Shown piece after piece: positions 1 through 64,000 of a stretch of 64,000 nt of DNA. The DNA comes from Candidatus Anaeroferrophillacea bacterium (lineage in GTDB: Bacteria; Desulfobacterota; Anaeroferrophillalia; Anaeroferrophillales; Anaeroferrophillaceae): contig JAFGAM010000126.1 of the NCBI GenBank assembly GCA_016933675.1, positions 80,905 to 144,904 of the forward strand, written 5' to 3'. Positions within the stretch are counted from its first letter, which is position 1; the number at the start of each line of letters is the position of its first letter. Both the position numbers and the translations under genes were made by a program. The notes under the pieces are model-generated. The model ran no database searches and had not been told where the DNA came from. It saw only the letters and a list, made by a program, of their open reading frames with translations.

Positions 1-698
1 GCCATGCGGCTTTCCAGACTGAGAAAGGTCGGACACGAAGCTGCCGCGGCCTGGCGCCCCACCGCCGCCAGCATCGGCAACGGACCGCAGGCGCACAGGT
101 ACGGTGGTGAGTCCGTTGCTGCCAGCAGCGGGCCAAGAATATCGGTCACCAGTCCCCGGTGACCGCGGCTGCCGTCTTCGGTCACCAATTCGATGTGCGC
201 TCCGCAGGTGCCGAAGTTCCGCAACCATTCACTGAAGACCAGGTCGCCGTCGTTGCGGGCGCCGTAGACGATCCGCAGCCGCTCAAGCAGCAGCGCACGG
301 GCGACATATTCGTCCAGCAGCATGATGAGTGCGGCCATGCCGATACCGCCGCCGACAATCATCAGATCGCGGTCGCCGGCCAACACCTCGTCGGGAAAAC
401 CGCGGCCCAGAGGACCGTTGACCTCCAACGTTGTTCCTGTCCGGCAGCCGGCCAGCAGCGCGGTACCGCGACCGACCTGACGGATAATCAGGGTGATGGA
501 TTCATGGTCACGACGACAGATGCTGAACGGACGTTTCAGCAACGGGTCGCGCCGGGAGGGGTCCGGCAGGCCGAGCATGACGAACTGCCCCGGCCGGCAG
601 GCGGCGGCGATGTCCGGCGGGCATCTCAGCACCATGCCGAAGGTGTCCCGGGAGCCAATGGTTTCGAATCTCATGATGGTGGTGCCAAACAGCTTCAT
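1..698 (-). CDS. pyrK: Dihydroorotate dehydrogenase electron-transfer subunit PyrK (partial, 3' end outside window)
   Basis: This reading frame is missing from the ORF track because it has no stop inside the window. I translated about 232 codons from the ATG at 698-696, beginning MKLFGTTIMRF. PyrK channels electrons from NADH to the PyrD dihydroorotate dehydrogenase through FAD and a [2Fe-2S] cluster. The family signatures are RPFSIC (FAD-binding strand), the nucleotide-binding stretch VGGGIGMA, CGPLPML, and SLESRM just before the edge, where the Cys cluster ligands normally begin. Those ligands lie outside the window. The gene is co-directional with rimI and mogA upstream, but 154 bases separate it from rimI. 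Confidence 0.88.
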   Translation of the reverse strand, partial: MKLFGTTIMRFETIGSRDTFGMVLRCPPDIAAACRPGQFVMLGLPDPSRRDPLLKRPFSICRRDHESITLIIRQVGRGTALLAGCRTGTTLEVNGPLGRGFPDEVLAGDRDLMIVGGGIGMAALIMLLDEYVARALLLERLRIVYGARNDGDLVFSEWLRNFGTCGAHIELVTEDGSRGHRGLVTDILGPLLAATDSPPYLCACGPLPMLAAVGRQAAAASCPTFLSLESRM

Positions 699-852
699 TT
701 TTTCGATCCGTGGTTCAGAACTCAGGCGTCAGAAATCAGCATGTTATTCTCCGGGCTGCCGATTTCCAGATTCCGGTTTGATGATGGAACCCGGTAGTGA
801 CGGAACCGAAAAAATTGCCGAAACAGGCTGAAAATGACCGCTACGGCGACCA

Positions 853-1395
853 TCACACAGCAGCCGGTTCGCAGCACATGAGCAGGGCATCGGTTCCGGA
901 AGCTTCGTAGTAGGATTTCCGTACCCCGGTTTCCCGGAAACCGGAACCGTGGTACAGGGCGATTGCCGCTCGGTTGTCGCGGGCAACCTCGAGGAACACC
1001 CGCCGCACTCCCTGCCGTTGCAGTTGCCGGAGTCCCGCTTCCAGCAGCCGCCAACCGATGCCCTGTTGTTGCCGGGATGGATGTACCGCGATTCGCAGAA
1101 GCTCGGCTTCGTCGGCGGCAACCTGAAAAACAGCGAACCCGACGACCGCGGAGAATGCCCCCCCGGCACCGCCGCCGCCATTATCGGCGGCCTCGGCCAC
1201 CAGGGTCAGCGCTCCGGGAGCATTTCCGGAGGCGGCCAGCTGTGCCGCGCTCCACGGGCGGGTCCACACCGTCCGCTCGATGGCGGCCAGCCGGGCAACG
1301 ACATCCATCCCGCCGGGGGACAATTCCCGGATGCGGACGACGGCGTCAGCTTCGGCCGCATTCGGACGGGTCACCGGCAAGCTTGTCGAGGGCAT
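853..1395 (-). CDS. rimI: RimI-type ribosomal-protein alanine N-acetyltransferase (GNAT)
   Basis: The 180-residue product is a GNAT acetyltransferase that would transfer acetyl from acetyl-CoA to a protein N-terminus. The acetyl-CoA loop is visible as HPSRQQQGIG, followed by LLEAGLRQLQ, the strand VFLEVARDNRAAI, and LYHGSGF near the end, all typical of RimI. The ATG start overlaps mogA by 50 bases and gives about 20 extra N-terminal residues. A later GTG or TTG in the same frame could be the real start. The substrate assignment (ribosomal protein S18 in E. coli) rests on family resemblance only. Confidence 0.8.
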   Translation of the reverse strand: MPSTSLPVTRPNAAEADAVVRIRELSPGGMDVVARLAAIERTVWTRPWSAAQLAASGNAPGALTLVAEAADNGGGGAGGAFSAVVGFAVFQVAADEAELLRIAVHPSRQQQGIGWRLLEAGLRQLQRQGVRRVFLEVARDNRAAIALYHGSGFRETGVRKSYYEASGTDALLMCCEPAAV

Positions 1396-1837
1396 GGGGC
1401 AGTGCCGGCAGGATGACCGCGAGGCACTCCTTCGCCGCCTTGACGCTGCCGGGCAGGTTGACGATCAGGCTTTGGCCGCGGATGCCCGCTACCGCCCGCG
1501 ACAGCATCGCATGCGGGGTAATGGCCCGGCTTTCCTGGCGCATGGCTTCGGCGAATCCCGGTGCCGGCCGTTCGATAACCGCCGCCGTCGCCTCGGGAGT
1601 GACGTCCCGCGGCGACATGCCGGTGCCGCCGGTGGTCAGGATCAGGGGGATGTGATCATCGCACCATCGCAACAGGAAGGCACCGATCTCGTCGACCTCG
1701 TCGGGAACCATCCCGGTAGCAACCACCCGGAACCTGTTGTCCGCCTCGATGGCCATCATGATTGCCGGACCACCGGCATCCTCCCGTTCGCCTCGGGCAC
1801 CACGATCACTGACGGTCAGAATGGCAACGTTGTACAT
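1346..1837 (-). CDS. mogA: Molybdopterin adenylyltransferase MogA
   Basis: MogA adenylylates molybdopterin before molybdate insertion in molybdenum cofactor synthesis. I chose the internal ATG at 1837 because the family begins there (MYNVAILTVSDRG); the track start at 1882 adds 15 unrelated residues. Motifs are TVSDRGARGEREDAGG near the N-terminus, LTTGGTGMSPRDVTPE in the middle and IVNLPGSVKAAKECL near the C-terminus. It heads the mogA-rimI-pyrK run. A molybdoenzyme user is not visible in this window. Confidence 0.92.
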   Translation of the reverse strand: MYNVAILTVSDRGARGEREDAGGPAIMMAIEADNRFRVVATGMVPDEVDEIGAFLLRWCDDHIPLILTTGGTGMSPRDVTPEATAAVIERPAPGFAEAMRQESRAITPHAMLSRAVAGIRGQSLIVNLPGSVKAAKECLAVILPALPHALDKLAGDPSECGRS

Positions 1838-1889
1838 CCGGAATCCAGAAGTCAGAAGTAAACATTCGGCACTCAGGGCCACTATTGAG

Positions 1890-1909
1890 GGGCGAAAAAT
1901 TTTTCGCCC
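1890..1909. repeat. Intergenic palindrome GGGCGAAAAATTTTTCGCCC
   Basis: This is a perfect 20-base palindrome preceded by GAG and G. The same core recurs exactly at 40314-40333 and with one change at 54940-54959, so it belongs to a dispersed intergenic family. It lies in the leader of mogA. There is no T-run, so it is not a typical intrinsic terminator. Confidence 0.85.
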
Positions 1910-1987
1910 GCACTCGCTGCTCGCGGCAGCGATTCATCATCAAGTACCTTCGCGATGAACTCGGCAAACAGCAAGAATAGCTAAAGT

Positions 1988-1993
1988 ATTATA
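1988..1993 (-). promoter_or_regulatory. Candidate -10 box upstream of mogA
   Basis: Reading the minus strand, TATAAT lies in an AT-rich island (about 1970-2010) inside GC-rich DNA, some 150 bases before the mogA start. No good -35 match sits 17 bases upstream, so this is a weak call. Confidence 0.25.
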
Positions 1994-2020
1994 TCTTTAT
2001 AGACCAGTAACTTTCTGAAA

Positions 2021-2096
2021 GGGGCGAGTGTCGAGGGGCGAGGGATGAGCACTGATGGCGCAGCTCTCGCCCCTAACCCCTCGATCCTGACCCCTG
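2021..2096. repeat. Inverted-repeat element downstream of cimA
   Basis: The two arms read GAGGGGCGAGGG and CTCGCCCCTAACCCCTCG around a short loop. It lies immediately past the 3' end of cimA. A related element (shared CGCCCC, CCCCTAACCCC and CACTG blocks) lies immediately past the 3' end of larC at 37028-37086. It could fold as a 3' hairpin but has no U-tract. Confidence 0.6.
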
Positions 2097-2121
2097 CGTG
2101 GAAGGAGTAAAAATCCTGAAT

Positions 2122-3708
2122 TTACAGGTGGTCGTTGATGCCGGCCTTCAGCAGTTTATACTCGATGCTGTCCACCAGCGCTTGCCAGCTGGCCTCGATG
2201 ATGTTGCCCGACACCCCGACGGTACCCCACTTGTTACCATCCTTGTCCCGGGACTCGATAAGCACCCGGGTTACTGCCTTGGTGCCGCGGTCTGAGGAGA
2301 GGATGCGGACCTTGTAGTCGGTCAGCTTGACGTCCTTGACCACCGGGTAGAATTGTTCCAGTGCCTTGCGCAGCGCCTTGTCGAGGGCGTCCACCGGCCC
2401 GTCGCCGATGCCCGCCTGGTGCTCGATGCGTTTGTTCACCCGCACCATCACCGTGGCTTCCGACAGCGGCGCCCGGTTGCGCCGGAGTTTTTCGACAATC
2501 ACCCGGAAACCCATGAGGCCGAAGAACGGCTTGTAGGTGCCGAGGGTCTTCTTCACCAGCAGCTCGAAGGAGGCCTCGGCGCCCTCGTACTGATAGCCCC
2601 GGTCCTCCATCTCCTTGATGCGTTCGAGAATCGAACGGGTCTGGGCTTCATCGCCGACGTCGAGGTTGTATTCCCGTGCCTTGTAGATGATATTGCTGCG
2701 CCCGGAGAGGTCGGATACCAGCACCCGACGGCGGTTGCCGACCCATTCCGGCGAGATGTGTTCGTAGGTCAGGGGGTCCTTCTGTACCGCGCTGACGTGG
2801 ATGCCGCCCTTGTGGGCGAAGGCGCTGAGACCAACGAAGGGCTGATGGGTGTTATGCTGCTTGTTGACGATTTCGTCCACGTAGTGGGACAGCCAGGTGA
2901 GCTGCTGGAGGTTTTCCGGGGTCATCACCTGGTAGCCCATTTTCAGTTGCAGGTTCGGAATGATGGAAACCAGGTTGGCGTTGCCGCAGCGCTCGCCGAA
3001 GCCGTTGATGGTACCCTGAACCTGGGTCGCGCCGCAACGCACGGCAATCAGGGTGTTGGCCACCGCCACCTCGGAATCGTTGTGGACGTGGATGCCCAGC
3101 TCGATATCCGGTAATTGGCGGCGCACCATGGGGATGATTTCTTCCAGCTCGAAGGGTAGTGAACCGCCGTTGGTGTCGCAGAGCACGAGGCAGTCGGCGC
3201 CGCCGGCGGCCGCCGCCCGGAGGGTCGCGAGGGCGTATTCCGGGTTGTGCTTGTAGCCGTCGAAAAAGTGTTCGGCGTCGTAGATCACCTCGTCCATCCG
3301 GCCCTTGAGGTAGGCCAGCGAATCCTCGATGGTTTCAAGGTTGTCATCGAGACTGATATTGAGGGCGTTGGTGACGTGGAAATCCCAGGACTTGCCGAAG
3401 ATGGTCGCCACTGAAACGCCGGATTCGGTGATTGCCTGCAGGTTGGGATCGGTATCGACGGTGTTCTCATGTTTACGGGTGCTGCCGAAGGCGGTGAGCT
3501 TGGCGTGTTCGAGCCGCACGTCACGCATCAGGCGGAAGAAATTCATGTCCTTGGGATTGGAACCCGGCCAGCCGCCCTCGATATAGGTGATGCCGAACTC
3601 GTCCAGCTTGCGGGCGATGCGTACCTTGTCGTCCGCCAGCATGGAGATGTCTTCCGCCTGGGTGCCGTCCCGCAGAGTGGTGTCGTAGGCCTTGATGATC
3701 TGCTTCAT
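2122..3708 (-). CDS. cimA: (R)-citramalate synthase CimA
   Basis: CimA condenses pyruvate and acetyl-CoA to citramalate, giving a threonine-independent route to 2-oxobutyrate and isoleucine. At 528 residues it has the family length. The HMGL-like barrel begins with [15 protein letters not shown], and [14 protein letters not shown] and [15 protein letters not shown] supply metal and substrate residues. The C-terminal LeuA-dimer/regulatory domain runs from about residue 390 to the end. Isopropylmalate and homocitrate synthases are relatives, but the long second domain and the opening sequence favour CimA. It starts 2 bases after the lysC stop codon, so the two are co-transcribed, which fits aspartate-family and branched-chain amino-acid synthesis. 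Confidence 0.92.
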
Positions 3709-3710
3709 GG

Positions 3711-4955
3711 TCAGATGTACTCCCGCTCTTCGGCGCTGCGATCGAGCTGGAATTCATCGTGTAGCACCCGCACCGCCAGCTCGGTGTATTTCTCCGCGAT
3801 GACGCAGGAAATCTTGATTTCGGAGGTGCTGATCATCATGATATTGACATTCTCCCGCGCCAGGGCCTCGAACATTCGCGATGCCACCCGGGCATGGGTG
3901 CGCATGCCGATGCCGACGATGGAGATCTTGGCGATGCGCTCGTCCCCCACCGCGTCCTTGGCACCGATTTCCGTGCAGAGGTTATGGACGATAGCCATGG
4001 AACGCTGAAAATCATCCTTGGGCACGGTAAAGGTGAGATCGGTCAGGCCTTCCTCGGAGACGTTCTGGATGATCATGTCCACGACGATGCCCTTGCCGGC
4101 GATGGCGGAGAATACCTGTGCCGCGATCCCCGGCCGGTCGGGCACACCGATCATGGTGATCTTCGCCTCGTTCTTGTTGTATGCCACGCCGGAGACTATG
4201 GCTTTCTCCATCGCTTCATCCTCCCTGCACACCAGTGTTCCTTCCGCGTCACTGAAACTCGAGCGGACATGAATGGGGATTCCGTATTTCTTCGCGAACT
4301 CCACCGAGCGGATCTGTAAAACCTTGGCACCGAGGCTGGCCAGTTCCAACATCTCGTCGTAGGAGATGCGGTCAAGCTTGCGGGCCGTCCGGCAGAGATT
4401 TGGGTCGGTGGTATAGATGCCGTCGACGTCGGTAAATATATCGCAGACATCGGCCCGCAGCCCGGCGGCCACTGCCACCGCGCTGGTATCCGAACCACCG
4501 CGGCCGAGGGTGGTGAGGTCGCCCTCTTCATCTACCCCCTGGAAGCCGGCGACGACGACGATGCGCCCTTCATCCAGCGCCGATTGTACCCGCTGTTTGT
4601 CGATCTCGAGGATGCGCGCGCGGGTGTGGTCACGGTCGGTGCGGATTGCCACCTGGTGCCCGAGCAGCGACCGGGCCTTTTCCCCCTGGCTCTCGATGGC
4701 CAGAGCCAGTAGGGCGATGGTCACCTGTTCGCCGCTGGCGAGCAGGACGTCCAGTTCACGCTCATTGCGCTCGGGCCGATCGTCGATCTGCCGGGCGAGA
4801 TTAAGCAGCCGATCCGTGTCTCCGGACATGGCCGAAACAACGACGATCACCTGGTTGCCCTGCCGCTTGGTGGCGATGACCCGGTGGGCGACGTTCTGGA
4901 TCCGCTCGACGGTGCCCACCGAAGTACCGCCGAATTTCTGCACTACCAGTGCCAT
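3711..4955 (-). CDS. lysC: Aspartate kinase
   Basis: The enzyme phosphorylates aspartate, the first step towards lysine, threonine and methionine. The 414-residue protein starts with KFGGTSVG and carries [11 protein letters not shown], the [11 protein letters not shown] active-site stretch and [12 protein letters not shown]. Two ACT domains follow from about residue 265 ([19 protein letters not shown] and [21 protein letters not shown]), as expected for a feedback-regulated monofunctional kinase. GAGGAG lies about 10 bases before the ATG. The preceding 375 bases hold no credible gene, so a promoter may lie there. Confidence 0.96.
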
Positions 4956-5330
4956 GATTACCGTTAACTCCTCAGCCGTTGCGGCACGTCAGCCGCGGTT
5001 GTCGCGTCCCGATTCCCGAATTCCGGACTGCATGTCCGGCGCTTTGGCGGTTGAACGATTCGTTCAACGCGGGTTGAAAAAGGTGTGCCGCCATATCAAT
5101 GACCGGCATTTGGACAATGAATCGAGCCGGTTTCGCGTTCCCCCGGCTCGCCAGGCGTGAAGAATAACGCAATATGGCCGCCGCTGGCAAGGGATTTTCA
5201 CCGGGCACCCGGCGGGACGGCGGCATTGGGGCGAAAAACCGGATGGCACCGTAACTGCCGGGGATTCACGGCATATCTTGTCAATTGTCACGAAACCGCG
5301 GGACGGCAGTGAAACCGGGCGGGGGCGCGG
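4956..5330. other. Gene-free spacer between tsaE and lysC
   Basis: No ORF here looks like a protein; the 84-residue minus-strand ORF in the track has no family features. The spacer holds one copy of the dispersed GGATGGCACCGT box at about 5241-5252, followed by GGGGATTCACGGC. I see no riboswitch or clear promoter. Confidence 0.6.
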
Positions 5331-5783
5331 TCAGGCCGGCCGGCTGATGGTGATGCGGCGATCTTCAGGACCGGTAATGACCAGTTCGACGCGGATCGCG
5401 GGAAGGTCGTGCAGGCGCAGGGCGGCGCGTTCGGGCCACTCGATAACCACGATTCCGGGCCGCTGGAGGTATTCGTCAAAACCCAGTTCGTCGAGATCAG
5501 CAGCGGCTTCGAGTCGGTAAAGATCGAAATGAAACAGGGGCAGCCGCTGCCCCTGGTATTCGTTGATCAGGGTGAAGGTGGGGCTGCAGACGTAACGCCA
5601 GTCTGTTACCCCGAGACCCCGGGCGATCCCTTTCGTGAGGAGGGTTTTGCCGCTGCCGAGGGTGCCCTCCAGCAGGACGATCCGGGTGCCGGATCCGGCG
5701 GCATCACCGACCGGCTCACGGGCGAGCCGTTCGCCGCAGGCCAGGGTTTCCTCCGGGCTCCGGCTGAGAACGGTTTCATCCAT
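5331..5783 (-). CDS. tsaE: tRNA threonylcarbamoyladenosine biosynthesis ATPase TsaE
   Basis: TsaE is the ATPase partner of TsaB and TsaD in making t6A37 on ANN-decoding tRNAs. The 150-residue product shows the Walker A motif EGTLGSGKT, then SPTFTLINEY, FHFDLYRL and VVIEWPE in the usual order. It overlaps the upstream CBS gene by 8 bases and sits in the conserved cluster leading to lysC. Confidence 0.93.
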   Translation of the reverse strand: MDETVLSRSPEETLACGERLAREPVGDAAGSGTRIVLLEGTLGSGKTLLTKGIARGLGVTDWRYVCSPTFTLINEYQGQRLPLFHFDLYRLEAAADLDELGFDEYLQRPGIVVIEWPERAALRLHDLPAIRVELVITGPEDRRITISRPA

Positions 5784-6234
5784 ATCGGCTGATGAGGGTC
5801 AGCATGTCCGTGCGGCTGACAATCCCCGCCACCCGGCGGCCGGCGTCGATCACCGGCAGCAGGTGCTTGTGCTCGGCCAGCATCAGCGCGGCGATCTTTT
5901 CCACCGGATCGTCCGGGGTGAGGGTGAGGCAGTCGGCGGTGTAGATGTCACGCACCGTCGCGGCGGTCAGCTTCTTCATCTCGCGGTCCATGCGGAAGGG
6001 ATTTTCCATCGGCACCACGGCGTCGAGGATGGTAAAGAAGGTGGGAATGTGCATCGGTTTTTCGGTATAGAGCAGATCGGTTTCGGTGACGATGCCAAGC
6101 AAAAAGCCGTCGTCGTCGACCACCGGCGCACCGCTGATGCGGTGGGCGGTGAGAATTTTTGCCAATTCTTCGATTCCGGTTTCCGGGCTGACGCTGATGA
6201 CCGGGGTGGTCATGATGTCGCGGGCGGTTTTCAC
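5776..6234 (-). CDS. Protein with two CBS domains
   Basis: The 152-residue protein consists almost entirely of a CBS pair: residues about 7-60 (DIMTTPVISVSPETGIEELA to GIVTETDLL) and 95-150 (DIYTADCLTLTPDDPVEKIA to GIVSRTDML). Such pairs usually bind adenine nucleotides and act as sensors or regulators. The partner cannot be read from the sequence. The start is GTG with AAGGAG upstream, in a GTGA overlap with nnr, which implies translational coupling. Confidence 0.9.
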   Translation of the reverse strand: MKTARDIMTTPVISVSPETGIEELAKILTAHRISGAPVVDDDGFLLGIVTETDLLYTEKPMHIPTFFTILDAVVPMENPFRMDREMKKLTAATVRDIYTADCLTLTPDDPVEKIAALMLAEHKHLLPVIDAGRRVAGIVSRTDMLTLISRYG

Positions 6235-7811
6235 TGTTCCACTCCTTGCCGGGCGGTTGCCGCGGTATCGGGCAGGGTTTCGAGTATATCCATCGCCGTG
6301 ATGCCGCAGCGGCGGCCCCGGGCATGCAGCAGATCGGCGGTCATGCCGTGGAGCACAACCCCGAGACCGCAGGCGCGCCAGGGATCCATGCCGCCGGCCA
6401 GCAGGCCGCCGATGGTGCCGGTGAGAACGTCGCCGGAACCGGCGGTGGCCAGCAGGGAATTGCCGGTACCATTGATTGCCAGGCGGCCGTCCGGCGCGGC
6501 GATCACCGTCCCCGCCCCCTTAAGGACCAGGTAGACGTTGTATTCGGCGGCGAATTCGGCGGCAAGGCGCAACCGATCCTGCTGTACTTCATCGCTGCCG
6601 ATCCCCAGCAGGCGGCCCATCTCGCCGGGATGCGGCGTGAGAATCAGCGCGCCGAAACGGTCGCGGCGCAGCAGTTCAGGGTTTTTGGCGATGCCGGTCA
6701 GGGCGTCGGCATCCAGGAGCAGCGGCCGGCCTTCCATGCCGTCGATGAGCGTCGTCAGCAGTTCAATCACGGCAGCGTGGGTGCCAAGCCCGGGACCGCA
6801 GGCAACGGCATGCTTGCCGGCGAGTGCGGCTTGCAGATCCTCCCCAGCCGCGGCCGCCGTACGTCCGGCATCGTCATCAGCCAGAGGGACAAGCATGATC
6901 TCGGGCCGGTGTCCCTCGATCGCCGCCGCCACCGTCGCCGGCAGGGCCAGGGTCGACAGGCCGCAACCAATCTTCAGGCCGGCGGCCGCGGCCATGATTC
7001 CGGCGCCGGCCTTGCCCCGGGCGCCGCCGACGGTCAGCAGGTGACCGCGGCTGCCCTTGTGGCTGCCGGATTCCAATTCCGGTGGCAGCAGGCCCGGCGC
7101 ATCGGCCGCTTCCAACCAGTCCACCGCCGGCCCTTCGGCCACGAGGTCGGCGGGGATACCGATGTCGATCACCGTCACCTCGCCGGCGTATTCACGTCCC
7201 GGATAGCCCAGAAGCCCGGTCTTGCCGTAGCCGAAGGTAACGGTTTTGTGCGCCCGGACGGCGGCACCCAGCGGCACGCCGCGATCGGCGTGGAGGCCAG
7301 AAGGGATATCGAGGGCGATCACCCGGCGCGCCAGGGCGGGGAGATCGGTAATAACCTCGGCATAGAGCCCCCGCACCGGCGATGAGAGGCCGGTACCGAG
7401 GATGCCGTCCACCGCCACGGCGGCGGGGGAACGCAGCTCCTGCTTCAATACCTGCCAGTCGTCGACGGTGAGAACCGGGCGCACGACCCCACCCAGGTTG
7501 CGATAGCGCTCCAGGTTCCCGCGGGCGTCGCCGGCGAGGGTGTCGGGATCGGTCAGCAGAACCACGGTCTGGTGGCGCCGATCGGCGAGCCACAGCCAGC
7601 GGGCCACCACCAGGGCGTCACCGCCATTGTTGCCCTTGCCGACGACGATGAGGACGGCATCGTCCGGTGCCCGCAACCAGCCGCTGTCTCGGATAACCGT
7701 GAAAGCGCCATGCCCCGCCAGCTCCATGAGCACCGTGCCGGGCACGCCGACGGCTTCGATGGTCAAACGATCCAGCTCCCGCATCCGTGCGGCGGTAACG
7801 AGTTTCAGCAT
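6231..7811 (-). CDS. nnr: Bifunctional NAD(P)H-hydrate epimerase / ADP-dependent NAD(P)H-hydrate dehydratase
   Basis: This repairs hydrated NAD(P)H. The N-terminal epimerase half (YjeF_N, to about residue 215) carries VVGKGNNGGDALVVAR and ALDIPSGLHAD. The C-terminal dehydratase half carries KGSRGHLLTVGGA, GPGLG, LTPHPGEMGRLLG, LKGAGTVI and GSGDVLTGTIGGLLA. I chose the ATG at 7811 (MLKLVTAARMRELD) because the family starts there and GGAGAA precedes it; the track ORF adds 35 unrelated residues. The resulting 526 residues fit the fused bacterial form. Confidence 0.95.
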   Translation of the reverse strand: MLKLVTAARMRELDRLTIEAVGVPGTVLMELAGHGAFTVIRDSGWLRAPDDAVLIVVGKGNNGGDALVVARWLWLADRRHQTVVLLTDPDTLAGDARGNLERYRNLGGVVRPVLTVDDWQVLKQELRSPAAVAVDGILGTGLSSPVRGLYAEVITDLPALARRVIALDIPSGLHADRGVPLGAAVRAHKTVTFGYGKTGLLGYPGREYAGEVTVIDIGIPADLVAEGPAVDWLEAADAPGLLPPELESGSHKGSRGHLLTVGGARGKAGAGIMAAAAGLKIGCGLSTLALPATVAAAIEGHRPEIMLVPLADDDAGRTAAAAGEDLQAALAGKHAVACGPGLGTHAAVIELLTTLIDGMEGRPLLLDADALTGIAKNPELLRRDRFGALILTPHPGEMGRLLGIGSDEVQQDRLRLAAEFAAEYNVYLVLKGAGTVIAAPDGRLAINGTGNSLLATAGSGDVLTGTIGGLLAGGMDPWRACGLGVVLHGMTADLLHARGRRCGITAMDILETLPDTAATARQGVEQ

Positions 7812-7869
7812 GGTTTTATTCTCCGAATTTACGCCGTCGGCAGCGCCGGGAGCCGGGAGAAAAATACTC

Positions 7870-8280
7870 TTACGGCTGAATTCCGACTCCGGTCTCCTGA
7901 AATCGGCATTCGGCAATTACGAACGCCAAAGCGTATTCCTTTTCATGGGTGATACTCAGGTGCAGTGCGGTGATCATCAGCTCCCGGCGGATCTCCTCGG
8001 CGCGGCGGTGCAGCACCAGCCGGGGGCGGCCGGCGGTATCTCTGGCCACCTCCACATCGTGCCAGCCGACACCCGCCGCGAGCCCGGTGCCCAGCGCCTT
8101 GAGCAGTGCCTCCCGGGCGGCGAAACGGGCGGCGTAATGGAGTGCGGGGTCCGCCTTTCCATCGCAATACGCCCGCTCGCCGGCGGTAAACAGGCGCTCC
8201 AGGAAGCCTTCGCCGCGCCGTGCCATGATCCCGGCAAAGCGGCGGATATCGACGATATCGGTGCCGATGCCCTGAATCAT
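7870..8280 (-). CDS. acpS: Holo-[acyl-carrier-protein] synthase
   Basis: AcpS transfers 4'-phosphopantetheine from CoA to apo-ACP. The 136-residue protein has the metal-binding GTDIVDI at the start, FAAREALLKALGTG (catalytic Glu) and the late SITHEKEYALAFVIAE. It lies between pdxJ and nnr, in the order known from Desulfuromonadia. Confidence 0.95.
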   Translation of the reverse strand: MIQGIGTDIVDIRRFAGIMARRGEGFLERLFTAGERAYCDGKADPALHYAARFAAREALLKALGTGLAAGVGWHDVEVARDTAGRPRLVLHRRAEEIRRELMITALHLSITHEKEYALAFVIAECRFQETGVGIQP

Positions 8281-8303
8281 CGTCCGTACCGCACTCCCCC
8301 GCC

Positions 8304-9032
8304 CTACGGCCGGCAGGCCTCGGCAATGAGTTCCTTCATCTCCCGTACCGCCCGCTCCAGGCCCACCAGCACCGCCCGCCCGACGATGCTGTGGCCGATA
8401 TTCAGCTCCTGCATACCGGCGATGGCGGCTACCGGCCCGACATTGAGATAATTAAGACCGTGACCGGCGTTGAGGCCGAGACCGAGGTTGCGGGCGGCAA
8501 TGCAGGCATCCTCGATGAGTTCCAGTTCCGCTGCCCGCGCCGACGCGCCGCCGGCGTCACCGTAGCGGCCGGTGTGGATCTCGACGAAATCGGCGCCGGT
8601 GCGGGCGCCGGCATCCACCTGCGCCGGATCGGGATCGATGAACAGCGAGACGATTATATCCCGCTGCCGGAACCTTTCCACCGCCCGGCTGACGGCGTCC
8701 ATATTGCCGATGACGTCGAGCCCGCCCTCGGTGGTCAGTTCCCGGCGCTTTTCCGGCACCAGGGTGACCGAATCCGGCTCTACCTCCAGGGCGATGGCGA
8801 TGATCTCCTCCGCCAGCGCCATCTCCAGGTTCAGCCGGGTGGAGATGGTCTGGCGCAGCAGGCGGACATCCCGATCCTGGATGTGGCGGCGGTCTTCACG
8901 CAGGTGAATGGTGATGCCGTCGGCACCGGCGAGTTCCGCCAGCGCCGCCGCCGCCACCGGCTCCGGGTCGTGCCCGCCGCGGGCCTGGCGTACGGTGGCG
9001 ACATGGTCGATGTTGACCCCCAGTTTGACCAT
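8304..9032 (-). CDS. pdxJ: Pyridoxine 5'-phosphate synthase PdxJ
   Basis: PdxJ closes the pyridoxine ring in the DXP-dependent vitamin B6 pathway. I start it at the ATG at 9032 ([19 protein letters not shown]), which has GGAAGG upstream; the longer track ORF is not supported. Further motifs are [41 protein letters not shown] and [13 protein letters not shown]. The resulting 242 residues match the family length. Confidence 0.96.
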
Positions 9033-9139
9033 TACTGCCTTCCTTCCTGTATCGTGACGGCTTTGCAGCAAAACCGCCTTTCATCAGCGTCTTACAACGT
9101 CGACCCCGATTGCGGCAGCAACCAAAAATGATGGCTTCA

Positions 9140-9216
9140 TAACAACTGCCGAGGCCGGCCGGCAAGGGATGGCACCGTACGGGCGACCGGTCGGTCGCCC
9201 CAACAAAGCTTCGGAT
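9140..9216. repeat. Dispersed intergenic repeat copy containing a palindrome (pdxJ-glmM spacer)
   Basis: The stretch begins AACAACTGCC, continues through CCGGCCGG and GGGATGGCACCGTAC, and ends TTCGGATTCGCGG. A second copy at 25722-25774 has the same flanks. The copy here additionally contains GGGCGACCGGTCGGTCGCCC at 9181-9200, which the other lacks. Confidence 0.75.
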
Positions 9217-9232
9217 TCGCGGCGCTTCCTTC

Positions 9233-10594
9233 CTAACCGTCCCCCGCCCCCAGGTGCAGACGCACCAGCTCGGCCAGCTCGCGGACGTAGGCATCGATCA
9301 TCTCCGGATCGTCGCCCTCCATCATGATTCTGAGCTTTGCCTCGGTACCGGAGTAGCGGATCAGCAGCCGGCCGCGGCCGTTTACCTCCGCTTCGATCTG
9401 CGTCATGCGTTCGGCCACCACCGGCACCTCGGCCAGCGGAACCTTTTCCTTCACCTTGACGTTGGTCAGGACCTGCGGATAGACTTCCATCACCGTCGCC
9501 AGTTCCGACAGCGGTTTACCCGTGGCCACCATCACCGCGAGTACCTGCAGCGCCGAAAGGATACCGTCGCCGGTGGTGTTGTGATTCATGAAGATCAGGT
9601 GGCCGGACTGTTCGCCGCCGAAATTATAGCCGCGGGCGCGCATCTCCTCGACCACGTAGCGGTCCCCAACCCGGGTGCGCACCACCCGGATGCCCTGTGG
9701 CTCCAGGGCCTTTTCGAGCCCCATGTTGCTCATCACCGTGGCCACCAGGGTCTGTTGCTTCAGTTCGCCGCGCCGGTGCAGCTCGCCGGCGCAGATGGCC
9801 ATGACCTGATCGCCGTTGACCACCTCGCCCTTTTCGTCGACGAAGATCACCCGGTCGGCGTCGCCGTCGAAGGCGATGCCGGCATGGGCGTTGTGCTCCT
9901 TTACCGCCTGCTGCAATCGTTCGGGATGGAGGGAGCCGCAGCCGGCGTTGATATTGGAGCCGTCGGGGCTGGTGCCGATGGCAAAGACCGTGGCTCCGAG
10001 TTCCTCGAACACCGAGGGCGCGATACGATAGGCGGCGCCGTTGGCGCAATCGATCGCCAGCCTGAGCCCTTCCAGAGTCAGCTCGTTGGGAAAGGTATTT
10101 TTCAGAAAGACGATATAGCGGCCGTTGGCGTCATCGATACGGAACGCCTTGCCGACATTGTCCGCCGTCGGCCGCAGGCCGGTGAGGCGGTCTTCGAAAA
10201 TAAGCTGTTCAATTTCCTCTTCGAGCTGGTCGGGCAGCTTGAAGCCGTCACGGGAGAAGATCTTGATGCCATTGTCTTGGTAGGGATTGTGGGAAGCGGA
10301 GATCACCACCCCGGCGTCGGCCCGCATGCTGCGGGTCAGAAAGGCGATGCCCGGAGTCGGCATCGGGCCGATGAGCAGCGCGTCAACCCCCATGGAGCAG
10401 ATGCCCGACACCAGGGCGCTTTCCAGCATGTAGCCCGAGAGTCGCGTATCCTTGCCGATGACGATGCGATGGCGGTGGTCCCGGTGCTTGCAGATGTGGG
10501 CCGTCGCCCGGCCGATAAGCAGGGCCATTTCCGCGGTCATGGGATCCCGGTTGGCTACCCCCCTGACACCGTCGGTACCGAAGAGCTTGCGCAT
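9233..10594 (-). CDS. glmM: Phosphoglucosamine mutase
   Basis: GlmM converts glucosamine-6-phosphate to glucosamine-1-phosphate for peptidoglycan and LPS. The 453-residue protein has the opening [11 protein letters not shown], the phosphoserine loop [16 protein letters not shown] near residue 100, the metal loop [19 protein letters not shown] and the C-terminal phosphate-binding [17 protein letters not shown] precedes the ATG. It follows cdaA and cdaR, an association seen widely in bacteria, where CdaR and GlmM modulate CdaA. Confidence 0.97.
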
Positions 10595-10596
10595 GT

Positions 10597-11568
10597 TTAC
10601 TCCTGGTTACGGTTTGGTTCTTTCCTGTCGTTTTCATCCGCCCGGAAGATAACCTCGAGCGCTTCGGGATTGGCGGACAGCAGCAGGACGCGTTCCGGCA
10701 ACCGCACGTTCACCGGCAGTTGCAAGTCGCCTTCGCCCGATATCCCGCTCAGCGGCGCCAGGTTCACGACCGCCACGGTGGCATCGCGGATGTCATCCAG
10801 CAGCATGGTCTGTGGACAGTCCACTTGAATATCGACAAAATAGTGACTGAAACTCAGCCGGCTCAGCCCCTCGGGCCGATTGACGAAATTGATCCGCACC
10901 CCCTTGATGCTCCGATGCACCCGCTCCTCGCGGATCTCGGCGGTAACCCGGACGGCAAGCGGGTCGATGAACTTCAGCCTCCCGGGCACGAAGACCAGCG
11001 GCACATCACGTTCCATGCGGCCGTCGATCTCCGCGAGATTGACGGGCTTGGTGGCGATCCGCTCGATGTCCTCGAGATAGGTCCGGGTACCGCGGACGAG
11101 TACCGTCTCCGGCACCGCCGCCAGACGGCTGAGAACGTACCCCGGCGGTACCGCGCCGACGGTAGTGACCTCCACCGGCAGCCGTTTCTCGACGATCCGG
11201 TCGAGCACCACGGTGATGCTTACCGGCGAGATATCGACGACAGCAACGCCGAGCGGCAGGTTCTTCAGGTATTTCTGGTCCAGCAGGACGATGTTTTCGC
11301 CGATGTCCGCGGCACTGAGGTTGACACTGAAGATCGGCGGCTTGTCGTTGAGCGGCCGCAGCAGGGTTGCCGAACCCTTGACCCGGATATGGATCGCCGA
11401 GGGAACATCATTGACGATGGTGACCGCCTCGGGAATGCCCTTGAACTCCACCGGGATCTCCATCCCCTGCTCGGTTTTGCTTTCGCCGATGACGAAAAAC
11501 CACAGCAGGACAGCGATGATCAGGGAGAGGATCTTGAGGTTGAGATTGTTGAACATGATGCCCGTCAT
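10597..11568 (-). CDS. cdaR: CdaR/YbbR-domain regulator of diadenylate cyclase
   Basis: The 323-residue protein has one N-terminal membrane segment ([18 protein letters not shown], about residues 9-26). A periplasmic part built of YbbR-type repeats follows, recognisable in strand patterns such as [26 protein letters not shown] and [10 protein letters not shown]. It starts 5 bases after the cdaA stop, so the two are made together. In characterised systems CdaR regulates CdaA, and that role is inferred here. Confidence 0.9.
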
Positions 11569-11573
11569 AAAAC

Positions 11574-12380
11574 CTACCGGGAACGAAACATTTCGCGCCA
11601 GGACTGAAAGTTGAAAGTGCCTCGGGCGCGCTGGCGGGGACCGAAGAGGCGCTTCAGGATACGGCGCAGCGAATCGGCGTCCTGACTGCGGGTCAGTTTG
11701 CCGCCCATGGCAAGCGAGATGTCGCCGGTTTCCTCGGAAACCACGATTACCACCGCATCGGTCTCCTCGGTGATACCCACGGCCGCCCGATGACGGGTGC
11801 CGTAATGCTTGTCGACCAGCAGGCTGCTGGTCAGCGGCAGAAAACAGCCGGCGGCCAGTACCCGTCCGTCGTTGATCACCACGGCGCCATCATGGATGGG
11901 CGATGCCGGGTTGAAGATACTCACCAGCAGGTTGTCGGTGATGTGACCGTCGATGAGCACACCGCCTTCGACGATGGCCGGCATCTTGTTTTCCCGTGCG
12001 AAGACCAGCAGGGCACCGATACGCTTGAGCGACATGGTGACGCAGGCCTTGATGGTCTCCTCGATGTAGCGTTCCTCCTCCAGCGGGTTGCGGGCGAATG
12101 AGGTCTTGCCCGCCTTTGCCAGCGCCCGACGGATTTCATTCTGGAACAGCACGATGATGATCAACACGATGGAGCTGAGGAAACCGTTGAGGATCCAGTG
12201 CAGGGTATAGAGCCCCAGGTAGTTGGAGGCCCCGTAGATGATGAAAACGAGGAACAGTCCTAAAAGTATCTGGAAGGCACGGGTGCCGCGGATGATCAGC
12301 AGCACCTGGTAGATCAGGAAGGCGACGATGAGGATGTCGAAGACATCCTGCCACCGGAGGTTGTAGAAAAATTCCACCAT
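11574..12380 (-). CDS. cdaA: Membrane diadenylate cyclase CdaA
   Basis: CdaA makes c-di-AMP from two ATP. Three N-terminal membrane helices (about residues 13-31, 36-53 and 60-81) precede the DAC domain, where the catalytic motifs SPIHDGAVVI (DGA) and GTRHRAAVGI (RHR) are intact. The length of 268 residues is normal. A c-di-AMP target such as a potassium transporter is not in this window. A 233-base spacer separates it from folP upstream. Confidence 0.95.
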   Translation of the reverse strand: MVEFFYNLRWQDVFDILIVAFLIYQVLLIIRGTRAFQILLGLFLVFIIYGASNYLGLYTLHWILNGFLSSIVLIIIVLFQNEIRRALAKAGKTSFARNPLEEERYIEETIKACVTMSLKRIGALLVFARENKMPAIVEGGVLIDGHITDNLLVSIFNPASPIHDGAVVINDGRVLAAGCFLPLTSSLLVDKHYGTRHRAAVGITEETDAVVIVVSEETGDISLAMGGKLTRSQDADSLRRILKRLFGPRQRARGTFNFQSWREMFRSR

Positions 12381-12613
12381 CTGCCGTCTTCACCGGCCGG
12401 GATCGGAAGTTTATCGATATTGATGTAAGCGCCACAATTGGCCGGATACATATGTGCGGGCCGGCACCTTCACCGCTTCATGTCCGCGGCGCTCAGGACC
12501 CGGGAAACGCGGTGTCACCTGAGGTCGAGTGAACCGGGCCACAGGGTCTGTCTGCGGGAGGCACGGCACCGGCAGACAGCGAAAAAGAGTGAGCGGTGAC
12601 GAAACGGCCGGGA

Positions 12614-13830
12614 TTACCGGGCGGCGCCACGTATCGCCTCCATCATGCGCACCGCATCCCTGGCCGCGGCAACGTCGTGGACGCGGACAATCTGGACGCC
12701 TTTGGCGACGGCATGGGCCAGCGTCGCCAGGGTGCCGGCAAGCCGATCGTCGACCTCGCGACCGGTAATGCGGCCGATGAAGGACTTGCGCGAGGTCCCC
12801 AGCAGTACCGGCAGGCCGAGGGAATGGAACTCTCCGAGACAGCGCATGATGGTCAGGTTGTGCTCCAGGGTCTTGCCGAAACCGATGCCCGGGTCGATAA
12901 TGATCCGCTCACGCGCCACCCCGGCGGCCACCGCTCTATTCACCATCTCTTGAAGTTCGGCGAGAATTTCCGCCACCACGTCGTCGTAGTGCGGTTCCCG
13001 CTGCATGGTCTCGGGGGTGCTCTGCATGTGCATCAGGCAGAGCCGGGCACCGGTTTGCGCCGCCACCGCGAGGATGGCGGGGTCGATCCGGCCGCCGCTG
13101 ATATCGTTGATCATATCGGCACCGGCGGTAACGGCGGCACCGGCAACCCCGCTTTTGCAGGTATCGATGGATATGGGAATATCCGGCCACTCACGCCTGA
13201 GGTCGGCAATCACCGGCTCCACCCGGCCGATCTCCTCGTCGGCGTCCACCGCCCGGGAACCGGGGCGGGTCGATTCGCCGCCGATGTCGATGATGTCGGC
13301 ACCCTCGTCGATCATCCGCCGGGCGTGTTCCAGGGCCCGGTCGGCGGTGAAGAAACGATTGCCGTCAGAAAATGAATCCGGGGTCACGTTGAGGGTACCC
13401 ATGATCAGGGTCCGCTGCCGGAGATCCACGTCGAGTCCGCGACAGGTGAACGGCTGCGGTTCCCGGCCGTCATAATGGTCCAGCACGGCGCGGATCTGCT
13501 CCCCCAGGCGGGCAAGGGAAAACGGCTGGGGCTTGAGTTTCCGGAGAAATCTGCCATACTGTTTGTGCGTGGCGCTGAGCAGTACCGGGCCATCGGGGGC
13601 GGAGCAGTCGATGACGCCGCGGCTGACGGCGGCCTCGCCGCCCACCGCGAGCATCTCCTGTTTGATGATATTCGCCGCCCGGGCCGGCAGCGGGCCGACG
13701 CGCAGGGTGGTGTGTACCATCTTGCGCTTCATCAGGCCGATGCCGTGCCGGTCGCTGCCGATGCGCTCCATGGCCGTGGCGGCGTCATCGGCGTCGGCCA
13801 GGTCGAGACGGTGAACATGGAAGGTCCGCA

Positions 13831-13834
<4 letters not shown>
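12614..13834 (-). CDS. folP: Dihydropteroate synthase, long form
   Basis: FolP joins p-aminobenzoate to the pterin pyrophosphate in folate synthesis. The catalytic barrel starts near residue 140 with [15 protein letters not shown] and includes [44 protein letters not shown] and [10 protein letters not shown]. About 135 extra N-terminal residues precede it. I recall such a long form from Geobacter-type FolP; the function of the extension is unknown to me. The ATG overlaps the ftsH stop by 4 bases. Confidence 0.94.
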
Positions 13835-15783
<1,949 letters not shown>

Positions 15784-15976
15784 TCTGTGTTATGTTGTGA
15801 AAAGATCTGCCTTTCCCGGGTGCGGCACAGCCGTTGCGCCGGGGAGTTCAAGCTCTCTGCGACAGGCGGAAAATCGGCATGGAGAATCGAAAAAACGAAT
15901 TGATTCTGTACCATAGGTACCCCCTTTCATTCAAGGAAAAAGCTCCGTTGGCCCCTGACGGCGGGAAGGTTGGAAG

Positions 15977-17986
15977 ATGAGAAAAAAGGTTTCCGGCGTC
16001 ATCGAATTCGTCCGCGGCACCCCCTGTTTCATTGCCGACTACGGCAGCCGCGAACCTGTTTCCATTTCCTGGGGCATGCAGCAGCGCTACCGCTTCTTCG
16101 CCGGCGACCGGCTCACCGCAAGCCTGGAAACCGACCGCCGCGGACGGCTGCAGGCACTGCCGGTAGAGATCCTCCAGCGGGCGGTGGAGACGATCAACGG
16201 GGTTGTCCGCCGCGCCCCGGACGGCACCCTGTTGCTCGAACCATTTACCCGCTTTCCTTTCGACCCGGTGGTCATCGAGACGCCGGATGACGGCACCCCG
16301 CCCCCGGCCGCGGGGGCGGCAGTAACCGTGCGACTGACGGTCTACGCCGGCGGCGACAATCCGGCCCGGGGCCGGATCGCGGGCACCTTCGGGATGTTCC
16401 GCACTCCCGGCGTCGATACCCGGCTGGTGATCGCCGCCCACGACTTGCCGGACCGCTTTCCCCGTGGTTGCCGGGCGGCAGCGCGGGAGCTGGCCCGGCC
16501 GGTGGAACGCCGGGACCGGCGCGACCGCACCGACTTGCGGAACAAGGCCTTCGTCACCATCGACGGCGAGGACGCACGGGATTTTGACGACGCGGTGGCC
16601 ATCGACCCGCTGCCCGACAGCGGCTGGCGGCTGTACATCGCCATCGCCGATGTAAGCCACTACGTCACCCCGGGCAGTATCGTCGATCGGGAGGCACGGC
16701 GCCGCGGCACCAGCGTCTATTTTCCCGACCGCTGCCTGCCGATGCTGCCGGAGGAACTTTCCAACGGCATCTGCAGCCTGAAACCCGGCGAAGAACGGCT
16801 GGCGGTGACCGCGATCATCGAATTCGATGCCGCCGGCAAACCGTGTCACGAGCAGTTTTGTCCGGCGGTGATCCGCAGCCAGGCGCGGCTGACCTACAAC
16901 CTGGTAGCGGCGGTCCTTGCCGGTGGCCGGCCCCAAGGCCGGGGTGCCGCCGGTGCCCGGGAACAGTCGGAGCAGCTCCGAAACATGGGCCGGCTGGCGG
17001 CGCTTTTGCGAAAACGACGCCTGGCCCGCGGCAGTCTGGATTTCGATCTGCCCGAGGCACAGATTGTTTTCGACCGTGACGGTCGGGTGACCGACGTCCA
17101 TCCCTTGGAGCGCAACGACGCCCACCGGCTCATCGAAGAATTCATGCTCGCCGCCAACGAGGCGGTGGCCACCCGTCTCACCTGGCTCCACGCACCGTTT
17201 CTCTACCGGGTACACGAGCCGCCCGACACCCGCGACACCGGTGAAATCAACCGGATATTGCAATGTTTCGGCTTATCTGTTAAAGGCCGTCAGGCGGTGC
17301 ATCCACGGGCCTTCCAGGAGGTGCTGCGGCAGGCAGCGGGAACGACGGCGGCGGCGCTGGTAAACCGACTGCTGCTGGGTGCCATGCAGAAGGCGGTCTA
17401 TCAGCCGGTGAACGCCGGCCATTTCGGCCTGGCACTGGAAAACTACACCCACTTCACCTCCCCCATCCGCCGCTATCCGGACCTCATGGTACATCGTGAA
17501 CTGAAGCGGCGGCTGTGGCACCGGGGGGAAGACGCCGACCCGTGGGCCGCCGACGAAGCGGCACTCACCGCCGCTGGAGCGCAGTTGTCGACCGCCGAGC
17601 GGCGGGCGATGGAGGCCGAACGCACCGCCGACGCGGTCAAAAAACTGCTCTACCTCGAAGAACAGCCGCCGGAAACGGTGTATGCCGGCATGGTTTCGGG
17701 CATTCACCGGGCGGGAATCTTCGTCACCCTCGACCGGGTCCTGGCCGATGGCCTGATTCCTTTCCGGGTACTGGACGACTATTTCGTCATCGACGCGGAG
17801 AAGATGTCGGCGGTGGGCGAAAACAGCGGCTGGCGCTACACCGTCGGTGACCGCCTGGAGGTGATCGCAACGGATATCGACCCGGTCCGGCGGCGACTGG
17901 ATCTCAAACCCGTGAAACCACCTGTCGGCGGGCGGCGGGCACGGCGACGCTCCTATCGCGGCCGGACCGCAGGAAGACGCAAATGA
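15977..17986 (+). CDS. rnr: RNase II/R family 3'-5' exoribonuclease (RNase R-like)
   Basis: The protein degrades RNA processively from the 3' end. The catalytic RNB domain carries VTIDGEDARDFDDAVAI with the metal-binding aspartates, YFPDRCLPMLPEELSNGICSL, EEFMLAANEAVA and HFTSPIRRYPDLMVHR. An S1 domain lies near the C-terminus (VYAGMVSGIHRAGIFVTL) and a very basic tail (RRARRRSYRG) ends the protein, as in RNase R. At 669 residues it is shorter than E. coli RNase R because the N-terminal helix-turn-helix region is missing. GGAAGG precedes the ATG, and the stop overlaps der by 4 bases. Confidence 0.92.
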   Translation: MRKKVSGVIEFVRGTPCFIADYGSREPVSISWGMQQRYRFFAGDRLTASLETDRRGRLQALPVEILQRAVETINGVVRRAPDGTLLLEPFTRFPFDPVVIETPDDGTPPPAAGAAVTVRLTVYAGGDNPARGRIAGTFGMFRTPGVDTRLVIAAHDLPDRFPRGCRAAARELARPVERRDRRDRTDLRNKAFVTIDGEDARDFDDAVAIDPLPDSGWRLYIAIADVSHYVTPGSIVDREARRRGTSVYFPDRCLPMLPEELSNGICSLKPGEERLAVTAIIEFDAAGKPCHEQFCPAVIRSQARLTYNLVAAVLAGGRPQGRGAAGAREQSEQLRNMGRLAALLRKRRLARGSLDFDLPEAQIVFDRDGRVTDVHPLERNDAHRLIEEFMLAANEAVATRLTWLHAPFLYRVHEPPDTRDTGEINRILQCFGLSVKGRQAVHPRAFQEVLRQAAGTTAAALVNRLLLGAMQKAVYQPVNAGHFGLALENYTHFTSPIRRYPDLMVHRELKRRLWHRGEDADPWAADEAALTAAGAQLSTAERRAMEAERTADAVKKLLYLEEQPPETVYAGMVSGIHRAGIFVTLDRVLADGLIPFRVLDDYFVIDAEKMSAVGENSGWRYTVGDRLEVIATDIDPVRRRLDLKPVKPPVGGRRARRRSYRGRTAGRRK

Positions 17987-19323
17987 CCAAACCTTGTATC
18001 GCCATTGTCGGCCGACCCAATGTCGGCAAATCGACCCTGTTCAACCGCATTGTCCGCCGGCGCCAGGTCATCGTCGCCGACGAGGCCGGGGTGACCCGGG
18101 ACCGTATCTTCGCCGATGCCTGTATCCACGAGCGCGACTTCCTGCTGGTAGACACCGGCGGCATCGTCTTCGCGGCGGATGACGAGATGCAGGCGGAAAT
18201 TACCGGCCAGAGTCTGCTGGCGGTGGCCGAGGCAGACGCGGTGATCTTCCTGCTCGACGGCCTGAGCGGTCCCACCCCCGACGATCACGAGGTCGCCCGC
18301 CAGCTGCGACAGGTGGAGAAACCGATCTTCTGGGTGGTCAACAAGGTCGACAGCGACCGCGCCGAAGCCGACGCGGTGGAGTTCTATCAGTTGGGCATCG
18401 ATCATTTCTTTACCGTGTCCGCCGCCCACGGACGGGGTGTTGGCGATCTGCTGGACGCCGTTGCCGGGGTCTTTTTGCCCACTGCCGGGGCAGAAGAAAA
18501 GCCCTCGGTTGCAGCCACCGAAGATGAAAAGGAGAAACCGCTGCGAGTGGCGGTCATCGGCAAGCCCAACGTCGGCAAGTCGTCGCTGCTCAACCGGTTC
18601 GCCGGCGGCGACCGGCTCATCACCAGCGACCGGCCGGGCACCACCCGCGATGCCGTCGAACTGCCGCTGGAGCGCCGGGGTAAATCATACCTGTTTTTCG
18701 ATACCGCCGGCCTCCGGCGTCGGTCGAAAGTCACCGAACGGCTGGAAACCTACGGCAATATCGCCACGTTGCGGAGCATCGATTTCGCCCGGGTGGTGGT
18801 ACTGATGATCGATGCCGCCGAAGGGCTGACCGACCAGGATATCCGCCTCGCCACGCTGGCCAACGACAAGGGCAAGGCCATCCTCTTCGTTTTCAACAAG
18901 ATAGACACGCTGCCGCCGGGCGTCAACCCGGTCGACCGGCTCTGTCGACCGCTGGCCGAACAGGTGCCGTTTATCCACAAACCTGATTGCGTTGCGATAT
19001 CGGTACGCGACAACCGTAATATCACCAAGCTGTTTCCGTTTATTGACGGCCTGGCGGAAAGACTCGAGAAACGCATCACCACCGGCGTGCTCAACCGCAC
19101 TATCCGGGAGATCACCGACCGGCACCAGCACCCACTGATCCACCATCATCCACTCAAGTTCTTCTACGCCACCCAGATTCGCTACGCGCCGCCCGGGTTC
19201 GTCATCTTCTGCAACACCACTGACGGCATCAGGCCGTCTTACGTCCGGTACCTCACCAAAAACCTCATGGAACGACTTGGGCTCACCGGTATTCCGTTGA
19301 GGATTACCTTTAAAAAACGGTAG
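17983..19323 (+). CDS. der: Ribosome-assembly GTPase Der (EngA)
   Basis: Der is a double-GTPase needed for 50S subunit assembly. The first G domain has GRPNVGKSTLF, DTGGI and NKVD; the second has GKPNVGKSSLLNRF, DTAGL and NKID. The KH-like C-terminal domain ends in LRITFKKR, a family hallmark. The length of 446 residues is typical. It overlaps rnr by ATGA. Confidence 0.97.
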   Translation: MTKPCIAIVGRPNVGKSTLFNRIVRRRQVIVADEAGVTRDRIFADACIHERDFLLVDTGGIVFAADDEMQAEITGQSLLAVAEADAVIFLLDGLSGPTPDDHEVARQLRQVEKPIFWVVNKVDSDRAEADAVEFYQLGIDHFFTVSAAHGRGVGDLLDAVAGVFLPTAGAEEKPSVAATEDEKEKPLRVAVIGKPNVGKSSLLNRFAGGDRLITSDRPGTTRDAVELPLERRGKSYLFFDTAGLRRRSKVTERLETYGNIATLRSIDFARVVVLMIDAAEGLTDQDIRLATLANDKGKAILFVFNKIDTLPPGVNPVDRLCRPLAEQVPFIHKPDCVAISVRDNRNITKLFPFIDGLAERLEKRITTGVLNRTIREITDRHQHPLIHHHPLKFFYATQIRYAPPGFVIFCNTTDGIRPSYVRYLTKNLMERLGLTGIPLRITFKKR

Positions 19324-19340
19324 GTTTCATCTTTTTCTCC

Positions 19341-19369
19341 TTGACACCGCAAGGCAAAATAGTTAATAG
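19341..19369 (+). promoter_or_regulatory. Candidate sigma70 promoter for IHF gene and pgsA
   Basis: A consensus TTGACA (19341-19346) lies in the AT-rich spacer after der. Seventeen bases downstream is TAATAG, a poor -10 match. The IHF start is 110 bases further on. Confidence 0.3.
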
Positions 19370-19479
19370 ATTTTAATATTTTAGGGTACTGCTCCGTTAA
19401 TATCTCAAGTACTATATCAGCTTCTTTCACTGAACCACATGTTTTTGCGGCTTTATCACCGTCGTATCGAGGGAATGAG

Positions 19480-19782
19480 ATGAACAAATCGGAAATGATC
19501 GAGGAACTGGCAGTCCAGGCGGATCTGAATCACAAGGTCGCCGAGACGATTGTCAATCTGGTGATCGACAGCATGAAATCAGCCCTCATCGAAGGTGACC
19601 GGATAGAGTTGCGGGGATTCGGCAGTTTTCACATCGAGGAGTATCAGTCCTACACCGGGCGCAACCCGAAGACCGGCGCTTCCATCGAGGTTCCGCCGAA
19701 AAAGCTGCCGTTTTTCAAGGCCGGCAAGGAACTGAAGGAAAAAATCAACAACCAATTCCTCGACGAATTGAACCAGGAATAG
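19480..19782 (+). CDS. ihfB: Integration host factor / HU family DNA-binding protein (IHF beta-like)
   Basis: The 100-residue protein bends or compacts DNA as a dimer. It starts MNKSEMIEELA and has IELRGFGSFHI and the arm GRNPKTGASIEVPPKKLPFFKAGKELK. The sequence GRNPKTG with the absence of HU-type features suggests the IHF beta branch, though assignment within the family is by eye only. GAGGGAATGAG precedes the ATG. Confidence 0.85.
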   Translation: MNKSEMIEELAVQADLNHKVAETIVNLVIDSMKSALIEGDRIELRGFGSFHIEEYQSYTGRNPKTGASIEVPPKKLPFFKAGKELKEKINNQFLDELNQE

Positions 19783-19791
19783 CGCCCGCCA

Positions 19792-20427
19792 ATGGACTAT
19801 CAGACGTCAGCCGACAGCGGTAGGACCAGCCAGTTTATGGCCTTTCTGCGCAATCCCGAAAACCTCCCCAATATTCTGACCATGTCACGGATACTGGCGG
19901 TCCCTCTGATCATCCTGCTGCTTTACAGCACCAACCGCTGGATCAATCTGTTCACCGCCGTGGTCTTTGTATTGGCGGCGGTCACCGATGCCCTGGACGG
20001 CTATCTCGCCCGCAAGCATCATACCGTCACCCCGCTCGGCAAACTGCTGGATCCGGTGGCCGACAAGGTTCTCGTCCTGTCGGCCTTCGTCATGCTGGTG
20101 CATCTGGGCCGCGCATCGGCGTGGATCGTCTGCCTGATTATCTGTCGTGAAGTGGCCATCACCGGGCTCCGGGCGATTATGGCGGAACAGGGAATCGTCG
20201 TCGCCGCCAGCGGCTGGGCGAAGTACAAGACCATCTTCCAGATCGTCGCGGTGGTGGCCCTGACGATTCACTACCCTTTTCTCTTCACAGTCGACTCGCA
20301 GGTGGTGGGTACGGTGTTTCTCTGGCTGGCCCTCTTCCTGACCCTGTGGACCGGTTATGATTACTTTCGACATGCCATGAGGTATATCATTGGCGGGAAA
20401 ACAGCGGACCGGGAATCTCATGGGTAG
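19792..20427 (+). CDS. pgsA: CDP-diacylglycerol-glycerol-3-phosphate 3-phosphatidyltransferase
   Basis: PgsA makes phosphatidylglycerophosphate, the precursor of phosphatidylglycerol and cardiolipin. The CDP-alcohol phosphotransferase signature is complete: DALDGYLARKHHTVTPLGKL followed by LDPVADK. Several hydrophobic helices span the 211 residues. It starts 9 bases after the IHF stop and precedes the tRNA cluster, as in Desulfuromonadia. Confidence 0.95.
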   Translation: MDYQTSADSGRTSQFMAFLRNPENLPNILTMSRILAVPLIILLLYSTNRWINLFTAVVFVLAAVTDALDGYLARKHHTVTPLGKLLDPVADKVLVLSAFVMLVHLGRASAWIVCLIICREVAITGLRAIMAEQGIVVAASGWAKYKTIFQIVAVVALTIHYPFLFTVDSQVVGTVFLWLALFLTLWTGYDYFRHAMRYIIGGKTADRESHG

Positions 20428-20549
20428 GTCCCGCCGGGAGATCTTTCAGAGATCTGCCCTGATGACCGCGGCATCAATTTCTGGTGATTTTTTCATTGAC
20501 ATGGAGACGGAAAAAAGATACAAAGCACTCCGCAAACGCTGCAGGACGT

Positions 20550-20624
<75 letters not shown>

Positions 20625-20640
20625 CCACCCGGTGGCGGAC

Positions 20641-20669
20641 AAAATCAGCATCGCGATGCTGATTTTTTT
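20641..20669 (+). terminator. Intrinsic-terminator-like hairpin between tRNA-Gly and tRNA-Cys
   Basis: AAAATCAGCATCG and CGATGCTGATTTT form a perfect 13-bp palindrome followed by further Ts, 16 bases after the tRNA-Gly CCA. It has the shape of a rho-independent terminator, though with no unpaired loop bases. It would partly separate the tRNA-Gly transcript from tRNA-Cys. Confidence 0.6.
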
Positions 20670-20679
20670 GTATCGGCAA

Positions 20680-20754
<75 letters not shown>

Positions 20755-20825
20755 TCCCCCTCCCACCCCCATTACTCGTCTTTCTCATCCTGCGTTTACG
20801 TCGACGGACAGCAGCCGTGTCATGC

Positions 20826-20909
20826 GCCTGGGTGGCGGAACTGGTAGACGCAAGGGACTTAAAATCCCTCGGTATTCGTACCGTGCCGGTTCGATCCCGG
20901 CTCCAGGCA
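20826..20909 (+). tRNA. tRNA-Leu (TAA)
   Basis: The acceptor GCCTGGG pairs with TCCAGGC. The anticodon loop is CTTAAAA, and a long variable arm (about CGGTATTCGTACCG) marks a class II tRNA. The T-arm is CCGGTTCGATCCCGG. The discriminator A is followed by TCA, so CCA is not fully encoded, unlike the two tRNAs upstream. Confidence 0.95.
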
Positions 20910-21254
20910 TCAAATAATAAAAACAGGTTCTTGCAAGATGTTGGCCGGCCCCTGTGGCATTGTTTTCCGACGCCCACTCTGACCTGAAAAACACCAGAAC
21001 AAACACCAAAAGGATATTTCCGGGCTTACGAGACTGTCCCTCCCGGTGAATCAAGACATCTTGCCGCCCCGGAGCGGAGTAGCGGACCGCTTTCCATGAT
21101 TTTCCGGGCGGCGGCCGCAGATAGGTGGCATGCTGAAACGAGCGCGTCGCGTCGGCGTAGCGGCCGTGGTCGAGGGAGAGGCAGCCGAGATTGTGTTGTA
21201 GGCATGTTCTGATACATGCGTTGGACAAGAATAAAGCGGCGCGGGATTTCAGCG
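20910..21254. other. Gene-poor spacer after the tRNA cluster, with a possible TPR-gene remnant
   Basis: No complete gene is credible here. On the minus strand, around 21110-21215, translation gives LQHNLGCLSLDHGRYADATR followed by SFQHATYLRP, a good tetratricopeptide-repeat match. The surrounding ORF runs through tRNA-Leu, so it is not a functional gene. It may be a decayed fragment or a chance match. Confidence 0.3.
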
Positions 21255-24200
21255 TCACTCCCCGCCGCCGAAGGGCCGAGTGACGTCCTCGACGATGAGG
21301 TAGAGGCAGGGCACGAGGATCAGCGAGATGCCGGTGGCGAAAAGGATGCCGAAACCCAGCGACAGGGCCATGGGGATCATGAAGCGGGCCTGGCGGGAGG
21401 TTTCGAAGATCATCGGCGCGAGACCGCCGAAGGTGGTGAGGGTGGTAAGCAGGATCGGGCGGAAACGGCGGATGCCGGCGGTGACTACCGCTTCGTGGGC
21501 GGCAATACCTTCCCCGCGGCGGCGGTTGGTGTAATCTATGAGCACCAGGGAGTCGTTGACCACCACCCCGGCCAGGGCGATGATGCCCATCATACTCATG
21601 ACGCTGAGGTTGTAACCCATGAGCAGGTGACCGAGGACGGCGCCGACAATGCCGAAGGGAATGCTGATCATGACGATCACCGGTTGGACGTAACTGCGGA
21701 AGGATACCGCGAGGAGAAAGAAAATCCCCAGCAGGGCCATGAGCAGGCCGTTATAGAGGCCCTGGAAACTTTCGGCGAAGCGCGCCTGGCGGCCCTCGTA
21801 ACCCCATGACAGGCCGGGATAGTCCCGCCCAAGCTGCGGCAGCACCGTCGCGTCCAGGGTCTCCCGGACACGGGTGGTGGCGCCGATGGGCTCGACATTG
21901 GCGGTGACCGTCACCGTGCGCCGGCCGTTGCGCCGGTCGATGGCGGTATAGCTGCGGCCGCGGCTCACCGCCGCCACATCCAGCAGCGGTACGTCACGAC
22001 CGGCGGGGGTGCGGATCAGCAGCCGCTCGATGTCGAACTCGCTCAGGCGCTCCGCCTCCGGCAACCGCACCATCACCTTCACTTCGTTGCGGCCGCGCTG
22101 CTGACGCAGGGCCTCGGCGCCATAGAAGGCGGCACGCACCTGGCGGGCGACCTCGCGGGTGGTGAGCCCGAGGCTGCGGCCGGCAGGGGTCAAACGGAAA
22201 TCGAGCTGCCTTTTGCCCGGGGTGTAGCCGTCGTCGATATCCTTCACCTCGGCGAATTCTCCCAGAATCTCCGCCAGTGCCGCGCCGGTGCGGTCGAGGG
22301 TGCCGATGTCCCGATGACTCAGCTCCACCGTCAGTGCCGCCCCCGATCCCGGCCCGCCGCGGTCGGCCTCGAACACCAGGGATTCCAGTCCGGCGACGGT
22401 GCCGTTGCGCTCACGCCACCGGCGTGCCACCTGCGCGGTGCGCAGCGGCCGGACGTCGGGGTCGGTAAGATACGTGGTCACCTCCACCACATTTTCGTCA
22501 ATAACGGCGAAGATCCCCTGAACAAGGCGGTCGCCGCCGTTTTCGGCGCTGATCGCCGTCGCCGTCCGCACCAGCCGGTCACGCACCTCCCGCACCCGAC
22601 TGAGCGGACTGCCGTAGGGCAGCGTCGCGGTGACCACGGCGTAGTCCGACTCCACCCGCGGCATGAGGATGATGCCGATGTGTTTGCCCGCCACCAGCCC
22701 CAGGACGGTCACGAGGATGAACAACCCGATCGCCAAGGTCAGATAGCGCCGGCGGATGCATGCCGCCAGAAACGGCCCGTAAGCCCGCTCGACGAAGCGG
22801 CTGAACCGGGCGCTGAAGGCCTGCTGGCGATGGTGCAGCGCCGCCGCCAGACGGGAACGCGGTCGGCTGCGGGTGTGAGCCAGGTGGGCCGGCAAAATCA
22901 GCAGGCTTTCGATCCACGAGATGATGAACACGGTAATGACGACGAAAGGGATTACCTTCCAGATCTTGCCGATGACGCCGGGGATGAAACACAGGGGCAG
23001 GAAGGCGACGATGTTGGTAATGATGCTGAAGGCAATGGGCCAGGCCACGTCACGGGCGCCGCGAACCGCGGCATCCAGGTTGTCCATCCCCTGCTGACGG
23101 TACTCGTAGATGTTCTCCCCGGCGATGATGGCATCGTCCACGACGATCCCCAGGGCGACGATGAAGGCGAACATGGAGATAACGTTGAGGGTCACGTCCA
23201 GGCCGGGAAGGAAGAGCAGCGAACCGAGGAAGGACACCGGAATACCCATGGTGACCCAGAAGGCGAGCTTGAACTCGAGGAACACCCCGAGCAGGCAGAG
23301 TACCAGCACCAGCCCCATGAAGGCGTTCTTCAATAAGAGCTGCAACCGCTGCCGGTAGATGTCGGAACGGTCGCGGTTGACGGCGTAGTCCACCCCCGGC
23401 GGCAGATCGGCGGCGATTTCCGCCATTGCCCGCCGCGCCGCTTCGGATACCCCCACCGGGGTCTGGGTGCCGATGCGGTAGACACCGAGGCCGATGGACG
23501 GCCGGCCGTTGTAGGTGGCCTCGCGATCGGTGTCTTCAAAACCCTCGCGGACAACGGCAATGTCTCCCAGGGTCAACACGGTGCCGGCGGCGGTGGTGAT
23601 GACCGGCAGAACCGCGAACTCCCGCGCCCAGTCGCGCCGTTCCTTGAAACGGACGAGGATCTCACCGCCGGCGGTGTCGACGCCACCCCCCGGCAGTTCC
23701 AGGGCGGTGGCGGCGATATGCCGGGCGACGCCCTCCAGGGTCAGGCCGTGAGCCCGGAGCGCCGCCTCCGGTACCTCGATGGCGATCTCGTAGTTGCGGG
23801 CGCCGATGAGTTCGACCTGGGTGATCTCCGGGTCCAGCAACAGCCGGTCACGCACCTCCTCCGCCAGGTTGCGCAGGGTCCATTCGTCCACATCGCCGTA
23901 AATTTGCAGCTGCAGCACCTCCCGCTGGCGGGAGATCAGCGCCACCTGCGGCTCCTCGGCATCCTCGGGAAAGGTGGTGATGCGGTCGATCTCCTGCTTG
24001 ATCTCCTGGTAGACCGCCAGGTCGTCGGCGTTCTCCATGATCTCGATGGCAACCCGGCCGAAACCCTCGCCGGCGGTGGCGGTGATCTCTTCCACCCCGT
24101 CGAGACCACGCACCGCCTCCTCGACGGCCAGCACGATGCCCTGTTCGACCTCCTCGGGACTGGCGCCGGGATAGACAACGCTCACCGAAACGATGTCGAG

Positions 24201-24371
24201 GGTGAATTCCGGAAACACCTCCTTTTCGATCTGCCCGGACATGAACAGTCCGCCGACGATGAGGAACAGCATCAGCAGGTTCGGCGTCACCCGGTTGCGG
24301 ACCATCCAGCCGATGGCACCGCGCGATCCGCGGCGGCGACGAAGGCCGTTCGCGGCGGCGGTACCGCTCAT
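21255..24371 (-). CDS. RND-family efflux pump, inner-membrane permease
   Basis: The 1038-residue protein is the proton-driven pump of a tripartite efflux system. It has an N-terminal helix (LLMLFLIVGGLFMSG), a first periplasmic domain, a block of helices with GIVVDDAIIAGENIYEY (the TM4 Asp-Asp pair), a second periplasmic domain and the C-terminal helices with ALAGVVVNDSLVLIDY. The length and the DD pair fit the AcrB-like HAE1 group rather than heavy-metal pumps; the substrate is unknown. The start overlaps the adaptor gene by 4 bases. Confidence 0.95.
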   Translation of the reverse strand: MSGTAAANGLRRRRGSRGAIGWMVRNRVTPNLLMLFLIVGGLFMSGQIEKEVFPEFTLDIVSVSVVYPGASPEEVEQGIVLAVEEAVRGLDGVEEITATAGEGFGRVAIEIMENADDLAVYQEIKQEIDRITTFPEDAEEPQVALISRQREVLQLQIYGDVDEWTLRNLAEEVRDRLLLDPEITQVELIGARNYEIAIEVPEAALRAHGLTLEGVARHIAATALELPGGGVDTAGGEILVRFKERRDWAREFAVLPVITTAAGTVLTLGDIAVVREGFEDTDREATYNGRPSIGLGVYRIGTQTPVGVSEAARRAMAEIAADLPPGVDYAVNRDRSDIYRQRLQLLLKNAFMGLVLVLCLLGVFLEFKLAFWVTMGIPVSFLGSLLFLPGLDVTLNVISMFAFIVALGIVVDDAIIAGENIYEYRQQGMDNLDAAVRGARDVAWPIAFSIITNIVAFLPLCFIPGVIGKIWKVIPFVVITVFIISWIESLLILPAHLAHTRSRPRSRLAAALHHRQQAFSARFSRFVERAYGPFLAACIRRRYLTLAIGLFILVTVLGLVAGKHIGIILMPRVESDYAVVTATLPYGSPLSRVREVRDRLVRTATAISAENGGDRLVQGIFAVIDENVVEVTTYLTDPDVRPLRTAQVARRWRERNGTVAGLESLVFEADRGGPGSGAALTVELSHRDIGTLDRTGAALAEILGEFAEVKDIDDGYTPGKRQLDFRLTPAGRSLGLTTREVARQVRAAFYGAEALRQQRGRNEVKVMVRLPEAERLSEFDIERLLIRTPAGRDVPLLDVAAVSRGRSYTAIDRRNGRRTVTVTANVEPIGATTRVRETLDATVLPQLGRDYPGLSWGYEGRQARFAESFQGLYNGLLMALLGIFFLLAVSFRSYVQPVIVMISIPFGIVGAVLGHLLMGYNLSVMSMMGIIALAGVVVNDSLVLIDYTNRRRGEGIAAHEAVVTAGIRRFRPILLTTLTTFGGLAPMIFETSRQARFMIPMALSLGFGILFATGISLILVPCLYLIVEDVTRPFGGGE

Positions 24372-25663
24372 TGGCCACTCTCCCGCTCCCGTCCCGGTCC
24401 CGGCACCGATGTTTCGCCGGCGGCCGCGGTATCCGGCCGCTCTTTTGCCAGCCGCAGGGGCATCTCCGCCACCGGCGCCGCCAGATCGGTGACCACCAGG
24501 CGCTCACCGGCCCGCAGGCCGCGTTGCACGCAGACTACTTCGCGGCCGGTGAAGGCGATCTCCACCGGACGGATTTCCAGCCGGTCGGCGGCGTCCATCA
24601 CCCAGACAAAACGGCTGTCGCGGATCAGTTCACGGGGCACGGCGGCGGCGGCGGCGACCGTGCGGCCGGCAATCTCCGCCCGGAGATAGTCACCGAGCAG
24701 CAGGCGCGGTTTGCCAATGTTTTCCGGCCGCCGCGCCAGCGGATCATCAACCGCCACGAGGATACGGGCCATGCGGCCCTTATCCTCCAGATCACTCAGC
24801 AGCCGGACGACATGGCCGCCGCGGGTCACCCCTTCGGACCAGGCGGTGTCATGATGCAGTGCCACCGGGGCGCCGGGATCATCGGCGGCAACGGGAATGT
24901 CGAGCCAGCGCAGGCGGGAGGCGGGCACCAGCAGCTCGACCCAGAAGGTGTCGGTGCCGGCAAGGGTGGCAACGGTGGTGGTCGGCCCCACCTGCATACC
25001 GAGGTTCACCGGCCGTTCGCGGATCACGGCATTGAACGGTGCCGTAACCTCCGTTCGCCGGAGATCGAGCCGGGCCTGGCCCAGGGCCGCCTCGGCGCTT
25101 GCCAGCGCCGCCTGGGCCTGTTCGAGCTGCGGCCGCCGCAAAACAAGATCACGGTCGGCGGGGTCGATCTCCAGTCCCAGCAGCTCGTATTCCCGCCGGG
25201 CGACGGCCTGTCTGCCCTCCTCGATACGCAAATCACCGCGAGCGCCGATGACGGCGGCTTCACGATCACGTACCGCCAGCTCGTAGTCCGTCGGGTCGAG
25301 ACGCAAAAGCCGGGTGCCGGCGGAAAACAGCCCGCCGGGCTCGAAATCCGGATGCACGGCGACGATCTCGCCGCTGACCAGCGGATTGAGCCGTACCTCC
25401 CGGCGCGGGATCACCGTGCCCATGGCGGCGACCCGGACGTGGTAATCGGCAATGACCACCGGCCGTACCGTCACCAGTCGCGCCTGGCGTGCCGGCGGCG
25501 TGCGCCGGGCCCGCGGCGTTGACTTGAGCAGCATAACCGCCACCGCCACTCCGGCGGCCAGTACCGCCAGCGGCAGGAGGATGTCGAACAACCGCTGGAG
25601 GAGCCGGACCCAGACCGGAGAAGAGGGTACGCCGGAGGCTTGATTCCGCCTGAAATCAGTCAT
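24368..25663 (-). CDS. RND efflux periplasmic adaptor (membrane fusion protein)
   Basis: The 431-residue adaptor links the pump to the outer-membrane channel. It has an N-terminal membrane anchor (LLPLAVLAAGVAVAVMLL), the lipoyl-type strand VRLNPLVSGEIVAVHPDFEP, an alpha-hairpin (about residues 125-200) and the return strand TAPFNAVIRERPVNLGMQVG. The C-terminal barrel includes VCVQRGLRAGERLVVT. It lies between the outer-membrane gene and the pump in one operon. Confidence 0.94.
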   Translation of the reverse strand: MTDFRRNQASGVPSSPVWVRLLQRLFDILLPLAVLAAGVAVAVMLLKSTPRARRTPPARQARLVTVRPVVIADYHVRVAAMGTVIPRREVRLNPLVSGEIVAVHPDFEPGGLFSAGTRLLRLDPTDYELAVRDREAAVIGARGDLRIEEGRQAVARREYELLGLEIDPADRDLVLRRPQLEQAQAALASAEAALGQARLDLRRTEVTAPFNAVIRERPVNLGMQVGPTTTVATLAGTDTFWVELLVPASRLRWLDIPVAADDPGAPVALHHDTAWSEGVTRGGHVVRLLSDLEDKGRMARILVAVDDPLARRPENIGKPRLLLGDYLRAEIAGRTVAAAAAVPRELIRDSRFVWVMDAADRLEIRPVEIAFTGREVVCVQRGLRAGERLVVTDLAAPVAEMPLRLAKERPDTAAAGETSVPGPGRERESGQ

Positions 25664-25721
25664 GAGAAACCTGAGGTATCAGCTGTAAAAATCTGATATC
25701 TATTGCTAATTTTATTAAACT

Positions 25722-25774
25722 GCAACAACTGCCAAGACCGGCCGGAAAGGGATGGCGCAGTTACCGCTCCGGAT
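25722..25774. repeat. Dispersed intergenic repeat copy without palindrome
   Basis: AACAACTGCC, CCGGCCGG and GGGATGGC match the copy at 9140-9216 almost base for base, and both end in a C/TTCCGGATTCGCG-like block. Here the 20-base palindrome and adjacent bases are absent. The copy fills the 116-base gap between the channel and adaptor genes. Confidence 0.75.
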
Positions 25775-25779
25775 CCGCG

Positions 25780-27171
25780 TTAATTGGTTATACCCCCCGC
25801 CAGCGCCCGGTACAGCGCGATGCGGTAGCTGACGAGCTGCTGCCGGGCGGCAACCAGATGCTGTTCGAGCCCCTGCTGCGTCAGCAGGGCGTCAAGTACC
25901 CGCAGGTAATCCACCGCTCCGCGGACATAGGTGTCACGCAGCAGTCCGGCCACCCGGTCGGCATGATCGAGCTGCCGTTGGAGGCTGGCGATATGCTGCC
26001 GCTGACGCTCTTCCCGGGCCAGTGCCCCCTCGACCTCCGCCAGGGCTTCGAGTACGGTTTGACCGTACCCATGCAACCGCTCGTCGACCACCGCAAAGGC
26101 ACGTTCAGCCTCCGCTTGACGGGTACCGGCATCGAACAGCGGTGCGGTCAGGTCGGCGGCCAGGCGACCGAGCCAGTTTTCGAACAGATCGCCGACCCGT
26201 ACCCCGTCGGTGGACAGCACGGCACCGATGGTCAGCCGTGGAAACCGTTCGGCCACCGCCGCCGCCGCACGCCGGTCGGCGGCCAGGAGCCGCCGATGCG
26301 CCGCCCGGATATCCGGCCGGCGGATGACCAGCTCCGCCGGCAGGCCGGTATCCGGCAGCGGCGGCAGCATCGGGTCGAACCGCGACACGCCGGCAAACGG
26401 CGGTGATTGCGGCGTACGACCGGCAAGAATCGCCAGTTGCTGGCGGTAGACGGCGATCTCCGCCCGCGCAAGTGCGATCTCACCCCGCCTCGATTCCGCC
26501 AGTTGCCGCTGCTGGAGGACATCGGCGGCCCCCGTCCGGCCGCGGCGGAAGCGCATGGTCACCACCTCCAGCACCTCGAGGTTGGTTTCCAGTTGCCGCC
26601 GGAGCAGCTCAAGGCGGGCGTTCGCGGACGCCAGCGCAAACCACGTATCGGTGGTTTCCGCCGCCAGGCCGATGGCGGCGGCCTGCCAATCATCCCGGGC
26701 GGCGCGGTATTCTTCCTCGGCGGCCTGGGCGGTGGCACCAATCCGGTTCCAGAGATCGATCTCATATCCCGCCGCCAGGCCCAGTGACAGTTCGGTGGTG
26801 TAGGTGGTGTTATGGAGGGTTCCGTTACGGCTTACGCCGCGCGCCGCACCGGCATCGACATCGACGGCGGGATAGAGACCGCCGCGCTCCCGGCGGGCAA
26901 CGGCGGCGGCCTGGCGCAGCCGGTCGGCCGCCGCCCGGAGACTGAAGTTGTCGGTTACGGCGGCGGCGACCAGGATGTCGAGTTCCGGTTCCGCGAACGC
27001 CTCCCACCAGCGTTCCGGCACCGCTTCGGTGCCGGCGATGGAGAACCTTTTCGGCAGCTCCAGCGGCAGGCCGGACAACGCCTCGCGGTGCAGGGTACAG
27101 CCGGTCAGGAAGCCCCCCAGAACGACGAGGAGCAGAACCGTCAGTTGGAGGCGGTCGGTATGCGTCGTCAT
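25780..27171 (-). CDS. Outer-membrane efflux lipoprotein, NodT/TolC family
   Basis: The 463-residue protein is the outer-membrane channel of the RND system. A lipoprotein signal (LLLVVLGGFLTGC) precedes the mature Cys. The usual PERWWEAFAEPELD opening follows, then two outer-membrane-efflux repeats rich in alanine helices (ADRLRQAAAVARRERGGLYP and LRDTYVRGAVDYLRVLDA). It is the first gene of the efflux operon. I see no adjacent TetR- or MarR-type regulator. Confidence 0.94.
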   Translation of the reverse strand: MTTHTDRLQLTVLLLVVLGGFLTGCTLHREALSGLPLELPKRFSIAGTEAVPERWWEAFAEPELDILVAAAVTDNFSLRAAADRLRQAAAVARRERGGLYPAVDVDAGAARGVSRNGTLHNTTYTTELSLGLAAGYEIDLWNRIGATAQAAEEEYRAARDDWQAAAIGLAAETTDTWFALASANARLELLRRQLETNLEVLEVVTMRFRRGRTGAADVLQQRQLAESRRGEIALARAEIAVYRQQLAILAGRTPQSPPFAGVSRFDPMLPPLPDTGLPAELVIRRPDIRAAHRRLLAADRRAAAAVAERFPRLTIGAVLSTDGVRVGDLFENWLGRLAADLTAPLFDAGTRQAEAERAFAVVDERLHGYGQTVLEALAEVEGALAREERQRQHIASLQRQLDHADRVAGLLRDTYVRGAVDYLRVLDALLTQQGLEQHLVAARQQLVSYRIALYRALAGGITN

Positions 27172-27382
27172 CGTCTTCTCCCGCCGATTGTTTTTTCTTC
27201 CGTGCCCCCGTTACGTCCGCGGCCAGCAACAGGGGTACGGGTACAGCACCCGCAGTCCGGGTCGTTTCCGGCCCGGAGATTCAGGTCAATGACGGAATCC
27301 CGCCGGCAAAGGTCAGCCTGGTTTGCCGCCGCCCGTTGCCGGTCTTGCCGCCATCCATCGATCCGTGATATATACCATCCCC

Positions 27383-27727
27383 ATGAACTACTGGATCGAC
27401 ATCGCGGCGGACGAGAAACATATCGCCCGTGAAAAACAGCGGGCGCGGGAACTGCGCCGCGGCGCCTGGTGGCGCGCCCGCATCGATGCCGGCCGCTGTC
27501 ACTACTGCGGCCGCCGAGTGCCGCCGGAGGCGCTCACCATGGATCACGTGGTGCCTCTGGCCCGCGGCGGCCGGAGCGTCAAGGGTAATGTAGTTCCCTG
27601 CTGCAAGGAATGCAACAACCGCAAAAAGTTTCTCACCCCGGTGGAAATCGCCCTGGAATCCCTCCGTTCGCCGGATGTCCCGGCAACGTCCCCTGCCGAT
27701 GACAACTCCCATCATGATCATGACTGA
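27383..27727 (+). CDS. Small HNH-family nuclease-like protein
   Basis: The 114-residue product (from MNYWIDIAADEKH) has an HNH fold with zinc-binding CHYCG and CCKECNNRK and the catalytic MDHVVPLARGG. I chose the ATG at 27383 because the track start adds 20 residues of low-complexity leader. It ends in DDNSHHDHD. Stand-alone HNH proteins have varied or unknown roles; nothing nearby suggests a restriction or phage context. Confidence 0.85.
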   Translation: MNYWIDIAADEKHIAREKQRARELRRGAWWRARIDAGRCHYCGRRVPPEALTMDHVVPLARGGRSVKGNVVPCCKECNNRKKFLTPVEIALESLRSPDVPATSPADDNSHHDHD

Positions 27728-27775
27728 AGGAAATGGAACCGGGTCGATTGCCGAATTGCGCCAACCGGATGATGA

Positions 27776-28921
27776 TCAGAACCGTTCGATCAGCTTGTCG
27801 ATCAGATAGCCGCTTTCCCTGAGAGCCTGCTCGCTGAAGGCGCCGAACCATTCGGCGATCTCGCGGAACTCGCGGCGGAAGGCGTCACCGTCGCCGGCAA
27901 CAAGGGTTTCGGCCGCCTCCCGAACGGCATCGGCATATTCCCCCAGCATCCGCCGCCGCTCGTCGTCGGCGAGGATGATATCAGCATACAGTTCCGGATC
28001 CTGGGCGAAAAGCCGCCCCACCATGCCCAGTTCCAACCGGTAGATGGGACTCGAAAACTCCAGCGTCCGGGAGATGTCAACCCCCCGCCGCCATAAAAAG
28101 CGCCCGAAGGCGAAGGTGGCGAAGTGCCTCAGTCCCTGGACCACCGCCATCAGCCGGTCGTGTTCCGCCGGCGTGGTGGTCATGAGAATCGCGCCCCAGG
28201 CGGCGATCTGGTCCAGCAGCCAGCGGCAGCCCTCGTCGTCGCGTCCGGGGGTGACCGCCACCACCTGCTTGTCCATCGACGCGAGACCGGGGCCGAAAAG
28301 CGGATGCAGCCCCACCACCGGTCCGCCGTGGGCGGCGAGCATCGCCGCCACCGGGCGTTCCTTGATGCTGGTGATATCGGCAAGTACCGCTTTTTCCGGC
28401 AGCAGCGGCGCAAGCCGGCGGATGACCTCCTCGGTGCGACCGATGGGGACGGCGACGATGGCGGCATCGATGCCGGCGCCCAGTTCCCCGGCATGTTCCC
28501 AGTCGCCGGTTTCGAGAACGCGCACCTCGTAACCCGCGGCGGCGAAGAGCCGGCGCAGGAACGTTCCCATCCCGCCGCCGCCGCCGACCAACAGCACCCG
28601 CCCGCCCGGCAGAATACCCTCGGCGGTCAGTCGCCGGCTCTGGGTCCGGCGGGACTGACGCAGAATGAGGCGGAACAGTTCCTCGAGAAAATCGGGGTCG
28701 AGTCCCTGGACCGCCGCCTGCCGCCGGCGGCGGGAGAGGAGATCCTCCTCCCGCGCCGGATGGTAGACCGGCAGCCGTCGGGCCCGTTTGCACGCCACCA
28801 CCTCATCCACCGTCCGCCGACGTTCGGCCAGCAAATCGACAAGCCGCTCGTCGATGTCGTCGATACGATGCCGCAGCCGTTCGAGATCATCGACGGCAGG
28901 TTCCCGCTCGTTGTCGCACAC
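27776..28921 (-). CDS. tyrA: Chorismate mutase / prephenate dehydrogenase (T-protein)
   Basis: The 381-residue protein fuses two steps of tyrosine synthesis, as in the E. coli T-protein. The N-terminal AroQ mutase domain (residues about 10-90) shows LRHRIDDIDERLVDLLAERR and a basic, Arg-rich region. The dehydrogenase starts at VLLVGGGGGMGTFLRRLF (NAD-binding) and includes DITSIKERPVAAML and GLHPLFGPG. It stands alone and diverges from the phosphatase gene. Confidence 0.93.
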   Translation of the reverse strand: MCDNEREPAVDDLERLRHRIDDIDERLVDLLAERRRTVDEVVACKRARRLPVYHPAREEDLLSRRRRQAAVQGLDPDFLEELFRLILRQSRRTQSRRLTAEGILPGGRVLLVGGGGGMGTFLRRLFAAAGYEVRVLETGDWEHAGELGAGIDAAIVAVPIGRTEEVIRRLAPLLPEKAVLADITSIKERPVAAMLAAHGGPVVGLHPLFGPGLASMDKQVVAVTPGRDDEGCRWLLDQIAAWGAILMTTTPAEHDRLMAVVQGLRHFATFAFGRFLWRRGVDISRTLEFSSPIYRLELGMVGRLFAQDPELYADIILADDERRRMLGEYADAVREAAETLVAGDGDAFRREFREIAEWFGAFSEQALRESGYLIDKLIERF

Positions 28922-29045
28922 TGTTTATCCTCTCCGCCGCTGCCGCAACATCAACACCCCGTTCCTGCTGCAATATCAACATCCCGCACACGCCACCGCG
29001 GCGGGCTTTTCCGCATACATTCCCTCGATCTGCGCACCCTGAAGG

Positions 29046-29072
29046 GGAAACGGTCGCCGGGCGACCGTTTCC
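29046..29072. repeat. Perfect hairpin in the tyrA-phosphatase divergent spacer
   Basis: GGAAACGGTCGCC and GGCGACCGTTTCC are exact inverted repeats separated by one base. Because it lies between divergent genes it cannot terminate either of them. The arm GGTCGCC resembles the palindrome at 9181. Confidence 0.75.
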
Positions 29073-29148
29073 TTCATGTTTCGGCATGGTCACAGTTCCA
29101 TCATGATCGCCGGTACTGCCGGAGGAGAGCATAGTCGCACAATAGGTT

Positions 29149-29178
29149 TTGACAGACAAGCGGATTTTTAGTTACAAG
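29149..29178 (+). promoter_or_regulatory. Candidate promoter immediately before the PPP phosphatase gene
   Basis: TTGACA (29149-29154) is followed after 18 bases by TACAAG. The ATG lies only 7 bases after this -10, which would give a leaderless or nearly leaderless mRNA. Confidence 0.35.
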
Positions 29179-29185
29179 TTCGGGT

Positions 29186-29950
29186 ATGCGGCACAACAGA
29201 CATCCACCCTCATCAGGCGGCGGGCGCACCATCGTCATCGGTGACATTCATGGCTGCCGGCGAACCTTCGACCGGTTGCTCTTCGACCGTCTGGCGGTCA
29301 CCCCGACCGATACCGTCATCCTCCTCGGCGATCTCATCGACCGCGGCCCCGACAGCAAGGGGGTGCTGGACATGGTCATGGCACTGCAGGAGCGTGGTTA
29401 CACCATGGCGTCGGTGCGCGGCAACCACGAACAGATGCTGCTCGATTTCTATGCCGCCGGCGACCCTTCCTGGCTTTCCAACGGCGCCGGGACGACCCTG
29501 GCAAGCTTCGCGATCAGCGACGCTCCCTGCAACCTGCCGCCGCACTACCTGGCGTGGATCGGTTCCCTTCCCCATTACCTGATCTGCGGCGACTATCTCA
29601 TCGTCCACGCCGGCATCGATACCGACATTGCCGATCCCTTCGCCGACCTTGAGGCCATGCTCTGGACCCGGCGCCGCGATATCGACCCGGCAAAAATCGG
29701 CAACCGTACGGTGATCGCCGGCCACACCCCGCGGCCGCTGGATGACATCCGCCGCTCCCTGGCGTCGGGATCGCCGCTCATTCTGCTTGACGGCGGCTGC
29801 GTCTACCGCGATACCCGGCCGGAACTCGGCTTCCTCTGTGCCCTGGTAATCGAAACCCGCGAACTGGTGGTGCAGAAGAACATCGAACCCGACAACGGGG
29901 ATGGAAAGAGCGATGGCGATAAAGCTGCCCCAGGACCCCGGACAATTTGA
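29186..29950 (+). CDS. PPP-family metallophosphatase (PrpA/ApaH-like)
   Basis: The 254-residue protein is a two-metal phosphoesterase. The motifs appear in order: VIGDIHGCRR, LLGDLIDRGPDSKGV, SVRGNHEQML, IVHAGID and IAGHTPRP. This set fits bacterial Ser/Thr protein phosphatases and diadenosine tetraphosphatases; the length favours the PrpA/PrpE-like protein-phosphatase group. The last 25 residues are hydrophilic and unlike the family core. Confidence 0.9.
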   Translation: MRHNRHPPSSGGGRTIVIGDIHGCRRTFDRLLFDRLAVTPTDTVILLGDLIDRGPDSKGVLDMVMALQERGYTMASVRGNHEQMLLDFYAAGDPSWLSNGAGTTLASFAISDAPCNLPPHYLAWIGSLPHYLICGDYLIVHAGIDTDIADPFADLEAMLWTRRRDIDPAKIGNRTVIAGHTPRPLDDIRRSLASGSPLILLDGGCVYRDTRPELGFLCALVIETRELVVQKNIEPDNGDGKSDGDKAAPGPRTI

Positions 29951-30003
29951 CGGGACCGTCGCGAAATCACCGCTAAACGGCTGTTCCGGGAGATGATGGT
30001 TTC

Positions 30004-31800
30004 ATGAACGGCATGACCGATATCAATCTGCTACTCCCACTGGCCGGGCTCGGCATGTTCATGCTCGGCATGCGCCTGCTCGAAGACGGCCTGAAACAGG
30101 CCGCCGGAGGCGGTCTCAGGCGCCTCATCCGGCGCTCCACCGGCACCATTCCGGCGGCCATGGGCACCGGGATGCTGACCACCGCGGTGCTGCAGAGCAG
30201 TTCCATGATCTCGCTTCTGGTACTCTCCCTGGTGGGTGCCGGGCTGATGCCGCTCACCGCCGGCGTCGGGGTGATCTTCGGCGCCAACCTCGGCACCACC
30301 GCCACCGCCTGGCTGGTGGCGGTGCTGGGCTTCAAACTGTCCCTGGCCGCTTTGGCCCTGCCGGCCGTGGGCGCCGGCGGCATCCTGCTGATCTTCGCCG
30401 GCGACCACCGGCACCTCACCGCCGCCGCCTGGCTGCTCGCCGGCCTTGGTCTGCTGCTGCTCGGTATCGACTACATGAAGGAGGGCCTCGGCGACTTGGC
30501 AGCCATGGATTTCAGCCGTTTCTGGGACTATCCGGTAGCGGTCTTCGTCGCCATCGGCGCCCTGCTGACCGCTGCCATCAGGTCAAGTTCGGCCACCACC
30601 GCCACCACCCTGGGCGCCCTGCAGTCGGGGATCATCACCTTTCCCATGGCCGCCGCCCTGCTCATCGGCGCCAACATCGGTACCACCGTTACCGCCATGC
30701 TCGGGGCGCTGGGCGGCGTCCCCGACAAGAAACGGGTCGCCCTCGCCCACCTGCTCTTCAACGGCATCACCGCTGTTCTCGCCCTAACGCTGCTGCGGCC
30801 GCTGATCCACCTGGTGCTGGTCACCGCCCGCCTGCAGACGGAACCGGTTTTCGCCCTCGCCCTTTTTCACACGCTGTTCAATGCTCTGGGGATAATCATC
30901 CTCGGGCCGTTCATCCCCCGACTGGCGGTATTCCTCGAACGGTGCTTCAAATCCGCCGTCCATCCCCTGGCCCATTACATCGACCGGGTTCCGGCCGCGG
31001 TTCCCGAAGCTGCCCTCGCCGCCCTCCGGCAGGAGATCGATCACCTGCTGGAAAACGCGATGAAGTTCATTCTCCTGCTGCTGAACCTGAATCCGGTGGA
31101 CATCCTGCATTACAAAATCAAGGTCCGCCTGGCGGTCTACGAATTCGGTGATTTCCCACTAATCCGCTACGAGGAGCTCTACGACCGCCTGAAGCGGCTG
31201 GAGGTGCGGATCCTCGCTTACGCCGCCGATGTCGCCGCCGAACCCCTGGAACCGTCCGAAGGCACCCGGATCGCTACCATGGTGCAGGCGGCGCGGGATA
31301 TTGTCTTCGCGGCCAAGCTTTTTTACGACATCCGTCGTGATTTCGAAATCTTCGGAGACGCGGAGGAAGGCACCACCCTGCAGGATCTGCGCAACCAGTT
31401 CCGTCGCCGGGTGGCCCGGCTGCTGAAGAACATCCAGCGGCTCATCGAGGGGGAAACGGATCGGGGGAAAAAGCTGGGCACCATCTTCGGCCATATCGCC
31501 GCTGACAACGACCAGGCGATCGGCATGGTGGTCCGGGGCCTGCGGGAGGAACAGTTCGACGATCCGGAGGCGGCGCGGCTGATCAACGTCAACCGGTCGG
31601 TGACCATGGCTTCGGAATTCCTGCTACGGGTGGTCGACCGGCTCCACGGCATCAGTATTCCACCTGAGGAAGAAGCCACGGCAACCGCCGCCACCACCTT
31701 TGCGGCGGCCAAAACCCCACCGGCCGCCGGGGAATCGAACCCCGGGCGCCCGGATGATGACTCGAACCCGTCCGGCATGCCGGGGAGTACGGCTGAATGA
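30004..31800 (+). CDS. Na+/Pi cotransporter family protein with PhoU-like C-terminal region
   Basis: The 598-residue membrane protein has two inverted Na/Pi-cotransporter repeats, shown by TAVLQSSSMISLL with GVIFGANLGTTATAW and by IRSSSATTATTLG with LLIGANIGTTVTAMLG. From about residue 335 the protein is cytoplasmic and helical, like PhoU (two helical repeats, ending near HGISIPPEEE). It probably imports phosphate or exports an anion with sodium; the substrate is not proven. The C-terminal 45 residues are a low-complexity tail. Confidence 0.9.
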   Translation: MNGMTDINLLLPLAGLGMFMLGMRLLEDGLKQAAGGGLRRLIRRSTGTIPAAMGTGMLTTAVLQSSSMISLLVLSLVGAGLMPLTAGVGVIFGANLGTTATAWLVAVLGFKLSLAALALPAVGAGGILLIFAGDHRHLTAAAWLLAGLGLLLLGIDYMKEGLGDLAAMDFSRFWDYPVAVFVAIGALLTAAIRSSSATTATTLGALQSGIITFPMAAALLIGANIGTTVTAMLGALGGVPDKKRVALAHLLFNGITAVLALTLLRPLIHLVLVTARLQTEPVFALALFHTLFNALGIIILGPFIPRLAVFLERCFKSAVHPLAHYIDRVPAAVPEAALAALRQEIDHLLENAMKFILLLLNLNPVDILHYKIKVRLAVYEFGDFPLIRYEELYDRLKRLEVRILAYAADVAAEPLEPSEGTRIATMVQAARDIVFAAKLFYDIRRDFEIFGDAEEGTTLQDLRNQFRRRVARLLKNIQRLIEGETDRGKKLGTIFGHIAADNDQAIGMVVRGLREEQFDDPEAARLINVNRSVTMASEFLLRVVDRLHGISIPPEEEATATAATTFAAAKTPPAAGESNPGRPDDDSNPSGMPGSTAE

Positions 31801-31882
31801 CGCGTTCCGGAACCGCAGGCACACGGACAGGATACCGCCGCCATCAGATCCTTCCCGTAACCGGAGCCACTGCGCAGATATA

Positions 31883-31904
31883 GGGGCGGTTCGCGAACCG
31901 CCCC
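31883..31904. repeat. Intergenic palindrome with GGTTCGCGAACC core
   Basis: GGGCGGTTCGCGAACCGCCC is a perfect palindrome extended by one G:C pair on each side and preceded by TA. It belongs to the AGGGGCG-flanked family. It lies between the convergent transporter gene and fxsA, so it could also act as a bidirectional hairpin. Confidence 0.85.
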
Positions 31905-31929
31905 TCCTACGCCGACGCCCCGGAAACTT

Positions 31930-32334
31930 TCAGTAGCCGCCCCGGTTGTCGGGCGGGAAATGACGGTGCGTGACGATCCACACATCCATCCGTTCCCTGA
32001 GCCGGTCCTTGACCAGACGCCGCCCAGGCGGCCAGAGGAGGAAGAGACCGCAGGCATCGGTGATCAACCCGGGGGTCAGGAGCACCGCCCCGGCGACGAG
32101 GATCAACAGGCCGTCCACCAGTTCCTCCGCCGGCATGACCCCCCGGTCGAGGCTGGACCGCACCTGGTACATGGTGCGCAGGCCCTGCTGCCGCGCCAGC
32201 GCGGCGCCGGCTATCCCGGTGCCGATGACCAGCAGGATGGTGGCAACGGTGCCGATCAGCCGCCCGGTCTCGATGAGCACGTAGAGCTCCGCCAGGGGAA
32301 TGAGGGTAAAGGCGAGAAAAAGTTTCAGCAACAT
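31930..32334 (-). CDS. fxsA: FxsA family membrane protein
   Basis: The 134-residue inner-membrane protein has the FxsA pattern: hydrophobic LAFTLIPLAELYVLIETGRLIG, a second helix TILLVIGTGIAGAALARQQGL and the third-helix region VAGAVLLTPGLITDACGLFLL. E. coli FxsA relieves F-plasmid exclusion of phage T7; the normal cellular role is unknown. It starts one base before the stop codon region of the kinase gene upstream. Confidence 0.92.
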   Translation of the reverse strand: MLLKLFLAFTLIPLAELYVLIETGRLIGTVATILLVIGTGIAGAALARQQGLRTMYQVRSSLDRGVMPAEELVDGLLILVAGAVLLTPGLITDACGLFLLWPPGRRLVKDRLRERMDVWIVTHRHFPPDNRGGY

Positions 32335-34659
32335 TCAGTCAGTACCTGCCTGTTTAATCGCCACTTCCTTTCTCGAAAACGGCTTCTGGATGAAATGGAT
32401 GTGCTGATCCAGCACCCCGTGGCGGGCGATGATGTCGGCGGTGTAGCCCGACATGAAAAGGCTCCGGAGACCGGGACGGCTCTGGTGCAAGGCGGCGGCA
32501 AGATCACGGCCGTTCATCTCCGGCATGATCACGTCGGTCAGCAGCAGATCGATCTTGCCGTGGTATGCACGCGCCAGGCGGATGGCGGCACCCGGCGAAC
32601 CGGCCGGCAGCACCCGGTAGCCCAGACGCCGGAGCATGATGCCGGTCATGTCGAGGATCGCCGGCTCGTTCTCTACCAGGAGGATGGTTTCGTGTTCGGC
32701 GGTCGTTTCCTCAGATACATCTAGGGCACCGGCGGAAACGGTCCCGGAGCGGTATCGGGGGAGATGAACGGCGAAAGCTGTCCCGGCCCCCGGGACGCTG
32801 TTTACGGCAATGAAACCGTTGTTCTGGGTCACGATGCCGTAGACCGTCGACAAGCCGAGACCGGTCCCCATGCCGAGTTCCTTGGTCGTAAAAAATGGCT
32901 CGAAGATCCGCTCGACAATCTCCCGATCGATGCCGCAGCCATCGTCACGGACGGTCAGGCGGACGTAATCACCGGGCATGCAATCCGGATGGCCGGCGCA
33001 ATATTCCCTGTCGCAGCTGACATTGGCGGTTTCGATGCCGATGGTGCCGGTGCCGGCGATAGCGTCACGGGCGTTGACACACAGATTGGCGGCTATCTGG
33101 TCGACTTGAGACGGATCGACCCGGATCGGCCACAGAGCGGGATCCGGGTGCCAGAGAAGCTCGATGTTCTCACTGATAAGGCGGCGCAGCATCTTGAGCA
33201 TCCCCTGCATGGTGTCGTTGAGATCCAGTACCCGGGGAGAGATGGCCTGTCTGCGGGCGAAGGCCAGCAGCTGCCGGGTGAGGGCGGCCGACCGCTCCGT
33301 CGCGGCGCGGATATCCTTCAGGCTGCCGAACAGCAGCGATCCGGGCTCCAGTTGCTCCAGCACCAGTTCGGCGTGGCCGAGGATGACCCCCAGCATGTTA
33401 TTGAAGTCATGGGCGACCCCGCCGGCCAGCCGGCCGACGGATTCCATCTTCTGGGCCTGGAGCAACTGCGCCTGCAACTTTTCGCGTTCCTCCTCGGCCC
33501 GCTTCCAGTCGGTGATATCGCGCCAGATGCAGTGATAGATAAGATCCGCCTCCACCCGGTGCGCCTGGGCGGTCACCCGGGCATGGCGGAGCCCGCCGTC
33601 TTTGGCGCGGTGGGAGGTCTCGAAATCGGCCCGGCCGGTTTCAATTACATCCGCTATGCGCGCCGCGGTGTCATCCGGTGATTCCACCACGTCGATATCC
33701 GCGACATTCAATTGACTGAATTCCTCCCGGCTGTAGCCCAGTTGCCGGCAGGCCTGGTCGTTGAATTCGATAATCGCCGCGGTTTCGGGGTCGAGTACCA
33801 CCACGCCGTCCGGCCCTTCCTCGAACAACAACCGGTAACGGGCCTCGCTGCGGCGCAGTTCCTCCCGGACATTCCTGATCTCGGTGATATCGCGTAAAAA
33901 GGTAATGATCAGGTCGGGGGCTTCCGGGCGATATTGAACGCTGACCTCGACCGGGAAGGTGCTGCCGTCCCGGCGGCGATGACGGCTTTCGAAACGGTCC
34001 TGGCCCCGCTCGAAAAGCCGCTGCATGCGTGCGGCGACATCCAGCGGAGATTCGATGTCTTCAAGGTCGGCGATCCGCATGGTCAGCAGCGCGGCAACGC
34101 TGTAGCCGCTCGTGGCGGCATAGGTGTCGTTAACCTCCAGCAAACGACCGTCGCGGTCGGCAATCCAGAAACCGTCCATCGCCGTCTTCAGGATCGTCCG
34201 GTGCCGCACCTCGCTCTGCCGCAGGAATTTCTCCGCCTGCCGGTACTCGGTGATATCGGTGGTGAAGCCTTCGATGGTGAAGTTGTCGGGATCGTCCTTT
34301 GGCCCCGGTTTCGCCCGGGCATTCACGGACACCCAGACATGTCGGCCGTCGACGGTGCGGGCCTCGTACTCGAAGTTTTTCACCTGCCGGTCGCGTTGCA
34401 GCCTGCGGATGAACTCCCGCCGCCGCTCGGGATCGACATACAACTGGGTACCAAGATCGCGGTAATGTGCCACCGCCGCCGGCGTCCCCAAGCCCAGCAT
34501 CCGGGCCAGGGCACTGTTGACCTCCAGGGCCTCCCCCCGGGCGGTGGTGCGGAAGATGCCTACCGGGGCGTTGTCGAAGAGATCACGGTAGAGTTCTTCG
34601 ATCTCGTCCGGCCGGGTACCGGCAGCGGTGCCGCTGCCGGTCGATCTTGCAACGTTCAT
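32335..34659 (-). CDS. Hybrid histidine kinase with three PAS domains and a C-terminal receiver
   Basis: The 774-residue soluble kinase starts best at MNVARSTG (34659), with AAGGA upstream. PAS domains occupy about residues 20-140, 150-265 and 270-390. The dimerisation/phospho-acceptor helix is [19 protein letters not shown], of the HDFNN type. The ATPase domain shows [20 protein letters not shown] and [15 protein letters not shown], and the receiver at the end has [13 protein letters not shown] with an intact Asp and [11 protein letters not shown]. No membrane segment is visible, so the signal is probably cytoplasmic. No partner regulator lies next to it. Confidence 0.93.
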
Positions 34660-34714
34660 GATAAATCCTTTGCCCCGGCGTGCCAAAATCCGCCGGCGCG
34701 TCCGACGATGAAAA

Positions 34715-36760
34715 CTAGGCGGCGGTCAGATCGTAGCGGGAAAACTGCATGGTGAAACTGCCCTTCCCTTTGGTGGCCGAACGCAGAACGGTGGTATAGC
34801 CGAAGAGCCGGCGCAGGGAAACCATGGCCGCCACCACGGTGAACCGCTCGCCGTGCTCAATGGCCTGCACCCGGCCGCCACGAGCGTTCAGATCGCCGAT
34901 GACCTCGCCCAGATGCTCCGGCGGCACGACGATGGCGACCTTCATGATCGGCTCCAGCAGCACCGGATCCGCCGCTCCCACGGCGTCGCGCAGCGCCTGT
35001 ACCGCCGCCACCTTCAGCGCCACCCGGGTAAACTCCGCCGGCTCGCCTTCCACCGTCGCGACGCGTACCGCCACGTCAACCAGCGGATAGCCCCGGACAA
35101 CCCCGCCGTTGAGGCACTCGTCGATCCCCTCGAGGACCGCTGCCCGCTGGTCGGCGGTCAGCTCCGGCAGATCATCGGCCCATGAAACCTCGTTGCCGGC
35201 ACCACGTTCGCGGGCGGCAACCCCGATGAGCAGGCGGGCGAACTGACGTTTCTTTTCTTCCTCGTCGACCCGTTCGAAGCGGCCCGCGGCGGTGCCGCTG
35301 CCGGTAATGGATTCCTGGTAGAGAACCTGGGGTTTGCCAAGGTTGGTTTCCAGACTGTACTCGGTTCGCAGCCGGTCGGTCACCACCTCGAGATGCAGCT
35401 CGCCCATCCCCGAGATTACCAGTTGGCCGGTCTCGTCGTCCTGGCGGGCATTGAAGGTGGGATCTTCATCGCTCAGCTTCTGCAACACCTCCCAGAGCTT
35501 GTCCTGGTCGCTGTTGTGGCGCGGCTCGATGGCGGCGGTGATCACCGGGCGGGCGAAGGACATCCCCTCCAGCAGCAGCGGATGCTCACGATCGCACAGG
35601 GTATCGCCGGTGGCGCTGTGACGAAGCCCCATGAGGACGACGATATCACCGGCCATCGCCCGGTCAAGCCGCTGTTTCTTGTCGGCCATCATGCGGAATA
35701 TACGGGCAACCTTCTCACGAACATCCAGACGCGGGTTGTACACCTCCTGCCCCACCGCCAGGCTACCGGCATAGATGCGGAGAAAAACGTGCCGCCGGCC
35801 CTCCATCATCGCGACCTTGAATACCAGGGCGGTGAGCGGCGCGTCCACCAGCGGCGGCCGGGTTTCTTCGGCACCAGTCAGGGGATTGGTACCATGCACC
35901 GGCAAGACCTCGGCAGGTGCCGGCAGGTAATCAACCACTGCATCAAGAAGCGGTTGTATCCCCTTGTTTTTCAAGCCACTTCCACAAAGAACAGGGACTG
36001 CGCGATGGTTGATGACAAGTTCCCGGAGCACCCGCCGGACATCGGCTTCAGGCAGTTCATCACCCTCGAGGTAGCGCTCCAGCAGGCCGTCGTCGTGCTC
36101 GGCCACCTGCTCCCGGAGCCGCTGGCGCCAGTGCCGGACCTCGTCCGCCATGGTTGCCGGAATCTCCGCCTCGCGGCAGGCGAAAGGATCATCGCCGGTG
36201 CCGTCCCACCGCAGGCAACGACCGGAGACAAGATCGACAACCCCGGAAAAACCCGCCTCCCGGCCGACGGGCAACTGCACCACCACCGGCCGGGCACCGA
36301 GCTTTTCACGCAGTTCTTCGACCACGGCATAAAAATCGCTGCCCAGCCGGTCCATCTTGTTGACGAAGGCGAGGCGCGGCACCCGGTAGCGGTCCGCCTG
36401 GTGCCAGACGGTTTCCGACTGCGGTTCGACGCCGCCGACGGCGCAGAAGACCGCCACCATGCCGTCGAGCACCCGCAGGGAACGTTCCACCTCAACGGTG
36501 AAGTCGACGTGGCCGGGGGTGTCGATGATGGTGATCTGGTGGTCGTGCCAGGAGCAGGAGACGGCGGCCGAGGTGATGGTGATGCCGCGCTGCTGTTCCT
36601 GGGCCATCCAGTCCATCACCGCATCGCCGTCGTGGACCTCGCCGAGCTTGTGGGTCACCCCGGTGCAGAACAGGACGCGCTCGGTGATGGTGGTCTTGCC
36701 GGCGTCGATATGCGCCGCGATGCCGATGTTGCGCTGCAATGATGATGGCTGATTTTTCAT
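34715..36760 (-). CDS. fusA: Elongation factor G-like GTPase (EF-G2 type)
   Basis: The 681-residue protein has the EF-G order: [13 protein letters not shown] (G1), RGITITSAA (G2), [17 protein letters not shown] (G3) and [10 protein letters not shown] (G4), followed by domains II to V ending in the [20 protein letters not shown] region. I start it at [11 protein letters not shown] (36760). It stands away from rpsL, rpsG and tuf, which suggests a second paralogue; whether it works in translocation, ribosome recycling or neither is open. Confidence 0.9.
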
Positions 36761-37086
36761 GGATGCGGCCATATGCAACAATAGTTTGCTGGCGGCGCGT
36801 TTTCCGGACCGCGGGTTATCTCCTCCCGGAGGGTGGGTGCGGGACGATTCGGCCCTGATTTCATCGCCTTTCCCGGCGCGCGGAGCGCGGAAATTGGCGC
36901 TGTCTGAACCCCGCCGGGGGCGCGTTGGGCAATTTCAGCGACGCGAGCACAAGGCAGAAATCGAGCTGCCGGAGCTGCTCCTGTTCCCCGGGGAACAACG
37001 TAAGCCGGCAATGTTTTTTGGAAGCAGGAGCGAGGGGCGAGTGAAAGCCACTGCTGTCAAGCCCCTAACCCCCCGTCCCTCGCCCC
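36761..37086. other. Gene-free spacer between larC and the EF-G gene
   Basis: I see no credible gene. The part adjacent to larC (37028-37086) is an inverted-repeat element with GAGGGGCGAG and CTCGCCCCTC arms, related to the one behind cimA. The remainder is GC-rich with no recognisable promoter. Confidence 0.5.
37028..37086. repeat. Inverted-repeat element downstream of larC
   Basis: GAGGGGCGAGTG faces CCCTCGCCCCTC across about 35 bases, with GCCCCTAACCCCCCG inside. It directly abuts the larC stop codon, in the same orientation and position as the cimA element at 2021-2096. Confidence 0.6.
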
Positions 37087-38280
37087 TCAGGATATATCGG
37101 CTTTGCCCAGTACCAGCCGCCGGGCTTCGGCCAGCGACAGGCCATGGTCGCGGGCGATGCGCCGCAGATCGTCGTATTCCGGCTTCACCCGCACCACCGT
37201 CCCGTCCGGCAGCCGGGCGGTTTTCAGCCGCACCGGCCCCCAGGGGGTTGCGACGGTTTTCACCACGCGCTCGAGGCGCCAGCGTTGCACGTATTCGCGG
37301 GTGACGCCAAGGGTCGCAGCGTGATTGAACAGCGCTTCCACCAGCCGTGCCTCGGCCGCCGGCGACACCAGCACCTCGATCACGGTACCCGGCCGGTCCT
37401 TCTTCATCTGCGCCGGCAGAAACACGACATCCAACGCCCCGGCGGCGGCGAGTTCGGCCCGCAGGGCCCCCAGTTCCTCGCCGGTCATGTCGTCCACCCG
37501 CGCCGTCAGCCGGACGATCATCTCCCGGGTCGCCATCGGAATAGCAGCCATCGTACCGGTGAAAAGGCGCAGAATATTGGGCTGCTCGGCCAGATCCCGG
37601 TCGCCGATCCCGGTGCCTGAGGCATCCATGGTCCACGCCAGCGGCAGGGCGGCGGTGACGAATTCGTCAACCACGGCACCCAGCACCGCGGCGCCGGTGG
37701 GAGTGGTCAGTTCGTGACCGATGGCGGTCTGGAGTACCGGCATGCCCCGCAGCAGCTCCACTACCGCCGGCACCGGCACCGGAATGTGGCCGTGGGCACA
37801 GGTCGTCAGCCCCCGGCCCAGCGCCGGCGGAGCGGCGATAACGCGGTCCGGGGCAAACCAGTGGAGGGCGGCGGCGATGCCGACGATATCGGCGATGCTG
37901 TCAAGCGCCCCCACTTCATGGAAATGCACCGCTTCGAGGGTAGTGCCGTGGACCGCGGCCTCGGCGGTCGCGAGGCGGGTAAAGATATCGACCGCCCGGT
38001 CCCGTACCACCGGGTCGAGGCCGGCGGCCTCCAGCCGGGCACGGATCTCCTGCCACGACCGGTGGTGTTTTGGGGCCTGGTCCAGGGGCACGACGGTGAA
38101 TTTCATTCCCGCGATACCATGGCGGTGGCCACGGCCGATGTCAAGGCGGAACTCACGTCCGAGCCCGAAAGGTTCGAGGGACGCCTGCAGCCGCTCAGGG
38201 GGAAAACCGAGGTCGAGACAGGCAGCGAGAAACATGTCGCCGCTGATACCGGAGAAGCAGTCAATAAATAAAATTTTCAT
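37087..38280 (-). CDS. larC: Nickel-pincer cofactor biosynthesis protein LarC
   Basis: LarC inserts nickel into the pyridinium bis-thioacid to complete the nickel-pincer nucleotide cofactor of lactate racemase-like enzymes. I start it at MKILFIDCFSGISGDMFLAA (38280). Further signatures are HGIAGMKF, AVHFHEVGALDSIADIVG, PVPVPAVVELL, ELTTPTGAA and the C-terminal EYDDLRRIARDHGLSL. Some lactobacilli make LarC by frameshifting; here a single frame covers both halves (397 residues). larA, larB and larE are not in this window. Confidence 0.9.
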   Translation of the reverse strand: MKILFIDCFSGISGDMFLAACLDLGFPPERLQASLEPFGLGREFRLDIGRGHRHGIAGMKFTVVPLDQAPKHHRSWQEIRARLEAAGLDPVVRDRAVDIFTRLATAEAAVHGTTLEAVHFHEVGALDSIADIVGIAAALHWFAPDRVIAAPPALGRGLTTCAHGHIPVPVPAVVELLRGMPVLQTAIGHELTTPTGAAVLGAVVDEFVTAALPLAWTMDASGTGIGDRDLAEQPNILRLFTGTMAAIPMATREMIVRLTARVDDMTGEELGALRAELAAAGALDVVFLPAQMKKDRPGTVIEVLVSPAAEARLVEALFNHAATLGVTREYVQRWRLERVVKTVATPWGPVRLKTARLPDGTVVRVKPEYDDLRRIARDHGLSLAEARRLVLGKADIS

Positions 38281-39128
38281 CATGACCGCGGCAGAATCCA
38301 GCGCAGCCGCTCCCTGATTTCGGGCGTGATACGGTCCTCGTGGGTAATGACGGCGCCGTCGAGGGCACGGGCACAGCCGCAAGCGGCGGCCGCCGGCATG
38401 GTACCGGTCAATTTCCGGATGATGCGCCGGGCGTTGGCGACATTCTGGCGGATAACGGTAAGCACCGCCTGGGTACTGACGTCGTCATGGGCCTCGTGCC
38501 AGCAGTCGTAGTCGGTGGCCAGCGCCAGGGAGGCGTAGCATATCCCCGCCTCCCGCGCCAGCCGCGCCTCGGGCAGGTTGGTCATGCCGATTACATCCAC
38601 CCCCCACTGCCGGTAGAGGAGTGATTCCGCCCGGGTGGAAAACTGCGGCCCGTTGATGCAGACGTAGGTACCCCTCTCATGGCAGGAAATATCCAGGTCG
38701 CGACAGGCAGCGACGAGCGCCTCCCGGCACTCGGGACATACCGGGTCGGCGAAAGCGATGTGGGCAACGATGCCGTCACCGAAGAAGGTACCGTTTCTGC
38801 CGCTGGTGCGATCGATATACTGGTCCACCACCACCATATCGCCGGGGCGGATCTCCTCCTTCATGCTGCCCACGGCGCTGATGGAGACGATGCGTTCCAC
38901 TCCCACCTGTTTGAGGGCATGGATATTGGCGCGGTAGTTGATTTCTCCGGGCTGCAGGACGTGGCCCACGTCATGCCGCGGCAGAAAAACCAGTTCACAG
39001 CCTTCGAGGGTACCGCACAGCGGCGGCGCCGACGGCAGGCCGAAGGGGGTGGTTACATGTTCGGTGCGGACGTTTTCCAGACCTTCCATATCGTAGAGAC
39101 CACTGCCGCCGATGATGCCGATTTTCAT
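38280..39128 (-). CDS. mtnP: S-methyl-5'-thioadenosine phosphorylase
   Basis: The enzyme cleaves methylthioadenosine (from polyamine or quorum-signal synthesis) to adenine and methylthioribose-1-phosphate. The 282-residue sequence shows IGIIGGSGLYD, FLPRHDVGH, EINYRANIHALKQ, ISAVGSMKEEI, INGPQFSTRAES, DVIGMTNLPEARLAREAGI and LATDYDCWH. The NLPEA and DYDCW elements favour adenosine-type MTAP; methylthioinosine phosphorylases look similar. GAGGT precedes the ATG, and the stop overlaps the larC start. Confidence 0.92.
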   Translation of the reverse strand: MKIGIIGGSGLYDMEGLENVRTEHVTTPFGLPSAPPLCGTLEGCELVFLPRHDVGHVLQPGEINYRANIHALKQVGVERIVSISAVGSMKEEIRPGDMVVVDQYIDRTSGRNGTFFGDGIVAHIAFADPVCPECREALVAACRDLDISCHERGTYVCINGPQFSTRAESLLYRQWGVDVIGMTNLPEARLAREAGICYASLALATDYDCWHEAHDDVSTQAVLTVIRQNVANARRIIRKLTGTMPAAAACGCARALDGAVITHEDRITPEIRERLRWILPRS

Positions 39129-39428
39129 ATCATTACCTCGCTGTCAATATAGTCGATGTCGATGATATCTTAATGTCTGCCAAAATACGCCGAAAATGGA
39201 CGTCGCCGTAACAGCAGTAGCGGCGGCCCCCCGTGGCCGCCGTAGGGGCACCCCTCGCGGGTGCCGACCCGGATTCACGGCACGCAATAATTGAACCATG
39301 CGGCGTCACCGCTCGCCGCAATGACTCAACCTGGAGCACCGCAAAGACGATTCCGTAGGGGCACCTCTTGCGGGTGCCGAAAATGCATCTGCCCCGGACA
39401 GACGGGCACCGCCGTCTGATTCAATGAG
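39129..39428. repeat. Spacer with two AGGGGC hairpins and other repeat pieces
   Basis: Two hairpins occur: GTAGGGGCACCC...GGGTGCC at about 39242-39265 and GTAGGGGCACC...GGTGCC at 39355-39379. Between them are CGGATTCACGGCACGC and CATGCGGCGTCACCG, both of which recur elsewhere in the window (compare 62193-62210 and 59469-59483). No gene is credible. Confidence 0.7.
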
Positions 39429-40208
39429 TTACCGTCCGCAGAGCGGATTGGATCGGTCCATCACCCGCCGGGCGATCTCCGGCAACACCTCGTCCGCCGG
39501 GGCGCAGAGGGACACCGCCGCTACCCGGCTGAGATCGGTCGCTTCGAGGTTTATCTCGATGATCCGGCCGCCGTGGCGGGCGGTGATCAGCGGCAGATCG
39601 GAAACCGGGTAGACCACCGCCGAGGTGCCGATCACCAGCATCACGTCGGCCGCAGCGGCGAGGGCGAGGGCTTCCTCCTGCGCCCGGACGGGAATCGTCT
39701 CGCCGAAGAGCACGACATCCGGTTTCAGAACGATGTCGCAGGACTCGCAGCGGGGGATGCCGGCAGGAGGGAGAACGCCGGCGACGGGGTTGTAGTGCCG
39801 ACCGCATTCGAGGCAGACCAGGGTGCGGAAGCTGCCATGGAACTCGATCACCCGGCGGCTGCCCGCCGCCTGGTGCAGACCGTCGACGTTGGCGGTGATC
39901 ACGCCCCCGAGCCGCCCGGCGGCCTCCATATCGGCCAGGGCCAGATGTGCCGCGGTGGGCACGGCACCGTCGATCACGGTATACATCTCGCCGAGCATCT
40001 TCCAGACCTTCTCCGGCGCCGCCCGGAAACCATCGATGTGGGCGTACTCCTCGGGATCGTAGCGTTCCCAGAGCCCCTGGGCACCGCGAAAGGCGGGAAT
40101 CCCGCTCGATACCGAGATCCCGGCGCCGGTGAGCGCCGCCGGACGTTGGGCGGCGGTGAGGATTTCCACTGCCCGCCCGATGGCGGCATCGATCCTCCTG
40201 GGGGTCAA
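39429..40208 (-). CDS. cobB: NAD-dependent protein deacylase (sirtuin, CobB/SIR2 family)
   Basis: The 259-residue enzyme removes acyl groups from lysine using NAD. It shows GAGISVSSGIPAFRG, ITANVDGLHQAAGS, the catalytic histidine in EFHGSF, a structural zinc site CLECG...CESCD, KPDVVLFGE and VIGTSAVVYPV. The start is TTG with AAAAGGAG 8 bases upstream, which is decisive because no better start exists. A repeat-encoded mini-ORF ends 22 bases before it. Confidence 0.93.
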   Translation of the reverse strand: MTPRRIDAAIGRAVEILTAAQRPAALTGAGISVSSGIPAFRGAQGLWERYDPEEYAHIDGFRAAPEKVWKMLGEMYTVIDGAVPTAAHLALADMEAAGRLGGVITANVDGLHQAAGSRRVIEFHGSFRTLVCLECGRHYNPVAGVLPPAGIPRCESCDIVLKPDVVLFGETIPVRAQEEALALAAAADVMLVIGTSAVVYPVSDLPLITARHGGRIIEINLEATDLSRVAAVSLCAPADEVLPEIARRVMDRSNPLCGR

Positions 40209-40230
40209 CAGCGTTCTCCTTTTGACGGCT

Positions 40231-40299
40231 TCACCACCGCTCCAGGTTATTCATTTCCGGGTTGTTCATTTCCAGGTTATTCATTTCCGGGTTGTTCAT
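40231..40299 (-). CDS. Possible leader mini-ORF made of a 15-base tandem repeat
   Basis: Too short for the track. On the minus strand a 22-codon frame starts at the ATG at 40299 and ends in TGA at 40231. It alternates MNNPE and MNNLE four times and ends RW. Every repeat unit offers a new in-frame ATG. It lies just before the strong ribosome-binding site of the sirtuin gene. Translation is unproven; no good ribosome-binding site precedes the first ATG. Confidence 0.25.
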   Translation of the reverse strand: MNNPEMNNLEMNNPEMNNLERW

Positions 40300-40300
40300 T
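40242..40300. repeat. Tandem repeat, two 30-base units (four 15-base subunits)
   Basis: CCAGGTTATTCATTT and CCGGGTTGTTCATTT alternate twice. The two 30-base units are identical apart from the last base. The array lies in the leader of the sirtuin gene. Confidence 0.95.
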
Positions 40301-40313
40301 ATCCCGGAAGGAG

Positions 40314-40333
40314 GGGCGAAAAATTTTTCGCCC
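40314..40333. repeat. Intergenic palindrome GGGCGAAAAATTTTTCGCCC (second copy)
   Basis: This is identical over 20 bases to the copy at 1890-1909, again preceded by GAG and G and followed by a G. It lies between the tandem repeat and tilS. Confidence 0.85.
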
Positions 40334-40461
40334 GTACTCGCCACTAAACCGGGCCGACCGCAAGTGTCGCCCCTACTTCATCATCACGCAACGTCGCCCT
40401 GAACCCGGCAGACATCATCTACAGGCAAAAGGATACACCTGTGCAGATCATGCACGTAGCG

Positions 40462-41445
40462 TCAATCTACGGGGAAGACGATGACGAAAAGGCCGGATGC
40501 CAGCCGGGCACGAATGCCGTTACCCAGGTGATATTCCGCCGGCCGACGCCGACAAACAATGCCCGCCAGGGTTGCCAGCGTATCCCGCCGCGGCTGGCGG
40601 TCAACACCCGCCGCGGTGACCGCCCGGGCGAGCACCCGCACCAGCAGCCCCGGTGCCAGGGACGCCAGTTCCACCGCCGGCAATGCCACCGCCCCGGAGC
40701 GATGCTCGGCCAGCCGGCGGAAGGTTTCATCCGCCAGTCCGTCAAGCACCTCCAGATCGGCCGCCAGGGTGACGGCGGTGGCGGCCAGGTGCTCATCGAG
40801 CCGGGGATCGTCGGCCGCCTCCCGCAGCACCGGCATCACCCGGCGGCGGATACGGTTGCGGGTATAGGCCGGGTCGGCATTGGTGGCGTCGTCGCGGTAT
40901 GCCACCCGGTGCCGGTCAGCCCAGGCGGCAAGCCGCTCCCGGGAAACATCCAGCAGCGGCCGCACGATGCGCCCGCGGCGCCCCGGAATCCCTTTCAGAC
41001 CGCGCAGTCCGGTACCCCGCAGCAGGTTCATGACCATCGTCTCCGCCTGGTCGGAGGCGGTATGCGCGGTCAGGATCAGGCTCTCCGGACAACGCGCGAG
41101 ACAGCGGGAGAAGAAGGCGTAACGGGCCTGCCGGGCGGAGTCCTCGGGAACCCGCCCCGTCGCCGTGCCGCCCCGCTCGCGCCACTGACCGACTGACAGC
41201 GGAATGCCCGCCTCCCGGCAGACGGCGGCGACGAACCGTTCATCGGCATCGGCGTCTTCGCCCCGGAGCCGATGATTGAAATGGACCACCCCCAGCGAAA
41301 ACGTCCGGCGCCGGCGGAGCATCAGCAGCGCCCGCAGCATGGCCATGGAATCGCCGCCGCCGGAGACCGCCGCCAGTAACGGTACCGCGGGGAAACCGGG
41401 GGCGATTTCCCGCAGGCGGCGCTCAAGGTGACGCGGCAGATTCAT
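40462..41445 (-). CDS. tilS: tRNA(Ile)-lysidine synthetase TilS (short form)
   Basis: TilS converts cytidine 34 of the minor tRNA-Ile to lysidine, so AUA is read correctly. The PP-loop is AAVSGGGDSMAML, followed by VVHFNHRLRG, ILTAHTASDQAETMVMNLLRG and RPLLDVSRE with NADPAYTRNRIR. I start at MNLPRHLERR (41445). At 327 residues it lacks much of the C-terminal domain of the E. coli enzyme. In related genomes I recall tilS directly upstream of ftsH; here it is 25 kb away. Confidence 0.93.
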   Translation of the reverse strand: MNLPRHLERRLREIAPGFPAVPLLAAVSGGGDSMAMLRALLMLRRRRTFSLGVVHFNHRLRGEDADADERFVAAVCREAGIPLSVGQWRERGGTATGRVPEDSARQARYAFFSRCLARCPESLILTAHTASDQAETMVMNLLRGTGLRGLKGIPGRRGRIVRPLLDVSRERLAAWADRHRVAYRDDATNADPAYTRNRIRRRVMPVLREAADDPRLDEHLAATAVTLAADLEVLDGLADETFRRLAEHRSGAVALPAVELASLAPGLLVRVLARAVTAAGVDRQPRRDTLATLAGIVCRRRPAEYHLGNGIRARLASGLFVIVFPVD

Positions 41446-42664
41446 CGCGGAGATCGACCAGAATCCGTTCCCCGGCGGGCGGTTCAAGGATCGCCCGACA
41501 GCGCCGACCGTCGGCGAAACGGTAACCGCCGAACCAGTCGACCAGCATCTCGCCGGAGGCGAAGGTACGCACCCGGAGATCGACCTGGCCGGCGGCCAGC
41601 CGGTCGATTGCGGACGATTCCACCGTCCGCAGCGCTTCCAGGGCCGACCGCAGTTGCCGGAGATCGGCGAAATGCCGGATCCCCCGTAGGGACACGATCA
41701 ACTCCCGGGAGTGCGCGGGAAAAACGGCGTATTCACGCAACAGGTATTCCATCACCATGTTGTTCAGCATCTCCGCCAGGCGCTCGTCGAGGCGTTCCCG
41801 GCCGCCGGCCGGATCACCGGCCACCACCCGGACATCATGATCAGCGAAGCGGTTCGCCAGACGATTGACGCAGTCGGCGAAAAACAGCTCGAAACCGCCC
41901 GTAAGCACGGTTTTATCGACGGTTGCGATCACTCCCTCCCGGACCGGATCGGCGGCGATCAGTACCACCAGTTCGGCATCACCGTCTTCAAGCTCCGGCA
42001 GCGGCATATCCGGTGTCGCGGCGGCCTCCGTTCCGGCATCTTCAGTCAGCCGCCGGAAGCGCGCCCGGACAGCCGCCGCCGGAGCACCGGAAACAATCCG
42101 CGGCGTGAAACCGTAGGCCGCCAGTTCCCGGGCAAGATTCGCCACCAGGCGTTCCGGGGCGGAATGGGCCGCGGCCGAGGGCCCGGACGCCGACATGGCG
42201 TCAAGCACCAGGTCGATGCGGTTCACGGCCTGGCGGGTGGGAGTCAGGATATCGGTGAGATCGGCCTGGAGCAGGCCGGCGTGGAGATAGGCGTTGACCT
42301 CGACCTGGTACATCTCCCCCAGCATGCGGCTGGACTGCAGTTCGTAGGAAAGGATGTAGCGCTCCCGGCGTTGCAGGATGGTATCGCGTACCAGCTCCTC
42401 CTGCCCCTGCCCGGCCCCCAGCCGGGCGAAAATGTAGGTTTCCAGCGCCCGTTCCAGGGCATCCCGGATTGCCTCCTCGCGGGCGGCGGCGATGCTCTCG
42501 CCGATCACCGCCGTTCCGCGGGACACCAGCAGGGCCCGGTCTTCGCCGTCCCGTGCCATCCCGGTGGGCGGCAGCAACAACGGCAGCAGAACCATGAGGA
42601 CGAACCCCGCCAACCGGACATGGAACCGGCGGTAAGGCGGCCGCCGGGCCGTGGAAGTGGTCAT
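41423..42664 (-). CDS. Periplasmic protein with FlgT-N-like opening, function unknown
   Basis: The 413-residue product has an uncleaved anchor or signal (LAGFVLMVLLPLLLPPTGMA, about residues 18-37). The next part, SRGTAVIGESIAAAREEAIR followed by DALERALETYI, resembles the N-terminal domain of the flagellar assembly protein FlgT and similar envelope proteins. No flagellar gene is near. The rest (residues 150-413) shows no motif I recognise. It overlaps cvpA by 4 bases and tilS by 23, so it is likely co-transcribed with them. Confidence 0.65.
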   Translation of the reverse strand: MTTSTARRPPYRRFHVRLAGFVLMVLLPLLLPPTGMARDGEDRALLVSRGTAVIGESIAAAREEAIRDALERALETYIFARLGAGQGQEELVRDTILQRRERYILSYELQSSRMLGEMYQVEVNAYLHAGLLQADLTDILTPTRQAVNRIDLVLDAMSASGPSAAAHSAPERLVANLARELAAYGFTPRIVSGAPAAAVRARFRRLTEDAGTEAAATPDMPLPELEDGDAELVVLIAADPVREGVIATVDKTVLTGGFELFFADCVNRLANRFADHDVRVVAGDPAGGRERLDERLAEMLNNMVMEYLLREYAVFPAHSRELIVSLRGIRHFADLRQLRSALEALRTVESSAIDRLAAGQVDLRVRTFASGEMLVDWFGGYRFADGRRCRAILEPPAGERILVDLRDESAASP

Positions 42665-43191
42665 GGCTTTCCTTTCCCCGGCCCGGCCGTGCCGGTATCC
42701 CCGGCAGCATCGGCCAGCGCCCGGAAGCGTTCCGGCAACAGGCCGAGGGTAACCTGTGAACAGCCTCTGAGTACCGGCACCAGCCGGGAGTGCTGCAGGA
42801 AAGGGATATCCCGGCCCCAGATAAAACCGATCATGAAGATCATGATGGAGGTGAGCACCAGGCCCTTGAGGATCCCCAGAACGCCGCCCAGCAGCCGGTC
42901 GAACCAGCCGATCTCCGCCTGCACGGTGGCATGGCGGACAAGCATCCGCACGATCCCGAATACCAGCATAACACCGAACAACAGGAAAACGAAGGCCAGG
43001 AAACCGGCCACGGGGGTCAGTCTGACGACAGGCAGCAGGTAGGCGGCGACCGACTCGTAGTGCCGGCCGGCAACCACCAGGCTGACGAAGACACCGACAA
43101 GCGACAGGATTTCCGACAAAAAACCCTTGAAATAACCGTAGACCATCGTCAGAATGACGACCATACAGATAATGACGTCCAGCGCGGTCAT
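42661..43191 (-). CDS. cvpA: CvpA family inner-membrane protein
   Basis: The 176-residue protein (from MTALDVIICMVVIL) has four predicted helices and the CvpA signatures GYFKGFLSEILSLVG and GWFDRLLGGVLGILKGLVL. GGAGAGAG before the ATG at 43191 decides the start over the longer track frame. CvpA is needed for colicin V production and envelope stress tolerance in enterobacteria; its biochemical role is unknown. Confidence 0.92.
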   Translation of the reverse strand: MTALDVIICMVVILTMVYGYFKGFLSEILSLVGVFVSLVVAGRHYESVAAYLLPVVRLTPVAGFLAFVFLLFGVMLVFGIVRMLVRHATVQAEIGWFDRLLGGVLGILKGLVLTSIMIFMIGFIWGRDIPFLQHSRLVPVLRGCSQVTLGLLPERFRALADAAGDTGTAGPGKGKP

Positions 43192-43300
43192 GTTCTCTCT
43201 CCGGTGTTCATGCGGTGACAGCCTTGATGGCTGCGGATCAACCCCATCCGCGTCACTACCCGCCGGTGGTGCCGCCCGCACAGGGCGCTTCCGGCGGAGT

Positions 43301-43354
43301 CATTCGACGTCCTTCTCCACACCCTCATTCCCCGGTAAGAAGGTGCCGCGAATC
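43301..43354. repeat. Dispersed element, copy 1 (cvpA upstream spacer)
   Basis: CATTCGACGT, CTTC and GCCGCGAATC occur with exactly the same spacing as at 46720-46773, with CTCA/TCC matches between. The two copies are gap-free over 54 bases. Confidence 0.55.
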
Positions 43355-43455
43355 CGAAACGGTTACGGCGCCATCCCCTTGTGGCGCCATGTGGGCAGTC
43401 ATTACGGGCTCATGATCACTGCGGCCGCGGCGCTCGGCACCAACCTCCGGTTGCT

Positions 43456-44766
43456 TCAGGCGCGGTCGTCGAAGTCGGTAATCATCGCCACGGTTTGCGC
43501 GGCGGCGCCGATCAGACCGCCGAGGCCGAAACCCGGCAGGTTATCCCAGCCACAGAAATACAGCCGCAGGTAGCCGCGGGCAACAGGCAGAAAGGCCCCG
43601 CCCATCACCGCCGGGGCGGCGGGACGAAAACCCCATGCCGGGGACGTCGACATGCCATTGTCCGGCATTCCGGACACCGTCTCGCCACCATCAGCGGCCG
43701 TCGTCGCCGCCCGCCAGGAAAAACGGCGCATGCCGCCCGCGGCGTCCGGCAGCCGCATCTCCGCCGCCGCGCCGGTGAGGGGCGCGGCGTCCGGCAGCCG
43801 CAACTCCGGCACCGGCAGGTCGTTTTCGGCAGCGAAACCTTTATCCCCTGCCGGCGCCGACATCGGTTCGGCATCCTCCCGCAGGCGGAAACCGGGATGT
43901 TCCAGGCGCACCAGCCGGCGGACATCGCCGCGCCGGTGAAGCGGCGGAATGGCATCGAGCAGGGTTGTGTGATCGCCATCGACGATCATGTGCCGGCCGC
44001 GCACCTCGACCCGGTTGTTTCTTCCTATACCGATACACCACTTGCCGTCAAATACCAGCGGCAGGGGCTCATCGGCGAGCTCGGCGCCCCGCTCCAGCAG
44101 GTCGCGGCGCAGCCGCGTCACCAGCCCCGCCGCCGGCACCGGCACGGCGTCTTCGGCCAGCAGGATACCGACACCCCAGGCAAGGGCCGGCAGCGGCAAA
44201 TCGACGAAGCGAAAGAGCGAGATAACCGGTGTCAGGGCGGTGAGGAAACGGCAGAGCGGCAGCGGCAGCCGCCGCCGCGCCATCCAGCCGGGGGCATCGA
44301 GCCGGCGGCTGTCGCGCAGCACCTCGTGCCGTACCAGGAGCCGGAAGATCGCCCCGTAATGCCGCAGGCCGACCGGCGGTATCTGCACCCCGGCGGCCAT
44401 TGCTCCGTCGATGACCCGGTTCAGCTCGAGCAGTTCATCGATCCAGCCGGCATCGGCACCGACCGAATGTTCTTCGAGCCACCGCCGCCGTTCGCCGACG
44501 GCAGCCGGCCAGTCGCTGACGGCACCCTCCCGGTCACGCCAGCGAAACCACGGCGCCGTCGGCACCGTATCCGCATCGAGAACACCGCTCTCCTCCAGCA
44601 GCCGGCGCGGCGTACCCGCGGCCAGCGGCAGAAAGAATGGCGCCGGCAACCGCACCGGCGCCGCGGGCACCAGCAGTACATCATATCCCCGCTCCCGCAA
44701 TTGCCGGGCCACCAGCAGGGGACCGGGGGTATGGTCACGGCAGATGATATCATAAGCGGGCTTCAC
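43456..44766 (-). CDS. Divergent FAD-dependent oxidoreductase-like protein (phytoene desaturase-like), possibly non-catalytic
   Basis: The 436-residue protein resembles phytoene desaturase or amine oxidase relatives only at the ends: YDIICRDHTPGPLLVARQLR with ERGYDVLLV is where a GxGxxG dinucleotide fold should be, and LYFCGWDNLPGFGLGGLIGA resembles the C-terminal FAD-binding block. The glycine motif itself is missing. The start is GTG with GGGGAGGA upstream and a 4-base overlap with the DUF523 gene. It may have lost FAD binding or be a different family; I could not decide. Confidence 0.5.
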   Translation of the reverse strand: MKPAYDIICRDHTPGPLLVARQLRERGYDVLLVPAAPVRLPAPFFLPLAAGTPRRLLEESGVLDADTVPTAPWFRWRDREGAVSDWPAAVGERRRWLEEHSVGADAGWIDELLELNRVIDGAMAAGVQIPPVGLRHYGAIFRLLVRHEVLRDSRRLDAPGWMARRRLPLPLCRFLTALTPVISLFRFVDLPLPALAWGVGILLAEDAVPVPAAGLVTRLRRDLLERGAELADEPLPLVFDGKWCIGIGRNNRVEVRGRHMIVDGDHTTLLDAIPPLHRRGDVRRLVRLEHPGFRLREDAEPMSAPAGDKGFAAENDLPVPELRLPDAAPLTGAAAEMRLPDAAGGMRRFSWRAATTAADGGETVSGMPDNGMSTSPAWGFRPAAPAVMGGAFLPVARGYLRLYFCGWDNLPGFGLGGLIGAAAQTVAMITDFDDRA

Positions 44767-45257
44767 CGGGAATCCTCCCCGGCGATCGCTGCGGCGGAAA
44801 TGAAATCCCGGGCAGTGACCACCCGGATCCCCGCCCGGTAAAAGAGCGCCTTCGTCACTCCGGTGCCGGCAACGAGACCGCCGCCCCGGTAGACTGCGGT
44901 GCTGCCGCAGGACGGGCTGCGGTCCATGAAAACCGCCAGCCGGGCCCCGGCCAGCCGGGCGATGGCCAGGGCCGCTTCGGCCCCGGCGACCAGCGCCGCG
45001 GTCAGGTCGACGCCGGCGGCGGTGACCACCCGGCCCCGGCCGGCGAGCACCTCGTCACCGTCTCCGGCAGCAAAGAACATCGGCGGCCGCGGGGTGGCAA
45101 AGCCCGCCAATTGCTCCGGACACAGCGGCACCGGAACAGTGCCGGTATCCGCCAGTCGCCGCATGAGCTGCCCGTCGGTCCTGTCGCCGCCGTCATAACG
45201 ACAGGGAATCCCCAGCAGACAGGCGCTGACCACCACCGCGTGACCGGCGGCGGTCAT
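44763..45257 (-). CDS. DUF523 family protein
   Basis: The 164-residue protein begins near MTAAGHAVVVSACLLGIPCRYDG, the DUF523 hallmark, and has PLCPEQLAG, then AVFMDRSPSCGST in the second half with conserved cysteines. Function is unknown; the cysteines could bind metal. I start it at 45257 because that gives an ATGA overlap with bioA and the family start. It is translationally coupled to bioA and the FAD-like gene. Confidence 0.88.
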   Translation of the reverse strand: MTAAGHAVVVSACLLGIPCRYDGGDRTDGQLMRRLADTGTVPVPLCPEQLAGFATPRPPMFFAAGDGDEVLAGRGRVVTAAGVDLTAALVAGAEAALAIARLAGARLAVFMDRSPSCGSTAVYRGGGLVAGTGVTKALFYRAGIRVVTARDFISAAAIAGEDSR

Positions 45258-46627
45258 GCTTCCCGCCCCTCGGTAACGCCACGAACGGCATCGAAGGCGA
45301 TGGCGAACAATTCGTCGAGCTGGTCGTTTTCGATGCACAGCGGCGGGATGAAATACAGCACGTCGCCCAGCGGCCGCAGGTAGGCACCGGTTTCCAGGCA
45401 GCGGTCGGCAACCAGCTTGCCGATGCGCCGGTCGGCGGGATACGGTTCACCGCAACGCCGGTCCGCCACCATCTCCACCGCGCCGATCATCCCCATTCCC
45501 CGCACGTCGCCGGCGTGTTCCAGTTCCCGAAACCGCTGCAATTGCTGCTGAAAATATTCGACCTTGGGCTGGAGACCGGCGATGATCCCGGCCTCGCGGA
45601 AGTACTCTAGGTTGCGCCGGCCGATGGCCGCCGCCAGCGGGTTGCCGGTGTAGCTGTGGCCGTGGAAAAAGGTTCTACCGTCGGCGTAATCGCCCCAGAA
45701 GGCTTCGTAGATCCGGTCGGTGGCAGCGGTGACCGCCAGCGGCAGGTAGCCGCCGGTAAGCCCCTTGGCCATGCACATCAGGTCCGGGGTGATGCCGGCA
45801 TGTTCACAGGCGAACATCCTGCCGGTGCGGCCGAAGGCCACCGCCACCTCGTCGGCGATGAGATGAACGTCATAACGGTCGGCCAGTTCCCGCAGCCGCC
45901 GCAGATACGCCGGTGGATAGACCAGCATGCCGGCCACCGCCATCACCAGAGGCTCGACGATGATACCGCAGATCTCGTCCGCATGCTCCATAAGCAGGTC
46001 TGTCAACGGCTGCTGACATTCCAGGCGGCAGGTTTCGGGCCGCTTCCCCGCCGGGCAGCGATAGCAGTATGGTGCCGGCACTCGAAAGGTGTCGAACAGC
46101 AGCGGCTTGAACAACGCGTGGTACTGTTCGATACCGCCGACACTCACCGCCCCGAGGGTGTCGCCGTGGTAGGCATTCGCAAGGGAGACAAAGGTCCGCT
46201 TGTCGGTGCGGCCGAGGTTGCGCCAGTACTGGAAGGACATCTTCAGGGCCACTTCCACCGCCGTCGAACCGTTGTCGGAGTAGAAGATGCGCGTCAGACC
46301 GGGGGGCAGCACCGCGGCCAGTTCACGGGCCAGACCAATGGCCGGTTCGTGGGTCAGGCTGGCCAGCGCGCAGTGGGCCACCTTGTCCAGTTGTTCGCGC
46401 AACGCCGCACCAAGTACCGGGTGGCGATGGCCGTGAAGGTTCACCCACCACGAGGAGATACCGTCGATATAACGGTTTCCCGCGATATCGTACAGGTAGA
46501 TCCCGTCACCGCGATCGATGATGATCTGCCGGCCGGCGGCGTATTCCTTCATCTGGGTAAAAGGCTTCCAGATATATTGCCGGTCCCATTGGGCCAACAG
46601 TTCCGGGGTCGATTCCGCGGTGGTCAT
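45254..46627 (-). CDS. bioA: Adenosylmethionine-8-amino-7-oxononanoate aminotransferase BioA
   Basis: BioA makes 7,8-diaminopelargonic acid in biotin synthesis, with SAM as amino donor and PLP as cofactor. The 457 residues include YIWKPFTQMKEY at the start, DGISSWWVNLHGHRHP, FYSDNGSTAVEVALKM, IADEVAVAFGRTG, the PLP lysine in CMAKGLTGGYLPLA and FFHGHSYTGNPLA. GGAGGG precedes the ATG. No other biotin gene is in the window. Confidence 0.96.
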   Translation of the reverse strand: MTTAESTPELLAQWDRQYIWKPFTQMKEYAAGRQIIIDRGDGIYLYDIAGNRYIDGISSWWVNLHGHRHPVLGAALREQLDKVAHCALASLTHEPAIGLARELAAVLPPGLTRIFYSDNGSTAVEVALKMSFQYWRNLGRTDKRTFVSLANAYHGDTLGAVSVGGIEQYHALFKPLLFDTFRVPAPYCYRCPAGKRPETCRLECQQPLTDLLMEHADEICGIIVEPLVMAVAGMLVYPPAYLRRLRELADRYDVHLIADEVAVAFGRTGRMFACEHAGITPDLMCMAKGLTGGYLPLAVTAATDRIYEAFWGDYADGRTFFHGHSYTGNPLAAAIGRRNLEYFREAGIIAGLQPKVEYFQQQLQRFRELEHAGDVRGMGMIGAVEMVADRRCGEPYPADRRIGKLVADRCLETGAYLRPLGDVLYFIPPLCIENDQLDELFAIAFDAVRGVTEGREA

Positions 46628-46719
46628 CGCGTCCCTCCATTCAACCTGTCAGCTTCAACAACCGCTGCGGGTTTCATCATCACCACTCCATCCACATCCA
46701 TATTCATTGCCGGTCAGAT

Positions 46720-46773
46720 CATTCGACGTACTTCCGTGCAGGCTCACTCCTCAGGTCTTACGCGCCGCGAATC
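46720..46773. repeat. Dispersed element, copy 2 (bioA upstream spacer)
   Basis: This copy pairs with 43301-43354. It is followed by GAGGGGCGATTCAT, a broken relative of the AGGGGCG palindromes. Both copies lie upstream of minus-strand genes. Confidence 0.55.
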
Positions 46774-46865
46774 TGGAGGGGCGATTCATACAGTACCCCT
46801 GCGCGGCCATACCTTTTCAGCGTGTTTCGGCAGTTTTTACGGTTCCATCGTGGTTCCATCACCGT

Positions 46866-47810
46866 TCACGGCTGCCGGTAGCCCGGCAGCGAGATGGCAC
46901 CGCGGTCGGCGTCGACGGCACAGACCATACCCTGCATGAACGTCAGGCTCAGCGGACAGTGGCCGTAGCGAATGCCGGCCAGAATCGGAAACCGGTCGGC
47001 GGCGAAAAACTCGCGGAAAAATTCCCCGAACATCCGGTTCTCCTCCGCATCCGGGGAGGAGAAATGACCCAGAAGCACCATCCCCACCCGTGCGAAGATC
47101 CCCGCCAGGCGCAACTGCGTAAGCCAGCGATCAATCCGGAAGAGCCGCTCGTCAGGCTCCTCCAGAATCAGGACCGCATCGGTGAAGTCCGGCATGAACG
47201 TGGTCCCGGCCAGCGCGGCGATAACACTCAGGGTGCCGCCGAGCAGCGGCCCGGCGGCGGTCCCCGGACGCAACACGACAACCTCGGGTGCCTGTAGCCA
47301 GGGCTGGATCAATTCCGCCACCCGGGGACCGGAATCACCGCCGACCAGGGCCCAGAACAGCTCCTCGGCGATCACTCCCGGCCGGGCCATGTCGATGGCC
47401 ACCATGGGTCCCGAACAGGTGGCCAGCCCGGTTCGTTGCCAGATGGCCAGTTGCATGGCGGTGATGTCGCTGTAGCCCACCAGCAGGCGGCGGGAGCGGG
47501 CGATGAGCTCGAAGTCCAGGCGCGGCAGCAGCGGCAGGCAGCCGTAGCCGCCGCGGGCGGCGAACACCGCCTCGACGGCCGGATCGGCGAACATCCGGTG
47601 CAGGTCCGTCAGCCGTTCTTCATGGGTACCGGCCAGGTGATGCCGGCGCCGGAGAATTCCCGGCGCCGGAACCGGGCGGTAGCCCCGGCATCGCAGCCAG
47701 TCGCAGCCCCGGTCAAGGAACGACTCCTGTACGGGACCGGCCGGAGCGGTGACGCCGATGGCGGCGCCGGAAATCAGCGGGCGTGGGTATCGTGTCGTTA
47801 TTACGCCCAT
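46866..47810 (-). CDS. ldcA: Muramoyltetrapeptide LD-carboxypeptidase (peptidase S66)
   Basis: The enzyme removes the terminal D-alanine from murein tetrapeptides during peptidoglycan recycling. S66 features are IGVTAPAGPV near the start, VEAVFAARGGYGCLPLL, the serine nucleophile in LLVGYSDITA, GPLLGGTLSVIAAL and ILEEPDERLFRIDRWLTQL. I prefer the ATG at 47810; the TTG at 47855 is possible but adds 15 residues. The product is 314 residues. Confidence 0.92.
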   Translation of the reverse strand: MGVITTRYPRPLISGAAIGVTAPAGPVQESFLDRGCDWLRCRGYRPVPAPGILRRRHHLAGTHEERLTDLHRMFADPAVEAVFAARGGYGCLPLLPRLDFELIARSRRLLVGYSDITAMQLAIWQRTGLATCSGPMVAIDMARPGVIAEELFWALVGGDSGPRVAELIQPWLQAPEVVVLRPGTAAGPLLGGTLSVIAALAGTTFMPDFTDAVLILEEPDERLFRIDRWLTQLRLAGIFARVGMVLLGHFSSPDAEENRMFGEFFREFFAADRFPILAGIRYGHCPLSLTFMQGMVCAVDADRGAISLPGYRQP

Positions 47811-48227
47811 TGTCGCCGGGAAGCCAGTCGAATAAATAACGTAATGATCCCTCAAGAATCATGCCTGCCTGCCGAAGGCAGGCACAGGATCGCATCGATT
47901 TCACCCGCGGGTGCCCCGCGGCCGCTTTCATGCGCACATTTCCTAGCAAATCAATTGACAAAAGTCAAAAAATATAATAGCTTTCGCAGATACTTAGAGA
48001 ACACTACGCACTTTGACCGGAAATTATAAAACACTATTTTCGGTGACCCCGCAGCCTGTGCCGATTGGCCTCGAAAACCGGATGGCACCGTGACTGCGCC
48101 GGCATCACTGCGCCTTCCGGCCCGATGACCGCGGCGTACCCGGCAATACGCCGCAGCGATTCGGGGCCCGGCGCATGGCTGCGGTTGGCGTCGTTGCCAG
48201 GCCATCATTTTTCTGACAGGTATCCCA
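47811..48227. other. Divergent spacer between ldcA and the TPR gene
   Basis: An AT-rich island (about 47940-48040) in GC-rich DNA probably contains promoters. I see TTGACA at 47955 and TATAAT at 47973, but only 12 bases apart, and a weaker TTGACC...TATTTT pair (48013/48035) pointing towards the TPR gene. A GGATGGCACCGT box occurs at about 48080-48091. No gene is visible. Confidence 0.45.
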
Positions 48228-49388
48228 TTGACCCCGCCATCCGGAATTTTCAACCGATTGAAACAATTGCTGAAATCCGCCGCCTCTGGCGGTCGGCAGC
48301 GGGTATCGCAGGAGTCGGCATCCCTCGAAACCCTGCGCGGCCAGTGGCAGCGAAACCCCGGCAACATCCGCCTGCGCATTAAGCTGGCCGATGCCATGCT
48401 GGCCGCGGATCTGCAGCAGGAAGCCGTCACCGAGTACCTGGGCGCCGCCCGGTCCTACGTCGAGCAGGGCTTTGCGCCGATGGCCATTGCCATATTCAAA
48501 AAGATCGTCAAAATCAACGCAGACCATATCGAAGCGAATCTCGCCCTTGCCCGCATCTATCAGCGGGAAAACCTTTTTGCCGATGCCGTCACGTATTACC
48601 AGAGCGTGTTCCATCACCACTACACCACCGACCGTCGCCAAGAGGCGTTCGATATCCTCGAAAAAATCATCGAGATCGCGCCCGACAAAGAACAATTCCG
48701 CCGGCAGATGCGGGAGATGTTTCCGGATTTCCGCGAGGTGGAAAAGAGCGCCTATTCCGACCTGCTGGTCACGAATCGGACGGCGGGGGCGGAAAAGCTG
48801 GATATAACCCCGGCGGACGACGATTTCTTCGATCTCGGCGCCGAGCTGTCGGCGGAGCTCGGGGAGGATGATCTGGCCACCATCCCTGACCGCGGCACTG
48901 AACATGCCCCGGCCGCGCTCGACGCCGATATCGGCGTCGAGCGTATCTTCGCAGCACTCAAGCAGACCATCCGTGAGGGCAGCGCGAGCGCCGGTGACGA
49001 TGACGCCGATCAGCAGAAGTTTCACTACAATCTGGCGGTGGCCTACCGGGAACTGGGAATGAACGACCAGGCAATCGAGGAAAGTCAGACTTCCCTCGAC
49101 GTTCCGGCCTACCGGATCCCGGCGCTGCTGCTGCGCGGTCAGATCTTTCGCGAACTGGGAAATTTCAAGGAGTCACTGTCACAACTCCAGCAGGGACTGC
49201 GCGAACGCGGTCTCAACCGGCGTGATTTTCTCAGCCTGAAATACGAGCTCGGTATCACTCTGGTGGGCCTGAACGACGCTCCGCGAGCGGTGGAGGCCTT
49301 TCGCGAGGTCTACTCCATCGACCCCGCGTTCCGGGAAGTGGCGGCATACATTGCGGAGCTGGATGAGGGCGTCGAGATGATCTCCTGA
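48228..49388 (+). CDS. Tetratricopeptide-repeat protein (start of MglA-like module)
   Basis: The 386-residue soluble protein has TPR-type repeats at about 45-145 (IRLRIKLADAMLAADLQQEA, MAIAIFKKIVKINADHIEAN and LARIYQRENLFADAVTYYQS) and again at 260-375. An acidic linker (about 190-250) separates them. TPRs usually hold protein partners. The start is TTG with AGG upstream; no ATG fits. The gene ends 27 bases before the GTPase gene, so it is likely its operon partner. Confidence 0.85.
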   Translation: MTPPSGIFNRLKQLLKSAASGGRQRVSQESASLETLRGQWQRNPGNIRLRIKLADAMLAADLQQEAVTEYLGAARSYVEQGFAPMAIAIFKKIVKINADHIEANLALARIYQRENLFADAVTYYQSVFHHHYTTDRRQEAFDILEKIIEIAPDKEQFRRQMREMFPDFREVEKSAYSDLLVTNRTAGAEKLDITPADDDFFDLGAELSAELGEDDLATIPDRGTEHAPAALDADIGVERIFAALKQTIREGSASAGDDDADQQKFHYNLAVAYRELGMNDQAIEESQTSLDVPAYRIPALLLRGQIFRELGNFKESLSQLQQGLRERGLNRRDFLSLKYELGITLVGLNDAPRAVEAFREVYSIDPAFREVAAYIAELDEGVEMIS

Positions 49389-49415
49389 TCATCACACCGT
49401 TTTCGAGGTTAATAC

Positions 49416-50402
49416 ATGGCCATATTCAACTACCAGAAAAGGGAGATCGGCGCCAAGATCGTCTATTACGGTCCCGCCCTGTGCGGCAAGACCACGAATG
49501 TGCAGTTCATCCACCTGAAACTCAACCCCAGGCAGCGGGGTGAACTGGTCTCCCTCGCAACCGACAGCGACCGCACCCTGTTCTTCGATTTTCTCCCCAT
49601 CGAACTGGAGAATATCGGCGGCTTCAAAACCCGGTTCCATATCTACACGGTCCCCGGACAGGTGTATTACAACTCCACCCGCAAAGCGGTGCTCACCGGT
49701 GTCGACGGCGTCATCTTCGTTGCCGACTCACAGCGCTCGATGCTGCGGGAGAACCTCGAAAGCCTTGAAAACCTGCGCGAAAACCTGCGCTACTACAACC
49801 GCGACCTTGACACCCTGCCCCTGATCATACAGTACAACAAGCGTGACATGGATGACGTGATGCCGGTGGACGAGCTGAACGAACACCTCAATCCCCGCTC
49901 GCTGCCATTTTACGAGGGCGTGGCGGTCAAGGGCACCGGGGTGCTGCCAACCCTTACCAGCTGCTGTAAGCTGGTGCTCCAGCAATTGAAGAAAAAGAGT
50001 GCCGCCGCCCGCGGCGGCACCGCGACGTCCGCAGCCCCTTCCCGTCCCGCCGCCACGCCGCCGGAGCCGGCCGCGCAACCGATCGATCCCTTTGCCACGG
50101 CAGCGGATGACGGGAGCGGTTTCGCCCTCGAAAGTCCTTCTCCGGCGGCGCCGATCAAGTCGACGCCGACACCACCGCGGATCCCCCTGGCCGGCGATGA
50201 CACCGGCACCGCACGACTGGAATCCGGGCCTGCCCCCTGGGCGGAATTCAAGCCCGAGGTGGTCCGGGTCGGCAAAGTGGTCATCAGCGACCCGCATCGG
50301 ATCACCATCCCCATGCAGCTCGCCCTGGACGAACGCCATGACCGGCTGCTTTCCGTTGACCTGTCGCTGACCATCAATCATCTCATCCGGAAAGATGACT
50401 GA
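49416..50402 (+). CDS. MglA-type Ras-like GTPase with long C-terminal extension
   Basis: The first 195 residues match MglA: YYGPALCGKTTN (P-loop), TVPGQVYYNSTRKAVLTGVD (switch region), FVADSQRSM and QYNKRDMDDVMP (base recognition). MglA proteins control polarity and motility in Myxococcus and type IV pili in several bacteria. This one adds about 130 residues: a Pro/Ala-rich linker and a compact end with VVRVGKVVISDPHRITIPMQ and SLTINHLIRKDD, unknown to me. GAGG precedes the ATG. No MglB or roadblock gene is adjacent. Confidence 0.9.
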   Translation: MAIFNYQKREIGAKIVYYGPALCGKTTNVQFIHLKLNPRQRGELVSLATDSDRTLFFDFLPIELENIGGFKTRFHIYTVPGQVYYNSTRKAVLTGVDGVIFVADSQRSMLRENLESLENLRENLRYYNRDLDTLPLIIQYNKRDMDDVMPVDELNEHLNPRSLPFYEGVAVKGTGVLPTLTSCCKLVLQQLKKKSAAARGGTATSAAPSRPAATPPEPAAQPIDPFATAADDGSGFALESPSPAAPIKSTPTPPRIPLAGDDTGTARLESGPAPWAEFKPEVVRVGKVVISDPHRITIPMQLALDERHDRLLSVDLSLTINHLIRKDD

Positions 50403-50558
50403 TGGTTTTACCGCAACCCCATCTTCTTCATGGCGCTGCCGCCCGAGTCAATGCGGCGTAGGGACACGACGCCGCCTTCGGGGTTACACGCCACGAATCC
50501 AGAAGGGGTGCGCCGCCATTGCATGCTACCGGACCCCGGCATTCGTTACGGCTCCCTC

Positions 50559-52433
50559 ATGACTGACCGTACCCCCCGGATTCAGCGAATGTACCGCAAA
50601 CTGCTCCCGGTCGCCGTCCTGTGCCTGCTGGTGCTGGCACCGGCGGCGGTTCATGCCGGCAGCCCGCCGGCCGACCGTCTCATGCCCGCCTGGGAACATT
50701 TTCTTGCCGCCTGCGAGGGGCGGGAGATCACCGCAATTGATCACGCCTTTGACCGGTTGCTGCGGATCCACGCGGAAACGGAATGCACCAATGCCACCCG
50801 GTTCTCCCGGGCGCTGATCCTCCTGGCCGACCGGGCATACCGCCGGCAGGATGCCGCCGGCGCCGCCATGCTGATGGAAAAGGCCTACCGCCTCTCCCCC
50901 GCCGCCGCCTTCGTGCCGACCGCCCGGGCGGTACTGCAGGCCCGTACCGGCCGACCGTTCAAAGCCCCGGGGTTCTATCTCCAGGCCCTGAGAGCGACCG
51001 CCGAATCCGCCTGGAACCGCCTGCCCATCGCTGCCGCGGCCGCCGGTGCCGGCGCCTGGGCGGTGCGGTGGACCGCCTTCTGGTTCCTTCTCGCCCTGCT
51101 TTTCCGCTACCTGAACATGTTCGCCGAACACCTCGAACACCGCTGGGGTTCAGGCGCCGGCCGCTGGCTGCCGTTCCCGATGCTGCTGCTGTCGGCGGCG
51201 GCAATGCTGCCCGAAGGCATGTTCAACGCCGCGGCGATTCTGCTCCTGGCACCAACCGCCGCCTGGCTGAACCATCGTGAACGTCTGGCGGCAGTACTGG
51301 TGATTGCCCTGCTCGCCGTCGGACCGTATCTCGGTGATCGCCGCGACACCATGTTCGCCGCTCTCGGCCATCCGTTTCTCAACGCCGCGGAACGACTGAA
51401 CACCGATGCCTTCGACGCCGACGACCTGCGACTGGTCGCCGCCCGGCCCGACCGGCTGCCGGGGCGCCGGTTGAAATATTTCTCCCTCGGCACCGCCCTG
51501 CAGCGGCAGGGAGACTACCGCGAGGCCATCGCGGCATACTCCCGGCTGCTGGATGATGGTACCGCACCGTCACCGGCGGTCTGCAACAACCTCGCCAACC
51601 TCCACTTCATGATCGAGGACAACGCCGCCGCCATCGACCTCTACCGGCAGGCCATCAAGGGCAATCCCGGCAACGGCATCTACCATTACAATCTGAACCA
51701 TGCCCTCATCAAGGACTCCTTCTCCCTGCAGGAAAGCGAGGCATCCTTCATCCAGGCATGGGAGCTGTCCCCGGATATCATCGCCCGGCAGATGGCGCGG
51801 GAAAAGGGGTCGGACACCCAGATGCTGATCAACGAACCGCTGCCGGTCAACTTCATCGCCGCCTACATCGACGGAGAGGGTCACGCGGCGGCCTCTTGCC
51901 GGTATCCAGGCTCGCGGTACGGCCGCCCGGCCGATTATGTTCTGCTGGCCGGCATGCTGATCCTGCTGGTCGCCGGCTGGCGGCGTGAACCCCTGCGCTT
52001 CTGCCCGGTATGCGGCACCGGAACCGCACTGTCCGGTCGCCGATTGATCGTCTGTCCCGCCTGTCTGATCACCGCCCGCGGCGGTCATGAAAGCCATTTT
52101 CGCCGGCACTTGACCCGCATGCGGACGATTGTCTGGCTCTGGGATCGCGTCGGCGCCGCCATCGGCCTGGTCCTCCCGGGGTTTTACCAGGTAATCACCG
52201 GCCGATCATGGAGCGGTCTGGTTCTGCTCGCCAGCTTCGGTTTCGCAACCGCGTTGCAGGTCATCCGCTTGCTGACGACCGGCGGCGCCGACCCCCCGCC
52301 GCTGGCGATCCATACCCTGGAGGCCATTCCGTTGCTGCTGTTTCTGGTCTTCAACGCGGTCCACATCGGTTTCCTCCGGCACCAACGGCGGCAACTCGCC
52401 CTGCCCCGGCCGGCGGCATCGCGAAAGGCATGA
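50559..52433 (+). CDS. Membrane TPR protein with cytoplasm-type zinc ribbon
   Basis: A signal or first helix (LLPVAVLCLLVLAPAAVHA) opens the protein, then a helical region, four or more membrane segments (residues about 135-265), a TPR block (LKYFSLGTALQRQGDYREAI to IYHYNLNHALIK) and a helix. A zinc ribbon FCPVCGTG...VCPACL and two or three final helices follow. I do not know a named family. The start could be 50559 or 50589; neither has a strong ribosome-binding site, and the longer track frame begins in repeat-like DNA. Confidence 0.75.
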   Translation: MTDRTPRIQRMYRKLLPVAVLCLLVLAPAAVHAGSPPADRLMPAWEHFLAACEGREITAIDHAFDRLLRIHAETECTNATRFSRALILLADRAYRRQDAAGAAMLMEKAYRLSPAAAFVPTARAVLQARTGRPFKAPGFYLQALRATAESAWNRLPIAAAAAGAGAWAVRWTAFWFLLALLFRYLNMFAEHLEHRWGSGAGRWLPFPMLLLSAAAMLPEGMFNAAAILLLAPTAAWLNHRERLAAVLVIALLAVGPYLGDRRDTMFAALGHPFLNAAERLNTDAFDADDLRLVAARPDRLPGRRLKYFSLGTALQRQGDYREAIAAYSRLLDDGTAPSPAVCNNLANLHFMIEDNAAAIDLYRQAIKGNPGNGIYHYNLNHALIKDSFSLQESEASFIQAWELSPDIIARQMAREKGSDTQMLINEPLPVNFIAAYIDGEGHAAASCRYPGSRYGRPADYVLLAGMLILLVAGWRREPLRFCPVCGTGTALSGRRLIVCPACLITARGGHESHFRRHLTRMRTIVWLWDRVGAAIGLVLPGFYQVITGRSWSGLVLLASFGFATALQVIRLLTTGGADPPPLAIHTLEAIPLLLFLVFNAVHIGFLRHQRRQLALPRPAASRKA

Positions 52434-52434
52434 C

Positions 52435-53436
52435 ATGACACCGGTATCCGAGCTCCGGGGATATCTCGGCGGGTTCGACCTGACCGATGTCCTGCAACTG
52501 ATCTCCCAGCAGCAGAAGACCGGCACGCTGCGGGTGGAACACGATGAGGAATGGTGCGTTCTGGGGTTTGAAAACGGCCGCTTCGTCGGCCTGAGCTGTT
52601 CCTTTGCCGGCGGCTATCTCGACCTCGGCGGGATGCTGGTAGCCGGCGGATTGCTGTTGCCTCGACAGCTTCAGGATCTCCGGCAGCAGGAGCTCAGGCA
52701 GGGCACCGCCGTTGAGGATCTCCTGACGGGCCGGAAAATTATTTCCGCTGACCGGCTGACCGAATTGAACCAGGTCCGTCTTTACGAAGCGCTGGCGGTC
52801 ATTCTGCGCTGGAAGTCGGGCAGCTACCGTTTCACCCCCGGTCGGGACGCCGGCCGCTCACCTTTTTTCAATCCCCAGCCGGCCGACTTCGTGGTCCTCG
52901 AAATCCTGCGGCAGCTGGATGAAATGGAAGTCCTGCGACAGCGGGTCGGCCCCCCGGAACAGATGTTTGAGGTACTCACCACCTTCGCCGGCGGAGAGGG
53001 GCTCTTCGGCGACGAAATCGATGAACAGTACGACGAAACGGAGCGCGGCATTCTCGCCGCCCTGCGCCGCGGAGCGACGGTCGGAGAGAGCATCGATACA
53101 ACGATGTGCGGCACCTACCGGGCCTACCGGAGTATCGCCGCCTTCATCGCCAACGGACTGGTGGTCCCCCTGGGCATCAAGGTCGAGCTGCCGACCGGGG
53201 CCGGAGGGCTCGTCACCCGCTTCCAGCGTCTGCCCGACCTGCTGCTGCCGCTGCTGCTCATTCTTCTGGTTGCGGTCGGGATCCGGAGTTTCATCCGTCC
53301 CGTCCTGCCCGCCTGGCGCCGGGCATCCCCGGCGGCAGGACTCGGGATCACTCTGGAGCCCCGGTACCGGCTGGCGGTCGACGAACAGCGGCAAGCGGAA
53401 AAACTGCTCGAATATTCGTCGCCACAATCGAAATGA
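52435..53436 (+). CDS. DUF4388 (PATAN) domain protein with C-terminal membrane segment
   Basis: The N-terminal 110 residues show the DUF4388 pattern: LRGYLGGFDLTDVLQLISQQ with KTGTLRVE and FENGRFVGLS. Such domains occur in signalling proteins linked to two-component systems and small GTPases. A helix at about residues 278-297 (LLLPLLLILLVAVGIRSFI) anchors the end. It begins one base after the previous stop, so it is part of the same operon. Confidence 0.85.
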   Translation: MTPVSELRGYLGGFDLTDVLQLISQQQKTGTLRVEHDEEWCVLGFENGRFVGLSCSFAGGYLDLGGMLVAGGLLLPRQLQDLRQQELRQGTAVEDLLTGRKIISADRLTELNQVRLYEALAVILRWKSGSYRFTPGRDAGRSPFFNPQPADFVVLEILRQLDEMEVLRQRVGPPEQMFEVLTTFAGGEGLFGDEIDEQYDETERGILAALRRGATVGESIDTTMCGTYRAYRSIAAFIANGLVVPLGIKVELPTGAGGLVTRFQRLPDLLLPLLLILLVAVGIRSFIRPVLPAWRRASPAAGLGITLEPRYRLAVDEQRQAEKLLEYSSPQSK

Positions 53437-53487
53437 TGAAACCCAACGGTGTGCTGTGCCGTTTTTTCATGAAGCGTGATCTATACC

Positions 53488-53964
53488 ATGACCAGAACAC
53501 CCATGACCCCGGCCCTGCGCTTTCTACGTCAGGCCGGCGTGAAATTCACCATCCGGGGGTACGCCTGGGAGGAACACGGCGGTACCGCTGTCGCCGCCCG
53601 CGAGCTGGGCGTTGATGAACACCGGGTCATCAAAACCCTGGTGCTGGAAACCGACGCCCGGGAACCGCTGCTGATGCTGATGCACGGCGATCGCGAGGTG
53701 TCCCTGAAGGAGCTGGCCCGGACCCTCGACGTCCGGCGGGTCACGCCCTGCAGCCCGGCGGACGCCAACCGCCACACCGGCTGCCTGGTGGGCGGCATCT
53801 CGCCCTTCGGCACCCGGAAGCGGCTGCCGGCCTGCATGGAGACCACCATCGGTGATCTCGACTGCATCCTGATCAACGGCGGTCGCCGGGGCCTGCTGCT
53901 GGAGATCGCGGTGGCTGACCTGGTACGGGTGCTCGCGCCCCGGCCGGTCAGCGTCGCCCGTTGA
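53488..53964 (+). CDS. ybaK: YbaK/EbsC-type aminoacyl-tRNA deacylase
   Basis: The protein hydrolyses mischarged tRNA such as Cys-tRNA(Pro). The 158 residues show MTPALRFLRQAGVKF, the conserved lysine in VIKTLVLE, VGGISPFGTRKRLP and ILINGGRRGLLLEI. The ATG at 53488 is preferred over the GTG at 53476. It overlaps the EamA reading frame region slightly and follows the MglA-like module, probably without functional relation. Confidence 0.92.
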   Translation: MTRTPMTPALRFLRQAGVKFTIRGYAWEEHGGTAVAARELGVDEHRVIKTLVLETDAREPLLMLMHGDREVSLKELARTLDVRRVTPCSPADANRHTGCLVGGISPFGTRKRLPACMETTIGDLDCILINGGRRGLLLEIAVADLVRVLAPRPVSVAR

Positions 53965-53975
53965 CGGCTGCCGCC

Positions 53976-54842
53976 ATGCCGTGGTTTTTCCTCGCCCTGC
54001 TCACCGCCTTCATCGCCTCCCTCAAGGATGTCTTCAGCAAATTGGCGGTACGGCGCATCGATCCCCTGGTGGTGGCCTGGTCGTGGAGTGCCGGCGCCCT
54101 GCCGCTGGTGGTGCCCCTGGCGCTGTCCGAACCGCCGGTGATGCCCCAATCGGGGTTCTGGCCCGCCCTCGCCGCCGGCAGCCTGCTGAACGTGGGGGCG
54201 ACGATCCTCTACATCCGGGCGCTGCAGGCCTCCGATCTCTCGCTGACCATCCCGATGATCGCCCTGACACCGCTGTTTATGGTCGTCACCTCCCCCCTGC
54301 TGGTTGGTGAAATGCCCGCTGCCGGCGGCCTCGGCGGCATTCTTCTCATCGTCGCCGGTTCCTGGACGATCAACATCGGGGCGGCGCGGCACGGTTTCCT
54401 TGCCCCCTTCCGCGCCCTGCTGCGCGAACCGGGGCCGCGGTACATGCTGCTGGTGGCCCTGATCTGGAGTGTCACCGCCAATATCGACAAGATCGGCATC
54501 TGCGCCGCGCCGCCGCTGACCTGGATCATGGCGGTGGATATCGTCGTCACGCTGCTGATGCTGCCGCTGGTCGTCGCCCCGCTGCGGCGCACCGGCGCCC
54601 GCCGGATCATGTCCCTGCTGCCTATCGGTATCTGCGGCGGTCTGGTGCTCATCTGCCAGATGCACGCCATCGAGGTGGCCCTGGTGTCCTACGTCATCGC
54701 CATCAAGCGCACCAGCATCCTGTTCGGCATCGCCTTCGGCCGCCTGATATTCGCTGAACGCGGAATCCGGGAGCGCGCCGCGGGGGCACTGGTGATGCTG
54801 GCGGGAGTGGCGCTGATCGCCTGGCAGGCGGCAGGAAGCTGA
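53976..54842 (+). CDS. EamA/DMT-family transporter
   Basis: The 288-residue protein has ten hydrophobic helices in two EamA halves, starting MPWFFLALLTAFIASLKDVF and MLLVALIWSVTANIDKIG. DMT carriers move metabolites or drugs; the substrate cannot be inferred. The track start is a TTG at 53961 overlapping the ybaK stop; the ATG at 53976 is equally good. Confidence 0.88.
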   Translation: MPWFFLALLTAFIASLKDVFSKLAVRRIDPLVVAWSWSAGALPLVVPLALSEPPVMPQSGFWPALAAGSLLNVGATILYIRALQASDLSLTIPMIALTPLFMVVTSPLLVGEMPAAGGLGGILLIVAGSWTINIGAARHGFLAPFRALLREPGPRYMLLVALIWSVTANIDKIGICAAPPLTWIMAVDIVVTLLMLPLVVAPLRRTGARRIMSLLPIGICGGLVLICQMHAIEVALVSYVIAIKRTSILFGIAFGRLIFAERGIRERAAGALVMLAGVALIAWQAAGS

Positions 54843-54844
54843 AG

Positions 54845-54920
54845 TGAGACACGGTGACGCGGAGACGCAGGGACACGGAGCAATCTCCGCGTCTCCCATT
54901 CACCCTTTCTCCGTGTCTCA
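54845..54920. repeat. Inverted repeat TGAGACACGG / CCGTGTCTCA downstream of EamA gene
   Basis: Perfect 10-base outer arms and inner CGCGGAGA/TCTCCGCG arms make a nested hairpin directly after the EamA stop. It may act as a 3' end signal, although no T-run follows. Confidence 0.65.
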
Positions 54921-54939
54921 AAACACGCCGGGGAGTTAG

Positions 54940-54959
54940 GGGCGAAAGATTTTTCGCCC
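54940..54959. repeat. Intergenic palindrome GGGCGAAAGATTTTTCGCCC (third copy)
   Basis: It differs from the 1890 and 40314 copies by one base in the left arm, and is preceded by TTAG and G. It lies between convergent genes. Confidence 0.8.
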
Positions 54960-55023
54960 GTACAGGCGGTTCGAGCCGGCCGATATACGCCGGACAGCAG
55001 TGAGGAGATCGGCAGGGCGGGGT

Positions 55024-56226
55024 TCAGTCGGCGATGTCGGCGAGGCTGACGATTACCCGGCACCCCGCTCCGCCGGTGGGTGCGAGGGCAAGATCGCCGC
55101 CGTGACGGATGGCGATGGCACGGGCCAGAGCCAGGCCGATGCCGAGCCGTTCCTGCTGCGGGTTGTCACTCGCCAGGGTAAACGGCTCCACCACCAGTTG
55201 ACATTCATCATCGGGCACTCCGGGCCCGTCGTCGGTAACGGTAAACTCCACGCCGCCCAAGGGCGGGCGGCGCACCGCGACCGTCATCCGCCCACCGTCC
55301 CGACCGTAATACATACCGTTTTCCACCACCTCCCAGAGCATGGCTTCCAGCAGCTCACGGTCGCCCGGCAGGGTGCCCGGTGCATCGATATCCCAGCTCC
55401 AGACCAGCGCCATCCCCCGCCGGTCACGGGCGGTGAAGCGCGCCCCGATGGCGTGCTCAAGTTCACCGAGAACGACATGTTCCCGCCGGTTCACCGGTCG
55501 CATGCCGCTGCCGATACGGGTGTAGAGAAATACCTTGCCGGCATGGTCGAGAAACTGCCGGCAACGGTCACGGATGGCCCCGGTCAGCAGGGCCCCTTCG
55601 ACGTCCAGGGAGCCGCCGGACTCAAGGCTGGTGACATCGCTGAGCATCCGGTTCATGATCAGCCGGGTGCGTTCAAAGGCCAGATGGATGGTTTCGGTAC
55701 GGCGCCGGTAGACGTTCTCGGCGATGCGCCGCGCCGCGGCGGCTGACTGCTCACCATCGCGCACCCGGTCTTCGAGCTGCCGGTTGACCGCCGCGAGGCG
55801 GACCGCAAGTTTTCGTTGTTCCTCCCGCAGGTCGTGGAAGCGGAAGGCGTCATCAAGGGCGGCAATGACGTCCGCCCCCATCTTCCAGGGTTTGGTGATG
55901 TAACGATAGACATAGCCCTCGTTGATCGCCGCCAGAACGGTGCTCGTCTGGGCATAACCTGACAACACCATGCGGACGACGGCGGGGTGGCGCCGGCGGA
56001 CCTCCCGGAGCAGTTCAAGCCCGTTCATTTCCGGCATGCGCATGTCGGTCACCAACACCTCGACCGGCTCCCGTGCGAGGATTTCCAAGGCCTCCCGGCC
56101 GCCGGTGGCAAACACGCCGGTGTACGGCGAATCCAGCAGCCCCCGACGCAGCGACCGGAGCACCCGTTCCTCGTCATCGACGAACAATACCAGCCGCTGC
56201 CGATTCCCGTTTTGTGTCTGCATCAT
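55024..56226 (-). CDS. Receiver domain fused to a histidine-kinase-type ATPase
   Basis: I start it at the ATG pair near 56226 (MMQTQNGNRQR), not at the 56727 track start, whose extra 167 residues are an out-of-frame reading of the REC-HDOD gene. The receiver (about 10-125) has LFVDDEERVLRSLRR, VLVTDMRMPEMNG and YITKPW. The ATPase domain has VVENGMYY, DDGPGVPDDE and GIGLALARAIA. I see no canonical histidine phospho-acceptor box between them; a helical stretch with ETIHLAFERTR lies there. It is the last gene of the signalling trio. Confidence 0.85.
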   Translation of the reverse strand: MMQTQNGNRQRLVLFVDDEERVLRSLRRGLLDSPYTGVFATGGREALEILAREPVEVLVTDMRMPEMNGLELLREVRRRHPAVVRMVLSGYAQTSTVLAAINEGYVYRYITKPWKMGADVIAALDDAFRFHDLREEQRKLAVRLAAVNRQLEDRVRDGEQSAAAARRIAENVYRRRTETIHLAFERTRLIMNRMLSDVTSLESGGSLDVEGALLTGAIRDRCRQFLDHAGKVFLYTRIGSGMRPVNRREHVVLGELEHAIGARFTARDRRGMALVWSWDIDAPGTLPGDRELLEAMLWEVVENGMYYGRDGGRMTVAVRRPPLGGVEFTVTDDGPGVPDDECQLVVEPFTLASDNPQQERLGIGLALARAIAIRHGGDLALAPTGGAGCRVIVSLADIAD

Positions 56227-56260
56227 TTCCAGCACCTGTATTGTTGTTACGCCGAGATCG

Positions 56261-57484
56261 TCATGGTACCGGTGACGGAGAGTTGATGAAAAAACATCGT
56301 TCGCGGTACTCCTGCATGATCTCTCCGGAGATCCCCGCCCGGGCGATGATCTCCGGGTCCGGATCTCCCGGCCAGGAGCGCGCGAAGGCCGACATCGCCA
56401 GCAGATCGGCAATATGCACCAGGGTGAGAAACGCCGCATCATCGGGATTTCCGCCGGCCGGCGGATGGTGATGATAGAGGGTGGCGGCGATGATCGGCAG
56501 CGGCATATTCCACCAGTTGAGCAGCCAGGCACCCAGTTGCGCGTGGTCGACGCCGAAGACCTCACGCTCCATTGCCACCAGACCACGTCCCCCCTCACGG
56601 TCGCAGCGGACCAGGATTCGGCCGTATTCGGCGGGAAACTGCTGCAACAGCAGGAGCATACCGATATCGTGCAGCAACCCTGCGGTGGCCCGGGTCTCGT
56701 CGATCTTCCGCTCATGCACGCGCTCATGGAGTTCGTGCAGCAGACCGTTGCAGCACACTGAATGCTCCCAGATGGACTTCGGACTGTAATTCCCCGCTTC
56801 CGGGCAGGTAAGAGCGGTGAACACCGAACTCGACAACACGATATCCTTGAGGTTCATCAGGCCGATATACACCGCCGCCCGCTTGAGGGAGGCGGTGGCA
56901 ACGCGGAAATAAGAGGAGTTGGCAACCTGCAACACCTTGGCGGCAATCCCCGGATCCCGCTCCACCACGGCGATGATATCGTCGAAGGCGGCATCAGTTT
57001 CGATCAGTTCCATGATCCGCCGGTAGATATCCGGCAGGATCGGCAGTTCGCTGATACCGTTGATCAATTCCAGCAACCGGTGGTCGCGCAGCACATCCTC
57101 GATTTCCAGCAACCGGGCCAGCAGTTCCTTCAGCCGGGTATTGTCCCAGGGCTTGGGAATGTACATCTTCGCGGTACCGTCGATGATCGCCTTGTAGGCC
57201 GTATCCTCGCAGGTATAGCCGCTGAGGATCAGGCGAATGACGTCGGGATAACGCTGCTTTACCAGGTTGAGAAACCGGTAACCGTCCATCTCCGGCATCC
57301 GCATGTCGCTGACGACGATATCGATCCTGCGGGCCTCGAGGGCGGCCATGGCGGAGGCGGCGCTGTCGGCGAAGTAAAGCCGGTAGTCACTGTCGAGGAG
57401 GGCCCGCTTCAGCGACCGGAGGATACTCTTTTCATCATCGACGAAAAGTACCGCTTTTTCGGTTACGGCAGGTTTTTCGCTCAC
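56261..57484 (-). CDS. Response regulator with HDOD output domain
   Basis: The 407-residue protein has an N-terminal receiver with FVDDEKSILRSLKR, DIVVSDMRMPEMDGYRF and MYIPKPWDN, and then an HDOD domain with LPILPDIYRRIMELI, VERDPGIAAKVLQVANSSYF and the region ATAGLLHDIGMLLLLQQFP. HDOD regulators act in motility and stress signalling in many Gram-negative bacteria. The start is GTG in a GTGA overlap with the kinase gene, which supports a functional pair. Confidence 0.92.
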   Translation of the reverse strand: MSEKPAVTEKAVLFVDDEKSILRSLKRALLDSDYRLYFADSAASAMAALEARRIDIVVSDMRMPEMDGYRFLNLVKQRYPDVIRLILSGYTCEDTAYKAIIDGTAKMYIPKPWDNTRLKELLARLLEIEDVLRDHRLLELINGISELPILPDIYRRIMELIETDAAFDDIIAVVERDPGIAAKVLQVANSSYFRVATASLKRAAVYIGLMNLKDIVLSSSVFTALTCPEAGNYSPKSIWEHSVCCNGLLHELHERVHERKIDETRATAGLLHDIGMLLLLQQFPAEYGRILVRCDREGGRGLVAMEREVFGVDHAQLGAWLLNWWNMPLPIIAATLYHHHPPAGGNPDDAAFLTLVHIADLLAMSAFARSWPGDPDPEIIARAGISGEIMQEYRERCFFINSPSPVP

Positions 57485-59268
57485 CGGCGGCCCTTTTCCG
57501 GCGTTACCCGGTCCATCGCTTCCGGGTCGACCGGCAGCCTGAAGGTGAATTCGGCCCCCCGGCCCGGTTCGCCGGCAACACTGATCTCACCGCCGTGTTT
57601 GTTGACGATGATATCGTAGGAGATGTTCAGCCCGAGTCCGGTGCCCTCGCCTACCGGTTTGGTGGTGAAGAACGGGTCGAACACCCGCCCGAGGTTTTCC
57701 GGCGGGATGCCGGGGCCGTCGTCGGCGATGCGGCAAAAGACGGTATGCCCCTCCCGGCCGGTGACGATGGTGATGGTCCCCGGTGCCTCGCGATGCTGTC
57801 CGCGGATGGCCTGGGCGGCATTGACGATGATGTTCAGCAGCACCTGGTTGATCTGGCCGGCGTTGCACCAGACCTCCGGCAGACCGGACGCCAGCCGTTT
57901 CTCCACCACGGCGACGTACTTGTATTCATTGCGGGCGACCACCAGCGTTGTCTCGATGGCATCGTTGAGATTGTATGGGGTCTTTTCCCCGGGCTGTTCG
58001 ACGCGGGAGAATTCCCGGAGCTTGGTGACTATGGTGGTGATGCGCTCGAATCCTTCGGCGGATTCCCGGAACAGGTCGTCGATATCATCGATGATGAAAT
58101 CGAGATGGGCGTGCTCTTCGGCCGTACGGACGCACGCGGCGACGGCCGCCAGTTCCGGGCATTGGTCGGCGGAAACCATGGCGCGAAAGTCGCGGTACTG
58201 TTCAACCAGCACCTTGATCTTCATCATGTAGCCGCGCATCGACTCGAAATTGCTCGAGACGAAACCCACCGGGGTATTCAACTCGTGTGCCACCCCAGCG
58301 GCAAGCTGGCCGATGGAAGCCAGTTTCTCCTGCTGCACCATCTGCGAGTGGGCCTGCTGCAGTTGACTGAGGACCTCGGAGAGCTGGCGGTTGGCCTGCT
58401 GAATTTCCTCCTCACGGCGCTTGCGGTCACTGATATCCCGCCCCATGCCCTCGAAAAAACGCACCTTGCCCTGCGAATCCCTGACCCGGTGAACGTTGAT
58501 GGAATAATCCAGCGGCCGGCCGTCAAGATGGCGGAGCTGCAGTTCGAAGCCGTCAACACTGCGGCGGATTTCGAGCCGGTGCAGTAACCGGCCGACATCC
58601 GCCTCCCGCACCACCAGGCGGCGGACATCGGTTCCCAGCACAACTTCGACGGCGTAGCCCAGCCGGCGGGTAACGGAAGGACTGACGGAAAGAATGCGGC
58701 CACCCGGTTCGATCTGAAAAAAAACATCGGCAAGGTTGTCGAAGATATCCTTCAGCCGCTGGCGGCTCTCGTGCAGCGCCCGGTTGCTTTCCTGCAGCGC
58801 CCGGTTGCTTTCCTGCAGTGCCCGGGTACGTCGGGCCACCTCGGCTTCGAGAAACTCCTTCCGCGCCCGGAGTTCCTCGTCGCGACGGATATGCTCGCGC
58901 ATCAACACCGCGCGTTCGGAAACCCGCTGGATAATATTCGGTAGCACGGCCAGATCGACAAACGGTTTTTCGAGAAAATCCCACGCCCCGGTACGCATCG
59001 CCTTCACCGCATCGGTCAGCCGGTTGGTGCCGGAAAAGGCGATAATCGGCAGCTGCGGCCAGTTACGGCAAAGTACCTCGATGATCTCGAAACCGCTGAC
59101 ATCGGGCATGAACAGGCCCACCATTGCCACGTCGGCGGGTTCATGATCCAGCGATCGCAGCGCCTCGTTGCCGTCCTGAAAGGCGGCGACCCGGTAGCCG
59201 GCATTTTCGAGAAAGCGGCTCACCAGCCCGAGTACCGGCAGTTCGTCGTCAATCAGCAGGATCTTCAT
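57481..59268 (-). CDS. Pseudo-receiver PAS histidine kinase
   Basis: The 595-residue soluble kinase starts at MKILLIDDELPVLG (59268), with GAGGGAAGGG upstream. It has a receiver-like domain (1-125), a coiled coil with tandem ALQESNR heptads (about 145-170), a PAS domain (about 172-290), a kinase helix with AAGVAHELNTPVGFV and an ATPase domain with NIIVNAAQAI, DDGPGIPPE and GEGTGLGLNISYDII. In the receiver the phospho-acceptor position is Gly (VAMVGLFMPD), while the acidic pair and FLEKPF remain. It cannot be phosphorylated at the usual site. Confidence 0.9.
   Translation of the reverse strand: MKILLIDDELPVLGLVSRFLENAGYRVAAFQDGNEALRSLDHEPADVAMVGLFMPDVSGFEIIEVLCRNWPQLPIIAFSGTNRLTDAVKAMRTGAWDFLEKPFVDLAVLPNIIQRVSERAVLMREHIRRDEELRARKEFLEAEVARRTRALQESNRALQESNRALHESRQRLKDIFDNLADVFFQIEPGGRILSVSPSVTRRLGYAVEVVLGTDVRRLVVREADVGRLLHRLEIRRSVDGFELQLRHLDGRPLDYSINVHRVRDSQGKVRFFEGMGRDISDRKRREEEIQQANRQLSEVLSQLQQAHSQMVQQEKLASIGQLAAGVAHELNTPVGFVSSNFESMRGYMMKIKVLVEQYRDFRAMVSADQCPELAAVAACVRTAEEHAHLDFIIDDIDDLFRESAEGFERITTIVTKLREFSRVEQPGEKTPYNLNDAIETTLVVARNEYKYVAVVEKRLASGLPEVWCNAGQINQVLLNIIVNAAQAIRGQHREAPGTITIVTGREGHTVFCRIADDGPGIPPENLGRVFDPFFTTKPVGEGTGLGLNISYDIIVNKHGGEISVAGEPGRGAEFTFRLPVDPEAMDRVTPEKGRR
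58773..58814 (-). repeat. Perfect 21-base tandem duplication inside the pseudo-receiver kinase gene
   Basis: Two identical 21-base units encode the heptad ALQESNR twice, and a third, diverged unit follows in each direction (RALHESR and TRALQES). The repeat preserves the coiled-coil phase between the receiver and PAS domains. Confidence 0.95.
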
Positions 59269-59635
59269 CATCACCCTTCCCTCAATCCGGACCGTCAAGG
59301 GAAGCTATCGGCAGAAATTCACGGAAATCAAGCACGAATGCCGGCCGGAGACAACGCGCCACGACAACACCGATGGAACCTGACGGCCATAACCCGATAA
59401 AACGGGATGGCACCGCCGGGGCGATGCGCGCATCACCTCGGCGGATGCACCCATCGTAAAAACTGAGGCATGCGGCGTCACCGGACGGCGCAAGTGGGTC
59501 AGCCGGCAGTGCAACAAAGCATATGGATGTGGTTACGAGGCCGTCAACATTGTTTTTGACACGGGGGGATTTCAACGGCATAATGCCGTCAAACAGCTTC
59601 GTTTTTTCATTCCATCAGGGAAAGGAACATACATC
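59269..59635. other. Divergent spacer between the kinase gene and fba
   Basis: It holds the fba promoter, a GGGATGGCACCG box at about 59404-59415, and CATGCGGCGTCACCGG at 59469-59484, which recurs at about 39298. No gene is visible. Confidence 0.6.
59556..59584 (+). promoter_or_regulatory. Sigma70-type promoter of fba
   Basis: TTGACA (59556-59561), a 17-base spacer and CATAAT (59579-59584) give a near-consensus promoter, 51 bases before the fba ATG. It is the best promoter match I found in the window. Confidence 0.75.
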
Positions 59636-60631
59636 ATGTCCGTACATTACCGCGACCTGGGATTCGTCAACACCCGCGAGATGTTCAATCGGGCGATGGC
59701 CGGCGGCTACGCTGTTCCGGCCTACAATTTCAACAACATGGAGCAGTTGCAGGCGATCATCAACGGCTGCGGCAAGTCCGGTTCACCGGTGATCATCCAG
59801 GTGTCCAGCGGCGCCCGCACGTACGCCGACCAGACCATGCTGCGCTACATGGCCGAAGGCGCGGTACGGATGGCGCGGCAGGCCGGCTACACCAACCCCA
59901 TCGCCCTGCACCTCGACCACGGCGACTCCTTCGATCTGTGCGTCTCCTGCATCGAAAGCGGCTTTTCGTCAGTGATGTTCGACGGTTCTCACCTGTCCTA
60001 CGAGCAGAACGTGGAACTTACCGCCCGGGTAGTTGCATATGCCCACCAGCACGATGTCACGGTGGAAGGCGAACTGGGGGTGCTGGCCGGCATCGAGGAC
60101 GATGTCGAGGCCGCCCGCGCGGTCTATACCGACCCGGAACAGGTGGAGGATTTCGTCAACAAAACCAGCGTCGACTCCCTTGCCATCTCCATCGGCACCT
60201 CCCACGGCGCCTACAAGTTCAAGCCCGAACAGTGCACCCCCAACGCCGACGGCGTGCTGGTGCCCCCGCCGCTGCGCTTCGACATCCTGGAAGAGATCGA
60301 ACGGCGGATTCCCGGCTTTCCCATCGTCCTGCACGGCGCCAGCTCGGTCCTGCCCGAGTATGTCGGGATCATCAACGGTCACGGCGGCCGCCTCGAGGCG
60401 GCGGTGGGCATCCCCGAAGAACAGCTACGCCAGGCGGCACGCTCGGCGGTATGCAAAGTCAATATCGATTCCGACGGCCGCCTGGTGGTCACCGCCATGA
60501 TCCGCAAGGTCTTCGCCGAGAAACCGGCGGAGTTCGACCCCCGCAAGTACCTCGGTCCGGCCCGCGACGAATTGACCCGGATGATCGTCTTCAAGAATCG
60601 GCACGTTCTCGGCAGCGCCGACCGCGACTGA
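59636..60631 (+). CDS. fba: Class II fructose-bisphosphate aldolase
   Basis: The zinc-dependent aldolase interconverts fructose-1,6-bisphosphate and triose phosphates in glycolysis/gluconeogenesis. The 331 residues include VPAYNFNNMEQLQAI, HLDHGDSFDLCVSCIESGFS with zinc histidine and aspartate, VMFDGSHL, VEGELGVLAGIED, SIGTSHGAYKF, LHGASSVLPEY and KVNIDSDGR. The long form with an insert near 240-270 fits the group found in Desulfobacterota. AAGGAAC precedes the ATG. Confidence 0.95.
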   Translation: MSVHYRDLGFVNTREMFNRAMAGGYAVPAYNFNNMEQLQAIINGCGKSGSPVIIQVSSGARTYADQTMLRYMAEGAVRMARQAGYTNPIALHLDHGDSFDLCVSCIESGFSSVMFDGSHLSYEQNVELTARVVAYAHQHDVTVEGELGVLAGIEDDVEAARAVYTDPEQVEDFVNKTSVDSLAISIGTSHGAYKFKPEQCTPNADGVLVPPPLRFDILEEIERRIPGFPIVLHGASSVLPEYVGIINGHGGRLEAAVGIPEEQLRQAARSAVCKVNIDSDGRLVVTAMIRKVFAEKPAEFDPRKYLGPARDELTRMIVFKNRHVLGSADRD

Positions 60632-60659
60632 ACCGACCCCCGGTTCGTTCTCCCGTCGA

Positions 60660-60722
60660 GCCGTCGTGCGGTTTTCCGGTGGCGGATGCCCCGCCGGCAA
60701 ACCGCACGACGGCCCGTTTTTT
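60660..60722 (+). terminator. Rho-independent terminator of fba
   Basis: GCCGTCGTGCGGTTT pairs perfectly with AAACCGCACGACGGC across a 24-base loop, followed by CCGTTTTTT. It lies 29 bases after the fba stop and before the sensor gene. Confidence 0.9.
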
Positions 60723-60743
60723 CCGTAATCAACTCAGGGAAAG

Positions 60744-62129
60744 ATGAAAAAAAGCACCCGCATATTCATCGTCATTTCGATCTTCCTCGCCTGTTCCGAT
60801 TTCGCTTTCGTGGTCATCAACTACCGCGCCGCGAGGGGAGCCCTCGCCGATTACCTGGGGCAGAGCGGTCGCCAGATCGAATCGGCCTTCCGCCTTTCCC
60901 TTGCCGATACCTGCAGCCGCATGTTGCAGATTGCCACCTTTGTCGCCGGTGATCAGCGCATCCAGCAGGCGTTTTTCACCGGTCGCCGGGCGGTTGAAGC
61001 CGAAGGCGGGGGACCGGGGGGCGTCGAAGCCGCCGCCGCCCGCCGGCGGCTCCATGAACTGACTGCCGGCAGTCATCGGGAGATGGCCCGGCGCTTCGAC
61101 TTCCGCCAGCTGCATTTCCACCTGCCGCCGGGATCCACCAGTTTCCTCAGGGTACACCAACCGGAAAGGTACGGCGACAACATGGACGAAGTCCGGCACA
61201 CGGTGGTGGCGGTCAACCGCCGGCATGAGCCGGCAAGCGGTTTCGAGACCGGACGTATCTATTCGGGCATCAGGGGGGTGGTACCGGTGACCGCACGGGA
61301 TCCGGAAAGCGGCACGACGGTACACGTCGGCGCGGTGGAAGCGGGAACCTCGTTTCAACACATGCTGGAGAATATTGCCGGCGCCGAGGGCATCGACCTG
61401 GCGGTGCTGCTGACCATGGAGCATCTTGAAGAGAATGTCTGGCCGAAACTCCTGGCGCCGCTGGTAGCGGAACGGGGTACTGTCCGGGGCTTCATGGTCG
61501 AAGCGGCGACCGGTTCCCAGACCGCTGAGATCATCGGGGAATCAGGCGCAGCGGCCGACCGGCTACTGGCTGACGGCGGCACCGGTATCGTGATTCACCA
61601 CGGTATCCCGTACCAACTGACCGCGTTTCCGCTGCGGGACTACGCCGGCAGCGTCGATGGCGCCCGGCCGGATGTCGGCCGGGTGGTCGCCATACGAGGG
61701 GCCGGCATACTGGTGGGAAGGTTCAGGCACGACCAGCACATCAACATCATCTTCGCGGTGTGCGGCTACCTGGCCGTCGAATTCCTGCTGTTCGCCGGCA
61801 TCCGCATCACCACCCGCAAGCTGGAGGATATGGTTGACGACGGCCGCCGGGAGTTGGCCCAGGTGAATACCCGGCTGCAGGACGACATCGAACGGCGCAT
61901 GGCGGCGGAGAAGGAGCGCGAAGCGCTCATCGACAAACTGCAGGCAAGTCTCGCCGAGGTCAGGACCCTGAGCGGCCTGCTGCCCATCTGTGCCTGGTGC
62001 AAGAAGATCCGCGACGACCGGGGCTACTGGACCCAGGTGGAGGAATACGTCGCCGGCCGTTCGGACGCCGAGTTCAGCCACAGTATCTGCGACGAATGCA
62101 TGAAAAAACATTTCCCCGACGAAGGCTGA
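60744..62129 (+). CDS. dCache membrane sensor with C-terminal CxxC module and no classical output domain
   Basis: The 461-residue protein has a helix at residues 6-26, a periplasmic double-Cache domain (about 30-332) with RQLHFHLPPGSTSFLRVHQP and SGIRGVVPVTARD, and a second helix (INIIFAVCGYLAVEFLLFAG). A short coiled coil follows, and then LSGLLPICAWCKKIRDDRGY with HSICDECMKKHFP at the end. That last module, with four cysteines, is widespread in Desulfobacterota sensors, where it usually accompanies kinases or cyclases. Here nothing follows it. Confidence 0.88.
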   Translation: MKKSTRIFIVISIFLACSDFAFVVINYRAARGALADYLGQSGRQIESAFRLSLADTCSRMLQIATFVAGDQRIQQAFFTGRRAVEAEGGGPGGVEAAAARRRLHELTAGSHREMARRFDFRQLHFHLPPGSTSFLRVHQPERYGDNMDEVRHTVVAVNRRHEPASGFETGRIYSGIRGVVPVTARDPESGTTVHVGAVEAGTSFQHMLENIAGAEGIDLAVLLTMEHLEENVWPKLLAPLVAERGTVRGFMVEAATGSQTAEIIGESGAAADRLLADGGTGIVIHHGIPYQLTAFPLRDYAGSVDGARPDVGRVVAIRGAGILVGRFRHDQHINIIFAVCGYLAVEFLLFAGIRITTRKLEDMVDDGRRELAQVNTRLQDDIERRMAAEKEREALIDKLQASLAEVRTLSGLLPICAWCKKIRDDRGYWTQVEEYVAGRSDAEFSHSICDECMKKHFPDEG

Positions 62130-62231
62130 ACGGCACCCGATAGCGAACCTACCGCCGCGCTCAACGTGGCGGCGGGTTCGGGCTTTGCGTGCCGTGAATC
62201 CGGATCGGCGGCGCCGCCGTCCGGCGTTGCA

Positions 62232-62825
62232 TTATTTCTTCCGCCAGCTCCCACCGTCATCCTGAACCCACCAGCCGGATTCGGCCTTGTCGCGAAAGGT
62301 CCGGGCGAAGATCGCCGACACCTTGGCGGCGGCGGTGTTGCCCAACTGGTTAGCCCGCACAATCTCGCCGTAGAGGGCACCGCGGTCGCGATTCTCCTCG
62401 GCCACCAGCCGGCTGACCACGGCACGATCCTTGAGGGACACCTGGTCGAGCTGCCGGGCATACACCAGACCGTCGCGGCCCTCGCCGACGGCGCCCTGGC
62501 GGTAGAAAGCCAGCAACCGCGGGAAGCGGGCCTTCATGGATTCCTTCAGGCCACGGATGGCGGCGGTCGACACATTGATGTCGACATCGGCGGCATGGGC
62601 CGCAGGAATCAACTCAAGGTACCGGCGGGACTGTGGTTTATCCGCCGGAGTGTTGTCCGCCGGCGGCACCGCCGGGACGGCGGGAACGCCGGAGCGGATC
62701 TCGTCGACGATCTGTTCCGCCGCCTTTTCCACCGCCGCGGCGGGAAAATAGATATTAATGGTGACGCACGACGCCGCCGCCAGTACCAGCAACCCGACCA
62801 GTATCCGCCGCATCCGCATGATCAT
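62232..62825 (-). CDS. DUF1318 lipoprotein (YdbL-like with YnbE-like N-terminus)
   Basis: The roughly 197-residue protein starts best at MIMRMRR (62825), with AAGGAAAGG upstream. A lipobox (LAAASC) precedes the mature CVTINIYFPAAAVEKAAEQI. After a Pro-rich linker comes a DUF1318/YdbL-like domain (about 85-197) ending GWWVQDDGGSWRKK. In E. coli YnbE (small lipoprotein) and YdbL (periplasmic) are separate and act with the AsmA-like YdbH. Here the two look fused, and an AsmA-like gene lies directly upstream. Confidence 0.85.
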   Translation of the reverse strand: MIMRMRRILVGLLVLAAASCVTINIYFPAAAVEKAAEQIVDEIRSGVPAVPAVPPADNTPADKPQSRRYLELIPAAHAADVDINVSTAAIRGLKESMKARFPRLLAFYRQGAVGEGRDGLVYARQLDQVSLKDRAVVSRLVAEENRDRGALYGEIVRANQLGNTAAAKVSAIFARTFRDKAESGWWVQDDGGSWRKK

Positions 62826-63012
62826 GATATTCACCTTTCCTTCGCAGTGGCGATGGAGTTGTTAAAAACCATCAACTGGTCCTGAGGATACCAGCCCCCG
62901 GCCGCCCCTGTCAATCCGCTTGACGCCGCAAGCACATGAATCCGTAATCTTTCAACCCGTTTTCAACCCCGCCGCCGGCGTGAGGCCGGCATTTCCCAGC
63001 CGGATCAGGGGA

Positions 63013-64000
63013 TCAGGGCGACCCCGTGGTCGCTTCACGGTCGGCGAAGATGCGCGAAATACGCTCCTGCATGTCACGAAAGCTGATGCGGTTGTCGGGG
63101 TTGTGGTTGACCACGTCGACGCCGGAAACCAGGCCGCGGCGGACGATGTACTCGCGTCCGCCGTCATGGATGGTACCGTTGAGCCGGAAGATATCGCCGC
63201 GCAATTGACAGCGCCCGCCGACGGCACGATAGCGGTAATGACTGAAAAAACGATTGATGCCCGACTGCAGGATGCCGCCCATGCCGGCCCCCCCGGAACT
63301 GAGTACCGACAGGTTCTCGATCGCCTCGACGCTGATGGTCTGCGACACCCCGTGCCGGGGCACCGAGGCGACGGCAAGATCGAAGCGGGTCGGCTGGCCG
63401 TAGGCAAAGGCGAAATCAGTCAGTTCGATATTGATGATTCCCGTCGCCCGGCCCACCGGCACCTGGGCGGTAACCCGGTCGAGATCGAGCTCCCGGGCCC
63501 CCAGGCGCCCGGCGCCCATCACCCGGGAGGACGAAAAAAGCCGTCGGGCGAAGGGCCCCTCGAGCATCACCCGGCCGCCGAAGGCATTGGCCTCCAGGGC
63601 GCCGGTAGCGGCAAGGGTGCCGCTACCGTCCAGTTCCAGCGTCAGGGATCCGCCGAGCGAGCGGCAGACTGATTCCAGCGCCGGGTGTACGGTTTCCGGA
63701 ATCAGCTCCAGAAGGGCGGCCGGCAGCGGCCTGGCCGGCGCCGGAGAGATGGTGACCCGGGCGGTCAATTGGTGGTCGGCAGGGGTTGTACCGCCGAATT
63801 TCCCCCGCAACCCGTCCACCGTCACCGGCAGGCCGGCGACATGCAGCGTGAAGGCATCGGTACTGGATACGGTGCTGCCGGCCCATCGAAGCCGCAGTTC
63901 CTGATCGGCGGCGACGACCAGCGGCGATTCCAGGCGACCGAGATGGAAACGGCCGGCCGCGGTTTCCGCCCCGCGGCTGACGGCATGGTCGGCAAAACGC
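63013..64000 (-). CDS. AsmA/YdbH-like envelope protein, C-terminal part (partial, 5' end outside window)
   Basis: The open frame continues through the track start (a GTG at 63825) to the window edge without a stop, so the true gene is longer. The visible C-terminal 329 codons are beta-rich, with alternating patterns such as GGSLTLELDGSGTLAATGAL and RLGARELDLDRVTAQVPVGR. The end is IVRRGLVSGVDVVNHNPDNR with ISFRDMQERI. The pattern and the downstream DUF1318 gene suggest a YdbH-type bridge for lipid transport between membranes. No sequence motif proves it. Confidence 0.6.
   Translation of the reverse strand, partial: RFADHAVSRGAETAAGRFHLGRLESPLVVAADQELRLRWAGSTVSSTDAFTLHVAGLPVTVDGLRGKFGGTTPADHQLTARVTISPAPARPLPAALLELIPETVHPALESVCRSLGGSLTLELDGSGTLAATGALEANAFGGRVMLEGPFARRLFSSSRVMGAGRLGARELDLDRVTAQVPVGRATGIINIELTDFAFAYGQPTRFDLAVASVPRHGVSQTISVEAIENLSVLSSGGAGMGGILQSGINRFFSHYRYRAVGGRCQLRGDIFRLNGTIHDGGREYIVRRGLVSGVDVVNHNPDNRISFRDMQERISRIFADREATTGSP

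What the first reader, a model, noticed from the sequence alone, without database searches (positions are those of the whole stretch)
48228..53436. MglA-like GTPase module with TPR, zinc-ribbon membrane TPR and DUF4388 partners but no MglB
Four co-directional genes with spacings of 27, about 156 and 1 bases form a unit. The GTPase is clearly MglA-type (YYGPALCGKTTN, NKRD), yet it carries a 130-residue extension ending in a well-formed, non-repetitive block. Known MglA systems use MglB, a roadblock protein, as GAP; none is present here. The two downstream proteins are membrane-bound and one carries a CxxC...CxxC ribbon. I infer a membrane-linked polarity or signalling complex that may not have been described.
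Basis: partly seen in the sequence, partly recalled or inferred. Interest (0 to 1): 0.62.

Follow-up and report, generated by a model that had tools for sequence, protein, structure and literature searches.

The report
MglB-free MglA pilus-control operon
Four neighbouring genes, kept together in the same order across many uncultured deltaproteobacteria-like lineages, appear to encode a bacterial Ras-type switch that has lost its usual off-switch partner (MglB) and instead comes with its own adaptor and membrane proteins, probably to control where or when type IV pili are built.

Summary
The four co-directional genes at 48228-53436 encode a two-block TPR protein, an MglA GTPase with a tail, a membrane TPR protein with CxxC...CxxC, and a DUF4388/PATAN protein with one membrane helix. 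Where contigs allow, the unit recurs: TPR gene upstream in 50 of 50 loci, both membrane genes downstream in 41 of 44. The tail's linker varies, but its last ~45 residues are conserved in 53 of 53 and match no Pfam or PDB family. No roadblock (MglB-type) gene was found in this genome or its 21 order-level relatives. Among MglA-bearing genomes of the phylum sample, 15 of 16 with the operon lack any roadblock gene; 61 of 67 without it have one. The operon's MglAs form one tree branch (SH-aLRT 98), and 57 of 60 carry Ala or Ser instead of Gly at P-loop position 21 (Ras G12), the change earlier noted in MglB-less Bdellovibrio. The TPR protein matches both ends of SgmX, the MglA effector that licenses type IV pili; PATAN domains bind PilB in cyanobacteria. 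Best reading: an MglB-independent, membrane-tethered SgmX-type module controlling type IV pili. Function is inferred. The host is a Tharpellales-order bacterium, not Desulfuromonadia.

The parts
48228..49388 (+). TPR adaptor, short SgmX-like protein (386 aa), cytoplasmic
   Evidence: NCBIfam SgmX NF052243 best family, E 6e-25; all 32 members scanned match it; no TM helix
48360..48716 (+). N-terminal TPR block (aa 45-163), colinear with SgmX 35-153
48807..49373 (+). linker with FFDL motif plus C-terminal TPR block (aa 194-382), colinear with SgmX 836-1017, the MglA-binding end of SgmX
   Evidence: the non-TPR linker alone of two orthologues hits only SgmX 841-888
49416..50402 (+). MglA Group 1-type GTPase with C-terminal extension (328 aa)
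49470..49493 (+). P-loop GPALCGKT; Ala at position 21 (Ras G12 equivalent) instead of Gly
   Evidence: PMC3983030
50247..50381 (+). conserved C-terminal beta block of the MglA tail (aa 278-322); preceded by a variable low-complexity linker
   Evidence: no Pfam or PDB relative
50559..52433 (+). polytopic membrane protein with TPRs (624 aa)
51477..51713 (+). TPR region (aa 307-385) of the membrane protein
52002..52064 (+). CxxC...CxxC ribbon (C482, C485, C499, C502), invariant in 23 orthologues
52435..53436 (+). DUF4388/PATAN protein with one C-terminal TM helix (333 aa)
   Evidence: PF14332 E 3e-24; 35 of 35 members; TM in 34 of 35
52609..52773 (+). helical insertion of the PATAN domain (aa 59-113), resembling the N-terminal domain of PilB/PilF/MshE
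   Evidence: profile search E 3e-19 against PilF (sum of four weak repeats), about 1e-4 against PilB and MshE
53221..53304 (+). transmembrane helix of the PATAN protein (aa 263-290)
53445..53463 (+). terminator-like hairpin and T-run after the fourth gene
   Evidence: consensus match only

Best explanation
The four genes encode an MglB-independent, membrane-tethered MglA module that licenses type IV pilus assembly. Shown: conserved four-gene unit; an MglA G domain whose catalytic Arg53 and Gln82 are intact but whose P-loop Gly21 is replaced by Ala or Ser; no roadblock protein detected in nearly all host genomes; a TPR partner that matches the N-terminal and the MglA-binding C-terminal ends of SgmX; a PATAN partner anchored by one TM helix; a second, polytopic TPR membrane partner. 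Inferred: the GTPase stays GTP-bound for long because a side chain at position 21 blunts GAP action as in Ras G12 mutants; it binds the C-terminal TPR block of the SgmX-like adaptor, probably with its tail docking on a partner; the adaptor's N-terminal block and the PATAN protein bring the extension ATPase PilB to the pilus base; the membrane TPR/ribbon protein fixes the complex at a site in the inner membrane. Localisation is then set by membrane partners rather than by an MglB GAP at the opposite pole.
For: Conserved synteny. SgmX homology at both ends including a non-TPR linker; SgmX binds MglA-GTP through TPR12-14 and is needed for PilB polar localisation and pilus formation (PMC7519303, PMC7668184). 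PATAN domains bind PilB (PMC10519157, PMC7690835), and PATAN proteins co-occur with SgmX in STRING (PMC11580455). Roadblock absence: 0 of 22 in the order; 15 of 16 operon genomes versus 6 of 67 other MglA-bearing genomes, p 7e-11. Position 21 is A/S in 57 of 60 operon MglAs versus G in 37 of 40 MglB-coupled ones, the same change proposed to keep Bdellovibrio MglA GTP-bound without MglB (PMC3983030). PilT is present in all 16 operon genomes of the sample, and no genome lacking PilT has any MglA. The own genome has PilB and PilT over curated cut-offs.
Against: No pilus gene lies in the unit, and its flanks are unrelated housekeeping genes. PilT is common anyway: operon versus PilT alone gives p 0.13. 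TPR homology is easily inflated, the SgmX score is far below the curated equivalog cut-off (87.6 of 1800 bits), and the window's own linker alone gave no hit. Non-Gly at position 21 does not always lock a GTPase (for example Rab proteins; own knowledge). A three-member group has Gly21 without a neighbouring MglB. A roadblock protein too divergent for the Pfam model, or another GAP, cannot be excluded, and this genome is 87% complete. One genome, G044, holds both operon and a roadblock protein, so MglB-independence is not absolute.
Confidence: 0.55

Rival explanations
1. The module positions some other envelope machine (gliding motors, exopolysaccharide or protein secretion), as MglA does for Agl/Glt gliding and as the Bdellovibrio TPR protein may do for TamAB-like secretion.
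For: MglA drives gliding as well as pili (PMC7519303); Bd2492 lies with tamAB (PMC3983030); the membrane TPR protein could serve any envelope complex; the unit has no pilus gene.
Against: Both recognisable partners, the SgmX-like protein and PATAN, are tied to type IV pili in the literature; no extra gene recurs beside the unit across lineages.
Confidence: 0.25
2. A normal MglA cycle with an unrecognised GAP: one of the three partner proteins or the GTPase's own tail stimulates hydrolysis in place of MglB.
For: Arg53, Thr54 and Gln82 needed for MglB-assisted hydrolysis are invariant in all 59 distinct operon MglAs; the tail block is conserved and folded.
Against: No partner resembles a roadblock domain by sequence, and the PATAN model had no significant structural match of any kind; Ala/Ser21 argues against canonical GAP action.
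Confidence: 0.25
3. A c-di-GMP signalling output module: the PATAN insertion is an MshEN-like c-di-GMP sensor that feeds the GTPase.
For: The insertion matches PilF, PilB and MshE N-terminal domains.
Against: The Arg of the c-di-GMP-binding RLG motif (motif from own knowledge) is not conserved in the insertion; the window protein has DLG.
Confidence: 0.08

Closest known systems
M. xanthus MglA/MglB with SgmX (PMC7519303, PMC7668184)
   Same: MglA Group 1 G domain; TPR effector with N-terminal activating block and C-terminal MglA-binding block
   Different: Here no MglB, Ala/Ser21, a tailed GTPase, a TPR protein of 386 aa instead of about 1060, and all partners in one operon with two membrane proteins; SgmX in M. 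xanthus is encoded elsewhere with tamAB-like genes
Bdellovibrio bacteriovorus MglA with TPR protein Bd2492 (PMC3983030)
   Same: No MglB; Ser21 in place of Gly; a short TPR protein (353 aa) that binds MglA; needed for normal pilus formation and prey invasion
   Different: Bd mglA lies in the dnaX-recR neighbourhood; Bd2492 is with tamAB genes; no PATAN or membrane TPR partner reported
PATAN-CheY regulators of Synechocystis (PixE, PixG, PilG, TaxP2)
   Same: PATAN domain, control of type IV pili through PilB
   Different: There fused to a receiver domain; here fused to a TM helix and encoded with MglA
Actinobacterial conservon (Cvn)
   Same: Conserved four-gene unit around an MglA-family GTPase with a membrane partner
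   Different: Conservons have a histidine kinase and an MglB (CvnB); none here

Membership tests
MglA family, Group 1 (Wuichet and Sogaard-Andersen 2014) | Conserved G3 motif TVPGQ and Arg next to the G2 Thr | tested here: met
   TVPGQ, R53 and T54 in 59 of 59 distinct operon sequences; 57% identity to M. xanthus MglA over the G domain
MglA/MglB GTPase-GAP module | A roadblock/LC7 MglB encoded nearby or in the genome | tested here: not met
   0 matches in own genome and 0 of 22 in the order; 41 of 43 long MglAs have no roadblock gene within 4 kb versus 18 of 75 short ones
SgmX (NCBIfam NF052243) | Curated equivalog score of 1800 bits over about 1065 aa | tested here: not met
   87.6 bits, 386 aa
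SgmX-like MglA effectors | N-terminal TPR block and C-terminal TPR block colinear with SgmX | tested here: met
   Both blocks, and the only matches in the genome, lie in this gene
SgmX-like MglA effectors | Direct binding of MglA-GTP | not testable with these tools
   needs a binding assay or complex modelling
PATAN / DUF4388 (PF14332) | Pfam score over gathering cut-off | tested here: met
   85.7 bits versus 25
PATAN / DUF4388 (PF14332) | Binding to PilB | not testable with these tools
   reported elsewhere for Synechocystis proteins (PMC10519157)
Bdellovibrio-type MglB-less MglA | Ala or Ser at position 21 and no MglB | tested here: met
Bdellovibrio-type MglB-less MglA | RomR partner | not tested
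   no family model for RomR was used
Conservon | Histidine kinase and roadblock protein in the unit | tested here: not met

The most novel reading that the evidence does not exclude
A separate branch of the MglA family runs cell-surface polarity without a GAP: its GTPase is naturally kept in an active-like state by the Ras-G12-type change, and the conserved tail block, a fold with no known relative, together with two dedicated inner-membrane proteins replaces the GAP as the device that decides where the switch acts.
Probability: 0.3. Interest if true: 0.8.

Novelty: new variant of a known kind. Interest (0 to 1): 0.62.

Why it matters
The 2014 survey of prokaryotic Ras-like GTPases found no constant neighbourhood for Group 1 MglA (PMC4316618), and MglB-less MglA has been studied mainly in Bdellovibrio. 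Here is a clade-wide, conserved operon that pairs an MglB-free, position-21-substituted MglA with its likely effector and two membrane partners. It offers a compact set of parts with which to ask how a Ras-like switch can set a place in the cell without a GAP, and it ties MglA, SgmX-like TPR proteins and PATAN domains together in one genetic unit, where the literature found here links them mainly by co-occurrence.

Tried and rejected
MglB elsewhere in the genome or in the order: none found. Tail as a low-complexity artefact: rejected, conserved in 53 of 53. Tail as a known domain: no Pfam or PDB relative. PATAN protein as a hidden roadblock fold: Foldseek gave nothing at E below 0.001; a full-length model with membrane helices may blunt this test. 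PATAN insertion as c-di-GMP site: motif Arg not conserved. Extra conserved genes in the unit: none across lineages; flanks are shared only within lineages, such as an LdcA-type gene divergent upstream in the Tharpella order. Correlation of the operon with type IV pili: consistent, but PilT is too widespread for power. Only 2 of 10 short linker-only peptides hit SgmX below 0.001, a third weakly.

Full report
What is there. The window carries four genes on the + strand: a TPR protein (48228-49388), an MglA GTPase with a 130-residue extension (49416-50402), a polytopic membrane protein with TPRs and a CxxC...CxxC ribbon (50559-52433) and a DUF4388 (PATAN) protein with one TM helix (52435-53436), spaced by 27, 156 and 1 bases. 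A terminator-like hairpin follows at 53445. The neighbours on both sides (aminotransferase, LdcA-type peptidase, YbaK-type protein, EamA-type transporter, judged from sequence) are ordinary.

Conservation. A scan of about 85,000 species genomes returned 80 loci. Profile searches of these show the TPR gene directly upstream in 50 of 50 operon-class loci with enough contig, and both membrane genes downstream in 41 of 44; the exceptions are L007, L044 and L054. The window's own family, the family of Candidatus Tharpella, and Syntrophia and other deltaproteobacterial lineages carry it. The host belongs to the order of Candidatus Tharpella: G021 in the window's order has the same contig coordinates as the Tharpella record L010. 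Flanking genes are shared only within lineages, so the unit is four genes.

The GTPase. Residues 1-195 are colinear with M. xanthus MglA. Arg53, Thr54 and TVPGQ are invariant. The operon MglAs form one side of a branch in the G-domain tree (SH-aLRT 98, quick tree). Position 21, which a published comparison equates with Ras G12 (PMC3983030), is Ala in 37 and Ser in 20 of 60 operon sequences; the three Gly cases also changed Cys23 to Ser (L049, L052, L054). In 40 short MglAs that sit beside a roadblock gene it is Gly in 37; in 37 other long MglAs it is Gly in 35. The substitution therefore marks this operon, not long tails as such.

No MglB. No roadblock domain was found in the own genome (87% complete) or in the 22 genomes of the order. 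In 138 genomes of the phylum at 90% completeness or better (own genome added), 57 of 75 short MglAs have a roadblock gene within 4 kb, but only 2 of 43 long ones do, and those two look like short MglAs with a long upstream open frame. At genome level 15 of 16 operon genomes lack any detected roadblock protein, against 6 of 67 other MglA-bearing genomes (p 7e-11, not corrected for relatedness). G044 is the one exception.

The tail. Its linker is variable (whole proteins range from about 300 to 550 residues), but the last ~45 residues share a pattern (IVxxG...IxIPLxL...LxIxIxL) in 53 of 53 complete operon sequences. AlphaFold gives four strands at pLDDT about 93-95. Nothing in Pfam or the PDB matches.

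The TPR partner. Its best NCBIfam match is SgmX, which all 32 members scanned also match. In the whole genome the only two SgmX matches lie in this gene, to SgmX 34-153 and 836-1017. Linker-only peptides without TPRs from two orthologues hit SgmX 841-888 and nothing else. In M. xanthus the three C-terminal TPRs of SgmX bind MglA-GTP, and SgmX is needed for PilB localisation and pili (PMC7668184, PMC7519303). Bdellovibrio has a 353-residue counterpart, Bd2492, that binds an MglB-less, Ser21 MglA (PMC3983030). The window protein is thus a short SgmX-like protein, not an SgmX equivalog (87.6 of 1800 bits).

The membrane partners. DUF4388 is the PATAN domain. PATAN regulators bind the extension motor PilB in Synechocystis (PMC10519157, PMC7690835), and PATAN proteins co-occur with SgmX (PMC11580455). 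The helical insertion of the domain resembles the N-terminal domain of PilB/PilF/MshE, without the c-di-GMP Arg. The large membrane protein keeps four cysteines and a PG motif in all 23 orthologues, otherwise only 15-27% identity; its role is open.

Reading. The parts that can be recognised all point to type IV pilus control, and every operon genome in the sample has PilT; no genome without PilT has an MglA. I therefore propose a membrane-tethered, MglB-independent SgmX-type module. The binding steps, the GTP-bound state, and the pilus output are inferences. Earlier work noted PATAN genes occasionally near Group 1 MglA and stated that Group 1 neighbourhoods vary widely (PMC4316618); no description of this four-gene unit turned up in the papers searched, which cover open-licence papers only.

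Noticed in passing
L111, L113-L115, L117-L132, L058-L081: A second group of long MglAs (Fibrobacter and many phylum genomes) has other tails, mostly Gly21, and also no roadblock gene next door, so tailed orphan MglAs are broader than this operon.
   Followed up: partly
L055:1405-2571, L057:453-1655: A second, diverged copy of the SgmX-like TPR gene lies upstream of the operon in two loci.
   Followed up: no
G000:C118:26682-26984 (outside the window): A second DUF4388 domain in a frame of 712 aa on the same contig; the genome has only two matches.
   Followed up: no
window 46866-47855: An LdcA-type (S66) peptidase gene divergent from the operon is kept upstream of it within the Tharpella order.
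   Followed up: partly
window 55024-59298 (- strand): A row of response-regulator, HDOD-like and hybrid histidine kinase-like genes lies just downstream, on the other strand.
   Followed up: no
G000: The genome has four PilT-type ATPases over the curated cut-off, one about 24 kb beyond the operon on the same contig (C118:155076).
   Followed up: no
L161-L180 group (short MglAs beside a roadblock gene): Three of 19 of the more distant MglB-coupled MglAs also carry Ala at position 21, so the change does not strictly exclude MglB.
   Followed up: no
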